Of a stretch of DNA of 64,000 nucleotides, positions 1-64,000 are shown piece after piece. The position numbers and the translations under genes were made by a program. Each line of letters begins with the position of its first letter. Position 1 is the first letter of the stretch. Location of the stretch: the NCBI RefSeq assembly GCF_030551255.1, contig NZ_CP130630.1:9423001-9487000 (forward strand). The letters are read 5' to 3'. The stretch is from Streptomyces sp. NL15-2K. Its GTDB lineage: Bacteria; Actinomycetota; Actinomycetes; Streptomycetales; Streptomycetaceae. The notes beneath the pieces were generated by a model. The model was not told where the DNA came from and searched no databases. It saw nothing but the letters and a program-made list of their open reading frames with translations.

Positions 1-1
1 C

Positions 2-2350
2 GCGATTTTCATTTACCTCGCTGAAGCACTGCCACTTGTCATCTGCGTTGACGACATCCAGTACGCGGACAAAATTTCTCTGCGGTTCCTTGCGTACTTG
101 GCACGGCATGCCCGGCCCGGCCGCGTCTTCATAGTGCTCACGGAGAGAACCGGATCAGGTGAGTCCTGGGATTTGACAGATTTGTTTCGACAGCCGAACT
201 GTCATCACATTCAATTAGCGCCGCTCTCTGCCATAGGGGTGGCCACGGTGCTCGCCAGGCATGGAATCTCGAAGAATCGTATCGATGACCTCGCGCCGCG
301 AGTTCACGAGCTGACCGGAGGAAATCCGCATCTCGTGCAAGCGCTGGCCGAGGACATCGCGGAGGCGTCCGGTCAGCTTGCTCCCGGAAACGCGTACACC
401 TTGTCCGCGCTGACCATACTTAACCGTTGTGATCCGCCAGATATCGCCACCGCGCAGGCGCTGGCCATAGTAAATGAGCCCGCAGACGCGACAGTCCTCG
501 GCCAGATACTCGACCGGACGACGGAGGCCGCGAAGCGGTCGCTCGGCATCCTCGACGCCGCCGCTTTGCTCGACGGCCCGTTGTTCCGGCATGAGTCCAT
601 TCGGGAGGCAGTACTCAGTACGATAACGACTGACGAGTACGCGGCCCTACATCGTCGTGCCGCGTACACGCTGAGCATCCACGAGCGCCCTGCCGGGGTC
701 ATCGCCGCCCACATTATCGAGGCCGGGCGGATACGGGATCCATGGGCTGTTTCCATCCTCTGCGACGCAGCCGAGGACAGCCTGCGCGACGGGGAGGTGC
801 ATTCGGCGATCCGGTATCTTCATCGTGCGTACCAGGACTGTGATGACGAGTCGGTCAGGCCGACGATCCTCGCGGATCTCGTGCGGGGAATGTGGCGGAT
901 CGACCCCGCGGCGGCGGTCAATCACATTCCCGACTTGCTGAACGCTCTTCGTGGCGGTCATCTCGGTGGTCGGCAAGCGGTGATCTTGACGAACCTCTTG
1001 CTGTGGCAGGGCCAAGTGCGCGAAGCCGTCGAGATTCTGAACGCCCGAACCAGCCTGCTCACCGAGTCGCACGCCGCCGTTGAGCCGCTGCGCTGGGCAG
1101 CGGGCTTTCTGCCGGGTCTCGCTGACCACCAGATGCCCGGAAAAGCTGTCGCGCAGTGGCGGCTTTCGCAAAACCACGCGCCAGGTGATACGTCCTTGCG
1201 GAGCGCTATGGTTCCGCACATTGCGGACCAGACAACCCAGGAAATCCAGTTGGACGAATCGACCATCAGCTCGCTGTTGGTCGCACTGGTGCATCTCATC
1301 GGTTCGGAGCAGCTCATTCGCGCCGAGCAACTGTGTCAAGCACTCCTTGCCGACAAGGAACGCTATCGCGGCAGCCCGACCTGGGAGGCCCTGCTGCTCG
1401 CCGTGCACGCGCTGATCAAGATCCGCACCGGAGACCCCGCGGGCGCCGTGGCCGACGCGCGCCGCGCCATGGCCCTGCTGAACGCAAAAGGCTGGGGCAT
1501 TGCGCTCGGCGTGCCCCTCGCCTGCCTGCTGCTCGGCTACAGCGAGCTGGGAGAACACCAGCATGCGGCCGCCCTGCTGCGGGCGCGAGTGCCTGAGCCC
1601 GCGAAGGAAACTCCCATCGGTGCCCTGTACCTGCATGCGCGCGGACGCTACTACCTGTCCACCGGACGGCCGCATCCGGCGCTACACGACTTCGGCGTCT
1701 GCGAGGAGGTCTCCGCGCGCCTTCGATTCGACGTTCCCATGCTGGTCCCCTGGCGCATCGACACAGCGTGGGCCTACCTGAAGATAGGCGATAACGCCAA
1801 GGCCAAGGAGCTGCTCACCGCGCAGATGGAGAAGCTCGGCGAGGAGCAGGTGTGGACACGCGGCCTCTGCACACACGCGATGGCACTGGCCAGTCCCGTC
1901 CAGCAGCGGGCGCCTGCCTTGCGCAGGGCGACCGGGATGCTTTCAGGTAACAAGCTTGCCCAAGCTCAGGTCCTCGCCGACCTGAGCCACACGCTGAGTC
2001 AGCTTGGCGAAGCCCGTCACGCAGGAATCACCGCACGCCAGGCCAAGAGCCTGGCGCTGAACGCCGGAGCCCCAGCCGCGCGGCCAAGCCTGTGCGGTCC
2101 CGAGTTCGCGGTAGGCGCCGACTTCGTCATCCTGTCCAAGGACGGCAGCGTTGCCGACCTGACCGATGCCGAGCTACGGGTCGCGGTGCTCGCGGCCCAG
2201 GGATACACCAATCAGCAGATCTCGCGCCGGTTCTACATAACGGTCAGCACCGTGGAGCAGCACCTCACCAAGGTGTACCGGAAGCTGAAGGTGCGGCGTC
2301 GCAGTGACCTGCGACTGGAACATAGGGAGCGACACGGCCGAGGGCGGTGA
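2..2350 (+). CDS. LAL-type LuxR family regulator, 5' truncated by window edge
   Basis: This is a large ATP-binding LuxR-type transcriptional activator, probably the cluster-situated regulator of the adjacent NRPS operon, which converges on it. The frame is open to the first base and already shows a Walker B-like strand (VICVDDIQYAD) at about nt 41-70. The Walker A motif and true start are therefore upstream of the window. The middle is helical, TPR-like sequence. The C-terminus is a LuxR helix-turn-helix (about nt 2160-2330: LTDAELRVAVLAAQGYTNQQ, then STVEQHLTKVYRKL). An in-frame TTA leucine codon at 215-217 implies dependence on the bldA tRNA. The first stretch is visibly less GC-rich than the rest. 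Confidence 0.9.
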   Translation, partial: AIFIYLAEALPLVICVDDIQYADKISLRFLAYLARHARPGRVFIVLTERTGSGESWDLTDLFRQPNCHHIQLAPLSAIGVATVLARHGISKNRIDDLAPRVHELTGGNPHLVQALAEDIAEASGQLAPGNAYTLSALTILNRCDPPDIATAQALAIVNEPADATVLGQILDRTTEAAKRSLGILDAAALLDGPLFRHESIREAVLSTITTDEYAALHRRAAYTLSIHERPAGVIAAHIIEAGRIRDPWAVSILCDAAEDSLRDGEVHSAIRYLHRAYQDCDDESVRPTILADLVRGMWRIDPAAAVNHIPDLLNALRGGHLGGRQAVILTNLLLWQGQVREAVEILNARTSLLTESHAAVEPLRWAAGFLPGLADHQMPGKAVAQWRLSQNHAPGDTSLRSAMVPHIADQTTQEIQLDESTISSLLVALVHLIGSEQLIRAEQLCQALLADKERYRGSPTWEALLLAVHALIKIRTGDPAGAVADARRAMALLNAKGWGIALGVPLACLLLGYSELGEHQHAAALLRARVPEPAKETPIGALYLHARGRYYLSTGRPHPALHDFGVCEEVSARLRFDVPMLVPWRIDTAWAYLKIGDNAKAKELLTAQMEKLGEEQVWTRGLCTHAMALASPVQQRAPALRRATGMLSGNKLAQAQVLADLSHTLSQLGEARHAGITARQAKSLALNAGAPAARPSLCGPEFAVGADFVILSKDGSVADLTDAELRVAVLAAQGYTNQQISRRFYITVSTVEQHLTKVYRKLKVRRRSDLRLEHRERHGRGR

Positions 2351-2466
2351 GCCCTCCCTGCCAGTTCTGTAGTGAGACACCTGGTGCGCCGGGTTGTCCC
2401 TCCTGGGCGACATGGTCGCCGAGTACGACGCCGCCCCGGTCGCGAGAGCCCCGGCGATTTCTTCGA

Positions 2467-2694
2467 TCAAAGGGTGTCCTGGCCGGCCCCGTCCAGGGCC
2501 GCGGCCAGGCTCTGAGGGCGCATGTCCGTCCACGTCCGCTCGATGTGGTCCAGACAGGAGGTGCGACTGTCCGGACCGTGCACGATGCTCCACCCGGCAG
2601 GCGGAGCAAAGCCGTTCGGCCACAGCGAGCACTGGTCCTCGTCGTTGCGCAGCACGAGGAAGGTGCCGTCCTCGTCGTCGAAGGGGTTGCTCAT
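2467..2694 (-). CDS. MbtH-like protein
   Basis: This 75-residue MbtH-family chaperone binds NRPS adenylation domains and supports their folding and activity. The family signature is complete: NDEDQCSLWP near residue 17, PAGWSIVHG, a CLDHIERTWTDMRP block, and a final QSL. The ATG at 2694 has a GGAGG-type ribosome site a few bases upstream. It is the last gene of the minus-strand NRPS operon, 18 bp after the oxygenase stop. The likely partners are the A domains at 3684-5423 and 9297-14603. Confidence 0.95.
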   Translation of the reverse strand: MSNPFDDEDGTFLVLRNDEDQCSLWPNGFAPPAGWSIVHGPDSRTSCLDHIERTWTDMRPQSLAAALDGAGQDTL

Positions 2695-2712
2695 GGGGTC
2701 CTCCAGGGATGG

Positions 2713-3687
2713 TCAGGTCATCGCGACGAGTATGCGGCGCTCGCCGGTGAAGGGCTCGCGGCCGTGTGCCATCCGCATATTGCTGACCAGCATGATGTCG
2801 CCCTGCCGCCAGGGCAGTGCGAGCGAGGCACGGTCGTAGGCGGCGCGGACCGCTGCCAGGTCGCCGTCGGGGATCGGACTGCCGTCGCCGAGCAGGGCGT
2901 TGCGGGGCAGGCCGTCCTCGCCGTACGTCTCCAGGAGCACGTCGCGCAGGTCCGGCTCCAGGCTGGACAGATGGAACAGGTGCGCCTGGTTGAACCACAC
3001 CTCGGCCTCCGTGCCCGGGTCGACGGCGGTGGCCGGGCGGTGGTGGCGGGTGTGCAGGACGTCACCGTCCCAGGAGAACTCCTGGCCGTGCGTGCGGCAG
3101 TGGCGTTCGACGTCGGCGCGGTCCTTGGTCTGGAACGCCTCTTGCCAGCTCAGCCCCATTTCGGCGCGGAATGTACGGGTGTAGACGACCCCCTTGGCGA
3201 ACCGCTCCCTGATCTCGGCCGGGATCAGGTCGAGGACGACGCGGCTGTCGGCGACCGGCGTGGCCCCGCCGGTGCCCGGCGCGGTGTGGCAGAAGAAGTA
3301 CACCGTGGACGGCCAACTGGACGCGTACGAGCTTTCGTTGTGCATCGGGATGGGCTGGTCGGCCGGGTACTCGGTCGAGGTGTAGATGTTCCCCTTGACC
3401 ACGCTGCGCGGGGTGGACCGCTCGGTGTAGCGCAGCAGGTCGCCGCCGACGGACCGGACGACATCGTGGAAGCCGTCGACGCCGTCGCCGTCGGCGGACA
3501 GGCCGTGCAGCAGGATCAGCCCGTCGGTGGCGAGGCGCTCACGCAGTTGCGGGCCGTGGGACCGCACCCAGTCGGGGCCCGCGTCGCCGAGCGCCCCCAG
3601 GTCGTACTCGGCGCCGGAGGTGAGCCCTTCGCCGCGGGGCCGGGGGGTGATCCCGCCGAGGGGGGTGAGCGTTACGGACCTGGTCAC
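2713..3687 (-). CDS. TauD/SyrP-type 2-oxoglutarate/Fe(II) oxygenase
   Basis: This is a predicted non-haem iron, 2-oxoglutarate dependent hydroxylase of 324 residues. The iron ligands read as H116-x-E118 (PMHNESSYAS) and H308 (MAHGREPF), with a 2-oxoglutarate-binding Arg in GERRILVAMT near residue 317. HxE instead of HxD, and the HNE-SY context, resemble SyrP-like enzymes that hydroxylate carrier-bound amino acids in NRPS pathways. The GTG start was chosen because it overlaps the upstream A-T gene stop in a GTGA junction; the longer open frame runs back into that gene. The target is probably the aminoacyl group on one of the carrier domains, but this is inference. Confidence 0.88.
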   Translation of the reverse strand: MTRSVTLTPLGGITPRPRGEGLTSGAEYDLGALGDAGPDWVRSHGPQLRERLATDGLILLHGLSADGDGVDGFHDVVRSVGGDLLRYTERSTPRSVVKGNIYTSTEYPADQPIPMHNESSYASSWPSTVYFFCHTAPGTGGATPVADSRVVLDLIPAEIRERFAKGVVYTRTFRAEMGLSWQEAFQTKDRADVERHCRTHGQEFSWDGDVLHTRHHRPATAVDPGTEAEVWFNQAHLFHLSSLEPDLRDVLLETYGEDGLPRNALLGDGSPIPDGDLAAVRAAYDRASLALPWRQGDIMLVSNMRMAHGREPFTGERRILVAMT

Positions 3688-5423
3688 TTGGGCGCTCCTT
3701 CGGCGGTGAACGGGGCGGCGTCCGGCTGAGCCGCGAGGATGCGGCGCACCGTGCGTTCGCGCAGGACGGTGGTGAGTTCGAGGTGGATCCCGGCCCTGCG
3801 GGCACCGGCGACCAGCTTCAGCGCGGTGATGCTGCTGCCGCCGGACGCCAGGAAGTCGGCGTCGGCACCGATCTCCGGGACACCCAGGGCCTGCGCCATC
3901 AGCTCGCACAGCAGGGTCTCGGCCAGGCTGCGGTCGCCCGACTCGTCGCCCTCAGCAGGGGGTTCGGGCAGCGCGGCCCGGTCGAGCTTTCCATTGGGAG
4001 TGAGCGGCAGTTCGGGTATGGCGACGAACGCCACCGGCACCATGTACGGCGGCAGCGCCTCGGCCGCGTGCCGCGCCAGCGCGGCGGCGTCGGGCGCGGA
4101 GCCAGGGCCCGGGGTCACGTAGGCGACGAGCCGCCGGGCATCTGCCGCGCCGACGGCGACGACCGCGCAGTCCCGCACGCCCGCATGGCCGCGGAGCACG
4201 GCCTCGATCTCACCGGGCTCGATCCGGTACCCGGAGACCTTCAGCTGCTCGTCCGCGCGCCCGAGGTACTCGAGGTTGCCGTCCTGGCGTTCGCGCACCA
4301 GGTCGCCGGTGCGGTACATCCGGGAGCCGTCGGCGGCGAACGAGTCCGGGACGAAGCGTTCGTCGGTCAGCTCCGCGCGCCCGAGGTAACCGCGCGCCAA
4401 CTGCCGGCCCGCGATGTGGAGTTCGCCCACAGCGCCCGCGGCGACCGGCTTGCCCTCCACGTCGAGCACGTACAGGCGCGTGCCCGCGAACGCCCGCCCG
4501 ATGGGGACGGCACCCGGGTCCACGGCGTCGCCGGGGCGGACGACGTACGCGCAGCAGCCGACGGTCGCCTCGGTGGGCCCGTACTCGTTGACGACCGTGA
4601 CGTCGGGGTGCGCGGTGCGCCAGTGCCCGAGCGCGGAGCCGGTCAGCGCCTCACCGCCGATCACGAGCTGCCTGGTGGGCAGGCAGGAGTCCGGGAGCAG
4701 GCTCAGCAGGGGCAGATGCGACGGGGTGACCTTGAGGAAGGTGGGGCGGGCCGTGGCGGCGGGCGGCGGCTGTTCGCCGGAGGCGATCGCCTTCAGGTCG
4801 AGGACGTGGATCGCGCCGCCGCTCACGAGCGGGCCCCACAGGCTGGTCACCGCCATGTCGAACGACACCGAGGAGTGCAGCACCGTCCGCCCGGCCAGCC
4901 CGTCGTAGCGCGCGCGGGCCTCCGCCAGGTAGGCGCCGAGCGCGCCGTGCTCGACCAGCACGCCTTTGGGCCGGCCGCTGGAGCCGGAGGTGTAGATCAC
5001 GTAGGCCGGATCACCGGCCCGCACCGGGGCCGCGTCGAACGGGCGGGCGGGCGCCGGCGCCTCGTCCGGGGTGAGGGTGCGCCCGTCGTCCGAGGGACGC
5101 TCGGCCAGCAGCAGCGCGGCGGCGCAGTCACCGAGGATGTGCCGGTCCCGGTCCTGCGGGTCGTCGTCGGCGAGCGGCACATAGCCCGCCCCCGTCAGCA
5201 CGACCGCGAGGAGCGCGGCGATCAGTTCGGGGCCGCGCGCCAGTCGCACCGCCACCAGCGTGCCCGGGCCCGCGCCGCGTGCGGCCAGCGTCCGGGCGAT
5301 ACGCCCGGCGCACAGCTCCAGTTCGCGGTACGTCCATACTCTGTCGCCGTGTACGACGGCGTCGGCGTCGGGGGTCCGGGTGGCCTGGTCGAGGAAGGCG
5401 TCCCGCAGGGCAAGGGGCATCAT
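3684..5423 (-). CDS. Free-standing NRPS A-T didomain protein, Asn-like code
   Basis: The protein activates an amino acid as its adenylate and loads it on its own carrier domain. It has 579 residues. Core motifs are A3 YVIYTSGSSGRPKG, A5 NEYGPTEATVG, A7 YRTGD, A8 GRADEQLKVSGYRIEPGE and A10 NGKLDR. The carrier motif is FLASGGSSITAL with the phosphopantetheine Ser near 531. Aligned by eye to GrsA, the ten specificity positions read D-M-T-K-V-G-E-V-G-K, one residue away from published Asn codes (DLTK[L/V]GEVGK). There is no C or TE domain, so it must work with the large synthetase in trans. Its ATG overlaps the thioesterase stop (ATGA) and its own stop overlaps the oxygenase GTG. A second ATG follows immediately and could be the true start. 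Confidence 0.92.
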   Translation of the reverse strand: MMPLALRDAFLDQATRTPDADAVVHGDRVWTYRELELCAGRIARTLAARGAGPGTLVAVRLARGPELIAALLAVVLTGAGYVPLADDDPQDRDRHILGDCAAALLLAERPSDDGRTLTPDEAPAPARPFDAAPVRAGDPAYVIYTSGSSGRPKGVLVEHGALGAYLAEARARYDGLAGRTVLHSSVSFDMAVTSLWGPLVSGGAIHVLDLKAIASGEQPPPAATARPTFLKVTPSHLPLLSLLPDSCLPTRQLVIGGEALTGSALGHWRTAHPDVTVVNEYGPTEATVGCCAYVVRPGDAVDPGAVPIGRAFAGTRLYVLDVEGKPVAAGAVGELHIAGRQLARGYLGRAELTDERFVPDSFAADGSRMYRTGDLVRERQDGNLEYLGRADEQLKVSGYRIEPGEIEAVLRGHAGVRDCAVVAVGAADARRLVAYVTPGPGSAPDAAALARHAAEALPPYMVPVAFVAIPELPLTPNGKLDRAALPEPPAEGDESGDRSLAETLLCELMAQALGVPEIGADADFLASGGSSITALKLVAGARRAGIHLELTTVLRERTVRRILAAQPDAAPFTAEGAPK

Positions 5424-6238
5424 CGGCTCGCCTCGTGTTCGCGAAGGAGGGCGGCCAGCGCGGCGGCGACCTGCGGGGAGTTCAGCAGATCGGCGCGGGC
5501 GACGTCGAAGCCGTGCTCGGTGTCGGTGAAGTCGGCGCCCCGGTGCTCCCGGGAGGTGAGCGAGGTGGCGGTGCGCCACTGCGGGGCGGGCGGCACGTCG
5601 AGCGCCGCTGTCAGATAGGCCAGGTAGGAGTGGAGAACGGTGGCCAGTTCGGCGCCGAGCGAGGCGTCCACGCCGAGCCGTTGGCACAGCAGGTCGCAGC
5701 CCTCGCGGTACAGGGCGGCGTACTGCTCGGCGACCGGGACCAGCGCGTTGGGGGCGTGTGCCTGCTGGATCGCGGTCATCTCGGCCAGCAGACCGGCGCG
5801 CTCCTCGTCCGTGAGGACATCCATGCCGTCGATCAGGCCGCGGAAGTCGCGGGTGAGCGTGGCGACGTCGGGTACGCCCGGGTTGAACAGCACGACCTGC
5901 GGCCGGTGGCCCTCCCGTTCGCCAAGGGTGTCGGCGAGGGCCGAGGCGAAGACGCTGCCCGCGCAGTAGCCGACGACGGCACGCACCGGCCGTCCCGCGA
6001 GGACTGTGCCGAGCCCCTCGGTCCACCGGTGCAGGTGGCCGGCGCCGGTGGCGGCGGACCAGTCGCCGTCCGGGGTGGGCGGGACCGCGTGCCAGACCTC
6101 GACCGGGTCGGGGAGCAGGTCGCACAGGTGGCGGAAGGTGGCCTCCTGGCGGCCCGTTCCGTAGAAGTCGACGGCGAGTACGACGCCGGGTGCGTTCCCT
6201 GTGCGGATGCGCGACCAGTTCGCCGCGTTCTCGGACAC
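5420..6238 (-). CDS. Stand-alone thioesterase-fold protein with Cys nucleophile
   Basis: This 272-residue alpha/beta hydrolase is of the NRPS thioesterase type. The nucleophile elbow reads V-V-G-Y-C-A-G-S with C92 where Ser is usual. A likely catalytic His lies near residue 242 (EHGFDVARADLL). Cys-type thioesterases are known in a few NRPS pathways, such as SulM of sulfazecin (beta-lactam closure) and ObiF of obafluorin (beta-lactone closure). There the Cys is linked to strained-ring formation. Neither large synthetase in this locus carries a TE domain, so this protein is the best candidate for product release. It lies between the MFS gene (7 bp gap) and the A-T gene (overlap). The GTG start is as given; function is inferred. 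Confidence 0.82.
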   Translation of the reverse strand: MSENAANWSRIRTGNAPGVVLAVDFYGTGRQEATFRHLCDLLPDPVEVWHAVPPTPDGDWSAATGAGHLHRWTEGLGTVLAGRPVRAVVGYCAGSVFASALADTLGEREGHRPQVVLFNPGVPDVATLTRDFRGLIDGMDVLTDEERAGLLAEMTAIQQAHAPNALVPVAEQYAALYREGCDLLCQRLGVDASLGAELATVLHSYLAYLTAALDVPPAPQWRTATSLTSREHRGADFTDTEHGFDVARADLLNSPQVAAALAALLREHEASR

Positions 6239-6245
6239 GATCGGT

Positions 6246-7535
6246 TCACTCCTCGGGTTCGGCTTTGACGGGTGCGGTGCGGTCGACGGGTTCCGCGGCG
6301 GCCGGCTCGCTGTTCCAGGTGTCGAGGACCAGGGTCCGGCGGCGCAGGACGGTCATGACGGCGATCGCGGCGGCCACGGCGAACGCGGCGGTGACGGTGA
6401 GGGCGGGGCCCTGGGAGTCGAGCAGCACACCGGCGGCGGCGCTGCCCGCGGCGAACCCTCCGTTGTTGGCCGTGGACACCCAGGTGTTGGCCTCGGTCGG
6501 GGCGATCCTCGACGCCGTCACCAGGTCGTTGACCAGCAGGTAGGCCGTGGTGAACAGCGGGGCGAGACACAGCCCTACGAGGAAGGCGAACGCCCCGGCC
6601 GGCACCGGGCTCTCGGTCAGGCACAGCGGCAGCACCGTCAGTGTGAACCCGGTGACGAGCACCGCGAACCGCTGCACCGGTGTCGAGCGCCAGCCGATCC
6701 GCCCGTAGGTGAGGCCGCCCACCGCGCTGCCCGCCGACAGCAGGGCCAGCAGGACGCCGCCCGCGCTGGGCGAGCCCGCGTCGTCGGCGATGAACGGCAG
6801 CACGACCTGCAGCACCCCGACGACCAGGCCGACCCCGCCGAAGGACAGCACGATCGTGCGCATCCCGGGCAGGGCCATGGGCCGGCCGTGCGGCTGGTCC
6901 TCGTCGGGTTCGTCCGAGGCGGGGGCAGCGGCCGTCGCGGCGGACAGCACGAAGCACACGGTGCCGGCCGCGATGAGCACCATGACCGTGATCATCGACG
7001 CGAGCGGCGCGGCGACCGCGATCAGACCGCCCGCCAGCAGCGGACCCACGGTGAACACCACTTCCTCGGTGACCGAGTCGAGGGCGTAGGCGGTGTGCAG
7101 CAGGGGCTGGCGGGCGTGCAGGATCTTCGCCCACAGGACGCGCATGGTCGGCCCGAGCGGCGGCGCGAACACGCCCGCGATCGCGGCGGCGACGAGCAGC
7201 GCCGCCGTGGGCGCCCCCGCTTCGGCCAGCGTGATCAGCGCGGCGAGCCCCAGCAGGTAGGGGACGGCCAGCCAGATCAGTCCGGTCCGTGAGCCCTTGC
7301 GGTCGATCAGCCGGGCGCGGGCGGGCGCGAACAGAGTGAGCGTGGCCGACAGCGCGCCGGAGGTGAGTCCCGCGACGGCGAAGGACCCCGTCGCGTCGCG
7401 GACCGACAGCAGCAGCGACAGCGGCAGCACGGCGAAGGACATGCGTGCCAGGCAGCTGCCGAGGAACGGCGAGCGGGCCTCGCGCACGGCCAGCACCGCG
7501 AGGTAGGTGGGTCTGGCGTCGACGTGCGTGGTCAC
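6246..7535 (-). CDS. MFS transporter, probable product exporter
   Basis: This is a 429-residue membrane protein with about 12 hydrophobic segments typical of the major facilitator superfamily. A loop rich in Asp/Glu/Pro near the middle (DEPDEDQPHGRP) separates the two halves. The GTG start at 7535 overlaps the type II thioesterase stop (GTGA), so translation is probably coupled. Its position inside a biosynthetic operon suggests export of, or self-resistance to, the peptide made here. Substrate cannot be told from sequence. Confidence 0.88.
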   Translation of the reverse strand: MTTHVDARPTYLAVLAVREARSPFLGSCLARMSFAVLPLSLLLSVRDATGSFAVAGLTSGALSATLTLFAPARARLIDRKGSRTGLIWLAVPYLLGLAALITLAEAGAPTAALLVAAAIAGVFAPPLGPTMRVLWAKILHARQPLLHTAYALDSVTEEVVFTVGPLLAGGLIAVAAPLASMITVMVLIAAGTVCFVLSAATAAAPASDEPDEDQPHGRPMALPGMRTIVLSFGGVGLVVGVLQVVLPFIADDAGSPSAGGVLLALLSAGSAVGGLTYGRIGWRSTPVQRFAVLVTGFTLTVLPLCLTESPVPAGAFAFLVGLCLAPLFTTAYLLVNDLVTASRIAPTEANTWVSTANNGGFAAGSAAAGVLLDSQGPALTVTAAFAVAAAIAVMTVLRRRTLVLDTWNSEPAAAEPVDRTAPVKAEPEE

Positions 7536-8278
7536 GCCACCACCTCGGCGAGGTTCGCGGCGACGCGGGCGAGGACGGCCGCGCGGTCGGTCTCCACGAA
7601 GTAGTGGCCGCCGGGCAGGACGACGACCTCGCAGTCCCGCGCGGTGCACGCGCGCCAGTCCAGGGTGGTCCGCCAGTCGGTCCCGTCGTCGTCGGCGCCG
7701 ATGTAGACCTTCAGCGGCAGGTCGAGCGCGCGGGGCCGAGGGCGGTGGTAGCGGTCACCGGCGACGATGTCGGCGACCAGGACGGGCAGCACCGCTTCCA
7801 TGAGTTCCTCGTCCAGCAGGGCGTCGTCCCACGGCCGTTCGTCCCGCAGGGTGGCGGCCAGCTCGGCCTCGGTCGCGGGACCGGAGCCGTCCGGCGGGAC
7901 GTGCGGGGGACGGCAGGCCGCGGCGATGAGCAGGCTCGGGGTGCGGCCCCGCGCCGCGAGCCGCGCCGCCAGTTCGTACCCCAGCAGGGCGCCCATACTG
8001 TGGCCGAGGACGACCGTGGGCAGGTTGCTGGGCGGCAGCGCCGCGCACAGCTGCTCGGCGGTCTCCTCCAGGGTGGCCAGGGGCGGTTCGGCGAACCGGT
8101 CGCCGCGGCCCGGCAGATGCGCGGTGAGCAGCTCCACTCCGGAGGGCAGCGCGGCGGGCCAGTCCTTGAAGACGGCCGCGGTGCCGCCCGCGTACGGCAG
8201 CGCGCACAGCCGCACCCGGGGCGGGCCGTCGCAGCCGCCGCTGTACCAGGGGTTGATGCGGATGAGCGGGAAGTCCAT
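7532..8278 (-). CDS. Type II thioesterase
   Basis: This 248-residue external editing thioesterase removes misprimed or stalled groups from NRPS carrier domains. It has the family N-terminus (LCALPYAGGTAAVF), the nucleophile elbow LGHSMGALLGYE with S94, and the C-terminal GGHYF motif with H225. All are conventional, in contrast to the Cys enzyme two genes downstream. It begins 12 bp after the oxygenase stop and overlaps the MFS start by four bases. Confidence 0.95.
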   Translation of the reverse strand: MDFPLIRINPWYSGGCDGPPRVRLCALPYAGGTAAVFKDWPAALPSGVELLTAHLPGRGDRFAEPPLATLEETAEQLCAALPPSNLPTVVLGHSMGALLGYELAARLAARGRTPSLLIAAACRPPHVPPDGSGPATEAELAATLRDERPWDDALLDEELMEAVLPVLVADIVAGDRYHRPRPRALDLPLKVYIGADDDGTDWRTTLDWRACTARDCEVVVLPGGHYFVETDRAAVLARVAANLAEVVA

Positions 8279-8290
8279 GGCGGCCGTCCC

Positions 8291-9304
8291 TCAGACCAGC
8301 AGCGAGGTGGCCGACTGCCGGGCGGACCGGGAGCGGCGCAGATCGCGGGTGATGTTGACGCGCTTGAGCCAGCGGTCGCGGCCGTCGTAGGCGGCGGCGA
8401 ACGGCTTGCGGCCGTGCACGGCCTGGTAGTTGTCGACGAGCAGCAGCGAGCCCGCGTCCAGGGCGACGTACTGCAGCCCGTCCTCGATGAGCGCGGCGAT
8501 GTTGTCGTACGCCCGCCGGGCGGCCGCGTCCCCGGGCGCCGGGCTCATGTAGGCCGGGTCGATCCGCAGATACGGGTCTTCGGGGTCGCCGAACAGGACG
8601 GCGACGCGCTCCGGGGTGTCGTCCATCTCGGCGATCGCCGCGAACCGTTCGGCCGACTGCGCGCCCGCCGCGTTCTGCTCGGGCGTGTGCGAGGTGTCGG
8701 GGCGGATCAGATAGCGCGGTTCGAGGAGCGTGGCCCGGTCCTCGGGGGTGAGCCGGGACAGGTCGGGCCAGCCCAGGGTGGTCACGGCACGCTGGTGGTT
8801 GCGCAGGCACAGCAGGCCCACGTAGTCGCAGCGCAGCTGGTGGAACGCGTCCTCGGTGTGCCACAGCAGCTCGGCCTTGCTGCTGGAGCCCATCTGCTCG
8901 GTCTCCTCGCCGGGGATGGGCAGCACGTCGTGGACGAGCCGGCCGTTCTGCTGGGTGGCCCAGCCGAAGGCCTCACCGAGCAGGGCCGCGTGCAGCAGGA
9001 GCAGCAGTTCCTGGTTTCGGGTCCGCTCGGGATCCGGGGTGGGGCGGGTCGCGGGGGTCGGTCCGATCCGGTCGTCGTCGATGCCGAAGCCTGTGACGAC
9101 GAGGGCGCGCGGGCTGTCGTAGAGCCGCATCCCGGTCAGCTCGGTGCGGATGCGCAGCGGCAGTTCCTGTGCGGCGAGCCGGGTGCGGTGCAGCAGCGCC
9201 ACGGTGGAGTCGACCGGTACATCGGCCAGGGTGCGCAACAGGTCGTCGACCTCAGTGTTCTCCTCATCGGTGAGTGTGATGGTGCGCAGCTGAAGGTCAG
9301 TCAT
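8291..9304 (-). CDS. AsnO/VioC-like 2-oxoglutarate amino acid hydroxylase
   Basis: This 337-residue member of the clavaminate synthase-like group hydroxylates free amino acids at the beta carbon; AsnO uses Asn and VioC uses Arg. Iron ligands are H149 and E151 (LLWHTEDAFHQLRCDY) and H297 (DNYQAVHGRKPF). The C-terminal block DRWLKRVNITRDLRRSR carries the 2-oxoglutarate Arg. The ATG at 9304 has a strong GAGGAG site about six bases upstream and overlaps the NRPS stop by eight bases; an ATG four codons earlier is less well placed. Substrate is open. The Asn-like code of the free-standing A domain favours Asn, while the basic-looking code of the second A domain would also fit Arg. Confidence 0.88.
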   Translation of the reverse strand: MTDLQLRTITLTDEENTEVDDLLRTLADVPVDSTVALLHRTRLAAQELPLRIRTELTGMRLYDSPRALVVTGFGIDDDRIGPTPATRPTPDPERTRNQELLLLLHAALLGEAFGWATQQNGRLVHDVLPIPGEETEQMGSSSKAELLWHTEDAFHQLRCDYVGLLCLRNHQRAVTTLGWPDLSRLTPEDRATLLEPRYLIRPDTSHTPEQNAAGAQSAERFAAIAEMDDTPERVAVLFGDPEDPYLRIDPAYMSPAPGDAAARRAYDNIAALIEDGLQYVALDAGSLLLVDNYQAVHGRKPFAAAYDGRDRWLKRVNITRDLRRSRSARQSATSLLV

Positions 9305-12300
9305 GGTTCTCCTCATCGAGGGCTGCCGCCAACGCGGCGACGGTCTGCTCGCTCAGCAACTGCCGGACGGTCAGCTGGACGCCGGCCCGACGGCACCGGG
9401 CGACGGCCCTGATGGCGAGGAGGGAGTCCCCGCCCAGGGTGAAGAAGTTGTCGTGCACGCCGACCTCGGGGAGGCCGAGCACCTGCGCCCACGCGTTGGC
9501 CAGGGTCTGTTCGAGGCCGGTACGGGGCGCGGTGGCGGCGCTGTCGCTCTGCCGGGCGGCGCGGCCTGCGGTGACGAGCCCGCCGAGTGCTCCCCGGTCG
9601 AGCTTGCCGGTGCCGGTGCGGGGCAGTGCGTCCACCTCGACGATCCGCGCGGGCAGCAGATGGGCGGGCAGTCGTTCGGCGAGCCAGGAACGCAGCCCGT
9701 CGGCGGCCGGGCCCTCTTCGGTCGTACGCCGATGCCGGGTCGGCGCGTTCGTCAGCCGGGCCGACGGTCCGGGCGCGGGGTGGGGGACGAGCAGCGGACG
9801 GTCGTCGCAGGCGCCCTGCCGGACCAGCAGGACGTCCATCGCGCCCCGCGGATCTGCGGCGGCCCAGCTGACGCTCACCCGGTAGGGGGTGGAGTCCTCC
9901 AGCGTCCACAGGTCCTCGGGGTCGACGGCCGTCGTGCGTACGGGCGCTTCGAGCAGCTCGTTGTCGCGGGTCAGGCGGTCGTTGGCGACGCCGCGCACGA
10001 GCAGGGCGTCCGGACCCCTGTGGTCCAGGCGGGCGGACAGCGACGCCAGGTCGTGCACCTGATCGCCCCAGGTGATCACCTCCGCCTCCGGGGCGGCCGG
10101 ACGGTCACCCACGTGCAGCACCACGTCGTAGCGGTACAGGCTCATCTCGTTGCGGTGCCGTCCCCGGCGGGGCAGGATCTCGACTCCGGTGACGCGGGGC
10201 GAGCGGGCGGCGAGCGCGGTGAAGTACTCGGGGGAGATCAGCAACTCGCTGTCCCGGGCAGCGAGTTCACCGGCAGCGCGAGCCACGTCCTGCGCCGAGG
10301 AGCCGGGATCGGCGTGCGCGAGGGCCTGGCGGGCGTAGAACTGCGGGGCGAGGGCGAGGTTGCGTACGTCTCCTACGAAGACGCGCCCCTGGTCGGCCGT
10401 GGCGTCGACGGCGCGGTCCAGGACGGCGTCGAGATAGTCGCGGTCGGGGAAGTACTGGACGACCGAGTTGATGACGACGAGGTCGGTGGACGCGGCGTCG
10501 ACGCCGGTGAAGTCGGTCGCCTCGCGGTGGTGCAGCCGCGCCTGGTGCGCGGGGCGGCGGCGCAGCCCTTCCCGGAGCCATTCCACGGCGGGCCGCGAGA
10601 AGTCGGTGCCGGTGTACTCGGCGACGTGCGGCAGCAGCCGCCACATGAGCAGCCCGGTGCCGCAGCCGATCTCCAGGACGCGCTTGGCCGGCCCGTCCAG
10701 GAGCCGGACGACGGTGGTGCCGACCCACTCCCGCATGTGCTCGGCGGGGATCGGCGCACCGGTGAGGCTGTCGTTCCAGCCCTTGATGTTGAAGGTGAGT
10801 TCGCCGTCGGCGGCGTCGATGTGGGTTGTCTCGAAGACGTCGTTCCAGTCCTCGACCTGGGCGCCCTGGCCGCCGTCGGCCGAACTGCCGTACGGGGCGC
10901 GGGAGCCGAGGGCGACGAGGGCGATCAGCCGGGCGGTGCCGTCGTCGGCGGCCACGGTGACGGCGGCTTCCTTGACGGTCGGGTGGTGGGTGAGGACGGT
11001 TTCGATCTCGCCGGGTTCGATGCGGAAGCCGCGGAGTTTGATCTGGTCGTCGGTGCGTCCGAGGTATTCGAGGGTGCCGTCGGGGCGCCGTCGGGCGCGG
11101 TCGCCGGTGCGGTAGAGGCGGCTGCCGGGGGTGTCGCTGTAGGGGTCGGCGATGAAGCGTTGCGCGGTGAGGGCGGGGCGGTTGACGTAGCCGCGGGCAA
11201 GTCCCGGGCCGCCGAGGTAGATCTCGCCGGCGACTCCGACGGGGACCGGCCGCAGCCGCTCGTCGAGGACGCGGAGGCGGACGTCGGGCAGCGGAGTGCC
11301 GATGACGGGGATGTCGACAGGGCCGGACAGATCGTGGCAGGTGGCGTCGACGGTCGCTTCAGTGGGGCCGTACAGGTTGAAGGCGCGAGTACGCCGCTGG
11401 CCGCGCAGCGCCTGCCACAGCGACGGCGAGACCGCCTCACCGCCCACCATGACCATGGACGGCGCCCACGCTCCCTCCAGCAGTCCGGCGGACGTGAGGA
11501 GTTCGAGCTGCGACGACGTCGTGTCGATGACGTCGATCCGGTGCTCCTTGACGAACCGGACCAGGGCCGAGGGGTCGCGGCGTACGTCCTCGGGCACGAT
11601 GAACAGCTCGTGACCGGCCAGCATCCAGCTCAGTTGCTCCATGGACGCGTCGAACGTGAAGGGCGCGGTGAGCGTCGCGCGCAGCTTCCTGTCCCCGGGC
11701 GGCACGCTGTCGGCCCCGGCGAGATACGGGTCGTGGCCGAGGAAGGTCGCCTGCAGGGTGCTGGTGAGGTGGTTCAGGGAGCGGTGCTGGACGGCGACAC
11801 CCTTCGGCGCGCCCGTCGAGCCGGACGTGTAGATGATGTAAGCGGCCTGGTCGGGGCGGATGTGCGGCGCGGTCACCGAGCCGTCGGCCGCGGGCTGCCG
11901 CGGGTCGAGATGGACGCGGCCGGGGCCTGCGGGCAGGTCGCGGGTGATGACGACGGGTGCCGCGGTGTCGTCCAGGACGTAGGCGGTGCGGTCGGCGGGC
12001 CACTCCGGGTCCAGGGGGACGTAGACGCCGCCCGCCCGCATCACAGCCAGCAGGGCGACAACGCTGTCAGTGGAGCGGGGCAGGCAGACCGCGACCGGCG
12101 TCTCGGGGGTGATCCCGAGGGCGAGCAACGTCCGTGCCAGCGACGCCACTTGAGCGTCCAGCTCGGCGAACGTGAGCGTGTCCTCGCCGCACGTCACCGC
12201 CCGCGCGTCCGGCGCCGCCCGCACCACCTCCGCGAACCGCTCCGGGACGCCGCCCGGTCCGGCGAGCGCCGCGTCCCGCTGCCCGAACTCACCAAGGAGC

Positions 12301-14603
12301 AGCCGCCGTTCAGCCTCGCCGGACAGCGGCAGATCGCCGATCGGGTGGCCTGGGTCCGCGGCAACGCCGCCGAGCAGCGTCAGATAGTGGGCGGCCAGCA
12401 CGTCCATGCGGGGCCGGTCGAACAGATCGGGGCAGTAGTTCAGGATCCCCCGGTACGATCCATCGTCGGCCCGCTTGATGTCCAAGGACAGGTCGAACTG
12501 CGAGACGGCCTCCCCGACCGGGTACCGCTCCACCTCCGCCCCGGGCAGGTCCGGCCGCGCCGCCGGCGTGTTCAGGAGCTGGAAGGTGATCTGGACGAGG
12601 GGGTTGTGGCTGAGGTCGCGCTCGGGTGCGAGTGTCTCGACCAGGGTCTCGAAGGGCAGGTCCTGATGGGCGAAGGCGCCGAGTGCGGCCTCACGCACCT
12701 GCTCCAGGAGGTCCCGGAAGGACAGACCGGGGGCGCAGGTCACGCGCAGGGGGAGCGTGTTGACGAAGAAGCCGACCAGGGGTTCCGTCTCGGTGCGGGT
12801 GCGCCCTGCCGACGGCACGCCGACCACGATGTCCTCGTGCCCGGCATGACGCGCCAGCAGTACCTGGAAGGCGCCGAGCAGTGTCATGAACAGGGTGACG
12901 CCCTGCTCCCGGCCCAGCTCCTCCAGCGCGGTGACCACAGCATCGGGCAGCGCGAACTCGACCGTCTCGCCCCGCCCGGACTGGACGGCGGGCCGCGGGT
13001 GGTCGGTGGGCAGCCGCAGCACCGAGGGCGCGCCGTCCAAAGCCCGCTTCCAGTACGCGAGTTGCTCCTCCTGTACCGGGCCGGTCATCCAGTCCCGCTG
13101 CCAGACGGCGAAGTCGGCGTACTGGACGTCCAGTGGAGGGAGTCCGGCGGGGTCGCCCGTGACGCACTCTCGGTACAGCCGGCCGAGTTCGTCCACCAGC
13201 ACACCCACGGACCAGGCGTCGGAGACGATGTGGTGCATGGTGACCACCAGCACATGCTCGTCGTCGGCCAGCTGGGCCACCACCACGCGCATCAGCGCGC
13301 CGTCCGCCAGGCGGAAGGGGGTCTGCGCCTCCGCCGCCACCAGCCTGCGCGCCGACTCCTCCCGCTCGGCGGGCTCCAGTGGTGTCAGGTCGACCCGCGT
13401 GAGGGCGGCCGCGCGCCGCGCGCCCGGCCTGTCGGCGGCATCAATGACCTGGTACGGCACACCGTCCCGCTCGACGAACGCCGTCCGCAGCGTCTCATGC
13501 CGAGCGACCAGCATCCGCAGCGCCCGCCGCAGCGCGTCCAGGTCGAGCCGTCCCCGTATGCGGAAGGCGTCGCACATCGTGTAGAAGGCACTGTCGGGCA
13601 CCAACTGGTCCAGGAACCACAGGCGTTGCTGCGCGAACGACAGCGGCAGCGGCCCGCCGCGCTCCACCGGCCGGAGCGCCGCCTCCTCGCGGCCGTCCTG
13701 GCCGCCGGCGTGTTCGGCCCGCACCCAGGCGGCCAGCTCCTCGACCGTCGGCGCGTCGAACAGGGCCCGCAGCGGCAGCTCGACACCGAGCAGCTTCCGC
13801 AGGCGCGCCACCACCTGGACTGCCAGCAGCGACTTGCCGCCCAGGTCGAAGAAGCGGTCCCGCACGCCGACCCGGTCGACGCCGAGCACGGCGCACCAGA
13901 CCTGCGCCACGACCTCCTCCACCACATCGCGTGGCGCCACAGAGGTGACCGGCCGGTGTATGACCTCATCGGCGTCCAGCACAAGACGATTGCCTGACAG
14001 GAGCGGCGCGATCAGGTGGAGAATCTCCGCCCCGACCGGAATCCCGATGCCCGGGTCGTCGATATAGCGCGCCAAATCGGCGTAGGAGACAACCGAATTA
14101 CCCGGCCTTCCATCAGGGGGTTCCGTATAAAGAATGTAGGCGATTCCCGGCACGCTCCGCGCGATGTGAATCGGCGGGACAACAGGGATTGTCGGCGGCT
14201 CGTCGTCCAGGAAACAGACAGGCCAGTCGCCGGTGAATTCTGGAGCGGCGGCACGGGTGGTGACGAGGACATCGGGGGCCGCGTCGGCGAGGATCTCGCG
14301 CTGCCGTCCGGCCGGAGCGCCAGGGTCCGCGGGAAGGCACGCGGCACCCAGTTTGAGCACCGCACACAGGGTGGCGACGAGGTCAGGATCGCGCGGCAGG
14401 ACCACCGTCACCAGCGTCGAGGGACCGGCGCCCGCGGCCGCCAGACGCGCGGCGATCGCCTCGGCCCGCCGATTCAGCTCCCCGTAACCGGTCACGGCCC
14501 CCTGATACAGAATCGCGCTCCGCTCCGGCGTGATCATGGAATGTCGTTCGAAGCTGTCTGCCGCTGCGTTTTTCCCTCCGAGTTCAGCGCCGTAATTCGT
14601 CAC
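9297..14603 (-). CDS. NRPS with collapsed A domain: (A*)-T-C-A-MT-T
   Basis: This 1768-residue synthetase opens the operon. Residues 15-205 start like an A domain (SFERHSMITPERSA, GYGELNRRAEAIAARL), but the A3 loop is degraded (YILYTEPPDGRPGN) and A4-A10 are absent. A carrier domain follows (FFDLGGKSLLAV, S258). Then come an LCL-like C domain (about 318-740; C3 MHHIVSDAWS) and a full A domain (about 775-1190 plus A10 near 1666) interrupted by a methyltransferase (VLEIGCGTG near 1307). A last carrier ends the protein (FFTLGGDSLLAI, S1727). The A code reads about D-A-E-D-M-G-L-V-D-K; acidic residues at 239 and 278 suggest a basic side chain. The insertion site is typical of N-methylation. The first carrier must be loaded in trans. 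The GTG start at 14603 has GGGGGA upstream and gives the usual A-domain N-terminus; no TE is present. Confidence 0.9.
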   Translation of the reverse strand: MTNYGAELGGKNAAADSFERHSMITPERSAILYQGAVTGYGELNRRAEAIAARLAAAGAGPSTLVTVVLPRDPDLVATLCAVLKLGAACLPADPGAPAGRQREILADAAPDVLVTTRAAAPEFTGDWPVCFLDDEPPTIPVVPPIHIARSVPGIAYILYTEPPDGRPGNSVVSYADLARYIDDPGIGIPVGAEILHLIAPLLSGNRLVLDADEVIHRPVTSVAPRDVVEEVVAQVWCAVLGVDRVGVRDRFFDLGGKSLLAVQVVARLRKLLGVELPLRALFDAPTVEELAAWVRAEHAGGQDGREEAALRPVERGGPLPLSFAQQRLWFLDQLVPDSAFYTMCDAFRIRGRLDLDALRRALRMLVARHETLRTAFVERDGVPYQVIDAADRPGARRAAALTRVDLTPLEPAEREESARRLVAAEAQTPFRLADGALMRVVVAQLADDEHVLVVTMHHIVSDAWSVGVLVDELGRLYRECVTGDPAGLPPLDVQYADFAVWQRDWMTGPVQEEQLAYWKRALDGAPSVLRLPTDHPRPAVQSGRGETVEFALPDAVVTALEELGREQGVTLFMTLLGAFQVLLARHAGHEDIVVGVPSAGRTRTETEPLVGFFVNTLPLRVTCAPGLSFRDLLEQVREAALGAFAHQDLPFETLVETLAPERDLSHNPLVQITFQLLNTPAARPDLPGAEVERYPVGEAVSQFDLSLDIKRADDGSYRGILNYCPDLFDRPRMDVLAAHYLTLLGGVAADPGHPIGDLPLSGEAERRLLLGEFGQRDAALAGPGGVPERFAEVVRAAPDARAVTCGEDTLTFAELDAQVASLARTLLALGITPETPVAVCLPRSTDSVVALLAVMRAGGVYVPLDPEWPADRTAYVLDDTAAPVVITRDLPAGPGRVHLDPRQPAADGSVTAPHIRPDQAAYIIYTSGSTGAPKGVAVQHRSLNHLTSTLQATFLGHDPYLAGADSVPPGDRKLRATLTAPFTFDASMEQLSWMLAGHELFIVPEDVRRDPSALVRFVKEHRIDVIDTTSSQLELLTSAGLLEGAWAPSMVMVGGEAVSPSLWQALRGQRRTRAFNLYGPTEATVDATCHDLSGPVDIPVIGTPLPDVRLRVLDERLRPVPVGVAGEIYLGGPGLARGYVNRPALTAQRFIADPYSDTPGSRLYRTGDRARRRPDGTLEYLGRTDDQIKLRGFRIEPGEIETVLTHHPTVKEAAVTVAADDGTARLIALVALGSRAPYGSSADGGQGAQVEDWNDVFETTHIDAADGELTFNIKGWNDSLTGAPIPAEHMREWVGTTVVRLLDGPAKRVLEIGCGTGLLMWRLLPHVAEYTGTDFSRPAVEWLREGLRRRPAHQARLHHREATDFTGVDAASTDLVVINSVVQYFPDRDYLDAVLDRAVDATADQGRVFVGDVRNLALAPQFYARQALAHADPGSSAQDVARAAGELAARDSELLISPEYFTALAARSPRVTGVEILPRRGRHRNEMSLYRYDVVLHVGDRPAAPEAEVITWGDQVHDLASLSARLDHRGPDALLVRGVANDRLTRDNELLEAPVRTTAVDPEDLWTLEDSTPYRVSVSWAAADPRGAMDVLLVRQGACDDRPLLVPHPAPGPSARLTNAPTRHRRTTEEGPAADGLRSWLAERLPAHLLPARIVEVDALPRTGTGKLDRGALGGLVTAGRAARQSDSAATAPRTGLEQTLANAWAQVLGLPEVGVHDNFFTLGGDSLLAIRAVARCRRAGVQLTVRQLLSEQTVAALAAALDEENHD

Positions 14604-15069
14604 GATGATCCCCCGTACCGCCGGAAATCGGAAACCACAAGGTGGACATTGAAAGTATCTGAGGTCATTCGCAGCCATGATCTCTACCGGCGCAATACGA
14701 AAAAAGGCGGTTTCCAGCCAATACCAAATCTTTGGAATACCTGATACATCTCCGCGATGTCCTCGTGCGACCCGTGACCGGGCGGGCCGCACAGGGCCGG
14801 TGGAACGGCTGGAACTCACCTCTGGCCGCGCAGGTTCGCCCGGCCGCTCCGGATCATGCGCCGGGCGCCGGGGCGGGAATTTCATCGCAGGCCCCTCGGT
14901 ACCGCCTCGATCGGCAGCGCCGCCCGGGCCGCGGCGGCAGGCCCGCCCTCGAGGACCCCGCAGCCCGCACCTGAGACGGTTGGAAACACGGCTTTGCCGT
15001 GGACCGCCTCCAGTGCGGCGTCGTCGCCCGCGCGGTACGGGCCGTGGGCCACGCTGCCGGCCCCGGGGC

Positions 15070-15177
15070 GGCCTGACCAGCAAGGTCCACCTGGCTTGCG
15101 ATGCCCTGGGGCGCCCACTGGCCTTCACTGTCACCAGCGGGAACACCGACGACTGCACGCAGTTCACCGCCGTGATG
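15070..15177 (+). pseudogene. IS5-type transposase fragment
   Basis: The translation includes GLTSKVHLACDALGRPLAFT followed by VTSGNTDDCTQF, the characteristic stretch of IS5-family DDE transposases around the first catalytic Asp. Only about 36 codons remain. The flanking frame does not continue into transposase sequence on either side, so this is the scar of an old insertion between the NRPS operon and the reductase gene. Confidence 0.75.
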
Positions 15178-15202
15178 GTCCGACCAGATCCGCAACAAGC
15201 AG

Positions 15203-15241
15203 GGGCGCCTGGCGGCATCTGCCCAGGTCAGGCGCCCTTTT
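15203..15241 (+). terminator. Hairpin followed by T-run
   Basis: A 9-bp perfect stem (GGGCGCCTG / CAGGCGCCC) encloses a 17-base loop and is followed directly by TTTT, the layout of a rho-independent terminator reading rightward. No complete plus-strand gene ends just before it, so it may belong to the decayed insertion sequence upstream. Confidence 0.5.
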
Positions 15242-15280
15242 CTACACCTGGAAGGAGCCAGGCTTCTTCGGTGAGTACGG

Positions 15281-15307
15281 CACCAGCAGGTTCTTCGTCT
15301 GCTGGTG
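15281..15307. repeat. Small perfect hairpin
   Basis: CACCAGCAG and CTGCTGGTG pair perfectly over 9 bp around a 9-base loop, about 90 bp before the reductase start. It could be an operator or an mRNA structure; nothing further supports either. Confidence 0.4.
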
Positions 15308-15398
15308 GTACGGCGCCCGCGAGCCCGTGCGATGAGTCTTGTCGTGGTTGCCGGTCTATATCTCCGACACGCGATCAACCGCACTCGAGGAGATCATC

Positions 15399-15977
15399 AT
15401 GACCGCCACCTACACCTTCGACGTCTTTTCCAGCCTCGACGGCTTCGGCGCCGCCAGTGGCAACTGGACCGGCTACTGGGGCAAGCAGGGCCCCGAGCTC
15501 CTCGACCACCGCCTTGCCCTGTACAGCGAGGAGCAGCGGATGGTCTTCGGGGCCAACACGTATCGGGCGTTCGCGCGGATGCTGGCCTCGAGCACCGAGG
15601 GGTCCGACGTGCGTGATCCATGGGTCACACGGATGAGGAGCCTGCCGGCAACGGTGGTGTCGACCACACTGGAAGGAGTCCTCGACTGGCCGGATGCCAA
15701 CGTCGTGAGCGGGGACGCCGTCGACGTCGTCGCCCGGCTCAAGGAGGAGTCCGAGGTGCCGTTGCGCTCGCACGGCAGCCTGTCGATGAACCGGGCGCTG
15801 ATGGCCGCCGGTCTGGTCGACCGTGTCCAGTTGACGCTCTTCCCTGTGATCACCGGTCAGACCGGGCTGGATCCGATCTTCCAGGGTGCGGCCGACTTCG
15901 ACCTCGAGCTGATCGAGAGCCGGACGCTCGACGGCCACATCCAAGAGCTCGTCTACCGTCCCACCCTGCACGTTTGA
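15399..15977 (+). CDS. RibD C-terminal / dihydrofolate reductase-fold protein
   Basis: This 192-residue protein of the RibD-C/DHFR-like family is a probable NADPH-dependent reductase of unknown substrate. It has the N-terminal YTFDVFSSLDGFGAASGNW strand-loop, the FGANTYRAFARML segment, and the later VDRVQLTLFPVITGQTGLDP block common to the family. The ATG at 15399 is preceded by GAGGAG at good spacing; the upstream extension of the frame lacks family similarity. A paralogue lies at 44206-44829. It is not part of a visible operon. Confidence 0.85.
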   Translation: MTATYTFDVFSSLDGFGAASGNWTGYWGKQGPELLDHRLALYSEEQRMVFGANTYRAFARMLASSTEGSDVRDPWVTRMRSLPATVVSTTLEGVLDWPDANVVSGDAVDVVARLKEESEVPLRSHGSLSMNRALMAAGLVDRVQLTLFPVITGQTGLDPIFQGAADFDLELIESRTLDGHIQELVYRPTLHV

Positions 15978-16089
15978 GACGCCATCCGCTTTCCGAACAG
16001 TGTCCGGTTCTCGCCTGTTCGAGGTAAATGCCTGGACTGAGGACATCCCCGGACGGGACACTTCCGACTTCCGAACTTCCGGGAGTGTG

Positions 16090-18009
16090 ATGGGGACAAC
16101 AGATACGCGAGGGCCGACGCCGGGCAGGAGCGCGGTCGTTCTGGCACTGCGCCGCTACGGCCGTGAACTGCTGCGACTACGACGGCTGGCCCTGCCCGCG
16201 CTGCTGCTGCCGGCCGTGGGCAACATCGGCATCCGCTACGTCGCGCCACTCCTGATCGCCAAACTGGCAGGACAGGCCGCCGACGACGGAGGTCTCACCC
16301 TCAGCTCGGCGCTGCCGTACGTGCTGGGCTTCGGCGTGACACTGCTGCTCGCCGAGGCCGTGTGGCGGGTCGGGCAGCACTGCCTGAACCGCGTGGACGC
16401 CCTCGGCATGGAACACCTGTACGTGAGCGGCATGGACGAACTCCTCGCCAAGGACGCGGCATTCTTCCACGACAACTTCGCAGGCTCCCTGACCAAACGG
16501 GTGCTGAGCTTCGGCAAGCGCTTCGAGGACTTCGTCGACACGGTGACGTACCGGATCGTGGGCAGTCTCGTCCCCCTGGTGTTCGGTGCCGTGGTGCTGT
16601 GGAGCTACGAACCGATGCTCGTCGCCGGCCTTCTTGTGATGATCGTGCTGACCGTGGTGGCCGCGACACCACTGATCCGTCGCCGGCAGAGGCTCGTCAA
16701 CGACCGTGAGGCGGCGATCGCCCGGGTCTCCGGCCACGTTGCCGACAGCCTCGTGAACATGGAGACCATCCGGGCGTTCGCGGCCGAGGAGCGGGAGGCC
16801 GACGAGCACCGCAGCCGTGTCGCGGACTCCCGGCGCCTGACGCTGAGGTCGTGGGACTACGGCAATCTGCGCGTCGACACCCTGATCGCCCCCATGTCCG
16901 TGCTGACCAACGTGCTGGGTCTGTTGGTCGCCATCGCCTTCGGTGGCTCGGGCCAGGGAGTGGAGGAGGTCGTCGTCGCTTTCACCTACTACTCCAACGC
17001 GACCCAGATCATGTTCGAGTTCAACCAGATCTACCGGCGTCTGGAAAGCTCGATGACCGAGGCCGCGCAGTTCACGGAGCTGCTGCTGGATCCGCCCACC
17101 GTGCTCGACCCGCCGGAACCCGAAACGCTCGCCCCGCGGGACACCGGCATCCGCTTCGAGGCGGTGACCTTCGCCCACGCCGGTGCGAAGCCGATCTTCC
17201 GGGGACTCTCCCTGGACGTGCCCGCAGGCGCACGGATCGGTCTGGTCGGCAGGTCCGGCGGCGGCAAGACCACGCTCACCCGGCTCCTGCTGCGGATGTC
17301 GGACATCGACGCCGGTCGCATCCTGATCGGTGGGCAGGACATCAGCCGGCTGCGCCAGACCGACCTGCGCTCACTGATCGCCTACGTCCCGCAGGAACCC
17401 GCCATGTTCCACCGCAGCCTGCGGGACAACATCGCCTTCGCCCGGCCCGGCGCCACCGACGACGAGATCCACGCGGCGGCCGCGGCCGCGCACGTCACGG
17501 AATTCGCCGACCAGCTCCCGGACGGCTTCGCCACCCTGGTGGGGGAGCGGGGAGTCAAACTCTCGGGCGGCCAGCGCCAACGCGTCGCCCTCGCCAGGGC
17601 CATCCTGCGCGACGCGCCGATCCTGCTGCTCGACGAGGCGACCAGCGCGCTGGACTCGGAGAGCGAGCTCCTCGTCCAGGACGCCCTGTGGCGGTTGATG
17701 GACGGACGTACGGCCCTCGTGGTCGCCCACCGTCTGAGCACCGTCGCCGGCATGGACCGTCTCGTCGTCCTCGATCACGGAAGCGTCGTCGAACAGGGCA
17801 GCCACGAGGAGCTGCTCGCGGCGAAGGGTGCCTACGCCAAGCTGTGGCAGCACCAGTCGGGCGGCTTCCTCGGCGAGAGCACCGAGTCGGCCCTCGGACC
17901 CCCGGTCCCAGGAGCCGGTCTCAGCGGACTGCCCGGACCGGCCGACCCGGCGCCGGACGGGGACCACAGGAGGTCGTCGCACGCTCGTACGAGCACCGGG
18001 CCCACATGA
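16090..18009 (+). CDS. ABC exporter half-transporter (membrane + ATPase fusion)
   Basis: This 639-residue protein has a six-helix type I exporter membrane domain (about 40-310) and a C-terminal ATPase. The ATPase has Walker A GRSGGGKTTL, a Q-loop YVPQEPAMF, signature LSGGQRQRVALARA, Walker B ILLLDEATSALD and the H-loop VVAHRLSTVAG. It is likely to work as a homodimer because no partner gene lies next to it. The last 60 residues are Gly/Pro/Ala-rich and unstructured. I chose the ATG at 16090 (GGGAG upstream); an earlier start at 16000 would add 30 residues without family character. Substrate unknown. Confidence 0.88.
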   Translation: MGTTDTRGPTPGRSAVVLALRRYGRELLRLRRLALPALLLPAVGNIGIRYVAPLLIAKLAGQAADDGGLTLSSALPYVLGFGVTLLLAEAVWRVGQHCLNRVDALGMEHLYVSGMDELLAKDAAFFHDNFAGSLTKRVLSFGKRFEDFVDTVTYRIVGSLVPLVFGAVVLWSYEPMLVAGLLVMIVLTVVAATPLIRRRQRLVNDREAAIARVSGHVADSLVNMETIRAFAAEEREADEHRSRVADSRRLTLRSWDYGNLRVDTLIAPMSVLTNVLGLLVAIAFGGSGQGVEEVVVAFTYYSNATQIMFEFNQIYRRLESSMTEAAQFTELLLDPPTVLDPPEPETLAPRDTGIRFEAVTFAHAGAKPIFRGLSLDVPAGARIGLVGRSGGGKTTLTRLLLRMSDIDAGRILIGGQDISRLRQTDLRSLIAYVPQEPAMFHRSLRDNIAFARPGATDDEIHAAAAAAHVTEFADQLPDGFATLVGERGVKLSGGQRQRVALARAILRDAPILLLDEATSALDSESELLVQDALWRLMDGRTALVVAHRLSTVAGMDRLVVLDHGSVVEQGSHEELLAAKGAYAKLWQHQSGGFLGESTESALGPPVPGAGLSGLPGPADPAPDGDHRRSSHARTSTGPT

Positions 18010-18334
18010 CCGAGTCGGTTCCCCGGACATCCTCGACCGCAGGCGGCGTCACGCTGATACGTCCCTCGTGCGCGGCCCACCGTCAGACGGGCCAAGGCGT
18101 AGGCGCAGGCGAGCATGACAGCGTCCAGGGCGAGCGATCCCAGGGCCGTGGTGAGGGATGGTGAGGGCCACCAGGGACGGTCGGCCGGGCGGCGTGCGAG
18201 GCGTCAGCCGTAGAGGAGAGCGATCGCGACAGGCCATGGGCCGCAGCAGCACCCCCGGCAGACGGTGACCGTGCACGGCGCCGCCCCCGCGGACGGGGCG
18301 GAGGCGGCAGTGGCGGTACGGCGGGAGCGCTTGC
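18010..18334. other. Intergenic region, no gene supported
   Basis: This gap lies between the convergent ABC exporter and metal ATPase genes. A short hydrophobic frame on the minus strand (around AVMLACAYALARLTVGRAR) hints at a decayed membrane protein, but it is not enough to call a gene. Confidence 0.5.
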
Positions 18335-20305
18335 TCACGCGGTGTCCTTCCCGGGGTTGGTCCAGGCGGCCTCGCGCAGCAGGCGCAGGCCGTTGAGGCC
18401 GACGATGACGGTGGAACCCTCGTGGCCGGCGACGCCGAGCGGCAGCGGCAGCGTACCGATCAGGTCCCAGGCGACCAGTACGGCGATGAACGCCCCGGCG
18501 ATGACGAGGTTCTGGATCACCAGGCGCCGGGCGGTGCGGGACAGCCGTACGACGGTGGGGATGGTGGCTAGTTCGTCGCGCACCACGACGGCGTCGGCGG
18601 TCTCCAGGGCGAGGTCGGAACCGGCCTTGCCCATGGCGATGCCGGTGTGCGCGGCGGCCAGGGCCGGGGCGTCGTTCACGCCGTCACCGACGACCAGAAC
18701 CTTGCGGCCTTCCCGCTCCCACGCGCGGACGGCGGCCACCTTGTCCTCGGGCAGCAGCCCGGCGCGGACGTCGGTGATGCCGACCTCGGCGGCCAGCTGC
18801 TGCGCGGCGCGTTCGTTGTCGCCGGTCAGCAGGGTCGGGGCGCGGCCGGTCAGGGCGGTGAGCGCGGCGATGGTGGCGGCGGCGTCGGGCCGCAGCCGGT
18901 CGGTGAGGCCCAGCACCCCGGCCGGTTCCCCGTCGACGAGGACCACCACCGTGGTGCGCCCGGCGTCCTCCAGCCCGTGGACGACGGCGTGGACCCGGCC
19001 TGTGCCGGTGGTCAGGAGCCGGTCCGGGGAGCCGACCTGGACGGTGCGGCTCTCGACGGTGGCGGTGACGCCCTGTCCTGGCGTGGAGGTGAAGCCGTCC
19101 GCGTCGGCGAGCGCGAGCCGGCGTTCGCGGGCGGCGTCGACGACGGCTCGGGCCAGCGGGTGCTCGCTGGGGTGTTCGGCGGCGGCCGCCAGGGCCAGCA
19201 GCGCGTCCTCGGTCAGGCCGCTGCCGGTCAGCGGGCGGATGTCGGTGACACGTGGGGTGCCCTCGGTGAGGGTGCCGGTCTTGTCCAGGGCGACGGTGCC
19301 GATCTGACCGAGGCGTTCCATGGCGACGGCGGACTTGGCGAGCACGCCGTGGCGGCCGGCGTTGGCGATGGCCGACAGCAGCGGCGGCATCGTGGACAGC
19401 ACCACGGCGCACGGCGACGCCACGATCATGAAGGTCATCGCGCGCAGCAGCGCCGACTGCAGGTCGTCGCCGAAGAGCAGCGGGACGGCGAAGACCGCCA
19501 CGGTGGCGGTGACCATGCCCACCGAGTAGCGCTGCTCGATCTTCTCGATGAACAGCTGAGTCGGCGCCTTGGTCTCGGAGGCTTCCTCGACCATCTTCAC
19601 GATCCGGGCGATCACCGAGTCCGACGGTTCCCGCTCCACGCGCACCTGCAGGGCGCCGGTGCCGTTGACCGTGCCCGCGAACACCTCGTCGCCCGCCTCC
19701 TTCGTCACCGGCAGCGGCTCGCCCGTGATGGTGGCCTGGTCCACCTCGCTCGCGCCGGCCACGACCCGGCCGTCCGCGCCGACCCGCTCACCGGGCCGGA
19801 CCAGGATCGTCTCCCCGACCGCCAGCTGTTCGGCCGGCACGCTCTCCTCGCTGCCGTCGGGCAGCAGCCGGGTCGCGGTGGACGGTGCGAGGTCGAGCAG
19901 GCCGCGCACCGAGTCCGCGGTCCGGGCGGTCGCCACCGCCTCCAGGGCGCCGGAGGTGGCGAAGATGACGATCAGCAGCGCGCCGTCCAGGACCTGGCCG
20001 ATGGCGGCGGCACCGAGCGCGGCGACCACCATCAGCAGGTCCACGTCCAGGGTCTTGTCCTTCAGGGCCTTCAGGCCCTCCCAGCCCGGCTCCCAGCCGC
20101 CGGTGACGTAGACGGCCGCATAAAGCGGCCCCCACAGCCACACCGGGGCGCCGAGCAGGTGCAGCGGGAGGGCGATCAGGAACAGGACCAGGGCCGTCAG
20201 CGCCCAGCGGGCCTCGGACAGCGCCAGGATCCGGGTGCGCCTGCGCGGTGGGGAAGCGGCGGCGCGGTGCACCGGCGGCGCGGGGGCGGTCAGCGTGGAA
20301 GTCAT
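18335..20305 (-). CDS. P1B-4 type heavy-metal efflux ATPase
   Basis: This metal-translocating P-type ATPase has about 656 residues. Transmembrane metal motif SPC (MIVASPCAVVLS) plus HEGST in the last membrane segment (AGHEGSTVIVGLNGLRLL) place it in the P1B-4 group, which exports Co, Zn, Cd or Fe(II). Phosphorylation site DKTGTLTEG, actuator TGE (ATITGEPLPV), HP motif (SEHPLARAVV) and GDGVND hinge are all intact. There is no N-terminal metal-binding domain, as usual for the group. The start is ATG 20305 or the adjoining GTG 20308. It is divergent from an ArsR-type repressor that probably controls it. Confidence 0.95.
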   Translation of the reverse strand: MTSTLTAPAPPVHRAAASPPRRRTRILALSEARWALTALVLFLIALPLHLLGAPVWLWGPLYAAVYVTGGWEPGWEGLKALKDKTLDVDLLMVVAALGAAAIGQVLDGALLIVIFATSGALEAVATARTADSVRGLLDLAPSTATRLLPDGSEESVPAEQLAVGETILVRPGERVGADGRVVAGASEVDQATITGEPLPVTKEAGDEVFAGTVNGTGALQVRVEREPSDSVIARIVKMVEEASETKAPTQLFIEKIEQRYSVGMVTATVAVFAVPLLFGDDLQSALLRAMTFMIVASPCAVVLSTMPPLLSAIANAGRHGVLAKSAVAMERLGQIGTVALDKTGTLTEGTPRVTDIRPLTGSGLTEDALLALAAAAEHPSEHPLARAVVDAARERRLALADADGFTSTPGQGVTATVESRTVQVGSPDRLLTTGTGRVHAVVHGLEDAGRTTVVVLVDGEPAGVLGLTDRLRPDAAATIAALTALTGRAPTLLTGDNERAAQQLAAEVGITDVRAGLLPEDKVAAVRAWEREGRKVLVVGDGVNDAPALAAAHTGIAMGKAGSDLALETADAVVVRDELATIPTVVRLSRTARRLVIQNLVIAGAFIAVLVAWDLIGTLPLPLGVAGHEGSTVIVGLNGLRLLREAAWTNPGKDTA

Positions 20306-20360
20306 CACAAGCTTTCAACGGGGGACGTGCTTTCCGACCCATCCACCGTACAGGAACAAC

Positions 20361-20374
20361 TGAACAGCTATTCA
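20361..20374. promoter_or_regulatory. SmtB/ArsR-type operator
   Basis: TGAACAGCTATTCA is a 14-bp near-palindrome between the divergent ATPase and repressor genes. It differs by one base from the core of the cyanobacterial SmtB operator half (TGAACAGTTATTCA, from memory). It lies 56 bp from the ATPase start and overlaps an alternative ATG of the repressor, which favours the later repressor start. Confidence 0.78.
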
Positions 20375-20400
20375 TGCGTTCACTCCCGTACGATGAGCTC

Positions 20401-20793
20401 ATGGGCCACGGACAGAAACCCGCCGCGAGCGACTACGCCACTCCGCGCACCCGGCTGACGCCGGCGAACGCGCCGAAGGTGGCCGAGACCCTCCAGGCCC
20501 TCGCCACCCCCTCCCGGCTGCTGATCCTGGCCCGGCTGCGGGAAGGCTCCTGCCCGGCCACCGAACTCGCCGACGCCGTCGGCATGGAACAGTCCGCCTG
20601 CTCCCACCAGCTACGCGTGCTGCGCAACCTCGGCCTGGTCACCGGCACCCGCCAAGGCCGTTCCGTCGTCTACGCGTTGCACGACAACCACGTCGCCGGA
20701 CTGCTGGACCAGGCCCTGTATCACATCGAGCACTTGCACCTGGGCATCACCGACACCCCTGCCGAAGAACCCGAGCCGGTCGCGATCGCCTGA
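20401..20793 (+). CDS. SmtB/CzrA-like ArsR family metal-sensing repressor
   Basis: This 130-residue winged-helix repressor should release DNA when it binds a metal. The recognition helix region reads QSACSHQLRVLRNLGLV. The last helix contains D95-x-H97-x10-H108-x-x-H111, the alpha-5 metal site of SmtB, CzrA and NmtR type sensors for Zn, Co or Ni. It is divergent from a P1B-4 ATPase, with a matching operator between them. ATG 20401 was preferred over ATG 20374 because the latter sits inside the operator. Confidence 0.92.
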   Translation: MGHGQKPAASDYATPRTRLTPANAPKVAETLQALATPSRLLILARLREGSCPATELADAVGMEQSACSHQLRVLRNLGLVTGTRQGRSVVYALHDNHVAGLLDQALYHIEHLHLGITDTPAEEPEPVAIA

Positions 20794-20818
20794 CGGCCCG
20801 CTGCGGGGGCGGGGGACC

Positions 20819-21001
20819 GTGGCGGGCCCGACGCCGGCCGCGTGGGACGCTCTCCGGGCCGCCGTGTCCGCGCGCGATCTCGTCGACGTGGACTGTGGCG
20901 GGCTGACCTTCTGCCACTGCTCCGGCCTGACCGCGCTCCTGGCCGCCGCCCGCGCGGCCGAGGCCGGCGGAAGCGCGCTGCGACTGCGTGCGGTCCGGTA
21001 A
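20819..21001 (+). pseudogene. STAS-domain (anti-anti-sigma) gene fragment
   Basis: The 60-residue frame contains LVDVDCGGLTFCHCSGLTAL, the strand-helix around the phosphorylatable Ser of STAS anti-sigma antagonists. The N-terminal half of the domain is absent and no ribosome site is evident, so it is treated as a remnant. It sits immediately left of the first copy of the 107-bp repeat. Confidence 0.65.
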
Positions 21002-21023
21002 ATGACTTGGGGGGCCTTGGAAC

Positions 21024-21130
21024 ATGCTGAGAGAGGTCACCGCAACCCGCTACATCGCACCCCTGCGCTCCGGCGGCTCCGTCCCCGGAATCGTCGAGGC
21101 CGACGACCTGGGCACGTACGTCGTGAAGTT
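21024..21130 (+). repeat. 107-bp direct repeat, left copy (putative att junction, truncated hipA 5' end)
   Basis: This segment matches 35120-35226 over 107 bp without gaps and with three mismatches, at positions 6, 16 and 42; the last 65 bp are identical. It encodes the first 36 residues of the HipA-like kinase and then runs into unrelated sequence and a stop within three codons. Similarity stops exactly after GTGAAGTT in both copies. A restored intact gene at one end and a truncated 5' copy at the other is what site-specific integration into the start of a gene leaves behind. Confidence 0.8.
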
Positions 21131-21249
21131 GTCCACGTGATGGCGTGCACCTGCGGTGATGCGGCTGAACCCGTGGCTGACCTGGACTGATGAGTCTTTC
21201 TGTGTCTTTCACGGGCGTGCTGTCTTATGCGGTCGATCCTCCCCACGCG

Positions 21250-21298
21250 CTCCCCAGCGGTGCGGATACTCCCCAGATTCTCCCCAGATTCTCCCCAG
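21250..21298. repeat. Four short CTCCCCAG repeats near the left junction
   Basis: CTCCCCAG occurs at 21250, 21269, 21280 and 21291; the last three are spaced 11 bp, about one helical turn. An inverted copy is at 34981-34988 and a related ATTCTCCCC at 35024, near the right junction. Such short iterons flanking an attachment core resemble arm-type integrase or excisionase sites. Confidence 0.55.
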
Positions 21299-21421
21299 GG
21301 AGGGCCGCTGGCGCGTGCAGTGGCGAGTGGAAAACCCTCGTTGCCGTAGGCACGCGGAGTGGCTGTCGGGTGGATCGCTTGGTCGGCCCATCCGCCCAAG
21401 GCACTCCGCTCTGGGCCGCGG

Positions 21422-22020
21422 TCAAGCGCCTGCGACGCCGCCGGGCCCCGTCCGGACGGGGCGCTCGTCGGCATTTGTCACGCGGCTGAGGCCGCGTGGG
21501 GGACCGTCGGTTGGAATGTTTTGCGGGCCTCTGTCCTGTTCGTCCGTGAGCGGGGTGAAGGTGACGTCCAGACGGGTGAGCCCGCGGAAGTTGAGGCTGC
21601 GCTGCCACTGTGCCGCGTTGCCGTCGAGGCGCAGGCCGGGGAGCCGGGTGAGGAGTGCTTCCAGTGCGATCGTGCCTTCCAGCCGGGCCAGCGCCGCGCC
21701 GAGGCAGAAGTGCGGTCCGTGCCCGAACGCCATGTGCCGTCCGCCGGGCCGCTCGAAGTCCAGTACATGGGGATCGGGAAACACCGCCGGATCCCGGTTG
21801 GCGGCACCGCACACCAGGAGCACCGTCTGCCCTTCCAGGACGTTGCGGCCCGCCAGGTCCAGGTCCCGCCGCGCCTGGCGCAGCATCAGCTGTACCGGGC
21901 CGTCGTAGCGCAGGAGCTCCTCGACTGCGGCAGGCATCAGATCGGGCCGGCGGCGCAGCTGGTCAGCCGCGTGCGGGTGGCGGAGCAGGGCGAGTGTGGC
22001 GTTGCGCACTGCCTCCTGGC
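21422..22020 (-). pseudogene. Cytochrome P450 C-terminal half
   Basis: The translation carries the K-helix ExxR (AAVEELLRYDGPVQ), the meander PHVLDFERPGGRHMAFGHG and the haem-binding FGHGPHFCLGAALARLE. The N-terminal half, including most of the I-helix, is missing. Upstream of about 22020 the frame has no P450 similarity. This is a truncated gene that could not make an active enzyme. Confidence 0.88.
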
Positions 22021-22139
22021 CCCTTACCCGGCGTTGCTTGTCGATGTCGCCGCTGCGGAGTCGACATGGGTGCCGAGCTCTGTTGTCGACCGGACGTGAA
22101 CTTTCGTCGATCGGCTGAGTGCATTCAGGATCTGTTGCG

Positions 22140-22650
22140 CGGTTCTTGCATGCGTCCCCCACGGTGTCCTCGTGCCCTGGTCGGCCGAGAACGGTATTTC
22201 GGTGCCCCCGCGCAGCCGCCCAGGCTGGTATGCCTTCGCGACCGAGTACGCGAGGGCACACTGGCCCGGCCGTGCAGCGAAGACCCGGGACGAGGTCAGC
22301 GACGCACTGACAGCGATCACCCTGGCGACGTGCTGGGACATGCCGGGTCGGCCGAAGGCGGAGCTGCTGCGTCGTGCCCTGCGGCGCTGGGCGCGCAAGG
22401 TGCTGGTGCACGCGCTCCACTACGCCGTGGAACGGCGCCAGTTGGGCAGTCATCCGTCGGTCTCGGTGGATCCGCGGGTGGTGGCCAACCCGTATCAGGC
22501 GCGGGAGTTGCTGAGCGCTGTCTCCTATGTGGGTGGCTACCGCAGGGCCCGCGGGCTTCGGCTGGTCGGGTTCTTCGCGGGCATGTACTACGCGGGGCTG
22601 CGCTCGGAGGAGGCGGTCGCGGCGGCGCTGCCGGACTGCCGTCCGCCCAG
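22140..22650 (+). pseudogene. Tyrosine recombinase (integrase) remnant with internal deletion
   Basis: The frame reads GWYAFATEYARAHWPGRAAK, then ALTAITLAT, RRALRRWA and VLVHALHYAVERRQL, then a stretch with the first catalytic Arg (GMYYAGLRSEEAV). Compared with remembered Streptomyces integrases of this type, about 60 residues are missing between RRALRRWA and VLVHALHYAV, and everything after the Arg I box is lost. It differs from the integrase C-terminus at 34735-35040. Confidence 0.65.
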
Positions 22651-22679
22651 ATCCGGTGGGGCGGTTGATCGTGCACCGC

Positions 22680-22960
22680 ACGCTTGCGGAGTCCCCGGCC
22701 AGCTGCGGTACGGGCCGCGCACCGTGCTCGGCCGAAGGCGAGATCGTCCACTTCCATTCCGACCGGGACGTCGACCTGCACCTCACCGGCAGGGCTATAC
22801 GGCGCCTCGAAACCGACCTCGTGACCTCGCCCGCGGTCCGTCTCGTGCCGGGCTCGGACTGGGTGACCCTGCGCCTGCGCACCGACCGGGATATCGACCT
22901 GCTCATGACCTTGCCGGATGTGCCCGCCACCGGGGTGCGCATGAGCGGGACTCGGGTTCT
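22680..22960 (+). pseudogene. Luciferase-family (DUF5519-like) C-terminal fragment
   Basis: The frame contains EIVHFHSDRDVDLHLTGRAI followed by RLVPGSDWVTLRLRTDRDID, a pattern I associate with small Streptomyces 'luciferase family' proteins of unknown function. It follows the integrase remnant directly, with no start of its own. The family assignment is from memory and moderate. Confidence 0.5.
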
Positions 22961-23042
22961 TCGGGGCCGGTTCGGTGGTGACATGACTGCTCGCTTGTGC
23001 TGGACGGCCGTTCGGATCGGATCGCAGCCAAGCGCGGCGGCG

Positions 23043-23735
23043 TCAGCCCCGCCGCCCGTTCGCCTGTCCGGCCTTCACGTCGGCCGCGTACCGGTCCACG
23101 TACTCCTGGCCAGACAGCCGGAAGATCGCGTGCGTGATCTCGTCCGTGACGGCCCGCAGCACCGTCTTCTGGTGCGCCATCCCCGCAAAGCGCGAGAAGT
23201 CCAGCGGTTCCCCGAAACGGATCGTGACCGGCTGGCGTCTCGGCAGGAGGCGTCCCGGAGGCCAGATCTGGAATGTCCCCACCATCGCGCACGGGATAAT
23301 CGGAGTCTGCGCGGTCAGCGCCAGCACCGCCACCCCGACCTTGCCCTTGTACAGCCGACCGTCGGGGGAACGCGTGCCCTCCGGATAGATCGCCAGCAGT
23401 TCTCCCTTCGCCAGTACCCCCAGCCCCTTTCGGAGCGCCGCCTGCCCTGCGGCCCTGCCTGACCTGTCCACCGGAATCTGCCCGGCACCGCGGAGAACGA
23501 GCGCGGTCAGTCGGCCCCTGAGGCCCGGCGCCGTGAAGTACTCCGCCTTGGCCAGGAAGGTGATGCGCCGTTTCAGGACCGCGGGCATGAGGAGGGGGTC
23601 CGCGAAGGACAGGTGATTCCCGGCGACGATCGCCGCGCCCTCCGCCGGAACATGCTCGAGCCCCTCGACCCGCGGCCGGAACAGCAGCCGCAGCAGCGGC
23701 CCCAGAAGGACGTATTTGAGCATGTCATAGAACAC
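23043..23735 (-). CDS. plsC: 1-acyl-sn-glycerol-3-phosphate acyltransferase (PlsC family)
   Basis: This 230-residue membrane-associated acyltransferase adds the second acyl chain in phosphatidic acid synthesis, or acylates a related lipid. It has the catalytic NHLSFADPL (an HxxxxD motif) near residue 37, the YPEGTRSPDGRLYKGKVG block and the later VGTFQIWPPG segment. The GTG at 23735 (coding V-F-Y-D-M-L) has GGGGAG upstream. The longer open frame before it shows no family similarity. Several plsC paralogues are usual in Streptomyces, so the symbol names the family only. Confidence 0.9.
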   Translation of the reverse strand: MFYDMLKYVLLGPLLRLLFRPRVEGLEHVPAEGAAIVAGNHLSFADPLLMPAVLKRRITFLAKAEYFTAPGLRGRLTALVLRGAGQIPVDRSGRAAGQAALRKGLGVLAKGELLAIYPEGTRSPDGRLYKGKVGVAVLALTAQTPIIPCAMVGTFQIWPPGRLLPRRQPVTIRFGEPLDFSRFAGMAHQKTVLRAVTDEITHAIFRLSGQEYVDRYAADVKAGQANGRRG

Positions 23736-24230
23736 GGCGTCTCCCCGCTGCCGAATCGGCCCCCCGGTACGTCTGGGTCGGTTTGACAGGTCAGGTCCTC
23801 CCACCCCGGACCCGGTGGGTGCACTCGGCAAGCCGTCTGGCGGGCCGGGCGATCGAAGGCGCAGCGGTTGAATCCGGGGCGCGGCCAGGCGCCCGCGCCC
23901 CGCCATCCAGCCTGCCTCGCCCGCACCCGTCACCCGGATCGCCGTCCCCGGCGTCTTCACCGGCTACCTCGTGCAGCCGGCCGACCACAGCAAGGCACGG
24001 ACCGCGGGACGAGCCCTCCATGCAACGGCTGGCGATGAGCCGGCGACGGTGGCGTCGAGGGCGACCTGTCCGGCACCACCGCGATCACTCCACCGAGGTC
24101 AGTGGCGCTCGTTGCACCTTGATGGCGCACCGTTCCAACTGGGATGCAACTCAACTTGTCACGAATAGAGGGATTTATCCATATCGTTCATAGTGATCGG
24201 AGAGGAGCTGACGCGAGAATCGAGAGTCCT
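23736..24230. other. Intergenic region with partial duplication of pstS sequence
   Basis: No gene is supported. A 39-bp segment at 24040-24078 repeats 24331-24369 inside pstS with one mismatch. The region should hold the pstS promoter. One GTTCATAG-like element at 24187 resembles half a PHO box, but I could not find the tandem 11-bp repeats required for PhoP binding. Confidence 0.55.
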
Positions 24231-25211
24231 TTGAACGTGCAGACTTCGTTGTGGAGATCCGCTGCTCCTGTGGCCTTGGTGACTGCTGTACTGCTGACTG
24301 CGAGTGCGTGCGGTGGTGCCGCCAGCGGCGCCGGCGACGGTGGCGTCGAGGGCGGCCTGTCCGGCACCATCAGGGTGGACGGTTCCAGCACGGTGGCTCC
24401 CCTGTCCACGGCTGCGGCCCAGCTGTTCCAAGGGGAGAACCCCGGTGTCAGGGTCACCGTGGGCACGTCCGGCACCGGAGGCGGCTTCGAGAAGTTCTGC
24501 GCGGGCGAGACAGACATCTCGGACGCCTCGCGCCCGATCGACGACGACGAGAAGGCGGCCTGCGAGAAGGACGGCATCGCGTACGAGGAGCTCCAGGTCG
24601 CCAACGACGGGCTGTCGGTCGTGGTGAACAAGGACAACGACTTCGCCGAGTGCCTGACCGTCGATCAGCTGAGGAAGATCTGGGAGCCCGGGTCGAAGGT
24701 CAACAACTGGAACCAGGTCGACCCCAGCTTCCCGGACGAGGAACTCGAGCTCTTCGGCCCGGGCACCGACTCGGGCACGTTCGACTACTTCACCGAGGCC
24801 GTCAACGGTGAGGAGGGGGCCTCCCGTACGGACTACTCGCCGAGCGAGGACGACAACGTCACCGTGCAGGGCGTGTCCGGCTCCAAGGGCGGAATGGGCT
24901 ACTTCGGCCTGTCGTATTTCGAGGAGAACAGGGGCGAGCTGAAGGTCCTGAAGATCGATGGCGGTGACGGCTGCGTCGAGCCGACCGCCAGGACCGTGCA
25001 GGACGGCAGCTACAAGCCGCTGTCACGGCCGCTGTTCATCTACCCGAAGGCGTCCTCGCTGGACAAGCCGGAGGTCGAGGCGTTCGTCGAGTTCTATGTG
25101 GAGAACAGCGCCGAGATCGCTGAGAAGGCCCAGTTCGTGCCGCTGAACGACCAGCAGCAGGCCGAGCTGGACAAGGACCTGGAGAGGCTGCGGGAGCAGC
25201 ACAGCTCATGA
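24231..25211 (+). CDS. pstS: Phosphate-binding lipoprotein PstS
   Basis: PstS captures phosphate outside the cell and delivers it to the PstCA channel. The predicted protein of 326 residues starts with a lipoprotein signal ([14 protein letters not shown], Cys about 26). It has the phosphate-binding motifs [35 protein letters not shown] and [12 protein letters not shown]. The start is uncertain: TTG 24231 (GAGAG upstream) or GTG 24237 both give a proper signal peptide, whereas the longer frame from 24144 does not. It begins the pstSCAB operon; its stop overlaps the pstC ATG. Confidence 0.93.
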
Positions 25212-26158
25212 CCCCTACGGGTACCGGGCGGAGAGCCGCCTCAGGAGGCCCCGGCTTCCTGAGGCGGTCCCAGCCGCGCTATGGCGAGAAGGCCGTCAAG
25301 GTGCTGCTGGTGGCCGCCTCGCTGGTCTCGGTGCTGACCACCGTCGGCATCGTCATCGCGCTCATCCCGCCCGCCGCCGAGTTCTTCGGCGAGGTCAGCT
25401 TCGGCGACTTCATCACCGGCACCGACTGGTCGCCGCTGTTCAAGCCGCCGCACTTCGGCGTCCTGCCCCTGGTCACCGGCACACTGATGGTCACGCTCAT
25501 CGCGCTGCTGGTCGCCGTGCCGCTGGGGCTGGGGGCGGCGGTGTACCTGAGCGAGTACGCCAGGCCCGGGGTCCGCACGTTCTTCAAGCCGATCCTGGAG
25601 GTCCTCGCCGGTATCCCCACCGTCGTGTACGGCTTCTTCGCACTGCAGGCTGTCACCCCGCTGCTGCAGGACATCTGGCCCGGTGACGAGGGCCCGGAGG
25701 TCTTCAACGCCCTCTCGGCGGGCTTCGTCATGGGCATCATGATCATCCCGACGATCGCCTCGCTCTCCGAGGACGCCATGAACGCCGTACCGAACGACCT
25801 GCGTGACGGAGCCTTCGCGCTGGGATCGTCCCGCATGCAGGTCGCCACGAGGGTCGTCTTCCCCGCCGCGTTGTCCGGCATCGTCGCCGCGATCGTGCTC
25901 GGTGTATCGCGCGCGGTCGGCGAGACGATGATCGTCGCGATCGCCGCGGGTGGCCGGCCCAACCTGTCCTTCGACCCTCTCCAGGGCATGCAGACGATGA
26001 CCGCGTTCATCGCGGCGGCCGGCATCGGCGACCTGCCGACCGGCTCCATCGGCTATCAGACGATCTTCGCGGTGGGTTCGCTGCTGTTCGTCATGACGCT
26101 GGTGATGAACCTGGTCAGCATCCGCCTGGTGCGCAGGTTCCGGGAGGTGTACGAGTGA
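25208..26158 (+). CDS. pstC: Phosphate ABC transporter permease PstC
   Basis: This 316-residue inner-membrane permease has six predicted helices and the binding-protein-dependent permease signature near LRDGAFALGSSRMQVATRVV. It starts with an ATGA overlap on pstS and its stop overlaps the pstA start. It forms the translocation pore with PstA. Confidence 0.94.
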   Translation: MTPTGTGRRAASGGPGFLRRSQPRYGEKAVKVLLVAASLVSVLTTVGIVIALIPPAAEFFGEVSFGDFITGTDWSPLFKPPHFGVLPLVTGTLMVTLIALLVAVPLGLGAAVYLSEYARPGVRTFFKPILEVLAGIPTVVYGFFALQAVTPLLQDIWPGDEGPEVFNALSAGFVMGIMIIPTIASLSEDAMNAVPNDLRDGAFALGSSRMQVATRVVFPAALSGIVAAIVLGVSRAVGETMIVAIAAGGRPNLSFDPLQGMQTMTAFIAAAGIGDLPTGSIGYQTIFAVGSLLFVMTLVMNLVSIRLVRRFREVYE

Positions 26159-27069
26159 TGGGCGCCTCCGTCCTCGGCCAGGGGCCGGAGGCCGGTGTGC
26201 CTCAGGCGCGCCGGCTCAAGGGCCGCGGCACCCCATGGCGGGAGCGGTTGTTCCAGGTGAGCCTGTGGACCTCGCTCGCCGTCGGTGTGGTCTTCCTCGG
26301 CTGCCTTCTCGTCTACGTCGTCGCGGAGGCCTGGCCCCGGCTGGATTCCCGCATCTTGACGAACTTTCCCGACATCATCGACCCGTCACAGGCCGGCGCC
26401 CAGTCGGCGATCATGGGCACCATCTGGGTGATCGGCTTCACCGCGTTGTACTGCCTGCCCGTGGGCGTCCTCACCGCCATCTACTTGGAGGAGTACGCCG
26501 ACCCCGAGCGGTGGTGGAACCGCGCGATCGAGATCAACATCCAGAACCTGGCGGCGGTCCCGTCGATCGTCTACGGCATCCTCGGCCTCGGCATCATCTC
26601 CCGCGGCCTCGGCTTCGGGCAGACCGTGCTCACCGCCTCGCTCACGCTGTCGCTCCTGGTCCTGCCGACCGTGATCATCGCCGCGCGGGAAGCGATCCGC
26701 GCCGTACCGCCCTCCATCCGTGAGGCATCCCTGGCGCTGGGCGCCACCCAGTGGCAGACCATCTGGCGCCAGGTGCTGCCGGCCGCGGTGCCCGGCATGG
26801 CGACCGGCTCGATCCTCGCCCTGTCCCGCGCCATCGGCGAGGCGGCCCCGCTGCTGCTGCTCGGCGGCCTGACGTTCATCACCTTCAACCCGACCGGTCC
26901 GGAGAGTGCCTTCACCGTGCTGCCGATCCAGATCTTCAACTGGATCAGCCAGTCCCGTGACGAATTCGTCTCACTCGCCGCCGCCGCGATCGTGGTCCTC
27001 CTGGTGATCCTGCTGGTCATGAACTCCCTGGCCATCTGGCTCCGCAACCGCTATTCCCACCGTTGGTGA
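26155..27069 (+). CDS. pstA: Phosphate ABC transporter permease PstA
   Basis: This second pore-forming permease has 304 residues, with a loop signature [20 protein letters not shown] that contacts PstB. The GTG at 26155 overlaps the pstC stop; an ATG follows at once. Six hydrophobic segments are visible. Confidence 0.94.
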
Positions 27070-27076
27070 CCGCGCC

Positions 27077-27997
27077 ATGACCCCAGAGTCCTCCCGACGC
27101 CTCCACCGCCTTCGTCAACGGGCCCTTCGATCCTCGCGGTCGGCCACCGCGACCTCCCCCTCCGATGCCCCCGACCCCACCACCACCCCGCAGGTCGCCT
27201 TCCGCGACGCACCGTCGCTGACCAGCCCGGTCTTCGAGGTCGGCAGCCTGTCGGTGTTCTACGGCGACCACGAGGCCGTCCGCGACGTCAACATGACCAT
27301 CGGCGACCGTCAGATCACCGCGATGATCGGTCCGTCCGGCTGCGGCAAGTCCACCGTGATCCGCTGCTTCAACCGGATGAACGACCTCATCCCCACGGCC
27401 CGGGTGGCCGGGAAGATCCGCTACCACGACGAGAACCTGTACGGGAAGGACGTCGACCCCATCGAGGTGCGGCGCCGCATCGGCATGGTCTTCCAGAAGC
27501 CCAACCCGTTCCCCAAATCGATCTACGACAACATCGCCTACGGGCCTCGGGTGGGCGGCTTCAAGGGCAACCTCGACGACCTGGTGGAGGAGACCCTCAC
27601 CCACGCCGCGCTGTGGGAGGAGGTCAAGGACAAGCTGAAGACCTCGGCGCTGGCCCTCTCGGGCGGGCAGCAGCAGCGGCTGTGCATCGCCCGCACCATC
27701 GCGGTCAAGCCGGAGGTGATCCTGATGGATGAACCCTGCTCGGCCCTGGACCCGATTGCCACGGCGAAGATCGAGGACCTCATGGAGCACCTGGCGCAGG
27801 AGTTCACGATCGTCGTCGTCACGCACAACATGCAGCAGGCCGCACGCGTCTCGCACCGCACCGCCTTCTTCACCACGGACGTCGGCGGGGAGGGGGAGCG
27901 GCACGGCCGTCTGGTCGAGTACGACGAGACGGCACGCATCTTCTCCAACCCCTCCGACCAGCGGACCGAGGACTACATCACCGGCCGAATCGGCTGA
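27077..27997 (+). CDS. pstB: Phosphate ABC transporter ATPase PstB
   Basis: This 306-residue ATPase drives phosphate uptake. Walker [13 protein letters not shown], signature [16 protein letters not shown], Walker [14 protein letters not shown] and the switch His in [10 protein letters not shown] are intact. [14 protein letters not shown] is the PstB-specific Q-loop region. An unusual N-terminal extension of about 50 residues, rich in Arg then Ser/Pro/Thr, precedes the ATPase core. No phoU follows in this operon. The gene ends one base into the next start (TGATG). Confidence 0.94.
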
Positions 27998-28587
27998 TGC
28001 CCGTGTTCGACGTATCCGTCATCGCCGTCACCTTCGGCATCATCTTCGTCACCGAACTGCCCGACAAGACGGCCGTGGCTGTTGTGATGCTCGCGACCCG
28101 CTACCGGGCCGGCTACGTCTTCACGGGCATCGCGTCCGGTTTCGCGGTCCACGTCGTGCCGGCGGTCATCGCGGGGATCTTGCTGGCGATGCTGCCGAAC
28201 CGATGGCTGCAAGCGGCATCCGCGGTGCTCTTCCTGGTGGGAGCGGTGATCCTTCTGGCGAGCCGGCGGCAGGCGACCGAAGAACAAGTCGAGCAGCTGG
28301 ACGACCAGTCCTTCTGGAAGGCGGCGGGCGCGGGCTTCACGCCGATCCTGGTCGCGGAGTTCGGCGATCTGACACAGATCATGACCGCCGGCCTGGCCGC
28401 CCGCTACGGTGCGCCGGTGTCTGTGGGTATCGGTTCGGTGGCGGGGCTGTGGTCGGTGGCCGCGCTCGGCATTCTGGGTGGGCGCACTCTCGTGAGGCAC
28501 GTGCCGTTGCGGTTCATCACGCGCGTGGCCGCCGTGGTGCTGGCGGCGTTGGCGGCCTTCAGCCTGTACCAGGCGGTCGCCGGCTGA
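27997..28587 (+). CDS. GDT1/TMEM165 (UPF0016) family cation transporter
   Basis: This 196-residue membrane protein has two copies of the family motif: ELPDKTAVAV near residue 20 and EFGDLTQIMT near 120. Bacterial relatives such as MneA export Mn(II), and eukaryotic ones move Mn/Ca against protons. It has about six helices. It overlaps pstB by one base, so it is translationally coupled to the phosphate operon. Phosphate-metal co-management is a possible reason, but that is inference. Confidence 0.88.
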   Translation: MPVFDVSVIAVTFGIIFVTELPDKTAVAVVMLATRYRAGYVFTGIASGFAVHVVPAVIAGILLAMLPNRWLQAASAVLFLVGAVILLASRRQATEEQVEQLDDQSFWKAAGAGFTPILVAEFGDLTQIMTAGLAARYGAPVSVGIGSVAGLWSVAALGILGGRTLVRHVPLRFITRVAAVVLAALAAFSLYQAVAG

Positions 28588-28603
28588 CCGCCAGTGCGCG
28601 GGG

Positions 28604-28925
28604 CGGGCGCCGCACCACCTCCTCCACAGCCTTGCCGGGCAGCAGCGATGGTGCAGGCCGGCGTCGATGTCCTCGCCGCGGCGTTCGATGAGCCCGTCGG
28701 TGTACAGCACCAGGGTGTCGCTGGGGGCGTAGGGCAAGGCGGTCTGCGGGCGGGTGACGTGCTCGAGGCGGGCGGCCAGGGGCGGGTCGGTCGCCTGATC
28801 CAGCAGGTCGCAGCCGCCGTCGGGATTTTGCGGGCTCGTGCAGGGCCCGGACGGCTGCGCTCAGTGCGCTGCGGAGCATGCCCATGACGGCGGCGGCCTC
28901 CAGTCCGTGGCCGACGACGTCCCCG
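28604..28925 (-). pseudogene. SpoIIE-type PP2C phosphatase fragment
   Basis: Pieces of a PP2C/SpoIIE catalytic domain appear in two frames: VVGHGLEAAAVMGMLRSALS and, after a shift, PYAPSDTLVLYTDGLIERRG. The order is right but the frames differ and both ends are missing, so the gene is broken. Confidence 0.75.
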
Positions 28926-28939
28926 ACGGCTCAGGCCGT

Positions 28940-29126
28940 TCAGCCAGCCCTTGCGCACCGCGGGGCGCAACACGCGGGCGCTGTCGGCGGCGGCTCTCAC
29001 CATTCCGGGTCCGATAGGCGACGGCGCGGGGTAATCGCCCCTCGGCTCGATTCGCACCAGCCGACCGGAATCGACCACCGCGACGTAACTGCCCCAGTGC
29101 GTCGCAACCGACATGCGTCGTTCCAC
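28940..29126 (-). pseudogene. N-terminal fragment of a molybdopterin oxidoreductase
   Basis: The start MSVATHWGSYVAVVDSGRLV and the following DYPAPSPIGPGM stretch match the N-terminus of BisC/TorA-type molybdoenzymes. The frame loses similarity after about 60 residues. It abuts the SpoIIE fragment, so two broken genes are joined here. Confidence 0.65.
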
Positions 29127-29204
29127 GATGCTTCAACTCCGTCTCTGACGGCGGTACGGAGGGCGCCGCGGCGGAGCCAGCAGTGGCCCGACCGCGACGC
29201 GTTC

Positions 29205-29535
29205 GGCCGGCCGGTCGTCCACGGCGGCCGGTCGCGGAGCGTCCTTCTCCGGAACCACCAACCTCGGCCTGTGGGAGGAGGGCGGGCAACCCGTGGTGGC
29301 GGTGGAGGTGGACACGATCGACGACTGGCAGAGCTACATCGCCGCCGGTGTCGGGATCGGCGTGACCCCGGCCTCCACCGCCTGGATGCACCCGCATGCC
29401 GAGATCAGCTACCTCCCCCTGCGGGACGCGCCACCGGTGCCGGTGTACCTGGTCTGGGCTTCCAACAATCGCCATCCTGCGCTGAGCTCCTTCATCCAGT
29501 TGGCGCGGGACGTGGTGGCGGAGGGGGCCGAGTAG
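29205..29535 (+). pseudogene. LysR-type regulator C-terminal fragment
   Basis: The sequence VEVDTIDDWQSYIAAGVGIG followed by VTPASTAWMHPHAEI is the second lobe of a LysR effector-binding domain, ending with a stop at 29535. The DNA-binding half is absent and a frame change appears near 29270. It cannot act as a regulator. Confidence 0.75.
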
Positions 29536-29606
29536 GCCCGGGGCCTGTGCGCGCGCCGCCCCGCCGCCCCCGCGAGCGGGGGGCGACGGGTGCGGGCCGC
29601 GGCCGG

Positions 29607-31157
29607 TCAGACCTGCGACTTCGCCGGCTCCGCCGCGGCCTCCGGCTCGTCGCCGATGGCTCCGACGTGCCGCAGCACGACGGCGGACAGGATCGACAGG
29701 ACCACGGTGCACGCCGCGGCCACGACCATCGCCGTGTTCATGCCGGAGGTGGCGGCCTCCTTGGCGAGGTCGAGCCAGCCGGCGGGCATCTGCTGGGCCG
29801 AGGCGACGGCGCCGGCGAGGCTGTCGCCCGCGGCGTCGGCCACGTCCGACGGGGTGCCGGCGGGGATCTTGTCGCCAATCTGGCTGCGGTAGACCGCGGT
29901 CGCCAGGCTGCCCAGGATCGCCACGCCGAGCGCGAGGCCCAGTTCCTGCACGGTCTCCGACATCGCCGAGGCCGAGCCGGCCTTCTCCGGCGGCGCCGCC
30001 CCGACCACCAGGTCCGTGCCCAGGGCCGCGATCGCCCCGAGCCCGAGGTAGACGAGGCCGAATCCGACGACCATCAGGGCGATGCCGCCCGAGGGGCCCA
30101 CCAGGGCGAGCAGGACGTACCCGACCGTGGACAGCACCAGGGTGGCCGCCACCACGAGGCCCGGCGGCACCCGCCGCGCGACCAGGGGCGAGCCGATCGC
30201 GGCCAGGAACATCAGCAGGGCGGGCGGGCCCATCCACAGCCCCGCCTCGACCGGCGGCAGCCCCTCCACGAACTGGAGCTGCTGGGTGATCAGCAGCATC
30301 GAGCCGCCGACGCCGACGAGGCCGACGAGCAGCACGCTCAGCGCGGAGCTGAACGTCCGGTTGGCGAAGAGGCGCACGTCCAGCAGCGGGCTCTCCAGCT
30401 TGCCCTGCCGGCGAACGAACAGCACCGCGAAGACCACGCCGATCAGCGCGGCGACGATCATCGGCAGATCGAGGCCGTCCTTGGCGAAGCGCTTCACCGC
30501 GTAGACCACCGGCAGGATCGCGATCAGCGACAGCGTCACACTGATCAGGTCGAACCTACCGCTCTGTGGCGCCGAGTACTCGGGGATCAGGAGCGGCGCG
30601 GCCACCAGCAGCACGATCGCGACCGGCACCGCCAGCAGGAACACCGAACCCCACCAGAAGTGGTTCAGCATCGCCCCGCCGACCACCGGGCCGAGCGCCA
30701 TGCCGAGCGCGAAGCTCGTGGCCCAGACACCGATCGCCAGGGAGCGCTGCCGCTGGTCGGCGAACATGTTGCTGATCAGGGCCAGCGTGGACGGCATCAG
30801 CGTGGCACCGGCGACCCCGAGGGCCGCCCGCGCGGCGATGAGCATGTCGGCGCTGGTGGCGTAGGCCGCCAGCACCGAGACGATCCCGAAGGCCGCGGCC
30901 CCGATCATCAGCAGCCGGCGGCGGCCGATCCGGTCACCCAGCGTGCCCATGGTGAGCAGGAAGCCGGCGATCAGGAAGCCGTAGGCGTCCATGATCCACA
31001 GCTCTTGGGTACCGGACGGGCGCAGATCCTCGGCCAGTGAGGGGAGGGTCAGGTACAGCACGGTGACGTCGAGGCCCAGCAGCACGGTGGGCAACGAGAG
31101 GACGGCCAGCCCTCCCCACTCGCGGGCTCCTGCCCTGCCTACGGTCGTTGTGCTCAT
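29607..31157 (-). CDS. DHA2-type MFS drug efflux transporter (14 TM)
   Basis: This 516-residue, 14-helix major facilitator is of the QacA/EmrB kind. Motif C-type LDVTVLYLTLPSLAEDL in helix 1, GTLGDRIGRRRLL between helices 2 and 3, and ALGMALGPVVGGAML in helix 5 are clear. ATG 31157 has AGGGAG upstream. It is divergent from the SARP-type regulator at 31258, 100 bp away, which may control it. The substrate is unknown; drug or secondary metabolite export is likely. Confidence 0.9.
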   Translation of the reverse strand: MSTTTVGRAGAREWGGLAVLSLPTVLLGLDVTVLYLTLPSLAEDLRPSGTQELWIMDAYGFLIAGFLLTMGTLGDRIGRRRLLMIGAAAFGIVSVLAAYATSADMLIAARAALGVAGATLMPSTLALISNMFADQRQRSLAIGVWATSFALGMALGPVVGGAMLNHFWWGSVFLLAVPVAIVLLVAAPLLIPEYSAPQSGRFDLISVTLSLIAILPVVYAVKRFAKDGLDLPMIVAALIGVVFAVLFVRRQGKLESPLLDVRLFANRTFSSALSVLLVGLVGVGGSMLLITQQLQFVEGLPPVEAGLWMGPPALLMFLAAIGSPLVARRVPPGLVVAATLVLSTVGYVLLALVGPSGGIALMVVGFGLVYLGLGAIAALGTDLVVGAAPPEKAGSASAMSETVQELGLALGVAILGSLATAVYRSQIGDKIPAGTPSDVADAAGDSLAGAVASAQQMPAGWLDLAKEAATSGMNTAMVVAAACTVVLSILSAVVLRHVGAIGDEPEAAAEPAKSQV

Positions 31158-31257
31158 GGCACTCCCTGCCTTTTTCTCGTATCCGTCGACTTGCATCGCC
31201 ACTGTGCCGCCCCTCACGCATGGTTTCCTGAGGGTCGTTCGGCGATAAAGTGCAGCC

Positions 31258-34092
31258 ATGCGTTACGGGGTGCTCGGACCGCTGGCCGTCTGGGACGCCG
31301 AGGGGCGGCCGGTCAGGGTTCCCGAAGCGAAGGTGCGCGCCCTGCTGGCGAACCTGCTCGTCCACGGCGGCGGGCCGGTGCCGGCGGACCGCCTCATCGA
31401 GGACCTGTGGGCGGGCAACCCGCCGGGCGGGTCCACCAACACCCTGCAGACCAAGATCTCCCAGCTGCGCCGGGTGCTGGGCCGGGAGCAGGTGGTCCGC
31501 GAGCCCGCCGGCTACCGGCTGCTGCTCGCGGACGACGTGGTCGACGCCCTGAGGTTCCAGGAGCTCGCCGACCGCGCCCGCGCCCACCGGGAGCCGGCGG
31601 TGAAGGCGGACCTGTTCGCCGACGCGCTCGCCCTGTGGCGGGGCCCGGCTTACGCGGACGTGGCCGAGTCCCTGTTCGCCCGCAGTGAGATCGCCCGGCT
31701 GGAGGAGCTGCGCCTGGCCGTCGTCGAGGACCACGCCGAGGTCCGGCTGACCCTGGGCGGGCACACGGCGCTGGCGGCGGAACTGGGGACGCTGGTGGCA
31801 CGGCACCCGCTGCGCGAGCGGCTGCGCATGGCCCACATGCGCGCCCTGTACCGCTCCGGGCGGCAGGGCGACGCGCTGCAGAGCTTCCAGGAGCTGCGCC
31901 GGGAGCTGGCCGAGGAGCTGGGGGCCTCGCCCGGTCCGGAGGCCGCCGCGCTGCACGAGGCGATCCTGCGCCAGGAGCCGCAGCTGGCCACACCGGCGAT
32001 CGGGTCGCGGTCGTGCCGGACGAACCTGCCCGCCCCGCTGACCCCGCTGATCGGGCGGCGCGAGGCGGCCGCGCAGGTGCTGGCCCGGCTGGACCCCGGC
32101 GCGAGTACCCGTCTCGTCACCCTCACCGGCCTCGGCGGGGTGGGCAAGACGCGGCTGGCGATCGCCGCGGCGGGCGACGCGGGTGGGCAGTACGCCGACG
32201 GGGTGTGGCTGGTCGAGCTGGCCGGCCTGGGCGCCGCGTCCGGCCCGGACGATATCGCCGAACGCGTCATCACGACGCTGGGCCTGTGCGACACGGCGGC
32301 GACCGAACCGGACCTGGACGACCTGGTGGGCTGGCTGTGCCAGGCGGTGGCCGACAAGCAGCTGCTGATCCTGCTGGACAACTGCGAGCACCTCGTCGAG
32401 TCGGTCGCCGTGCTCGCCAAGTCCCTGCTGTCGGCCGTGCCGGCGGCCCACCTCCTGCTCACCAGCCAGGAAGCCCTGGACATCCCCGGCGAGGTGGTGC
32501 ACCCGGTGCCGCCGCTGGCGCTGCCGGAGCACACCGATCCGCGGACGGTCGCCCGGTCCAGCGCCGTCGAGCTGTTCGTGCAGCGGGCCGCCGCGGCGGC
32601 GCCCGGCTTCGTCCTGGACGCGGACAACGGGGTGGCGGTCTCCACCATCTGCCGCCGCCTCGACGGCATTCCGCTCGCCCTGGAACTCGTCGCGTCCCGG
32701 CTGCGGACGCTGAGCCCGCAGGAGCTCGCCGCCCGGCTGGACGACCGGTTCGCCCGGCCTGACGTACGGGTGCGCGGGCTCCCAAACCGCCAGCAGACGC
32801 TGCGGGGCATGCTCGACTGGAGCTGGCAGCTGCTGACGCCGGACGAGCGCACCGTGCTGCGCCGCCTGGTCGTGCATGCCGACGGCTGCGTCATGCCCTC
32901 CGCCCAGGCGGTCTGCGCCGACGGGGAGCTGCCCGCCGAGCGGATTCCCGACCTGCTCTCCCGGCTGGTGGACCGCTCGCTGGTGGTCCGTGAGGGCGAC
33001 CGGTTCCGGCTGCTCGAATCGGTGGCCGCCTACTGCGCCGAGCGGCTGGCGGAGGCGGACGAGGAGAGCGCCGTACGCGCGCGCTTCGTGCGGTACTGCA
33101 CCGAGTGGGCCGAGCGGGAGAGCGAACGGCTGCGCGGCCCGGACCAGCGGTGCTCCCTGGAACGCCTCAACGCGGAGACCGTCAATTTGCGCCGCGCCCT
33201 GGACCTCGCGGTCGCCCAGGACTCCGCCGGGTACGCGGTGCGGCTGGTGAACGCGCTGGCCTGGTTTTGGTTCCTGCGCGGGCGGTTCCCCGAAGCCCGC
33301 AGGTCCTTGCGGACGGCGCTGGCGGCCGACGTCGACGCCGCCCCGGCCGCGCGCCTGACGGCACGGGTCTGGCTGGCCGGTGTCGAGCTGCGCACCTCGC
33401 AGGCCGACGCCGTGCCCGGCCCGGCGGGCGAAGACCCCACCTCCGGGGTCGAGGACCCGGTGCTGAAGGCCCGGCTCCAGTGGTTCGTCGGCACCGGGCT
33501 GACCGGCCGCGGCCACCACCGCGAGGGGCGGCAGCTGGTGGAGGCCAGCCTGGCCGGCGCCCGTGCCGCCCGGGACCGCTGGGGCGAGGCCGCGGCCCTG
33601 GTGGAGCTGGCGAGCCACGCCCCGGCGCGGGACGGGTCCGCGGAGCTGGGCGCTGCGCTGTTCCGCGAGGTCGACGACCGCTGGGGCCAGCTCCGGGCCA
33701 CCCGGTCCCTGGCACTCGCGGCCGAACGCGAGGGCGACCGCGTACGGACCGAACGGCTGCACCGCGAGGGCCTCCTGATGGCCGAGGAGCTCGGCCTGTG
33801 GACCGAGGTCGTCGAGACGCTGACCTTCCTCGGCAGGACCGCGCTGGCGAGCGGCCTCACCGAGCGGGCGACGGAGCTGTACGAGCGCGCGCTGTCCGTG
33901 TCGGCCGAACGCGCCTACCACCGGGGCGAGATCCGTGCCGAGATCGGCCTTGGGCACGCCGCACGGCTCCGCGGTGACCGGGACGCCGCCACGTCCCACC
34001 TGAACCGGGCCCTGGCCAAGAGCCAGTCCTCGGGCCACGCCACGCACGCCGCGGCCGCGCTGGCGGAACTGAACCTCGTCACCCGGGCGTGA
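31258..34092 (+). CDS. SARP/AfsR-like regulator with NB-ARC ATPase
   Basis: This 944-residue activator has an OmpR-like winged helix at the N-terminus (MRYGVLGPLAVWDAEGRPV, STNTLQTKISQLRRVLG) and a bacterial transcriptional activation domain (about 95-240). A P-loop STAND ATPase follows (TGLGGVGKTRLAIAAAG, LLILLDNCEHLVES), then TPR-like repeats to the end. SARPs bind heptameric repeats near -35 boxes of antibiotic genes. It is divergent from a DHA2 efflux gene and followed by a broken NRPS C-domain gene, suggesting it once belonged to a second biosynthetic cluster. Confidence 0.93.
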   Translation: MRYGVLGPLAVWDAEGRPVRVPEAKVRALLANLLVHGGGPVPADRLIEDLWAGNPPGGSTNTLQTKISQLRRVLGREQVVREPAGYRLLLADDVVDALRFQELADRARAHREPAVKADLFADALALWRGPAYADVAESLFARSEIARLEELRLAVVEDHAEVRLTLGGHTALAAELGTLVARHPLRERLRMAHMRALYRSGRQGDALQSFQELRRELAEELGASPGPEAAALHEAILRQEPQLATPAIGSRSCRTNLPAPLTPLIGRREAAAQVLARLDPGASTRLVTLTGLGGVGKTRLAIAAAGDAGGQYADGVWLVELAGLGAASGPDDIAERVITTLGLCDTAATEPDLDDLVGWLCQAVADKQLLILLDNCEHLVESVAVLAKSLLSAVPAAHLLLTSQEALDIPGEVVHPVPPLALPEHTDPRTVARSSAVELFVQRAAAAAPGFVLDADNGVAVSTICRRLDGIPLALELVASRLRTLSPQELAARLDDRFARPDVRVRGLPNRQQTLRGMLDWSWQLLTPDERTVLRRLVVHADGCVMPSAQAVCADGELPAERIPDLLSRLVDRSLVVREGDRFRLLESVAAYCAERLAEADEESAVRARFVRYCTEWAERESERLRGPDQRCSLERLNAETVNLRRALDLAVAQDSAGYAVRLVNALAWFWFLRGRFPEARRSLRTALAADVDAAPAARLTARVWLAGVELRTSQADAVPGPAGEDPTSGVEDPVLKARLQWFVGTGLTGRGHHREGRQLVEASLAGARAARDRWGEAAALVELASHAPARDGSAELGAALFREVDDRWGQLRATRSLALAAEREGDRVRTERLHREGLLMAEELGLWTEVVETLTFLGRTALASGLTERATELYERALSVSAERAYHRGEIRAEIGLGHAARLRGDRDAATSHLNRALAKSQSSGHATHAAAALAELNLVTRA

Positions 34093-34320
34093 CCGAACTG
34101 CTGCGCGTGTGACCGGCGTTTCCCGGGTGCGGCGGGCCCCGCACTCCGGAGGTCCAGCCCGCTCCGGCGGCGTGCGCCGGAGCGAGGACGTATTCGTTCG
34201 CACTCCCTACTCGAATACGCCCTACTCGATTACGCAGTAGCCGCAGCAACCCCTTCACCCTGGCCTGATCCGAGCCGTTATTTATTCGCGTACGAATGGC
34301 AGGCGAAGGAGTGGCGTTCC
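34093..34320. promoter_or_regulatory. Repeat-rich promoter region of the broken NRPS gene
   Basis: CGTATTCG (34189) and CGAATACG (34212) form an inverted repeat. CCTACTCGAATACG and CCTACTCGATTACG are adjacent imperfect direct repeats 15 bp apart. Further right, TTATTTATTCGCG is unusually AT-rich and an AAGGAG site precedes the GTG at 34321. The layout suggests an operator, perhaps for the SARP just upstream. Confidence 0.5.
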
Positions 34321-34590
34321 GTGGGGATAGCAGCTGAATCCAGGGCCCTCGGATTAACCGGCTACCAGCGCGACATCTGGGCGGCCGAAGCAAGAGCACC
34401 GGGGAACTGCCAATTCAACGTACTGGTCCACGAGCAGCTGGCGGGGGCCGTGGACCGGGAGCTGCTCGGTGCCTGCCTGGCCCGTGCGGTGCGGGAGCAC
34501 GACGCCTTCCGGCTGCGGTTCGGCGAGGACGGCGAAGGGGTCCCCCGGGTCCGGCGGATCACGGAGGAACCGGACGCCGGGGCGCCGCCT
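34321..34590 (+). pseudogene. NRPS condensation-domain N-terminal fragment
   Basis: The GTG start leads into LGLTGYQRDIWAAEARAPG and then LARAVREHDAFRLRFGEDGE, the C1 and C2 regions of an NRPS condensation domain; the catalytic HHxxxD region is missing. The frame stays open into unrelated sequence and ends at 35040. A TTA leucine codon is present in GLTG. This is the 5' stump of a lost synthetase gene. Confidence 0.78.
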
Positions 34591-34705
34591 CCCGAAGCAG
34601 GGCGGCAGTTGGCGCCAGGCGCATCCGCTGACCAGGACGTAGATGATGGCCGCGAACAGCGTCTCATCAGGGGTGTCCCGCGTTCCACCGCTGAAGCACG
34701 CCATG
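34585..34705 (-). pseudogene. IS5-like transposase N-terminal fragment
   Basis: On the minus strand the translation reads TPDETLFAAIIYVLVSGCAW and RQLPPCFG, a hallmark of the N-terminus of IS5-related transposases. Both sides are cut. It sits exactly where NRPS similarity ends and before integrase similarity begins, so an insertion probably caused or accompanied the rearrangement. Confidence 0.7.
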
Positions 34706-34734
34706 TGGAGGCGTTTCCGCCGGTGCAACCCGCG

Positions 34735-35040
34735 TTGGCAAAGGCCGGCATCGTCCCGCTGCGCGCCAAGGGAGCAAAGGACTGGCAGTGGGAGGCTGTG
34801 CCGAAGGACGGCTTCCACGCGCTGCGGCACACCTACGCCTCGATCATGCTGGAGGTGGGAGAGTCCGTGGTGGCCGTGGCACGGTGGCTCGGGCACTCCT
34901 CACCAGCGTTCACCCTCGGTTACTATTCTCACTTGATGCCGGAGGCCGGAAGCAAGGGGCGGACGGCCATTGACGGACTGCTGGGGAGGCAGGGAGATTT
35001 GCATGCCAGTCGAAACTTCCCTGATTCTCCCCGGGGCTGA
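34735..35040 (+). pseudogene. Tyrosine recombinase C-terminal catalytic fragment
   Basis: The sequence FHALRHTYASIMLEVGESVV, VARWLGHSSPAFTLGYYSHL contains the His-x-x-Arg box, the second His/Trp box and the nucleophilic Tyr of phage-type integrases. The N-terminal DNA-binding part is lost, and the frame is fused to the NRPS stump upstream. Its 3' end lies 79 bp from the right repeat, as int genes usually lie next to attP. Confidence 0.82.
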
Positions 35041-35119
35041 TGACGGGCAATTCCCGCTGTGGGGCGCCCCTGGGGCCGACCGTGGATTGCAAGGTCGATG
35101 AGGCGGGTGGCCTGAGAAA

Positions 35120-35226
35120 ATGCTAAGAGAGGTCGCCGCAACCCGCTACATCGCACCCCTACGCTCCGGCGGCTCCGTCCCCGGAATCGTCGAGGCCGAC
35201 GACCTGGGCACGTACGTCGTGAAGTT
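35120..35226 (+). repeat. 107-bp direct repeat, right copy (putative att junction)
   Basis: This is the first 107 bases of the intact HipA-like gene, matching 21024-21130. The identical 65-bp core (35162-35226) would contain the crossover point. The distance between copies is 14.1 kb. Confidence 0.8.
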
Positions 35227-36034
35227 CACAGGCTCCGCGCAGGGCCGCAAGGCGCTGGTCGCCGAAGTGATCGTGGGCGAGCTGGCGCGCGCCCTCGGGT
35301 TGCGGTTCCCCGAACTGGTCCTGGTGCACTTCGACCCGTCGATCGCCGAGCACGAGCCCCACCAGGAGGTGCGGGACCTCCACGGCGCCAGCGCGGGGGT
35401 CAACCTCGGCATGGACTACCTGCCGGGCGCGAAGGACTTCGCCCCGGAGGTCGCCAAGGACTTCCGCGTGGATCCGCTGGAGGCCGGCAGGATCGTCTGG
35501 CTCGACGCCCTGACGGTCAACGTGGACCGTACGGTGCACAGCTCCAACCTCATGATCTGGCCGACGTTCGGGACCGTGCCCCCGCGCCTGTGGCTGATCG
35601 ACCATGGCGCCGCGCTCGTCTTCCACCACCGCTGGGACGGCACGGACCCCGAGAAGTCCTACGACTTCCGCCACCACGCGCTCGGCCACTACGCGCCCGA
35701 CGTGCGCGCTGCCGACGCCGAGCTGGCGCCGAAGGTCACCGAGAATCTGTTGCGCGAGATCACGGCCGAGGTCCCGGACGCCTGGCTGGCCGACGAGCCG
35801 GGCTTCGCCACGCCCGACGAGGCCCGGGAGGCGTACGTGGACCACCTCCACGCGCGCGTGCGGGCCTCCGCGGCCTGGCTCCCCACCGACTTCCCCACCC
35901 GGGAGGAACTCGCCGCCGAGGAGGCCCTCCGGGCGGCGCGCACACAGCAAGGCCGGCCGAACTGGCTCAAGCGGGTCCCCGACCTGCACGGCAAACCGGC
36001 CGCGGAACAGGATTGGTCGGTACATCCGGGATGA
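35120..36034 (+). CDS. HipA-family kinase-like protein
   Basis: This 304-residue protein is related to HipA-type Ser/Thr kinases and phosphatidylinositol-kinase-like folds. Visible elements are a nucleotide-loop region (DDLGTYVVKFTGSAQGRKAL), a catalytic-type VWLDALTVNVDRTVHSSNLM and the metal-binding LWLIDHGAALVFHH. It has no HipB antitoxin partner. It overlaps the downstream Rdx gene (ATGA). Its 5' end is duplicated at 21024, so its present promoter may have come with the inserted DNA. Similar genes are common in Streptomyces but their role is unknown. Confidence 0.82.
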   Translation: MLREVAATRYIAPLRSGGSVPGIVEADDLGTYVVKFTGSAQGRKALVAEVIVGELARALGLRFPELVLVHFDPSIAEHEPHQEVRDLHGASAGVNLGMDYLPGAKDFAPEVAKDFRVDPLEAGRIVWLDALTVNVDRTVHSSNLMIWPTFGTVPPRLWLIDHGAALVFHHRWDGTDPEKSYDFRHHALGHYAPDVRAADAELAPKVTENLLREITAEVPDAWLADEPGFATPDEAREAYVDHLHARVRASAAWLPTDFPTREELAAEEALRAARTQQGRPNWLKRVPDLHGKPAAEQDWSVHPG

Positions 36035-36321
36035 CAGGCACCCCTTCGGAAGATGTCCAGCGCGTCGAGATCGAGTACTGCACGCAGTGCCGCTGGCTGC
36101 CGCGTGCCGCCTGGCTGGCCCAGGAACTCCTGACGACCTTCGAGACCGAGCTCACGGAACTGTCGCTGAAGCCAGGCACGGGCGGGGTCTTCGTCGTCCG
36201 CGTGAACGACGAGGTGGTCTGGGACCGCCGCGAGCAGGGCTTCCCGGAGCCCACGGCCGTGAAGCAGGCCGTACGCGACCGAGTGGCCCCGGAGAAGTCC
36301 CTGGGCCACTCGGACAGGTGA
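36031..36321 (+). CDS. SelT/SelW/SelH (Rdx) family thioredoxin-like protein
   Basis: This 96-residue protein has the family redox motif C-T-Q-C in VEIEYCTQCRWLPRAAWLAQ and the conserved GTGGVFVV strand and EPTAVKQAVRD helix. It is the Cys form of the eukaryotic selenoprotein W group, of unknown redox function. Its ATG overlaps the hipA-like stop. Confidence 0.93.
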   Translation: MTGTPSEDVQRVEIEYCTQCRWLPRAAWLAQELLTTFETELTELSLKPGTGGVFVVRVNDEVVWDRREQGFPEPTAVKQAVRDRVAPEKSLGHSDR

Positions 36322-36337
36322 GGGCACAAGCGAGGGC

Positions 36338-37960
36338 TCAGCCCTCCAACTGCTCGTAGGCCGGGAGGGTGAGGAAGTCCGCGTAGTCCTCGTCGAGCGC
36401 GACCTCCAGGAGCAGGTCGTGGGCCTGCTGCCAGTGGCCGGCGGCGAAGGCCTCCTCGCCCAGCTCGGCGCGGATGTTCCGGAGCTCCTCCGCGGCGACC
36501 GCGCGGGCCAGCTCGGGCGTCGCCTTCTGGCCGTTCTCGAACTCCACTCCGGCGTTGATCCACTGCCAGATCTGCGAGCGGGAGATCTCGGCGGTCGCAG
36601 CGTCCTCCATCAGGTTGAAGATGGCGACCGCGCCGAGGCCGCGCAGCCAGGCCTCGATGTACCGGATGCCGACCTGGACGGCGTTGACGAGACCGTCGTA
36701 CGTCGGCCTGGCGTCCAGCGAGTCGATGGCGATCAGGTCGGCCGCATGGACGTCGACGTCCTCGCGCAGCCGGTCCTTCTGGTTCGGCTTGTCGCCGAGG
36801 ACCCGGTCGAAGGACTCCATGGCGATCGGGACCAGGTCGGGGTGGGCGACCCAGGAACCGTCGAAGCCGTCGTTCGCCTCGCGGTCCTTGTCGGCATGGA
36901 CCTTCTCGAAGGCGACCTTGTTGACCTCCGCGTCCCGGCGGGAGGGGATGAACGCCGCCATGCCGCCGATCGCGTGTGCCCCGCGCTTGTGGCAGGTGCG
37001 GACGAGGAGTTCGGTGTACGCCCGCATGAACGGGGCCGTCATCGTGACCGCGTTGCGGTCCGGAAGGACGAACTTGGTGCCGCCGTCACGGAAGTTCTTG
37101 ACGATGGAGAACAGGTAGTCCCAGCGGCCGGCGTTCAGACCGGAGGCGTGGTCGCGGAGTTCGTAGAGGATCTCCTCCATCTCGTAGGCGGCCGTGATCG
37201 TCTCGATCAGGACGGTCGCGCGGATGGTGCCCTGGGGGATGCCGACGTAGTCCTGCGCGAACACGAACACGTCGTTCCAGAGGCGGGCCTCCAGGTGCGA
37301 CTCCGTCTTCGGGAGGTAGAAGTACGGGCCCTTGCCGAGGTCGAGCAGGCGCTGGGCGTTGTGGAAGAAGTACAGGCCGAAGTCGACGAGGCCGCCGGGG
37401 ACCTGCTGACCGTCCACCTGGAGGTGACGCTCGTTCAGATGCCAGCCGCGCGGGCGCATGACGACCGTGGCGAGGTCCTCGTCGGCCTTCAGGGCGTACG
37501 ACTTGCCGGACTTCGGGTCGGTGAAGTCGATGTTCCGGGTGTAGGCGTCGATCAGATTGAGCTGACCGAGGACCACGTTCTCCCAGGTCGGTGCCGAGGC
37601 GTCCTCGAAGTCCGCGAGCCAGACCTTGGCGCCCGAGTTCAGGGCGTTGATGGTCATCTTGCGGTCGGTGGGGCCGGTGATCTCGACCCGGCGGTCGTTC
37701 AGGGCCTGGGGAGACGGGGCGACCTTCCAGGAGTCGTCCGCGCGGATGGCGGCGGTCTCCGGGAGGAAGTCGAGCGTGGAGGTGCGGGCGATCTCGGCGC
37801 GGCGCTCGGCGCGGCGGGCGAGGAGCTCGTCACGCCGGGGCGTGAAGCGGCGGTGCAGCTCGGCCAGGAAGGCGAGGGCCGCTTCGGTGAGGACCTCCTC
37901 CTGCCGGGGCAGGGGCTCGGCGTCGACGATGGCCGGCGGGGACGGCGCTGGTGCGGACAT
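36338..37960 (-). CDS. aceB: Malate synthase A
   Basis: Malate synthase condenses glyoxylate with acetyl-CoA to malate. The 540-residue length and blocks such as [59 protein letters not shown] and the late [20 protein letters not shown] fit form A, with the catalytic Asp in the last block. It lies near the allantoin genes, whose end product includes glyoxylate, and shares an upstream motif with allB. It converges with the Rdx gene, 16 bp apart. Confidence 0.96.
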
Positions 37961-38063
37961 GAGCTGTCACTTCCTTCAGCGAGCTACGGACGAGCTGTCG
38001 AGCTTGGGCACCGGGTGCCAGTGTTCCCGGGTGCGGTGGGGAGCGCCCGTGGGCAGACGGATG

Positions 38064-38077
38064 CCACTGATCAGTGG
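38064..38077. promoter_or_regulatory. Perfect palindrome upstream of aceB
   Basis: CCACTGATCAGTGG is a 14-bp perfect palindrome about 105 bp upstream of the aceB ATG and 9 bp from the TTCC-GGAA motif. It is a good operator candidate for a second regulator of malate synthase. Confidence 0.55.
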
Positions 38078-38085
38078 ATAGTAGT

Positions 38086-38100
38086 TTCCTCATGGTGGAA
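38086..38100. promoter_or_regulatory. TTCC-N5-GT-GGAA motif upstream of aceB
   Basis: TTCCTCATGGTGGAA shares spacing and the GT before GGAA with two sites in the allR-allB intergenic region. I infer a binding site of the IclR-type regulator at 39369. Confidence 0.6.
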
Positions 38101-38178
38101 GTTCAATGGTTTGTTGATGTCGAGATTCTCCGAGTCGAGTGAAGGTGGCGCTCGGTGCCACCCCGCTCACCCCCGGTG

Positions 38179-38778
38179 TCACTCGAGGTGGGCGAGGTCG
38201 TCCGGGGTGTCGATGTCGTACGGCCGCGCCACGTCCCCGCACTCGACCAGCGTGATCGCCTCCTCGTGCGCCTTGAGGTAGGCGCGTGCCCCCCGGTCGC
38301 CGGTCGCAGTCGCGGCGATACCGGCCCAGTGGGCGGCACCGAAGAGAACCGGGTGCCCGCGTACGCCGTCGTACGCGGCCGACACCAGGGACGTCTCGTC
38401 CCGGTACGCGGCGCGGACGCGGGCCACCGCCTCCGGGCCGATGCCGGGCTGGTCGACGAGGGAGACGAGCGCCGCCCGCGCGCCCGTGACGGCCAGCGAG
38501 TCGAGCCCGGCCCGCAGCGAGGACCCCATGCCGTCGGCCCACTCCGGGTTCTCCACCAGTACGCACCCCGACAGCTCCGCCCGCTCCCGTACGGCGGTGG
38601 CCCGCGCCCCGAGGACCACGTGGACGCGCCCGCATCCCGCCGCCCGCAGCACCCCGACCGCGTGCTCCACGAGGGGCCGCCCCCGGTGTTCGAGCAGCGC
38701 CTTGGGCCGCCCACCGAGCCGTCGGCCGCCTCCGGCCGCCAGGAGCAGCCCGGCGACCTCGTCATCCGTGTGCGTCAT
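38179..38778 (-). CDS. MobA/MocA-like nucleotidyltransferase
   Basis: This 199-residue GT-A fold transferase has the N-terminal nucleotide motif AGLLLAAGGGRRLGGRPKAL and a metal-binding VSLVDQPG. The family includes MocA (molybdenum cofactor cytidylyltransferase) and the related YgfJ-type proteins near purine oxidation genes. Placement beside allantoin genes would fit maturation of a xanthine dehydrogenase cofactor, but none is in the window. ATG 38778 was chosen for the family start; ATG 38790 is possible. Confidence 0.85.
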   Translation of the reverse strand: MTHTDDEVAGLLLAAGGGRRLGGRPKALLEHRGRPLVEHAVGVLRAAGCGRVHVVLGARATAVRERAELSGCVLVENPEWADGMGSSLRAGLDSLAVTGARAALVSLVDQPGIGPEAVARVRAAYRDETSLVSAAYDGVRGHPVLFGAAHWAGIAATATGDRGARAYLKAHEEAITLVECGDVARPYDIDTPDDLAHLE

Positions 38779-38981
38779 ACGTCCCTGCATACCTGACCTC
38801 GTACACCTGACCACTCGCCGGCCACACGGTTTCCCTGGGCTGAATTTCGGTCCGCACTGTGGCGTCCGGCGTATCCGGTGGCGTTTAATGCCCGCGTCCC
38901 CGGCGCCCGACCAGCACGGCGGGGGCGCTCGGCGGGATCACGAAGTGACGGCGCACAACGGCGTGCGAGGGGGGAGTGCCT

Positions 38982-39302
38982 GTGTTGCGGAGCTTGGGGC
39001 AGAGACGACCGGTGACCGGCAGCGACGAGGACCCGAGAGTGGCGCGACTGCGGACCGCCGTGTCCCGGCTGCGCCGCGAACTCGCCGCTCATCCGGCCGA
39101 GTTCCATGATCGCGTGATCGCGGAGGACGAGCTCGCCGCCCTCGCCGCCATGACCACCACCGACGGCACCCCGGAAGTCGCTCGGCTGCGTCGCTCGCTC
39201 CTGCTGATCGCCGGCGCGATCGGCTCCGTCAGCGCCCTGGCGAGCGGCCTGTCGGAGGTCCGCCGGGCGGTGGAGCTGTTCGGCGAGCCGCAGGGCCGCT
39301 GA
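38982..39302 (+). CDS. Small Streptomyces protein (DUF5955-like)
   Basis: This is a 106-residue protein without an assigned function. It has a charged helical region (DPRVARLRTAVSRLRRELAA) and a conserved end (LRRSLLLIAGAIGSVSALAS). I recall relatives as a Streptomyces-restricted family. The GTG at 38982 has GGGGAG five bases upstream; a GTG two codons earlier is less well spaced. Confidence 0.7.
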   Translation: MLRSLGQRRPVTGSDEDPRVARLRTAVSRLRRELAAHPAEFHDRVIAEDELAALAAMTTTDGTPEVARLRRSLLLIAGAIGSVSALASGLSEVRRAVELFGEPQGR

Positions 39303-39368
39303 GAAGACGGCTGCGGCCCCCTGTCCGTGGGGCCTGGGGGCCGGGGCCGTTCGCGTGAGGGAGCGGCC

Positions 39369-40172
39369 TCAGGAGGTCGGGCCGCCCGAGCTCGCCAGTG
39401 CCGCCGACAGCTCCGCCGCCACCTGCTGCAGGACCGGCACGATCTTCTCCGTCGCCGCCTCGGTCACCCGGCCCGCCGGGCCGGAGATCGAAATGGCCGC
39501 CGCGGTGGGGGATTCGGGCACGGAGACGGCGAGACAGCGCACGCCGATCTCCTGCTCGTTGTCGTCGATCGCGTACCCCCGGCGTCGTACGTCCTCAAGG
39601 GCCGCGAGGAAACCCTCCGGCGTGGTGATCGTCTTCTCCGTCGCGGCGGGCATGCCGGTGCGGGCGAGCAGGGCGCGCACCTCGCCGTCCGGGACGTTGG
39701 CCAGCAGGGCCTTGCCGACGCCCGTGGAGTGCGGCAGCACGCGCCGGCCGACCTCGGTGAACATGCGCATCGAGTGCTTCGACGGCACCTGCGCCACGTA
39801 GACGATCTCGTCCCCGTCCAGCAGCGCCATGTTCGCCGTCTCACCGGTCTCCTCGACCAGGCGGGCGAGATAGGGGCGCGCCCAGGTGCCGAGCAGCCGG
39901 GAGGCGGACTCGCCGAGGCGGATCAGACGCGGGCCGAGCGCGTACCGCCGGTTGGTCTGCTGGCGTACGTACCCGCAGGCCACCAGCGTGCGCATGAGGC
40001 GGTGGATGGTGGGCAGCGGCAGGCCGCTGCTCACGGAGAGCTCGCTCAGGCCGACCTCGCCGCCCGCGTCCGCCATCCGCTCGAGCAGATCGAAGGCGCG
40101 CTCGAGGGACTGGACGCCACCACTGGCGGGGGACTTGGCGGAGTCGGTGGTGCTGGCGCTGGACGTCGGCAC
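39369..40172 (-). CDS. allR: IclR-family regulator, probable AllR
   Basis: This 267-residue regulator has an N-terminal winged helix (SLERAFDLLERMADAGGEVG, LPTIHRLMRTLVACGYV) and a C-terminal IclR effector domain (SMRMFTEVGRRVLPHSTGVG). It is divergent from allantoinase. In Streptomyces and enterics, the IclR member at this place represses allantoin use and responds to an allantoin breakdown product such as allantoate or glyoxylate. The inverted repeats in the 256-bp intergenic region are its likely operators. Confidence 0.9.
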   Translation of the reverse strand: MPTSSASTTDSAKSPASGGVQSLERAFDLLERMADAGGEVGLSELSVSSGLPLPTIHRLMRTLVACGYVRQQTNRRYALGPRLIRLGESASRLLGTWARPYLARLVEETGETANMALLDGDEIVYVAQVPSKHSMRMFTEVGRRVLPHSTGVGKALLANVPDGEVRALLARTGMPAATEKTITTPEGFLAALEDVRRRGYAIDDNEQEIGVRCLAVSVPESPTAAAISISGPAGRVTEAATEKIVPVLQQVAAELSAALASSGGPTS

Positions 40173-40271
40173 GGCGTTCCTTTCGGGACTGACGGGAAGA
40201 GCAGAAGCCTACCCGCCGGTCGGTTGACTCCCTGCTTGTGCGTAGCTACGTTCTGCTTACCGGAATCCTAA

Positions 40272-40286
40272 TTCCGAGTTGTGGAA
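40272..40286. promoter_or_regulatory. TTCC-N5-GT-GGAA motif 1 in the allR-allB region
   Basis: TTCCGAGTTGTGGAA lies about 100 bp from the allR start and overlaps a second small dyad, GGAATCCTAATTCC (40262-40275). Confidence 0.62.
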
Positions 40287-40362
40287 ACGTCCAGAGTGGG
40301 AGCCTTGAGAGGTTCATGGAGAAGTGTGCCCTTGACGGCGCGGGAGCGGGAGTGAAGACTCC

Positions 40363-40379
40363 TTCAACAGAACGTTGAA
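40363..40379. promoter_or_regulatory. Inverted repeat TTCAAC-N5-GTTGAA
   Basis: This 17-bp perfect-arm dyad sits about 50 bp before the allB start, directly next to the next TTCC-GGAA motif. It may be a second half of a compound operator. Confidence 0.6.
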
Positions 40380-40394
40380 TTCCGTTACGTGGAA
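40380..40394. promoter_or_regulatory. TTCC-N5-GT-GGAA motif 2 in the allR-allB region
   Basis: TTCCGTTACGTGGAA lies 35 bp upstream of the allB start, where a bound repressor would block transcription. It has the same orientation and spacing as the sites at 40272 and 38086. Confidence 0.62.
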
Positions 40395-40428
40395 GTAAAC
40401 GGGCAGAGGCGGGGCGAGAGGGGTCCGG

Positions 40429-41769
40429 GTGTCCGACGTAGAACTGGTGCTGCGCTCGACGCGCGTCATCACCCCCGAGGGGACGCGTGCCGCCTCGGTC
40501 GCGGTCGCCGGGGGCACGATCACGGCCGTACTCCCGTACGACGCCGAGGTACCGTCCGGCGCCCGCCTGGAGGACCTGGGCGACGACGTCCTGCTGCCCG
40601 GCCTGGTCGACACCCACGTGCACGTCAACGACCCCGGCCGCACCGAGTGGGAGGGCTTCTGGACCGCCACCCGCGCCGCGGCCGCCGGCGGCATCACCAC
40701 GCTCGTCGACATGCCGCTCAACTCCCTCCCGCCGACGACGACGGTCGAGCACCTGCGTACGAAGCAGAAGGTCGCCGCCGACAAGGCGCACATCGACGTC
40801 GGCTTCTGGGGCGGCGCCCTGCCCGACAACGTCAAGGACCTGCGGCCGCTGCACGAGGCCGGCGTCTTCGGGTTCAAGGCGTTCCTGTCGCCGTCCGGCG
40901 TGGACGAGTTCCCGCACCTCGACCAGGACCGGCTCGCCCGGTCCCTCGCCGAGATCGCCTCCTTCGGCGGTCTGCTGATCGTGCACGCCGAGGACCCGCA
41001 CCACCTCGACGCCGCCCCGCGGCACCGCGGGCCGAAGTACGCCGACTTCCTCGCCAGCCGCCCGCGCGACGCCGAGGACACGGCGATCGCGAACCTCATC
41101 GCGCAGACGAAACGCCTGGACGCGCGCGTGCACGTGCTGCACCTGTCGTCCAGCGACGCGCTGCCGCTGATCGCCGAGGCCAAGGCGGAGGGCGTACGCA
41201 TCACGGTCGAGACCTGCCCCCACTACCTGACCCTGACGGCCGAGGAAGTCCCCGACGGAGCCAGCGAGTTCAAGTGCTGCCCGCCCATCCGCGAGGCCGC
41301 CAACCAGGACCTGCTCTGGCAGGCACTGGCGGACGGCACGATCGACTGCGTCGTCACCGACCACTCGCCGTCCACGGCCGACCTGAAGACGGACGACTTC
41401 GCGACGGCGTGGGGCGGGATCTCCGGGCTCCAGCTGAGCCTCGCGGCGGTGTGGACTCAGGCACGCAGGCGCGGCCACGGCCTGGAGGACGTGGTCCGCT
41501 GGATGTCGTCCCGTACGGCGCAACTGGTGGGCCTCGATGCCCGCAAGGGCGCCATCGAAGCGGGCCGCGACGCCGACTTCGCGGTCCTCGCGCCCGACGA
41601 GACGTTCACCGTGGACCCGGCGGCCCTCCAGCACCGCAACCACGTCACGGCCTACGCGGGCAGAACCCTGTACGGCGTCGTGAGGTCCACCTGGCTGCGC
41701 GGCCGGCGGATCGTCAGGGACGGCGAGTTCACCGAGCCGAAGGGCCACCTGCTCACCCGGACCCCCTGA
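40429..41769 (+). CDS. allB: Allantoinase
   Basis: Allantoinase opens the hydantoin ring of allantoin to give allantoate. The 446-residue amidohydrolase has the metal-binding [20 protein letters not shown], the carbamylated-Lys region [11 protein letters not shown], the His boxes LLIVHAED and [11 protein letters not shown], and the catalytic Asp in CVVTDHSPS. The GTG start has GAGAGGGG upstream. Allantoicase follows 53 bp later. Confidence 0.96.
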
Positions 41770-41822
41770 TCCCCTTCCACCGCACCCGCAGCGGCCGACT
41801 CCCGAAAGGAACCCTGATCACC

Positions 41823-42962
41823 GTGACGGCGCAGCATCGATCCTTGTTGGCCAGTTTCACCGGCGACGCGAACCCCTACGGAGGCGGCGACCCGTACGCG
41901 GACTACCGCACGGCCGACTTCCCCTTCACCCACTACGCCAACCTCGCCGACCGGCAGCTGGGCGCCGGTGTCATCGCCGCCAACGACGAGTTCTTCGCCC
42001 AGCGGGAGAACCTGCTGGTGCCCGGGCGGGCCGAGTTCGACCCCGAGCACTTCGGCCACAAGGGCAAGGTCATGGACGGCTGGGAGACGCGGCGTCGCCG
42101 AGGCGCCTCCGCCGACCACCCCTGGCCCACGGCCGAGGACCACGACTGGGCGCTCGTCCGCCTCGGCGCGCCGGGCGTCATCCGCGGGATCGTCGTCGAC
42201 ACGGCCCACTTCCGCGGCAACTACCCGCAGGCGGTGTCGATCGAGGGCACGTCGGTGCCGGGCTCCCCGTCGCCGGCGGAACTGCTCGGGGACGACGTGA
42301 AGTGGACGACGCTGGTTCCGCGCACCCCGGTGGGCGGCCACGCGGCGAACGGCTTCGCGGTGTCGGTCGAACAGCGCTTCACGCACGTGCGCGTCAACCA
42401 GCACCCCGACGGCGGCATCGCGCGCCTGCGCGTGTACGGCGAGGTCGTCCCGGACCCCGCATGGCTGGACGTCCTCGGCACTTTCGACGTGGTCGCCCTG
42501 GAGAACGGCGGCCAGGCCGAGGACGCCTCCAACCTCTTCTACTCACCGGCCACCAACACCATCCAGCCGGGCCGCTCCCGCAAGATGGACGACGGCTGGG
42601 AGACCCGGCGCCGCCGCGACCAGGGCAACGACTGGATCCGCTACCGGCTGGTGGCCCAGTCCCAGATCCGCGCCATCGAGATCGACACGGCGTATCTGAA
42701 GGGCAACAGCGCGGGCTGGGCGTCGGTCTCGGTGAAGGACGCCGAGGATGGCGAGAACGGCACGTGGACGGAGATCCTCCCGCGCACCCGACTCCAGCCG
42801 GACACCAACCACCGCTTCGTCCTGCCGACCCCCGCCGTCGGCACGCACGCGCGCGTGGACATCTATCCCGACGGCGGCATCTCCCGCCTGCGCCTGTTCG
42901 GCTCGCTGACCCAGGAGGGCACGGCAAGCCTGACGGCCCGCCACCAGGAGCTGGGCGGCTGA
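41823..42962 (+). CDS. alc: Allantoicase
   Basis: Allantoicase converts allantoate to ureidoglycolate and urea. The 379-residue protein shows the expected tandem repeat of a jelly-roll domain: KVMDGWETRRRRGASADHPW in the first half and KMDDGWETRRRRDQGNDWI in the second, each followed by an IRGIVVDTAHF or IRAIEIDTAYL strand and a YPDGGI-like turn (HPDGGIARLRVYG, YPDGGISRLRLFG). The start is the GTG opening VTAQHRSLLASF. It is the second gene of the allB operon. Confidence 0.95.
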   Translation: MTAQHRSLLASFTGDANPYGGGDPYADYRTADFPFTHYANLADRQLGAGVIAANDEFFAQRENLLVPGRAEFDPEHFGHKGKVMDGWETRRRRGASADHPWPTAEDHDWALVRLGAPGVIRGIVVDTAHFRGNYPQAVSIEGTSVPGSPSPAELLGDDVKWTTLVPRTPVGGHAANGFAVSVEQRFTHVRVNQHPDGGIARLRVYGEVVPDPAWLDVLGTFDVVALENGGQAEDASNLFYSPATNTIQPGRSRKMDDGWETRRRRDQGNDWIRYRLVAQSQIRAIEIDTAYLKGNSAGWASVSVKDAEDGENGTWTEILPRTRLQPDTNHRFVLPTPAVGTHARVDIYPDGGISRLRLFGSLTQEGTASLTARHQELGG

Positions 42963-43037
42963 GATGCCGTGTGCGAGGGATTGCCGTCCCGAGCCCCCAC
43001 CCACCCGTGCGGGCGAGCCCATGTCGGCGCCGGTGTG

Positions 43038-43190
43038 CTGCATTCAGCCCGTCCGGCGTTTGAGGACGAGGCCCTTCGGGCTGAAGCGGGGGTCTGGGGG
43101 CGGCTGCCCCCAGCGGGGTTCAGGGGCAGCGCCCCTGGCGGGGTCGAAGGGGCAGAGCCCCTGGGGATGGGAAGGGTAGGGGCGGCGGGT
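43038..43190. repeat. Streptomyces intergenic repeat with three hairpins
   Basis: It opens with GCCCGTCCGGCGTTTGAGGA, a sequence I recognise as recurring between genes in many Streptomyces genomes, and continues into three successive GC-rich hairpins: CTGGGGGC/GCCCCCAG at 43094-43113, CAGGGGC/GCCCCTG next, then AGGGGC/GCCCCT. It lies between the convergent allantoicase and SDR genes and probably serves as a terminator. Confidence 0.7.
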
Positions 43191-43209
43191 GCGAAAAACG
43201 CCCCCTGCG

Positions 43210-43995
43210 TCAGGCCGCGTGCCCCCCGTCCACCGAGAACTCCGCCCCCGTCACATACGCCGCCCCCGCGAGATGGGCCACCGTCGCCGCCACCTCCTCC
43301 GCCGTCCCGAAACGCCCCAACGCCGTCATCGCCGCCTGCCCCGCCGCATACGGCCCGTCCGCCGGGTTCATGTCCGTGTCGATGGGGCCCGGATGCACGA
43401 TGTTCGCCGTGATCCCCCGCACCCCCAGCTCCCTGGCCAACGCCTTCGTCAGCCCGACCAGCGCCGACTTGCTCATCGCGTAGAGCGTCCCGCCGGGCCC
43501 CGGCACACGCTGGGTCATGCACGTACCGACGGTGATGATCCGCCCACCCGCCCCCATCCGGGCGGCAGCCGCCTGAGAGGCCAGAAACACCCCGCGCACG
43601 TTCACCGCGAGCACCCGGTCCACATCGGTGAGCGAAAGGCTCTCCAGGGGCCCGAGAAGGCCCACCCCCACGTTGTTCACCAGCACGTCGAGACGCCCCC
43701 CGAGCGCGTCCGCCGTACGCGCCACCGCCCCGGCCGCCTCCTCCGCGTCCGCGGAGTCCGCGCGCAGGGCAACCGCTCGGCGCCCCAGGGCCTCGACGGC
43801 CCGTACGACGTCCTCGGCCGCCTCCTTGCCGTTCACGTACGTGAGGGCCACATCGGCGCCCTCCCGGGCCAGCCGCACCGCCGTCGCCGCGCCGATACCG
43901 CGGCTGCCGCCGGTCACGAGGGCCACCTTGCCGTTCAGGGATCCGCGCGAAGTTGTCGAAGCTGTCGAAGTTGTCGAAGTTGTCGAAGTCGTCAT
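43210..43995 (-). CDS. Short-chain dehydrogenase/reductase
   Basis: This 261-residue classical SDR has the nucleotide motif VTGGSRGIGAATAVRLA, the NNVG strand and the catalytic YAMSK. The position usually occupied by the catalytic Ser is Thr or Cys (IITVGTCMTQRVPG). The C-terminus TGAEFSVDGGHAA is typical. The first 15 residues (Thr/Ser/Ala only) are encoded by 9-bp tandem repeats and are probably disordered. Substrate unknown. Confidence 0.9.
   Translation of the reverse strand: MTTSTTSTTSTASTTSRGSLNGKVALVTGGSRGIGAATAVRLAREGADVALTYVNGKEAAEDVVRAVEALGRRAVALRADSADAEEAAGAVARTADALGGRLDVLVNNVGVGLLGPLESLSLTDVDRVLAVNVRGVFLASQAAAARMGAGGRIITVGTCMTQRVPGPGGTLYAMSKSALVGLTKALARELGVRGITANIVHPGPIDTDMNPADGPYAAGQAAMTALGRFGTAEEVAATVAHLAGAAYVTGAEFSVDGGHAA
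43952..43993. repeat. 9-bp tandem repeat inside the SDR 5' end
   Basis: Four units of G[T/C]TGTCGAA plus a partial unit run head to tail and encode Thr-Ser-Thr-type tripeptides just after the SDR start. Copy number could vary by slippage without changing frame. Confidence 0.85.
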
Positions 43996-44205
43996 GGATC
44001 CATTCCAGCGATCGGCGCACCGACACGCTGGCGGCGAACGGACGTCGAGGTCGGGCGACCGGGACGCTCCCCTCCGGCGGCCTGTTCACGACGCACGCAG
44101 GCGAAACTCCGAACGGCCCATCGATGAGTTGCGGGTGCCGGTGGGGTCTGCCCTGATGACAACAGACCCCACCACCGGCCCCACCACCAGAGAGAAGGCA
44201 TCCCC

Positions 44206-44829
44206 ATGGGCAAGCTCGTCCTCACCTCGTTCGTCACCCTCGACGGCGTCTACCAGGCCCCCGGCGGCCCCAGAGAGGACACCCGCGACGGCTTCGAGCA
44301 GGGCGGCTGGAGCGTCCCGTACGGCGACGACGACTTCGGCCGGTTCATCAACGAGGTATTCGGCCGCGTCGGAGCCTTCCTCCTCGGCCGACGTACCTAC
44401 GAGATCTTCGCGTCGTACTGGCCCAAGATCACCGATCCTGCCGACCCGGTCGCCTTGAAGCTCAACGCCCTGCCGAAGTACGTCGCCTCCGCCACACTCA
44501 CCGACCCGGACTGGTCCCACACCACGGTGATCGGCGGCGACCTCGCCAAGGAGGTCACCGACCTCAAGGAGCGCACCGACGGCGAGCTCCAGGTGCACGG
44601 CAGTGGCGCCCTGGCCCAGTCCCTGCTGGCGCTCGACCTGATCGACACCGTCCATCTGCTGACCTTCCCGGTCGTGCTCGGCGCCGGCCGCCGCCTGTTC
44701 ACCGAGGGAGCGCTGCCGACCGCCTTTCGGCACACCGGCGGGCGTATCACCGCGGCTGGCGTCTCCATCCAGTCGTACGACCTGGCGGGCCGCCCGGAGT
44801 ACGGCTCGTACGAACTCCCCGAGGGCTGA
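44206..44829 (+). CDS. Dihydrofolate reductase-fold (RibD C-terminal) protein
   Basis: This 207-residue probable reductase has MGKLVLTSFVTLDGVYQAPG, FLLGRRTYEIFASYWP, and the late LLALDLIDTVHLLTFPVVLG, all family landmarks. It is a distant paralogue of 15399-15977. Its ATG follows an AGAGAAGG-type site and the gene is divergent from the SDR. Substrate unknown. Confidence 0.87.
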   Translation: MGKLVLTSFVTLDGVYQAPGGPREDTRDGFEQGGWSVPYGDDDFGRFINEVFGRVGAFLLGRRTYEIFASYWPKITDPADPVALKLNALPKYVASATLTDPDWSHTTVIGGDLAKEVTDLKERTDGELQVHGSGALAQSLLALDLIDTVHLLTFPVVLGAGRRLFTEGALPTAFRHTGGRITAAGVSIQSYDLAGRPEYGSYELPEG

Positions 44830-44899
44830 CCGGCCCGTGTCGGATCGGCTTGCGCAGCGGAAGGCCGCACGGACCTGCCGGCCGTGGCCGGCCCGGGGC

Positions 44900-45222
44900 C
44901 CGGCCTTCGGGATGCCGCCCGGAGTGGTACGCGTTCCGTCAGGCCGACGAGGCCCAAGTCGCCACCGCGCGCGGCGGCCGGGAGCTGGGCGCCGCCGCGG
45001 CCGTCGTCAGCCACCGTGACCGTCGGCCGATGGTCCTCGCGCCGCAGGCCGGCGCTGATCTCCGTCCGCGTCGGCCGCGTGGCGCCGTTTGTTGGGCAGG
45101 GCCTCATGGAACACCACGCAAGGGGGCCGCTGACGCGCCGTCAACGACGGAGCCACCAACAGCTCATCGTCCGCATCCGTCCTGCGGGCGGTCAGCTCAC
45201 GGCGCACCGCTTGCCGGCCCAC
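44900..45222 (-). pseudogene. Two-component sensor histidine kinase fragment
   Basis: The end of a NarL-type sensor kinase is readable in two frames: CVVFHEALPNKRRHAADAD (N box) and, after a shift near 45110, RPTVTVADDGRGGAQLPAAA with GGDLGLVGLTERV (G boxes). Dimerisation and sensor domains are missing, as is a response regulator. Confidence 0.75.
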
Positions 45223-45421
45223 GCTCGGCGCGAGCCGGCGGTCGCTCGGCTCGGCACACGGTCACCAGAGAACCGCCCAAGGTCTCCGCGCACCCGAGCG
45301 TGTGGACCGCTTGGAAACGCCACGCGTCAAGTGAACTTCCTGAAAACTCATCGGACTTGATGGGAAAATCTCTCAGAGTTGTCATTGACATGCCACTATC
45401 TACGCGCATCATCATGAGGGC

Positions 45422-45811
45422 ATGAGATTCCCCCCACGAATCACCCGCATCGGCGCCGCAGCCGCCGTCCTGTCCGCTCTCCTCGTCGGCGGCACCGTCG
45501 CCACCGCGTCCCCGGCGGCCGCCGCGGTGGGCAGCATCTGCTACAGCGACCTGCCCTCCCAGGCGTACGACACCCTTGAGCTGATCGAGCAGGGTGGTCC
45601 CTACCCGTACTCCCAGGACGGCACCGTCTTCCAGAACCGGGAAGGCATCCTGCCCAGCCAGTCCTCTGGCTACTATCACGAGTACACCGTCATCACTCCT
45701 GGCTCCTCCACGCGCGGAGCTCGCCGCATCGTCACCGGCGAGGAATACCAGGAGGACTACTACACGGCCGACCACTACGCCTCGTTCGACCTGATCAACT
45801 ACAGCTGCTGA
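45422..45811 (+). CDS. Secreted guanyl-specific ribonuclease, RNase Sa family
   Basis: This 129-residue precursor has a signal peptide (RITRIGAAAAVLSALLVGG, cleavage after SPAA near 33) and a mature part that aligns without gaps to RNase Sa as I remember it. All catalytic positions are present: E87 (YYHEYTV), R98 and R102 (STRGARRIVTG) and H118 (DHYASF), which correspond to RNase Sa E54, R65, R69 and H85. C40 and C129 match its disulfide. It cleaves RNA after G outside the cell. No barstar-like inhibitor gene is adjacent. Confidence 0.95.
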   Translation: MRFPPRITRIGAAAAVLSALLVGGTVATASPAAAAVGSICYSDLPSQAYDTLELIEQGGPYPYSQDGTVFQNREGILPSQSSGYYHEYTVITPGSSTRGARRIVTGEEYQEDYYTADHYASFDLINYSC

Positions 45812-45860
45812 GGAAAAGCCGTACGCCCCGCGCACTCCGGCAATCGCTCGCGCCCAGGAC

Positions 45861-45903
45861 CCTCGCCCCGCGGCTCCCCACGTTCATCGGCCGCGGGGCG
45901 AGG
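45861..45903. terminator. Strong hairpin between convergent genes
   Basis: CCTCGCCCCGCGGC and GCCGCGGGGCGAGG pair perfectly over 14 bp around a 15-base loop. It lies between the RNase gene and the convergent hydrolase, as expected of a bidirectional terminator. No T-run follows, which is common in Streptomyces. Confidence 0.8.
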
Positions 45904-46037
45904 TAGATCCGGCCTACGACACGGTCCTGCCCGGCGCACTGCCTCTCCCTCCCCGCCGGAGGGTTTGCACAAGTCGGTCCAGGACGCACCTGGGCAGCCG
46001 TCAGGTAAGAAGTCGGCCCTTGGCGACGAGCCGGAGG

Positions 46038-47006
46038 TCAGACCAGGCAGTCGGGGTGCAGTGCGTCGTGGAGGAATTCGCCGCCCTGCTGGATCGCGGC
46101 CCTGGCGGCGCGAGTGTCCTTCATTGCGTTGAGCATGACGAAGTCATGGATGACGCCCTGGTAACGCACCGCCGTGGTCCGCACGCCGGCGGCGCGCAGC
46201 TTGGCGGCGTAGGCCTCGCCCTCGTCACGCAGGACATCGGCCTCGGCCAGGATGACCAGGGCCTGTGGCAGGCCGCGCAACTCGTCGAGGCTTGCCCGCA
46301 GTGGAGAGGCGGTGATCTGGGTACGTTCGGCGGGGTGGGTCGTGTACTGGTCCCAGAACCACTTCATCCCCTCCCGGCTGAGGAAGTAGCCGCTGGCGAA
46401 CTGCTGGTAGGAATCGGTGTCGAAACTGGCATCGGTGACGGGACAGAACAGCAGCTGTGCTCCGAGCCTGGGACCTTTGCGCTGCTTGGCCAGGAGGGTG
46501 GTGGCCGCGGCCATGTTGCCGCCGGCCGAGTCGCCGGCCACCGCGACACGGTCCGGGTCGAGGCCGTGGGCGGCTCCCTGCGCTGAGATCCACAGCAGCG
46601 CGGCGTAGGCCTCCTCGATGGCCGTGGGGTACTTCGCTTCGGGTGAGAGGCTGTAGTTGACGAAGACCGTTGCCGCGTGCGCCCGTACGGTGAGCTCACG
46701 CACGAGCCGGTCATGGGTGTGGGCGTTGCCGAAGACCCATCCGGCTCCGTGGAGGTACATGACCACAGGCAGGGGCACCTGGGCGCCGACCGGGCGGAAG
46801 ACACGGATCGAGACCATGCCCGACGGGCCGCCCGGAATGGACAGATCCGCTACGTCCGCGTCCGGGGCCGGGACGTCGCCGCTCTGGATGTCGTCCACGG
46901 CCCTGCGCCCCTCGAGCGGATCCAGGTCGTACAGGAACGGAGGGTGCGCGGTCGCGTCGGCGAAGTTCTGTGCGGCTTCTTCGAGAACCGGTGCGACGGT
47001 GGACAT
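46038..47006 (-). CDS. HSL-type alpha/beta hydrolase (esterase)
   Basis: This 322-residue esterase is of the hormone-sensitive lipase group. It has the oxyanion motif LHGAGWVFG, nucleophile elbow VAVAGDSAGGNMAAA with S160, acid in EADVLRDEG and His in GVIHDF. ATG 47006 was chosen; the longer frame is not supported by similarity. It is a tandem paralogue of the next gene and together with it lies beside a LAL regulator. Confidence 0.92.
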   Translation of the reverse strand: MSTVAPVLEEAAQNFADATAHPPFLYDLDPLEGRRAVDDIQSGDVPAPDADVADLSIPGGPSGMVSIRVFRPVGAQVPLPVVMYLHGAGWVFGNAHTHDRLVRELTVRAHAATVFVNYSLSPEAKYPTAIEEAYAALLWISAQGAAHGLDPDRVAVAGDSAGGNMAAATTLLAKQRKGPRLGAQLLFCPVTDASFDTDSYQQFASGYFLSREGMKWFWDQYTTHPAERTQITASPLRASLDELRGLPQALVILAEADVLRDEGEAYAAKLRAAGVRTTAVRYQGVIHDFVMLNAMKDTRAARAAIQQGGEFLHDALHPDCLV

Positions 47007-47115
47007 GTTGCTCTTTTCCTGCGCGGGACGTGCCACTGAAGGCGGCCTTACGTCCCTCACCTTGGCAAGCAGCCTGCTCCGCATGCATCAGTATGTTGAC
47101 GGTGCATGCCGTGCG

Positions 47116-48120
47116 TCAGAGCCGGTCGGCGAGAGCGTCCCTGAGGAAGCGACCGCCCTGCCTGATCGCTGAAAGCGTCGGCGGGCTGTCCTGCAGAGCA
47201 CTCAGGGACGCGAAGTCGTGCACTGTCCCCAGGTAGCGGACCGCGGTCACCGGGACACGGGCCTGCCGCAGCAGGCGGGCGTACTGCTCGCCCTCGTCCC
47301 GTACGACGTCCGCCTCCGCCGTCACGATCAGAGCGGGAGGAAGTCCGGTGAGGTCTTCGGGCGTCGCCCGCAGCGGCGAGGCAGTGGGTTCGGCGAGCCG
47401 GCATGCGTCGACGGTGTACTGGCGCCAGTACCCGTCCAGAGCTTCACCCGTCAGGAGGTAGCCGGAAGCGAACTGGTCCCGCGACGGGCCGGCGAAGTGC
47501 GGGTCGGTCAGCGGGTAGTACAACAACTGCGCCCGGATACGGGGCCCGCCCCGCTGCTTGCCCATCATGGTGAGCGCCGTGGCCATGGTCGCACCGGCGC
47601 AGTCCCCTGCCAGGGCGAGCCTGCCACCGTCCAGCCCCAGGGTGTCGGCCTGCTCGACCACCGAGGTCAAGATCGCGTACGACTCCTCCAGCGCGACCGG
47701 GTAGCGGGCCTCCGGGGTGCGGGTGTACTCGGGCACCACGAAGGCGGCGCCACTCGCCGCCGTCAGCTCGCCGATCATTCCCGCGTGGGTGCGGGCGTCA
47801 CCCAGCATCCACCGGCCGCCGTGCAGGTACACGACCACGGGAAGGGGGCCCGTCGCCCGTGCCGGCCGGAACAGCCAGAAGCCGACGAGCCCTCGGGGGC
47901 CCACCGGTGCCACCCGGAAATCGGCGTCCAGGTCGAAGTCGTCGAGCGTATGACCCTGGATCTCCAGCAGCGCCTGGCGCCCGTCGGCCGGGCCGAACTG
48001 GTACAGATAGGGCGGCGCGGCGGAGGCGTCGACGAGCCGTTGCACGAGTGGATCGAGGACGACGGCGGAGCGATCGGGCCCGCCTGGGTCCGGTACGGGC
48101 TCGGAACTCAATAGGCTCAC
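47116..48120 (-). CDS. HSL-like hydrolase with Ser-to-Cys nucleophile change
   Basis: This 334-residue protein is clearly related to the downstream esterase (LHGGRWMLGDARTHAG, FVVPEYTRTPEARYPVALEE), but the elbow reads LALAGDCAGATMATAL with C174 in place of the Ser. The acid (AEADVVRDEGEQYA) and His (GTVHDFASL) are kept. It may be a slow esterase, a thioesterase or acyltransferase, or a non-catalytic binding protein. The GTG at 48120 has GGAAGGAAC directly upstream, better than any earlier start. Confidence 0.88.
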   Translation of the reverse strand: MSLLSSEPVPDPGGPDRSAVVLDPLVQRLVDASAAPPYLYQFGPADGRQALLEIQGHTLDDFDLDADFRVAPVGPRGLVGFWLFRPARATGPLPVVVYLHGGRWMLGDARTHAGMIGELTAASGAAFVVPEYTRTPEARYPVALEESYAILTSVVEQADTLGLDGGRLALAGDCAGATMATALTMMGKQRGGPRIRAQLLYYPLTDPHFAGPSRDQFASGYLLTGEALDGYWRQYTVDACRLAEPTASPLRATPEDLTGLPPALIVTAEADVVRDEGEQYARLLRQARVPVTAVRYLGTVHDFASLSALQDSPPTLSAIRQGGRFLRDALADRL

Positions 48121-48235
48121 GTTCCTTCCGTCGTCACGACCGATGGTCCGCCGGATGGTCACCGGTCTGGCCGCTACCACAGGCGGCTGCGAGGACACCA
48201 TGGCAGCGGCCCCGCGCTGCAACTCGCCGTGGGGA

Positions 48236-51091
48236 TCACAGATCGTCGAACAGATCGCGGAGCTGGTTGCGGCTGCTGACACCCAGCTTCGGATACACGT
48301 TGTAGAGGTGGCTGCTGATCGTGCGCGGGGAGAGCATCAACCGCTCGGCGATCTCCCGGTTGCGCAGCCCCCGTGCCGCCAGCCGTACGATCTGGCGCTG
48401 CTGGGCGGTCAGCTCCGCCAGCGGGTCGGCCGGGGCGGGAGAGGTGGCGACGCCGCTCGCCCGCAGTTCGGCGCGCGCCTCCTCGGCCAGAGCGGACGCG
48501 CCGAGCCGCGTGAACGACTCGAGCGCCGTGGCCAGGAGCGGGCGGGCGTCCAAGGGGCGTCGCCGCCTGCGCAGCCATTGTGCGTAGTGCAGCCTCGCCT
48601 GTGCCCGGGCCAGGGGCCATTGATCGCCCACCGGGTTCACCGTGGCCAGACGGAAGTGGTGTTCGGTGTCCTTCGCATCGCCGGTCAGCGCGGCGGCGTG
48701 ATGCATCAGCAGCATCATCCGCGTCGTCGGCCGCGGCCCCATGGCATCGCGCACCGCCGCGAGGATGTACACCGCCTCCTCCTGCCGGCCCGTCCGCTGG
48801 GCTGCCGCGGCGAGATCGGCGACCGAGCGGGGCGACAGGAAGTAGTGCACAGGCGTACCGTCCTCACCGAACAGCGACCGGAACGACCGGTAGGCGTGGT
48901 CGAAGTCACCGATCACCGCCGCAGCGGTACCGGCGGCCCGCAGGAGGCGTGCCCGGGTGGCGCGGTTCTCTTCCAGGCCGACCGCCGTCCAGGCCGCGTC
49001 CGATGTTCTGGCGGCCGAGTCGCCGCGCAGGGCGCGCAGGGTCACCTGCAGCGCCTCGACGTCGATCTGCACATGCCTCCACTTGTGAACCGCGGCCAGC
49101 GCCGCGGTCTTCGCCAGGTGCTCGTCGGCCTCCGCCCACCGGCCCGTGTCGATCAGCGCCGCGCCCATGGTCGAGAGCGAGGGCGCGGCCGAGCCCATGG
49201 CACCGTAGGCGCTGTGCATGGCGTACGCCCGACGGAAGGACTCCACGCACAGGTCGGACTCGTCGGCGTACCAGGCCACCGCGCCGAGCGAGTTGACCCG
49301 GGTCATCTCCGCGACGCCGGCCTGCGGCTCCGGCGTGCCCGGCCGCCGGCGGATGCCCCGCAACAACTCGGCGGCGTCGGCAGGATCGGCCGCGGCCAGG
49401 GCGGCGGCCTGCACGGCGGCGGAGTTCTCGGTCATCGCCAGCTCGGTGTAGGGAGTATCGCGGTTGCCGACCTCGACCCCGTCCAGCAGAGCGGCGATCG
49501 GGCGATTGACCTCGGGCAGACCCGACTGGAACGCGACGGCCGAAAGTATGCTGGCCAGAGCGACCACCGTCATGTCGTCCCTGGGCGGATCCGGTTCCAA
49601 AGCGCTCATCAGCACCTGGAACCCCTGCCGCTGGTGACCGAACAGCGACAGGGCCAGGCCCGCCCCACAGGCCGCCATACCCAGCACGTCCCGGTCCTCA
49701 GCCAGCGCGGTGACCTTGTCGTACAGCTCGCCGACCCACGAGGGGTCGCCGGCGCTGTTGGCGGCTCTCAGCGCCTTCGCGTACCGGCGCGCCCGGTCCG
49801 CGGGCGTGGGGCTGCACTCGGCGGACCGTTGCAGGGCCTGGGCCGCCGCGGAGAAACCACCCCGCCGCTCGGCGAGTTCGGCGGTGTCCTCGAGGGCCGC
49901 CGCCACGGACTCGTCCTCCCCGACACACGCGGCGGCCAGGTGCCACGCGCGGCGGGCCGGATCGGTCGTGAGGGCGGCGGCCAGATCCTGGTGCGCCTGC
50001 TGTCGGAGGTAGGCCGGCGCCGCCTGATAGGAACCCGCGCGTGCCAGTGGGTGCCGGAAGACGACCCGGCCGTCCATGACGGTCACGAGGCCGGCCTCCT
50101 CGGCCGAGGCCCATCCCGACAGGTCCGGCCCCTCGCCTGCGGCGGCCATGATCGTGGCGAGGTCTTCGTACTGCGACGCCGCGGCGTACAGGATCAGCCG
50201 CTGGGTCACATCCGGCAGGGCGCGCAGCCGGGCGGCGTACAGCTCCTGGATACGCTCTGTCCGCGGCAGTCCGCCGCCGGGCAGTACTCCCGCGCCGTCC
50301 GTACCGGTCGCACGGCACAGTTCGATGATGGCCAGCGGGTTTCCACCGGCCTGGCGCAGCAGATCGATCCGTGTCCGGCCGGTGGGCGCGTGCGGCTGGG
50401 CGTCCAGGAGTTCGGCTGCGGCCTGTTCGGTCAGCGGCCCCAACAGCACGGTGTGCAGGTCCGCCGGAACGCCGTCAGGAGGCGTCTGCCCGCGCGCCGC
50501 CAGCACCACCGGCACGTCCTGCGCGGGGAGGCGGCGCATCACGAAGCCGAGGACGTCGAGGGAGTCCCGGTCGAAGTGCTGAACGTCGTCGATGGCCAGC
50601 AGTACGCGTTGCCGGCGGGAGACCTCCGTCAGCAGCATCAGGACCGCCACACGCAGCAGCATGGGGTCGGACGGTCCGTCGGCGGGAACGATACCGAACG
50701 CCGTCTCCAGCGCCTTCCGCAGATGGCCGGCAAGCGGGGCGAGGTCGGGCAAAAGGGGAAGGAGTAACTGGTGCAGGGACGCGAACGACTGTCTCGACTC
50801 CGCCTCGATGCCCTGGGATGCCAGGACGAGCATCCCGTTGGTCCGCGCGTGGTCGACCGCGACCGCCAGCAGCTTCGACTTGCCCGTGCCGGCCTCGCCG
50901 AGCACGAACAGCATCCGAGGGTCGCCACGGCCCTCGACCATCTCCAGGATGCGAGCGATCTCGGCCTGCCGGCCCATCAGGGACACAACGGGTTCGCAGC
51001 CGTGCACACTGCTGTGCGCAGCCTCCATGCCGAGCCTGGTCACGACGCCCGGGGAGGGTGCCGGCGGAACATCCCTGGGTGATTCGGCCAC
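48236..51091 (-). CDS. LAL-type LuxR family regulator
   Basis: This 951-residue regulator has Walker A VLGEAGTGKSKLLAVAV, Walker B VLLAIDDVQHFDRDSL, a long TPR-like middle and a C-terminal HTH (LTAQQRQIVRLAARGLRNRE, then LSPRTISSHLYNVYPKLGVS). The GTG at 51091 has GGGGGAG upstream. It lies just upstream of the two HSL hydrolases in the same orientation and may activate them. Confidence 0.93.
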   Translation of the reverse strand: MAESPRDVPPAPSPGVVTRLGMEAAHSSVHGCEPVVSLMGRQAEIARILEMVEGRGDPRMLFVLGEAGTGKSKLLAVAVDHARTNGMLVLASQGIEAESRQSFASLHQLLLPLLPDLAPLAGHLRKALETAFGIVPADGPSDPMLLRVAVLMLLTEVSRRQRVLLAIDDVQHFDRDSLDVLGFVMRRLPAQDVPVVLAARGQTPPDGVPADLHTVLLGPLTEQAAAELLDAQPHAPTGRTRIDLLRQAGGNPLAIIELCRATGTDGAGVLPGGGLPRTERIQELYAARLRALPDVTQRLILYAAASQYEDLATIMAAAGEGPDLSGWASAEEAGLVTVMDGRVVFRHPLARAGSYQAAPAYLRQQAHQDLAAALTTDPARRAWHLAAACVGEDESVAAALEDTAELAERRGGFSAAAQALQRSAECSPTPADRARRYAKALRAANSAGDPSWVGELYDKVTALAEDRDVLGMAACGAGLALSLFGHQRQGFQVLMSALEPDPPRDDMTVVALASILSAVAFQSGLPEVNRPIAALLDGVEVGNRDTPYTELAMTENSAAVQAAALAAADPADAAELLRGIRRRPGTPEPQAGVAEMTRVNSLGAVAWYADESDLCVESFRRAYAMHSAYGAMGSAAPSLSTMGAALIDTGRWAEADEHLAKTAALAAVHKWRHVQIDVEALQVTLRALRGDSAARTSDAAWTAVGLEENRATRARLLRAAGTAAAVIGDFDHAYRSFRSLFGEDGTPVHYFLSPRSVADLAAAAQRTGRQEEAVYILAAVRDAMGPRPTTRMMLLMHHAAALTGDAKDTEHHFRLATVNPVGDQWPLARAQARLHYAQWLRRRRRPLDARPLLATALESFTRLGASALAEEARAELRASGVATSPAPADPLAELTAQQRQIVRLAARGLRNREIAERLMLSPRTISSHLYNVYPKLGVSSRNQLRDLFDDL

Positions 51092-51343
51092 AATGTTCTC
51101 CCCCTTGTCCCGTACACACCGCCCCGCCCGCCGCAGCGCGTGAGGCAGGTGCGACACATCTTGCCATCCCGCCGTGTCTCACCAGGCGAGGACGATCACT
51201 GAGCAGAGAGGTCACGGCGAACGGCAGCTCATCGGCCGAAGGACGTGCAGACAGTTCTCCGTCACTACGACGAGTCCGGCCTCGCACCAGGTTCGTGCGT
51301 CGGCCGAAGAGGGCCGACGCACGTCGTGAGGTGCCGTTGGTGG

Positions 51344-52264
51344 CTACGGGGCATCGTCCCGGGCGGCGGTGGTCCGGAGGACGAAGTCACGGACCGCGCC
51401 CGCGAACAGCTCGGGCTCCTCGATGTGCCCCATGTGGCCGCTGTTCTCCAGCACCAGCAGCTGCGAGTCGGGGATCAGCTCGTCGAGTTCGAGCGCCCAG
51501 CGAGGCCCGCAGATCACGTCATGCCGGCCCACGACGATCAGAGCCGGCGGCTCCAGTCCCTTGAGGGCGGCGCGATCGTCGATGACATCGGGTACGAGGT
51601 TCTCGTCCAGGCCCGAGATGTACGTGGCCCGGATCGCATCCCGGAACGGGGCCAGCCGCTCCTCGTTGCCCCAGTAGTCGGCGAAGTAGGAGGGCAGCAC
51701 GCCCCGTGCGACCCCCAGGGTCTGCTCGTCGCTGGAGATGTCGGCCATGGCACCGAACGCGGTCAGGACATCGGGCAGTCCGGGGTGGCCCGCGTGCTTG
51801 GCGACGAACGCCTCCACCATGCGGCTCGCCTCGGCGCCGTGCTCGGGTCCGGTGACGGGGGCGCCTTCGTACAGCACGACGCCCGCCACCTGCTCGGGGC
51901 GGTGCAGGGCGTGATGGGCGGCCACGAAGGCGCCGTGCGAATGCCCCAGCAGATGCACCTTGGACACGCCGAGCCGGTTGATCAGCACCTGGAGGAAGCG
52001 GCTGTAGCGCTCGCGGGTGTAGCCGTGCGGATGCGAGGGCAGCCGGCTGTCCTCGGCGGTGCCCACGGGTTCGACGTAGACCATCGTCAGGTGCTCTTCG
52101 AGGGCGGGCATGCGCAGGTAGTCGTAGAAGATACCGGGACCACCGGAGTGCGCCACGCACACCGGGCCGCGGCCGTGGACGTGATAGCGCTGGACGATTC
52201 CGCCCGTCCGGGAGGAGTGTGTGCCGGGGGAGAGGGGGTCGGTGTGGGCGGTGGATGTTCTCAT
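51344..52264 (-). CDS. Proline iminopeptidase-like alpha/beta hydrolase
   Basis: This 306-residue hydrolase has the oxyanion HSGGPGIFYDYL, elbow LLGHSHGAFVAAHHAL, Asp in GRHDVICGP and His in NSGHMGHIEEP. HSGGPG resembles the HGGPG of prolyl iminopeptidases and related esterases or lactonases. An ATG with GGAG upstream starts the gene. It is isolated, 252 bp upstream of the LAL regulator's start. Confidence 0.9.
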   Translation of the reverse strand: MRTSTAHTDPLSPGTHSSRTGGIVQRYHVHGRGPVCVAHSGGPGIFYDYLRMPALEEHLTMVYVEPVGTAEDSRLPSHPHGYTRERYSRFLQVLINRLGVSKVHLLGHSHGAFVAAHHALHRPEQVAGVVLYEGAPVTGPEHGAEASRMVEAFVAKHAGHPGLPDVLTAFGAMADISSDEQTLGVARGVLPSYFADYWGNEERLAPFRDAIRATYISGLDENLVPDVIDDRAALKGLEPPALIVVGRHDVICGPRWALELDELIPDSQLLVLENSGHMGHIEEPELFAGAVRDFVLRTTAARDDAP

Positions 52265-52384
52265 CGGGATCTCCGTAGGTCCGCAGGGGCAGTGACACCG
52301 ACAAGACGCTCCGGAATCCGAGAAGTTTTATCGCCGTAGTGTGATCTGGGTCATGTTGGCGGGGTGTGGAGCTCGCCCCGAGAC

Positions 52385-53368
52385 TCAGGCCGCGGCAGGC
52401 GCAGGCGCAGGCGCAGGCGCAGGCGTCGGCTCCGGGCGCGCCGCGTGGTAGAGGGAGACCCGGTCGAAGCGGCCGCCGTCCAGCGACATGATCCAGGCGA
52501 CACCGGGCGGGCAGTGATCCGGGTCGTCGGGCGGGCTGACCAGCTCCATCTCCCAGACCACCAGCGATCGCCCGGCCACCACGTGCAACGGACGCTGGCG
52601 CACCCCCGCCGAGAGATCCCCGTCCATCCCCGCCAGCAAGAGGCCGGCGCCGCCGAGCCGTTGGCCTCCGGCCAGCAGCGAGACCTCGGGGGAGTAGCGG
52701 TCCTTGACCACCTTGCCGAACTCGCCGCGCTCAGCGGCCGCGAGCGTCTCGTGCGCCTCCTGCCAACTGGCTTCGGTACGACGTGACACGTCGTCGTGGG
52801 CCGAGGCCGCGGTGGCGGTGAGGGCCTGAGCGAGGGCGCCGCGCGCCTGGCTCAGCCGGCTGCGCACCGTGCTCACCGGAACCGCGCAGGCCTCGGCGAT
52901 CTGCTGGTAGGAGGTGACCTGGGTGGAGAAGTACCGCAGGACGAGCGGCAGACGCAGCGTCGGCGACAACGCCTCGACGGCCTCCCACACCCAGTCCCGC
53001 AACGCATGGCTTAGCAGGGCCTGTTCGGGCGTGGCGCCGGAAGCATGCAGGGGGACCGCCTCCATGGGCTCGACCCGCCGGGCGGCCCGCAGCAGTGTGC
53101 GGCAGCAGTTGCGTACGACCATGCGCAGCCAAGGCCCCACGGCCTCCGGATCGCGGACGTCCACGATCCGGCGCAGTGCCACCAGCGCCGCCTCCTGCAT
53201 GACGTCGTCCACGTCCGGGCCCGGCCCCAGCACACTGAGCGCCACCGCACGCATCCCGGGCCGGTGCCGCTCCAGCAGCAGGGCCAGCGCCGACACATCG
53301 CCCGACTGCGCCGCCCGGGTCAGAGCCGCGTCCTCCGCCGGGCCGGCGCCTGCGGGTATCTCGTTCAT
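52385..53368 (-). CDS. ECF sigma factor with SnoaL-like C-terminal domain
   Basis: This 327-residue protein has sigma region 2 (about 25-95: LLLERHRPGMRAVALSVLG, DVDDVMQEAALVALRRI) and region 4 (about 125-190: LPLVLRYFSTQVTSYQQIAE, STVRSRLSQARGALAQAL). A roughly 120-residue NTF2/SnoaL-like domain follows, of the kind that controls activity in several ECF groups lacking a separate anti-sigma factor. The protein ends in an Ala-Pro repeat coded by a GCAGGC tandem. No anti-sigma gene is adjacent, consistent with self-contained regulation. Confidence 0.88.
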   Translation of the reverse strand: MNEIPAGAGPAEDAALTRAAQSGDVSALALLLERHRPGMRAVALSVLGPGPDVDDVMQEAALVALRRIVDVRDPEAVGPWLRMVVRNCCRTLLRAARRVEPMEAVPLHASGATPEQALLSHALRDWVWEAVEALSPTLRLPLVLRYFSTQVTSYQQIAEACAVPVSTVRSRLSQARGALAQALTATAASAHDDVSRRTEASWQEAHETLAAAERGEFGKVVKDRYSPEVSLLAGGQRLGGAGLLLAGMDGDLSAGVRQRPLHVVAGRSLVVWEMELVSPPDDPDHCPPGVAWIMSLDGGRFDRVSLYHAARPEPTPAPAPAPAPAAA

Positions 53369-53514
53369 ACCTTGTGTCCTCCCGGCCACGACACATGTCT
53401 TCTCCGGACCCTAACCGCTCCGAGAGGCCCGGGGCTCAGTACCAGTGGTTGGCCTGCCGGAACGACCAGGCGCCGCACGGGCTGTCCTGGGACGCTGCAT
53501 GTAGTTGAGGCCCA

Positions 53515-53729
53515 CTAGGGCCTGTGTCGAAAGTGGCGCCTGCCGGGCGGCGCCCGGCACGCTCCCCCACTGCCTTAAGGGCGTGGGAGGTGCCCCCACT
53601 CGCCGCACCGGGCGAAAGCCCAAGTACATCCAGTACGAGGGCTTCCGCCCGGCACGCCGAGAGCACGCACCGGACGCCGGGCCGGCCCGCCCTTCGGGCG
53701 GACGACGCCACTTTCGACACAGGCCCTAG
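53515..53729. mobile_element. MITE with 24-bp perfect terminal inverted repeats
   Basis: The left end begins CTAGGGCCTGTGTCGAAAGT and the right end is its exact reverse complement over 24 bp (53706-53729). The 215-bp interior has no credible gene. The ends and size resemble non-autonomous elements scattered in Streptomyces genomes; no transposase for it is present here. Confidence 0.88.
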
Positions 53730-53945
53730 GGCGGCAAGCCGCATCCGCGCGCGTACGGCACGTTCCCGCAGTATCTCGGCCGGTACGTACGAATGACGAA
53801 CGACCCGACGGCGACGCCCGGTCGAGGACCGTACCCGTAAGCCGCCCGGCTCCGGCGCAAGGCAACCGTTCGACGTGTGCCGGCAGATCGGCTCGACGGA
53901 CCGGCACGGCCACCGGGCACTCACTCTCGAACCGCGGCTCCACCG

Positions 53946-54140
53946 GCGCATGCACGGCGCGAACCTCATCGCCTCGCTGCCCGGGCCGGGCGACGGGCCG
54001 GCCGTGCTGGTCGGTGCCATCCGGACAGCGTCAGCGGCAGTCCGGGCGCGGACGACAACGCCTCGGGCGTGGCGGTGCTCCCGGAGACGGCACGCCTGCT
54101 GTCCGAGGCGCCGGTTCCCCTGCGGACCCGGGCACACAGC
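53946..54140 (+). pseudogene. M28-family aminopeptidase fragment
   Basis: HGANLIASLPGPGDGPAVLV and, in a different frame, HPDSVSGSPGADDNASGVAV followed by ARLLSEAPVPL recreate the metal-binding region of a secreted M28 aminopeptidase. A one-base shift near 54015 separates them and both ends of the gene are missing. Confidence 0.78.
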
Positions 54141-54480
54141 GACTCCCCGACGGCTTCGAGCGGGTCTTCCCCGAGGCGTCCGCCCGAGGCCCGGGCGGGC
54201 GGTCTCCGGGACTACGAGCGTCTGGCCACCTCACCGCGGCCACCGCCGTGACCGCCGTTTCGTGGCCCGATGCCCGACGTACGGTGTGCACATGTCGCCC
54301 GGCATGCGACCGCTGCCGATGCCGATCTCGAGAATGCGCAGCTCACACCTTTCTATGGCAGCATGTGTGCGTACCGACCCGACACATATGTCGAGGCGGC
54401 GCTCTTGAGGAGGGAACCCGGGAGGCCGTTCCGGAGGCCGCCGTCCGGGCCATGGCCGCGCTCGTGAGCACCCAGCGGCG

Positions 54481-55337
54481 GCGCTGTCGGAGCCCCTCGC
54501 GGACGTGCTCGCGTGCGATCCGCAGCGCACCGCGGTCCTGGAGAGCCTCGGCCTGGTCCACCGGGGTCCCGACGGATTCGTCGTCCACTCATCGCTGGAC
54601 CAGGTCGACGCGGCGACGGCGCGCAGCGCGGGGGAGACGAAGCTCAGCTCGCTGCGGCAGGCCGTCTCGGCCGCCGTCTCCGGCATGGCATGTACACCGC
54701 AGGATGATTGGGGAGCGCAGCCCGACGAGGTGCTGCTCAGCCAGGGACAGGCCTCCGCTGCTACCGGCCGCGCACTCGCCTCGAAGATCGTTCCCCGGCT
54801 CGCCGGGTGCGCCGAGCGGCTGGCCGCGGAGGGAAGCCGCATCCTCGACGTGGGCACCGGCATCGGCGCGCCGGCCTTGGCGCTGGCCCAGGGCTTCCCA
54901 GGGGTGGAGGGCATCGACGTACTGGACCGGGCGCTTGGGTCTGGCGCGGGCGGAGCCGGCCGCCGCGGATCCGGCGGTGGCCGCCCGGGTGTCCCTGCGC
55001 CGGCAGGACGGGGCGGACGTGTCGGAAACGGAGACCTACCGACTGATCTGGCTGCCGGCGCCGTTCCTGTCGGAAGAGGAGTTGCGGGCCGCTCTCGCCC
55101 CGGCTCGTCGAGGCCCTGGAACCGGGAGCGTGGCTCGTGGTGGGGACCGATCCTGTCGCCGATGACGTGCTGCGCCGCTCCGTCGGGCGGTGGACCGCGG
55201 TGCGCGGCGGCGGCAACTCCTTCGACGTGGCGCGCATGAGTGAGGAGCTCGAACCGCTCGGGCTGGGAGAGACCAGGATCTCTCCCACGCTTCCGGGCGG
55301 CCCCGTGCTGGTCGCGGCCCGGCGCCGCGTGTGCTGA
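54481..55337 (+). pseudogene. SAM-dependent methyltransferase, twice frameshifted
   Basis: Three consecutive frames are needed to read the protein: LSEPLADVLACDPQRTAVLE to SRILDVGTGIGAPALALAQG (motif I), then ADVSETETYRLIWLPAPFLS, then VVGTDPVADDVLRRSVGRWT to the stop at 55337. Shifts fall near 54940 and 55110. All parts of a class I methyltransferase are present, so decay is recent or the shifts are sequencing errors. Confidence 0.78.
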
Positions 55338-55422
55338 GTCGTTCAGCCCGAGGGCCTGGCACCTCCCGCGTCCCGCGATGTGAGCCGGGCACGGGGCGGC
55401 GTCGGCGTTCGGCGACCGTTCT

Positions 55423-55875
55423 TCAGGGGCCCTGGAGCAGATCCGCGGTGGCGGCCTCCCAGTCGATTTCGGCGATCTCGCGACCGGCGGGAACGAGCTC
55501 GTACGTGTACTCCAGCCACTCCTCCAGCGGGGACACGGGCAGCTCGAACAGGGCCGCCATGTCTCTGGACGCCAGCTGAAGCCACGCGGTGGCCCGGTCC
55601 TCGGAGTGCGCCGGCCACATCTTGACGTCACCGAGGCCGCTCACCGAGTACAGCCCCTGCTGGAGGAGGTCGCGGCCGATCCGCCACAGGACACGCGGGC
55701 CGCCCTCGATGAGAAGCTCCACGGACACGACCAGGGGAGCCCCCGGATCGAACCGGAACTCCGCCCTGATGGTCTGCCGGGCGGCGAGGTCCAGCACGCG
55801 CTCGATGTCCAGGATCAGCTCAGGACGGGCGTTCGGCGCCAAGCGGGCCTGTACGCCTGGTTGGTTGGTGCTCAT
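55423..55875 (-). CDS. SsgA-like sporulation/cell division protein (SALP)
   Basis: This 150-residue protein is of the SsgA family, which is restricted to sporulating actinomycetes and controls septum placement and spore wall events. Typical pieces are AEFRFDPGAPLVVSVELLIE, WRIGRDLLQQGLYSVSGLGD and LEEWLEYTYELVPAGREIAE. ATG 55875 follows a GGAAGGA site. Which SALP subgroup it is cannot be told by eye. Confidence 0.88.
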   Translation of the reverse strand: MSTNQPGVQARLAPNARPELILDIERVLDLAARQTIRAEFRFDPGAPLVVSVELLIEGGPRVLWRIGRDLLQQGLYSVSGLGDVKMWPAHSEDRATAWLQLASRDMAALFELPVSPLEEWLEYTYELVPAGREIAEIDWEAATADLLQGP

Positions 55876-55944
55876 GGCGGGTGGGTCCTTCCCCGTGACG
55901 AAAGCTGGCCCGACCCACTCTCGTCGCTGCGGAAGCGTCGTACA

Positions 55945-56114
55945 TAAGTCACTTGACCGTCCAACCTCGCCGACTTCGACGGTGAGCCGTGGTGACGCAC
56001 GTGCGCCAGACGGACACCGGTCCGTATCGGGGCGCCCTCTCCGGGGCGGCCTTCCCAGGGGCGCTCGGCCCCCGCGGGCGCTGCGAGCCGCCAACATTAA
56101 GTCATTCGACTGTC
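55945..56114. repeat. Paired 17-bp repeats between ssgA-like gene and hydrolase
   Basis: TAAGTCACTTGACCGTC (55945-55961) and TAAGTCATTCGACTGTC (56098-56114) match at 14 of 17 positions and each contains a small dyad around GTCA. They flank a GC-rich 136-bp stretch in a 322-bp divergent promoter region and look like two operator copies, one near each gene. Confidence 0.55.
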
Positions 56115-56197
56115 GCCCCTGACCTGCGCCTGAACGATCCTGAAACTGTCGCCCGCATGCCAGAGCCGGGTGATCGTCATGCTCGGAGGGGCCAGCC

Positions 56198-57004
56198 GTG
56201 AACCACACTCCCGTCGTCTTCATCCACGGCACCTGGCTGCACGCGCTGTCCTGGGAGTCATGGGCGGAGCGCTTCGCCAGCCGGGGGTTCCTCACCTTCA
56301 CCCCCGGATGGCCGGGGGAGCCGGCCGCCGTCCGGGAGATGCGCAAGTCTTCCGAGACGCTCGCCGGCATTGGCCTGGACATGCTGACAGACCACTACGC
56401 GGAAATCGTACGTTCATTCGAAATCGCGCCGGTGATCGTCGGCCACTCGGTGGGCGGCCTCATCGCGCAGCATCTCATCGGTGCCAACATCGGCCGGGCC
56501 GCGGTGGCCATCGCACCCGCCCCGATCAACGGCATCCCGCTGCCCGACTCCTCGGCCCGGTTGTGGACCCCTCGCCGGGCCGACGACGCCGAACCCGAAC
56601 AGCTGGTGCCCCTGTCTCCGGAGCAGTTTCACCATGCCTTCGCGAACACCGTCGCGGCGGAGGAGTCCGACCGGCTCTTCGAGCGCTACGTCGTACCGAC
56701 GCCCCACCGTCTGCTCGCCGACCTCGGGCACGCGGGCACGGTACGCAGCCCGCGTACCGTGGCGGATGTCGGCAACGCGGACCGTGGCCCGCTCCTGCTG
56801 ATCTCCGGGCAGGAGGACCTGCTGATGCCCGACTCCGTCACGCGCGCGGTGTTCAAGCAGTACGGCGACTCCACGGCCGTGACCGACCTCAAGCAGTTCG
56901 CGGATCGCGCGCACTCCCTGGTCATCGACAGCGGGTGGAGATTCGTCGCCGACTATGTGCTCGGCTGGCTGGACGAACGCGGCCTCCGCGCCTACCTCGC
57001 GTAA
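56198..57004 (+). CDS. Alpha/beta hydrolase
   Basis: This 268-residue hydrolase begins NHTPVVFIHGTWLHALSWES, with elbow IVGHSVGGLIAQHLIG, an acid candidate in LLISGQEDLLMP and His in FADRAHSLVIDSG. It is close to the esterase/haloperoxidase-like group. The GTG start has GGAGGGG upstream. It converges with the LAL regulator that follows. Confidence 0.9.
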   Translation: MNHTPVVFIHGTWLHALSWESWAERFASRGFLTFTPGWPGEPAAVREMRKSSETLAGIGLDMLTDHYAEIVRSFEIAPVIVGHSVGGLIAQHLIGANIGRAAVAIAPAPINGIPLPDSSARLWTPRRADDAEPEQLVPLSPEQFHHAFANTVAAEESDRLFERYVVPTPHRLLADLGHAGTVRSPRTVADVGNADRGPLLLISGQEDLLMPDSVTRAVFKQYGDSTAVTDLKQFADRAHSLVIDSGWRFVADYVLGWLDERGLRAYLA

Positions 57005-57022
57005 CGGCTCAGCGTGCCGCCG

Positions 57023-59800
57023 TCACACGTTCTGGTCGCCGGGGATCTTGCCCAGTGCGTCACGGAGGGCGGCGCGTGAGGTGATGCCGAGTTTGGGGAA
57101 GACGCGGTAGAGGTGTGAGCTGACGGTGCGGGGGGAGAGGTGCATGCGTTCGCCGATCTCCTTGTTGGTCAGGCCACCGGCGGCGAGGTCGGCGATCCGG
57201 CGTTCCTGCCAGGTCAGCGCCGCCAGGTGTGCCGACGAGGTGACGGTGGACGCGCCGGCGGCACGGAGCTCGGCCCGGGCGCGCTCGGCCCAGGTCGGCG
57301 CCCCCAGCCGCTCGAAGGTCTCCGCGGCCAGGGTCAGCGCAGGCCGTGCCGCTTTCCGTCCTTGGGTGTGGCGTTGGCGGATGCCGTGGGCGAGGCGGAT
57401 GCGGGCGAGTTCGAAGGGGAAGTAGGGGGCGGCGGGGTGGGTTTGGGCGCGGTGGTACATGTTTTCGGCTTCGGTGGGGTCGGTGGTGGTCATGGCGAGG
57501 GCGCCGTAGGTGATGAGGGCGAGGCGGGGGGAGATGTCGGGGAGGTTGACGTTTTGGGCGGCGAGGGCGTGGGTGCGTGCTTGTTCGGTGCGGCCGGTGT
57601 GGAGGGCCGCTTCGACGAGGTCGAGGAGGGTGCGGGGGGCCTGGTGGGCGTAAAGGGCAAAGGTGCCGGGGGGTGTGATGCCGATGGCGTGGAGGTAGGC
57701 GGCTTCGTAGTCGCCTTCGGCGAGGGCGGCGGTGGTGCCGATGGCGTCGGCGGTCTGGGTGAGGAATCCGACGCCGCGGGGGCGGGCCCAAGTGTCGACT
57801 GTGGCCTGCAACTGCCGGGCCCGCTCGACCTGGCCCCGCAGGGCGGCCAACAACCCCAGCTGCGCCTGCGTGTGATGAACGAACAGAGTGTGCCGGTGCG
57901 TTGTCGCCAGCTCCAGGCAGCGCTGTCCGGTGTGCTCGGCCTCGCCCCACTCGCCGACCGCGAGCTGGTCCATCATGATCATTTGTAACATGGTCATGGC
58001 GTTGGTCAGGGCCCCCGTCTCCACCTCACGGTCCACGGTGCGCTGGAGATGCGGCCGGTATGGGCTGAGGGTGTCCACGTGGTAGGCGGCCATGGCCAGC
58101 TTGGCGACATCCGACGGCTCCAGGTCGCGGAGACCGGAGAAAGCGTGCTCCACCCGCTCCCGTACACCGGCGCCGCGACGTGCCACGTCGCTCCAGGCAT
58201 CCTGGTAGATGCGCGAATGTGAGGACACCAGGTCGCCCAGTGAGTCCAGGAGCTCATGAGTCCGCTCCCATGCGTCCCCGTCACCCGCGTACAGGTCGAC
58301 GGCCAGTAGCAGGTCGACCAAGCGGGTGAGCATCTCGTTCGGCTCCCCCACCCCGTCGGCGCGCATGCCCTCGATCGTCGCGAAGACCTGGCGCTGTGCG
58401 GACCGCACGTCCCCGTCCTCCCGCGAGGCGGCGAGAGACGCGACATAGCCCGACACGACCACCGAGGCCCGGGAATCGTTGCTGCCGGACCCGGTGTCCG
58501 AGCGGACCAGCTGCCGGGCCTGGTCCAGCCGGCCGGCATCTCCGGCGACGAAGGTTGCGCTGCCCAGTCGTCTGGACCGTTCCTCGCGGTTCTCGCTGAG
58601 CTCCGCGGCACGGGTCAGCCAGGCCACGGCGGCCACCGCGCCGCCCCGCCGGGTCGCGGACTCGGCCGCCGCCTCGAGTGCGGCCGCCACCTCCTCGTCG
58701 GGGTCGACCGTCGAGGCCGCCAGATGCGTGGCCCGCCGCTCGACGTCATCGCGGTGCACCTCGGCGAGAGCCGCGTGCGCCGCGCGCCGCTCGTTGGGCG
58801 TGGCCATGTGCACCACGGTGGAACGCACCAACGGGTGCCGGAAGACGAAGTCGCCGCTGAGCGGATCGACGTCCAGCAGACCGCAGGCCGAGGCATCGTC
58901 GGCCTCGCGCATGCGGTAGCGCGTGCTCCGGGTGCGGTCGGCCGCCGTGCCCGCTCCGACGCCGTCCAGGGCACCGCGCAGCAGCTCAGCGCGCACTGGC
59001 TCGCCGAGGGACTTGATGCGCGCGCCGTACACCTGTTGCAGGCGCTGGGGCAGCGGGATGCCGGTGTACCCGAACAGTTCCCCGGGACTGCGTCCCGTCC
59101 GGCCGCCGCGCAGATAGGGCGGCAGTTCCAGCAGCGCCAAGGGATTGCCCTGGGCCTCGTCCAGCACCAGACGGCGGATCTGAGGATCGAGCCCAGGGTG
59201 GTGCCTGTCCAGGAGTTGTTCGGAGACCCTCTCCGACAGCGTGGTCACCGCCAGTTCGGGCAGCGCGGCCGTGTCGAAGCCCGAGGAAACCTCGCAGCGC
59301 AGGCCGACGACGAGCTTCACCGAGCTGCCGGTCAGCCGGCGCCCCACGAAACCGCACACCTCGGTGCTGGAGGTGTCGAACCACTGGCCGTCGTCGAGCA
59401 CCAGTAGGAGGGGCTGCTGCGACGCCGCGAGGGAGAGCAGGTCGAGGACGGCGATCCCGAGCGTCATGACCGAGGGGGGTGTGCCCTCGCCCCGGCCGAA
59501 GACGACGTCGAAGACCCCCCGGTGCGCGTCGTCCAGCCGGTCGATGTAGGTGAGCAGCGGATACAGGAACTGATGCAGACCGGCGAACGGCAGTTCCGAC
59601 TCGGCCTCGACGCCGACCGCCCTGATCACCCTGTGTTTCTCGGCCGTCGCGAGTTCGACGACGTGGTCCAGCAGGGCGCTCTTGCCCACACCTGCGTCAC
59701 CGCGCAGGACGAGAGCCTGCCCTCCGGAGGCCGCCACGAACGCCGACAGCACCTCCTGCTCGCTTTCCCGGCCGACCATGGCCCCGACGATCGACTCCAC
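57023..59800 (-). CDS. LAL-type LuxR family regulator
   Basis: This regulator of about 925 residues has an N-terminal MVGRESEQEVLSAFVAASGG, Walker A LRGDAGVGKSALLDHVV, Walker B LLLVLDDGQWFDTSS, a TPR-like middle and a C-terminal HTH (LTWQERRIADLAAGGLTNKE, LSPRTVSSHLYRVFPKLG). The start is uncertain between GTG codons at 59800, 59809 and 59818; all lie before the conserved N-terminus. The window's three LAL genes share architecture but differ clearly in sequence. Confidence 0.92.
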   Translation of the reverse strand: MESIVGAMVGRESEQEVLSAFVAASGGQALVLRGDAGVGKSALLDHVVELATAEKHRVIRAVGVEAESELPFAGLHQFLYPLLTYIDRLDDAHRGVFDVVFGRGEGTPPSVMTLGIAVLDLLSLAASQQPLLLVLDDGQWFDTSSTEVCGFVGRRLTGSSVKLVVGLRCEVSSGFDTAALPELAVTTLSERVSEQLLDRHHPGLDPQIRRLVLDEAQGNPLALLELPPYLRGGRTGRSPGELFGYTGIPLPQRLQQVYGARIKSLGEPVRAELLRGALDGVGAGTAADRTRSTRYRMREADDASACGLLDVDPLSGDFVFRHPLVRSTVVHMATPNERRAAHAALAEVHRDDVERRATHLAASTVDPDEEVAAALEAAAESATRRGGAVAAVAWLTRAAELSENREERSRRLGSATFVAGDAGRLDQARQLVRSDTGSGSNDSRASVVVSGYVASLAASREDGDVRSAQRQVFATIEGMRADGVGEPNEMLTRLVDLLLAVDLYAGDGDAWERTHELLDSLGDLVSSHSRIYQDAWSDVARRGAGVRERVEHAFSGLRDLEPSDVAKLAMAAYHVDTLSPYRPHLQRTVDREVETGALTNAMTMLQMIMMDQLAVGEWGEAEHTGQRCLELATTHRHTLFVHHTQAQLGLLAALRGQVERARQLQATVDTWARPRGVGFLTQTADAIGTTAALAEGDYEAAYLHAIGITPPGTFALYAHQAPRTLLDLVEAALHTGRTEQARTHALAAQNVNLPDISPRLALITYGALAMTTTDPTEAENMYHRAQTHPAAPYFPFELARIRLAHGIRQRHTQGRKAARPALTLAAETFERLGAPTWAERARAELRAAGASTVTSSAHLAALTWQERRIADLAAGGLTNKEIGERMHLSPRTVSSHLYRVFPKLGITSRAALRDALGKIPGDQNV

Positions 59801-60066
59801 CGCCCCCACTCCCTTCACCGCCGAACCGGCCCGCCCCGACGCTCTCGCGTCCGTCCGTACGGACACGCCAGGCGTAATGGTGAGGGTACGTCGTTCCTGG
59901 CAGCCACATGTCGGATGGCTGCATGTCCGACAGCACGGCCGTCGGCCGACCGGTCTCTCACACCTGACCCAGAAGACTGGATGCCGCTGCGTTCTGGCTG
60001 CGCTCACCGGGCCACGGAGAGATACGTGACGCATCGCTTCCGGAGCCGGGGGACGGTGGGGTCCTG

Positions 60067-60480
60067 GTGCGCACGTTGTGGTCGGGTGTCAGCCGCGGCA
60101 CCGAGATGCTGGCCTTCCGCGGCCAGGTGCCGCGCAGTCGGCGGGACGTGATGCGGGCGCCGTCCCAGGAGGGCGATTTCCCCGGTCCGTCGTCCCCGCG
60201 AGCGGTGACCCCGGTGCCGGACGGCGTGCCCGCCGAACGGGCCGTCCCCGCGAGCACTGTCGAGACCGCCGTCAACTCCCCGTGGAATGCCGCACCCTTG
60301 GTCGGCGACCGGATCGCGGTGGTCGGCGGCGGCACGGTTGGCGCTCGGTGACGGCCGTCCCGGGCGACGCGCGCGAGGGGTGCGACCTGGTCGTACACGC
60401 CAGCGCCACCGAACAGGGCCTCACCCGCCTCGGGCGACCTCCCCGCGCTGTGCCGGCGCATCCGGTACGAGGACTGACGC
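60067..60480 (+). pseudogene. Zinc-type dehydrogenase fragment with internal deletion
   Basis: [20 protein letters not shown] followed by [15 protein letters not shown] and [15 protein letters not shown] recalls the N-terminal half and Rossmann motif of a medium-chain dehydrogenase. A later piece in another frame (GCDLVVHASATEQGLTR) follows too soon. Parts between them are missing, so the gene is dead. Confidence 0.72.
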
Positions 60481-60582
60481 CGGTTCTGCACATGTGAGCC
60501 AGTCTCATACATGTCTATCTACACGTGTGTACGGACGCAAAGGCGGGGCCCAACAGGCGAACCGCTGGGAAGCGAGGTGGGC

Positions 60583-60879
60583 ATGGACTGGGCAGACCGA
60601 GGGCTGTGCCGGACGCAGCCTGACCGGATGTTCGCCGAAGGAACCGCCCAGAACGAGGCCAAGGCCGTGTGCCTCGACTGCCCGGTACGGTTCGAATGCC
60701 TCGCCTACGCCCTGGACCACCGCGAGGAGTACGGCGTGTGGGGCGCGATGACCGAACGGGAGCGCCGTGCGCTGCTGCGCCGCCGGCCAGCGGTGACCTC
60801 CTGGGCGGAAGTCTTCCGAGCGGCCCGGACGTGCGAGGACGCCGGGCAGCGATTCTCGGCCGTGCGGCGCGACCGCTGA
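60583..60879 (+). CDS. WhiB-family iron-sulfur regulator
   Basis: This Wbl protein has about 98 residues, with four cluster-ligand Cys (C9, C30, C33, C39: VCLDCPVRFECLAYALDH) and the GVWGAM turn followed by a basic RERRALLRR tail. WhiB proteins bind sigma factor region 4 and respond to redox or NO. ATG 60583 has GAGGTGGG upstream; ATG 60511 would add 24 residues. Confidence 0.93.
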   Translation: MDWADRGLCRTQPDRMFAEGTAQNEAKAVCLDCPVRFECLAYALDHREEYGVWGAMTERERRALLRRRPAVTSWAEVFRAARTCEDAGQRFSAVRRDR

Positions 60880-60892
60880 GACCGTGGCCGGT

Positions 60893-61474
60893 TCAGGGGC
60901 GCAGCGCCTGGAGGGTCAGTTCGCCGTACCGGCGCCACAGTGCCGGGTCCCGCTCCGCGAGGTTGATCAGCTGCAGACACATGCCGCACAGCACCACCCG
61001 CAGATCGAGCGGGTTGGCGTCCGGGCGGACCCGGCCTGCCGTCCTCGCCGCGTCCATCAGAACTGCCAGCCGATCCAGCAGGGGACCGGTGTACGTCGTC
61101 GACCGCCCCTCCGCGAGCGCTTCCGACAGCAGACGATCCCGGGCGAGGTTCTCGAAGAGCAGGATCACAAAGGTGTCGAAGGCCGCCGCGGTCTCGGCCT
61201 CCGCCAGGACGGGCGCGGTGGCGCGCTCCAACTCCGCCGGCCGGTGCCGTACGACCGCCTCCACCAGGTCTTCCTTGCTCGGGTAGCTGCGGTACACCGT
61301 GGCCTTCCCGACCTCGGCGCGCTCGGCGACCTGCGGCACGGTGCCCTGGAGCCCGAACTCCGCGAAGACCTCCAGCGCCGCCGCGAAGACCCGCTCATGG
61401 TTGCGGCGGGCGTCGGCCCGCTTGTGGGGCGAGTCCTGCCGGGTCTGCTGCGAAGTCGTCTGCGCCGGGTTCAC
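60893..61474 (-). CDS. TetR-family regulator
   Basis: This TetR repressor of about 193 residues has an N-terminal HTH (VFAAALEVFAEFGLQGTVPQ, VGKATVYRSYPSKEDLVEAV) and a C-terminal ligand domain of the kind often annotated as SBP-like. The GTG opening VNPAQTTSQQTRQ was chosen; ATG 61520 and further upstream starts are open. It converges with whiB and is divergent from a truncated dehydrogenase, which might have been its target. Confidence 0.87.
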   Translation of the reverse strand: MNPAQTTSQQTRQDSPHKRADARRNHERVFAAALEVFAEFGLQGTVPQVAERAEVGKATVYRSYPSKEDLVEAVVRHRPAELERATAPVLAEAETAAAFDTFVILLFENLARDRLLSEALAEGRSTTYTGPLLDRLAVLMDAARTAGRVRPDANPLDLRVVLCGMCLQLINLAERDPALWRRYGELTLQALRP

Positions 61475-61539
61475 CCGTTCATTCTGCGTGATCGCGTTAC
61501 GCTCGAGGTCGCCGCCGCGCATGACTTCCCGGTACCCGG

Positions 61540-62046
61540 TTGGCCACGGGGCGCGGGGTGCACCGCGAGGCGGTCCTCGTGGCCCGGACGGCGCGCACCA
61601 CACCGGCCGGGCATGCGCACGGGGCGGCGGAGCTGCCCGCGCTGCTGCCCACGGTGGACGCGGTGGTGCTGTGCGCGCCGCTGACCGACCGGACGCGCGG
61701 CATGTTCGGCGCGGACGCGCTGGCGTTGCTGAAGGACGGGGCGCTGCTGGTGAACGCGGCCCGCGGCGAGCTGGTGGACACTCGCGCGGTGGTCCGTGAG
61801 GTACGGGCGGGGCGGCTCCGGGTCGCGCTCGACGTCACCGATCCGGAACCGCTGCCGCCCGGCCGCCCGCTGTGGAACCTGCCCGGCGCTCTGATCACCC
61901 CACACGTGGCAGCGTTCACCGACGCCTTCTCCCCGATGACCGTGGACTTCCTGCGGCGGCAGCTCTGCCGCTACAAACGGGGCGAGGAGCTGCACAACGT
62001 CGTTCTCGCGACGACCGGAGCCGAGGCCGATGAGCAGGCTGCCTAG
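61540..62046 (+). pseudogene. D-2-hydroxyacid dehydrogenase C-terminal part
   Basis: From LVARTARTTPAGHAHGAAEL on, the frame follows NAD-dependent 2-hydroxyacid dehydrogenases, with the Arg in NAARGELVDTRAVV, Glu in TDPEPLPPG and His in LITPHVAAFTDAFS. The N-terminal substrate half and most of the Rossmann fold, including the GxGxxG, are missing, so it should be inactive. Confidence 0.78.
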
Positions 62047-62050
62047 GCCC

Positions 62051-62966
62051 ATGACGACGTCCACCTACGGTGACCACCCGAAGGTGCTCGGGCCCGACAC
62101 CACACTCGCGCGGGTGTTCCCGTTCTTCGAGTCTCAGGGGCACTGCGATCCGGCCGCGCCTGGCAGGCCCTGACCCGTACCTGGAACTGGGCCGCGCCGC
62201 TCACCGCCGCCGCACCCCACGCCGACTCTCCAGGGCCGGTGGCACGGCCGACCCCCGGTGGCTTCGCGCTGTCCGGACAGTGGCGCCTCCCCGCGCACGA
62301 CGGAACCGGCCCGTGGCTGGTCCTGACACTCGCCCCCGCGAGGAACAGCGCTCCCGACCCCTTCGTGGTGGCCGCCAATGTGCTCCCGGGCGGTCTCACC
62401 GGCGGGACCGCCCCCGCGTTCCGCCTGGAAGACGTGTACGTGCCGGCCGGTTTCGTCACACACTCGGCGGGACACCGCTGCGGGCCGGGGACGCGGCCTT
62501 CTTCTGGACGGCGGTCGCCGCCCTGGCGCTGGGCACGGCCCGCCGCATGACCGACGTACTGGCCGCCCCGGCTGCGGGTGGAGCGGCCGACGCGGCCCGG
62601 GGGCCGGTGCCGTCCACCGCCGTGGCCTCCGAGCAGGCCGCCGTGCTGCAGGACGAACGGCTGAGCCTGGCCGCGGCCCTGCACGGTGCCCCCTCCGCCC
62701 GGCAGGGCCTGCCCGCGTCCGTCGAGAAGCGGCTCGCCGCGCACGTCGGACGAGCCGGGAACACCGTCCACCATGTGGTCGCTGCGGCTTACGAACAGGC
62801 GTTGGCATCGACCGGGAGCGCCGGCCGACACCCGCCGGTGAACTTGATCAAGGCCGGTTCACCGATACTTCAGCAAGTGCGGCACGCGACGGAGCTTCTG
62901 CTGCCGCACGACAGGACCTCCCTCAGGAAGGCTGAACACGGTGACGACCGCCGCATATCAGGGTGA
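62051..62966 (+). pseudogene. Acyl-CoA dehydrogenase-like gene, frameshifted
   Basis: Similarity to acyl-CoA dehydrogenase or flavin monooxygenase-type proteins is spread over three frames. A short start MTTSTYGDHPKVLGPDTTLA is followed by RTWNWAAPLT and GGFALSGQWRLPAHDGTGPW in another frame. After about 62465 comes DAAFFWTAVAALALGTARRM to the end. The stop overlaps the start of pheA by 26 bp. The order suggests a once complete, now broken gene. Confidence 0.65.
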
Positions 62967-63777
62967 ACCCGGATCCAACTCGGCAACCGCCGCGCGTGCC
63001 CTCTACCCTGACGGCAGCGAACTGGCCTGCACAGGCTTCGAGCAGGCCTTGGACGCCGTGACGCTGGGCGCCGCCGACGTCGCCGTGATCCCGGTGGACA
63101 ACTCCGCGGCCGGACGGGTCGCGGACGTACATCACCTGCTGCCGGAGTCGGGGCTGTTCATCGTCGCCGAGTACTTCCTCGCCATCCGCTTCGACCTGAT
63201 GGGGGTGCCCGGCGCGACGCTGGACCAGGTGGAGTGCGTACGCAGTCACGTGCACGCGCTGGGACAGTGCCGCAAGGTGTTGCGGGAAGGCGGCTGGCGC
63301 GCTCTCGTCAGCGACGACACGGCCGGAGCGGCGCGCGAGGTGGCCGAACTGGGCGATCCGCGGCACGCGGCGCTCGCCCCGCCCGCCGCGGCCGGACTGT
63401 ACGGCCTCGACGTGCTGCGGGCCGAGGTCGAGGACGATCCGGACAACACCACACGGTTCGTAGTCCTCTCCCGGGACGCCACCCTGGCCCCGCACACCGG
63501 GGAGCCGACGATGACGAGCCTGTTCTTCAGCGTCCGCAACATCCCCAGCGCGCTGTACAAGGCGCTCGGCGGCTTCGCCAGCAGCGGCGTGAACCTCACC
63601 AAGATCGAGAGCTACCAAATCGGCGCCGGGCTCAACGCCAGCCGCTTCTACGTCGAGATCGAGGGACACCCCGACGACGAGCGCGTCGCCCTCGCTCTGC
63701 ACGAACTGCGCTTCTTCTCCACCGAGGTGCGCGTCCTGGGTGTGTACCCCGCGCATCCGCACCGGTTGAAGAACTGA
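62941..63777 (+). CDS. pheA: Prephenate dehydratase with atypical ACT motif
   Basis: This enzyme converts prephenate to phenylpyruvate in phenylalanine synthesis. The 278-residue protein has AAYQGEPGSNSATAARALYP at the start, VIPVDNSAAGRV, the catalytic Thr-Thr-Arg-Phe (NTTRFVVLS) and a C-terminal ACT domain. The ACT motif reads NLTKIESYQIGAG, not the ESRP that binds phenylalanine in the usual feedback-regulated enzymes. The following GHPDDERVALALHELRFFS resembles the alphaproteobacterial form. It could be a second, secondary-metabolism copy acquired by transfer. Confidence 0.9.
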   Translation: MTTAAYQGEPGSNSATAARALYPDGSELACTGFEQALDAVTLGAADVAVIPVDNSAAGRVADVHHLLPESGLFIVAEYFLAIRFDLMGVPGATLDQVECVRSHVHALGQCRKVLREGGWRALVSDDTAGAAREVAELGDPRHAALAPPAAAGLYGLDVLRAEVEDDPDNTTRFVVLSRDATLAPHTGEPTMTSLFFSVRNIPSALYKALGGFASSGVNLTKIESYQIGAGLNASRFYVEIEGHPDDERVALALHELRFFSTEVRVLGVYPAHPHRLKN

Positions 63778-64000
63778 CCGCGCACCTCATCCGGAACGGG
63801 TCCGAGCGGCCGGGTTCTCCGTCGCCGGGGCGGCGGAGAACCTCCACCCCGCCGGGCGGGCGTCAAGGTCGGCATTGAGATCTTCCGGCTTGCGATGAGC
63901 GAACTCGGCCTGACCGCCAAGGAGTGCTTGCAACCACTACAGCGTAAAGGACGTCCAGATTTTGCCGATGTCGGTGGGCTTGACGGGCTTCGGGGACGCG
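63778..64000. other. Right edge, no complete gene
   Basis: A short frame (VGIEIFRLAMSELGLTAKEC, about 63866-63930) resembles the middle of a HAD-type hydrolase but is too short to call. Nothing else is recognised. Confidence 0.4.

What the first reader, a model, noticed from the sequence alone, without database searches (positions are those of the whole stretch)
5420..6238. Stand-alone Cys thioesterase in a locus with two hydroxylases
The elbow G-Y-C-A-G replaces Ser by Cys. Known Cys thioesterases SulM (beta-lactam) and ObiF (beta-lactone) close strained rings from beta-substituted amino acids, but as integrated domains. Here the only release candidate is a separate Cys enzyme, next to one or two amino acid hydroxylases that could supply a beta-hydroxyl. 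A trans-acting ring-forming thioesterase would be new to me.
Basis: partly seen in the sequence, partly recalled or inferred. Interest (0 to 1): 0.8.

Follow-up and report, generated by a model that had tools for sequence, protein, structure and literature searches.

The report
Cysteine enzyme that shuttles amino acids
The gene probably makes a small cysteine enzyme that carries a pre-modified asparagine from one peptide-building protein to another, rather than closing a ring as first proposed; it belongs to a family known for ring closure that here seems to have lost that chemistry.

Summary
In detail: window 5420-6238, minus strand, encodes a 272-aa alpha/beta hydrolase with GYCAG (Cys92). 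The interpretation mostly fails. By sequence and predicted fold the protein belongs to the NcmC Dieckmann-cyclase family, not to SulM/ObiF, and it is not the only release candidate: a RifR-type Ser thioesterase lies at 7532-8278. In its clade (49 of 49 aligned rows) the cyclase's Asp and His are Asn and Arg. The gene overlaps a free-standing A-T didomain with an Asn-type code, which overlaps a TauD hydroxylase. 13 of 13 clusters of this clade carry that trio; in 10 of 10 with an at least partly visible assembly line there is also a carrier lacking a working A domain (8) or a free carrier (2). In two, an ObiF-like Cys TE ends the line. Best reading: a trans aminoacyl shuttle working like SyrC/CmaE/LgnA, moving (beta-hydroxy-)asparagine from the A-T carrier to the A-less carrier. 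The sister lineage includes a bripiodionen-type cyclase whose pathway lacks an identified shuttle (PMC10956176). No biochemistry was possible; one A-T+TauD locus without the Cys enzyme was found.

The parts
5420..6238 (-). Stand-alone Cys enzyme of the NcmC family, proposed trans aminoacyl shuttle (Cys92, Asn119 at the cyclase Asp position, Arg248 at the cyclase His position)
5963..5965 (-). codon of Cys92 (GYCAG)
5882..5884 (-). codon of Asn119 (FNPG), aligned with the NcmC catalytic Asp
5495..5497 (-). codon of Arg248 (VARADLL), aligned with the cyclase His
3684..5423 (-). Free-standing A-T didomain, Asn-type code DMTKVGEVGK, donor carrier with GGSS; its ATG overlaps the Cys gene stop by 4 nt (ATGA)
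2713..3687 (-). TauD-type Fe/2OG hydroxylase (HNE ... AHGR); GTG start overlaps the A-T stop by 4 nt (GTGA)
9297..14603 (-). NRPS: truncated A - PCP - C - A(methyltransferase inserted) - PCP; start codon uncertain (14537, 14603 or 14678)
14037..14558 (-). A-domain remnant (profile 3-181 of 499), no working A domain
13722..13919 (-). Proposed acceptor carrier (PCP1, GGKS) without its own A domain
7532..8278 (-). Ser type II thioesterase (GHSMG), RifR-like; overlooked release/editing candidate
8291..9316 (-). VioC/GntD-type Fe/2OG hydroxylase (427.9 bits against the NCBIfam GntD cut-off 345)
6246..7535 (-). MFS exporter

Best explanation
The Cys enzyme is a trans-acting aminoacyl shuttle. The free-standing A-T didomain (3684-5423) activates L-Asn and holds it as a thioester; the TauD enzyme (2713-3687) probably beta-hydroxylates it, bound or free. 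Cys92 takes the aminoacyl group off the A-T carrier and hands it to the carrier at the start of the NRPS (13722-13919), whose own A domain is only a remnant; the C domain then joins it to the next residue. Loss of the Asp/His general base would let the enzyme exchange thioesters without hydrolysing or cyclising them. Shown here: family, conserved active-site replacement, gene overlap, Asn-type code, A-less acceptors across clusters. Inferred: direction and identity of the transferred group, timing of hydroxylation, role of Arg248.
For: Cys enzyme + A-T directly downstream + TauD in the same cluster in 13 of 13 clusters of the clade (TauD directly after A-T in 11, on the other strand about 12 kb away in G396 and G398). 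In the window the three genes overlap by 4 nt each. Code D(M/L)TK(V/I)GEVGK in 13 of 13 A-Ts. In 10 of 10 clusters whose line is at least partly visible: a carrier without a working A domain (8) or a free-standing carrier just upstream of the Cys gene (G397, G960); 3 more are cut by contig ends. Controls: 0 of 17 Asp/His-type loci with an NRPS have a C-PCP without A, but 4 of the 17 have a weak free-carrier hit. Fisher p: 9e-7 for 8/8 v 0/17, 1.5e-4 for 10/10 v 4/17 with free carriers counted on both sides, 0.012 with both sides collapsed to lineages, free carriers counted only in the clade. Donor carriers read GG[ST]S in 13 of 13 and acceptors keep the Ser. Cys92 is kept but no His is conserved in the clade. 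A second His-less sub-clade (Cys-Asp-Thr) also sits with A-T and an A-less C-PCP, 3 of 3 genomes, with a different code. Precedents: SyrC, CmaE, LgnA (PMC8748450, passages).
Against: No biochemistry. A-less carriers also occur in 3 of 7 other NRPS regions of the same genome (6 of 77 carriers). One genome (G114) has an Asn-type A-T + TauD with a Ser TEII on the other strand and no Cys homologue found (contig ends 4 kb upstream), so the Cys enzyme is not always needed. Window-type clusters also hold a Ser TEII that could be the shuttle (LgnA precedent). 6 of 48 Asp/His-type loci also have an A domain directly downstream, so pairing with A-T is not peculiar to the His-less clade. PKS genes are not absent from the clade: G401 has a KS-AT-ACP protein right after its A-less NRPS and G051 a PKS with its own TE right after TauD, so a cyclase role is not excluded everywhere. 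In G397 and G960 the acceptor is only inferred from a free PCP beside the gene.
Confidence: 0.72

Rival explanations
1. Ring-forming release enzyme: the Cys enzyme takes the finished peptide and closes a beta-lactone, beta-lactam or tetramate-like ring in trans.
For: NcmC-family members close tetramate rings in trans (PMC10956176, sections 7 and 9); Cys nucleophile; beta-hydroxyl available; no TE domain at the end of the window NRPS; PKS genes in or beside the G401 and G051 clusters.
Against: The Asp and His whose mutation abolished product formation in the relative BpdE (D116A, H245N) are naturally Asn and Arg in 49 of 49 clade rows. No PKS domain in the window's NRPS cluster; the PKS left of the window is on the other strand, ends in its own hydrolase and has no KS-motif counterpart in L003-L006. 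G396 and G398 keep the Cys enzyme although the line ends in an ObiF-like Cys TE.
Confidence: 0.1
2. Hydrolase: it releases the tailored amino acid from the A-T as a free beta-hydroxy amino acid (the NikP2/Bhp kind of step, recalled).
For: A-T + oxygenase + thioesterase is a known way to make free beta-hydroxy amino acids (recalled).
Against: Free beta-OH-Asn would need an A domain to re-enter, but the acceptor modules lack one, and the other A codes read in the clusters are not Asn-type, apart from one Asp-type code in G399. Cys in place of Ser and no conserved His disfavour hydrolysis.
Confidence: 0.07
3. The A-T loads the A-less carrier directly, or the Ser TEII (7532-8278) is the shuttle, and the Cys enzyme edits or is a scaffold.
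For: trans A-domain loading is reported for capreomycin CmnI (PMC12400406, abstract in listing only); LgnA is a Ser TEII shuttle; G114 pairs A-T + TauD with a TEII and no Cys enzyme found.
Against: A stand-alone Ser TEII was found in only 6 of the 12 regions and not in G960, some regions being cut; the Cys enzyme is in all because the set was chosen by it. The A-T carrier is kept; in the bripiodionen system both carriers are needed and deleting the TEII had no effect.
Confidence: 0.1

Closest known systems
TrdC/NcmC-type stand-alone Dieckmann cyclases (NcmC, PDB 6e6t/6e6u/6e6y; BpdE)
   Different: Asn119 and Arg248 replace the catalytic Asp and His; no PKS in the window's cluster; beside an A-T didomain and with a TauD hydroxylase in all 13 clusters seen
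SyrC / CmaE aminoacyltransferases (PMC8748450 passages)
   Same: Expected job: move an amino acid between carrier proteins of different NRPS subunits; stand-alone A-T donor and, as recalled, a non-heme iron enzyme
   Different: No sequence comparison was made (sequences not fetched); this protein is in the NcmC family
LgnA and WS9326A-type Ser TEII shuttles
   Same: Carrier-to-carrier aminoacyl transfer from an A-T to an A-less module
   Different: LgnA has a canonical Ser-Asp-His triad and is a TEII; here Cys-Asn-Arg and the NcmC fold
SulM and ObiF Cys TE domains
   Same: alpha/beta hydrolase with Cys nucleophile; beta-hydroxy or beta-amino residue in the pathway
   Different: Integrated domains with Asp after strand 7 and a His (PMC11298585 passages); not the sequence neighbours of this protein

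Membership tests
NcmC/TrdC Dieckmann cyclase family (as sequence/fold family) | full-length sequence and fold similarity to NcmC | tested here: met
NcmC/TrdC Dieckmann cyclase family (as sequence/fold family) | catalytic Cys in the elbow | tested here: met
   Cys92; Cys in 110 of 110 family rows
Dieckmann cyclase (function) | catalytic Asp after strand 6 and catalytic His (Cys-Asp-His triad) | tested here: not met
   Asn119 and Arg248; 49 of 49 clade rows have Asn/Arg
Dieckmann cyclase (function) | PKS-NRPS line giving a beta-ketoacyl-aminoacyl substrate | tested here: not met
   No PKS domain in the window's NRPS cluster; neighbouring PKS left of the window is on the opposite strand with its own terminal hydrolase. 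In relatives G401 and G051 PKS genes do lie in or beside the cluster
Dieckmann cyclase (function) | tetramate formation | not testable with these tools
   needs enzyme assay
SulM/ObiF ring-forming Cys TE | sequence kinship | tested here: not met
   no SulM/ObiF hit at E<=10, whereas the cis TEs of G398 and G396 hit ObiF1 at 2e-28 and 4e-28
SulM/ObiF ring-forming Cys TE | catalytic His with Asp after strand 7 | tested here: not met
   no His conserved at 90% or more in the clade; feature as given in PMC11298585
Trans aminoacyl shuttle (SyrC/CmaE/LgnA kind, by function) | free-standing A-T donor plus A-less acceptor carrier in the same cluster | tested here: met
   13 of 13 A-T; 8 A-less and 2 free carriers in the 10 visible lines
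Trans aminoacyl shuttle (SyrC/CmaE/LgnA kind, by function) | covalent aminoacyl-enzyme and transfer between carriers | not testable with these tools
   needs intact-protein mass spectrometry
SyrC/CmaE family (by descent) | sequence homology to SyrC/CmaE | not tested
   their sequences were not fetched
Type II thioesterase (PF00975) | Pfam PF00975 match | tested here: not met
   no Pfam family at E<=0.2; precomputed PF00975 in 1 of 47 homologues (P0025)

The most novel reading that the evidence does not exclude
A whole super-clade of the Dieckmann-cyclase family are carrier-to-carrier aminoacyl transferases. Transthiolation from a free A-T to an A-dead module is the shared job; the bripiodionen-type cyclase (BpdE-like, Cys-Asp-His) does both transfer and ring closure and is the missing shuttle of that pathway, while the lineages that lost the His (Cys-Asn-Arg with TauD; Cys-Asp-Thr without it) became dedicated shuttles by shedding the general base.
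Probability: 0.35. Interest if true: 0.75.

Novelty: new variant of a known kind. Interest (0 to 1): 0.6.

Why it matters
Shuttle enzymes that feed pre-modified amino acids into peptide assembly lines are known from only a few families. A shuttle evolved from a ring-closing cyclase by losing its Asp and His would be a new origin of the activity and a clean case of function change through loss of catalytic residues. It offers a testable candidate for the unidentified transthiolation step in bripiodionen biosynthesis (PMC10956176), a marker for finding clusters that insert trans-loaded (beta-hydroxy-)asparagine, including two that end in ObiF-like, possibly beta-lactone-forming, domains, and a part that could load chosen residues onto A-less modules.

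Tried and rejected
SulM/ObiF kinship: rejected on sequence and fold. Tetramate/Dieckmann function for the window protein: not supported (triad, no PKS in its cluster). The PKS left of the window as a partner: thought unlikely, since L003-L006 show no KS motif within their 15.7-20.8 kb and G051 has a different PKS with its own TE, directly after TauD.

Of the lower hits I read the short flanks of 26; 5 had a strong A domain in the flank and 4 of these were read wider (L178 was not): 3 are Asp-type cis modules, 1 (G114) is an Asn-type A-T + TauD without the Cys enzyme, a result against necessity.

Spread: at E<=1e-20, 2 of 396 phylum genomes and 51 of 394 family genomes had hits, mostly the Asp/His type; among the 31 loci read, 4 were Asn/Arg. 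The clade looks rare. Foldseek 'pdb' was never accepted; the VIA second look was used. Literature: searches listed no paper whose title or start of abstract describes an NcmC-family aminoacyl shuttle (open-access PMC only). Papers: PMC10956176 sections 7 and 9 and passages; PMC8748450, PMC8552735, PMC9229766, PMC10609185, PMC11298585 passages only; all others listing only.

Recalled, from no call: Stachelhaus positions and reference codes (Asn DLTKLGEVGK, Asp DLTKVGHIGK); HxE as hydroxylase rather than halogenase; NikP2/Bhp. Module counts were made by eye from its printout and typed into; free carriers in the controls were scored only later.

Full report
OBSERVATION. The ORF 5420-6238 is real, on the minus strand, 272 aa, with GYCAG and Cys92. 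It reaches no Pfam match at E<=0.2 and no NCBIfam match at E<=0.01. The large protein search returned 47 homologues at E<=0.001, 10 of them at 67-94% identity, several named Streptomyces.

ACTIVE SITE. NcmC-type enzymes use Cys-Asp-His; in the relative BpdE, C89A, C89S, D116A, H245N and Y204F all failed to restore the product in vivo (PMC10956176, section 7 read). In an alignment of 110 family rows every row keeps the Cys. 49 rows have Asn at the Asp column and all 49 have Arg at the His column (the window's gene is there twice and there are near-copies; 48 different rows entered the tree). The other 61 rows have Asp or Glu, and 57 of these have His. No His reaches 90% conservation in the Asn/Arg clade. 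The clade is one branch with support 100/96. Its sister group holds a second His-less type (Cys-Asp-Thr) and L035 (Cys-Asp-His).

GENE CONTEXT. In the window the order on the minus strand is NRPS (A remnant - PCP - C - A with inserted methyltransferase - PCP), VioC/GntD-type hydroxylase, Ser TEII, MFS, Cys enzyme, A-T didomain, TauD. The last three genes overlap by ATGA and GTGA, a sign of translational coupling. I compared 13 clusters of the clade: the window's, G392-G401 and G051, and G960. 13 of 13 have the A-T directly downstream of the Cys gene and a TauD in the cluster; in 11 the TauD follows the A-T, in G396 and G398 it is on the other strand about 12 kb off. The A-T code is D(M/L)TK(V/I)GEVGK in 13 of 13, the Asn type by recalled reference codes; the bripiodionen authors likewise read an Asn code in BpdD, which has the same role. 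TauD keeps HNE...AHGR in 13 of 13, fitting a hydroxylase.

A-LESS ACCEPTORS. 10 of the 13 clusters show their assembly line at least in part. Eight have a carrier that lacks a working A domain: a truncated A then PCP at the NRPS start (window, G395, G051); a terminal C-PCP-TE (G396, G398); C - broken A - PCP (G399); C - PCP (G400, G401). Two (G397, G960) have a free PCP directly upstream of the Cys gene, the weakest cases. Six (G398, G396, G401, G051, G399, G400) were rechecked with Pfam. The other three clusters are cut by contig ends. Controls: 17 Asp/His-type loci with a visible NRPS (of 20, L013-L032) show 23 modules, none A-less, but 4 of the 17 have a weak, 94-96 aa free-carrier hit and others have carriers in PKS or cut ORFs. 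In seven NRPS regions of the window's own genome 71 carriers have an A domain and 6 have none, spread over 3 of 7 regions. Fisher tests: 9e-7 for 8/8 against 0/17; 1.5e-4 for 10/10 against 4/17 with free carriers counted on both sides; 0.012 with both sides collapsed to lineages and 0.015 against the 3 of 7 regions, free carriers counted only in the clade. The samples are related, so these are guides only.

A NATURAL CONTRAST. In G396 and G398 the line ends C-(no A)-PCP-TE with GQCGG and GHCGG; both TEs are closest to ObiF1 (E 4e-28 and 2e-28). A beta-OH-Asn delivered to that last carrier would be well placed for beta-lactone closure by the cis TE.

A SECOND CASE. G956, G1063 and G1021 carry the Cys-Asp-Thr type beside an A-T with another code (DVRHVGVVDK) and an A-less C-PCP protein in 3 of 3. 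In G956, the only one whose other genes were identified, two P450 genes lie in the region, one of them about one gene upstream of the Cys gene. So the pairing of a His-less member with an A-T and an A-less carrier is not tied to Asn or to TauD.

LINK TO BRIPIODIONEN. L035/G368 lies in the sister group and keeps Cys-Asp-His. Its neighbours are a TEII, an Asn-code A-T, a 901-aa C-(dead A, Pro at the key Asp)-PCP and a PKS, closely matching bpdE-bpdD-bpdC (BpdC 900 aa, D552P). That paper showed that both carriers are needed, found no SyrC homologue, and saw no effect of deleting the TEII; the authors suggested that the A-T itself does the transfer. The tree offers another answer: the cyclase homologue may do it. 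This is my inference.

MECHANISM. Most likely A-T loads Asn, TauD hydroxylates it, Cys92 picks it up and hands it to PCP1. Without the Asp/His base the acyl-enzyme should resist water and be resolved by the next carrier's thiol; Arg248 may help the thiolate or bind the phosphopantetheine. Steps shown by sequence: presence and overlap of parts, code, lost A domain, lost triad. Steps inferred: everything chemical.

AGAINST. A-less carriers occur elsewhere; a Ser TEII in window-type clusters could be the shuttle, as LgnA is; G114 has an A-T + TauD with no Cys homologue found; 6 of 48 Asp/His loci also sit next to an A domain; G401 has a KS-AT-ACP protein after its A-less NRPS and G051 a PKS with its own TE after TauD, so the absence of a PKS holds for the window's cluster, not for the whole clade. 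I put the shuttle reading at 0.72.

PRODUCT. The remaining A code (DAEDMGLVDS) has acidic pocket residues and the VioC/GntD models describe hydroxylases of basic amino acids, so an N-methylated basic residue after (beta-hydroxy-)Asn is a fair guess for the dipeptide core (inference). Release would fall to the Ser TE or to an enzyme not recognised here.

Noticed in passing
window 9318-13649: The window NRPS module looks like a fusion: its first about 840 residues match module 2 of G395 (80-95%) and the rest matches module 3 (81-96%), as if one module was lost by recombination inside the A domain.
   Followed up: partly
L068:17227-18066 (G398) and L064:2629-3492 (G396): NRPS lines ending in an A-less module with an ObiF1-like Cys TE (E 2e-28 and 4e-28) and a trans cassette for Asn + TauD: candidate beta-lactone clusters.
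   Followed up: partly
left of the window, L080:691-11525: Type I PKS genes (KS, AT, DH, ACP domains and a terminal alpha/beta hydrolase) on the opposite strand, next to the LuxR-type regulator 98-2350.
   Followed up: partly
L075:6858-10409 (G401): KS-AT-ACP protein with a luciferase-like monooxygenase domain directly after the A-less C-PCP-C-PCP protein of this clade's cluster.
   Followed up: no
G000:C1 about 9945-9970 kb (L086-L087): Another NRPS region with a free A-PCP gene followed by an NRPS that begins with a lone PCP and later has a C-PCP without A: a second likely trans-loading system in the same genome.
   Followed up: no
A-T donor carriers of the clade: Donor carriers carry GG[ST]S in 13 of 13; proposed acceptors read GGKS, GGNS, GGDS, GGQS or GGHS (a second G401 carrier reads GGTS); possible recognition mark.
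   Followed up: partly
window 8291-9316: VioC-like protein scores above the NCBIfam cut-off for the enduracididine beta-hydroxylase GntD (427.9 against 345) and below that for VioC (360.7 against 418.6).
   Followed up: no
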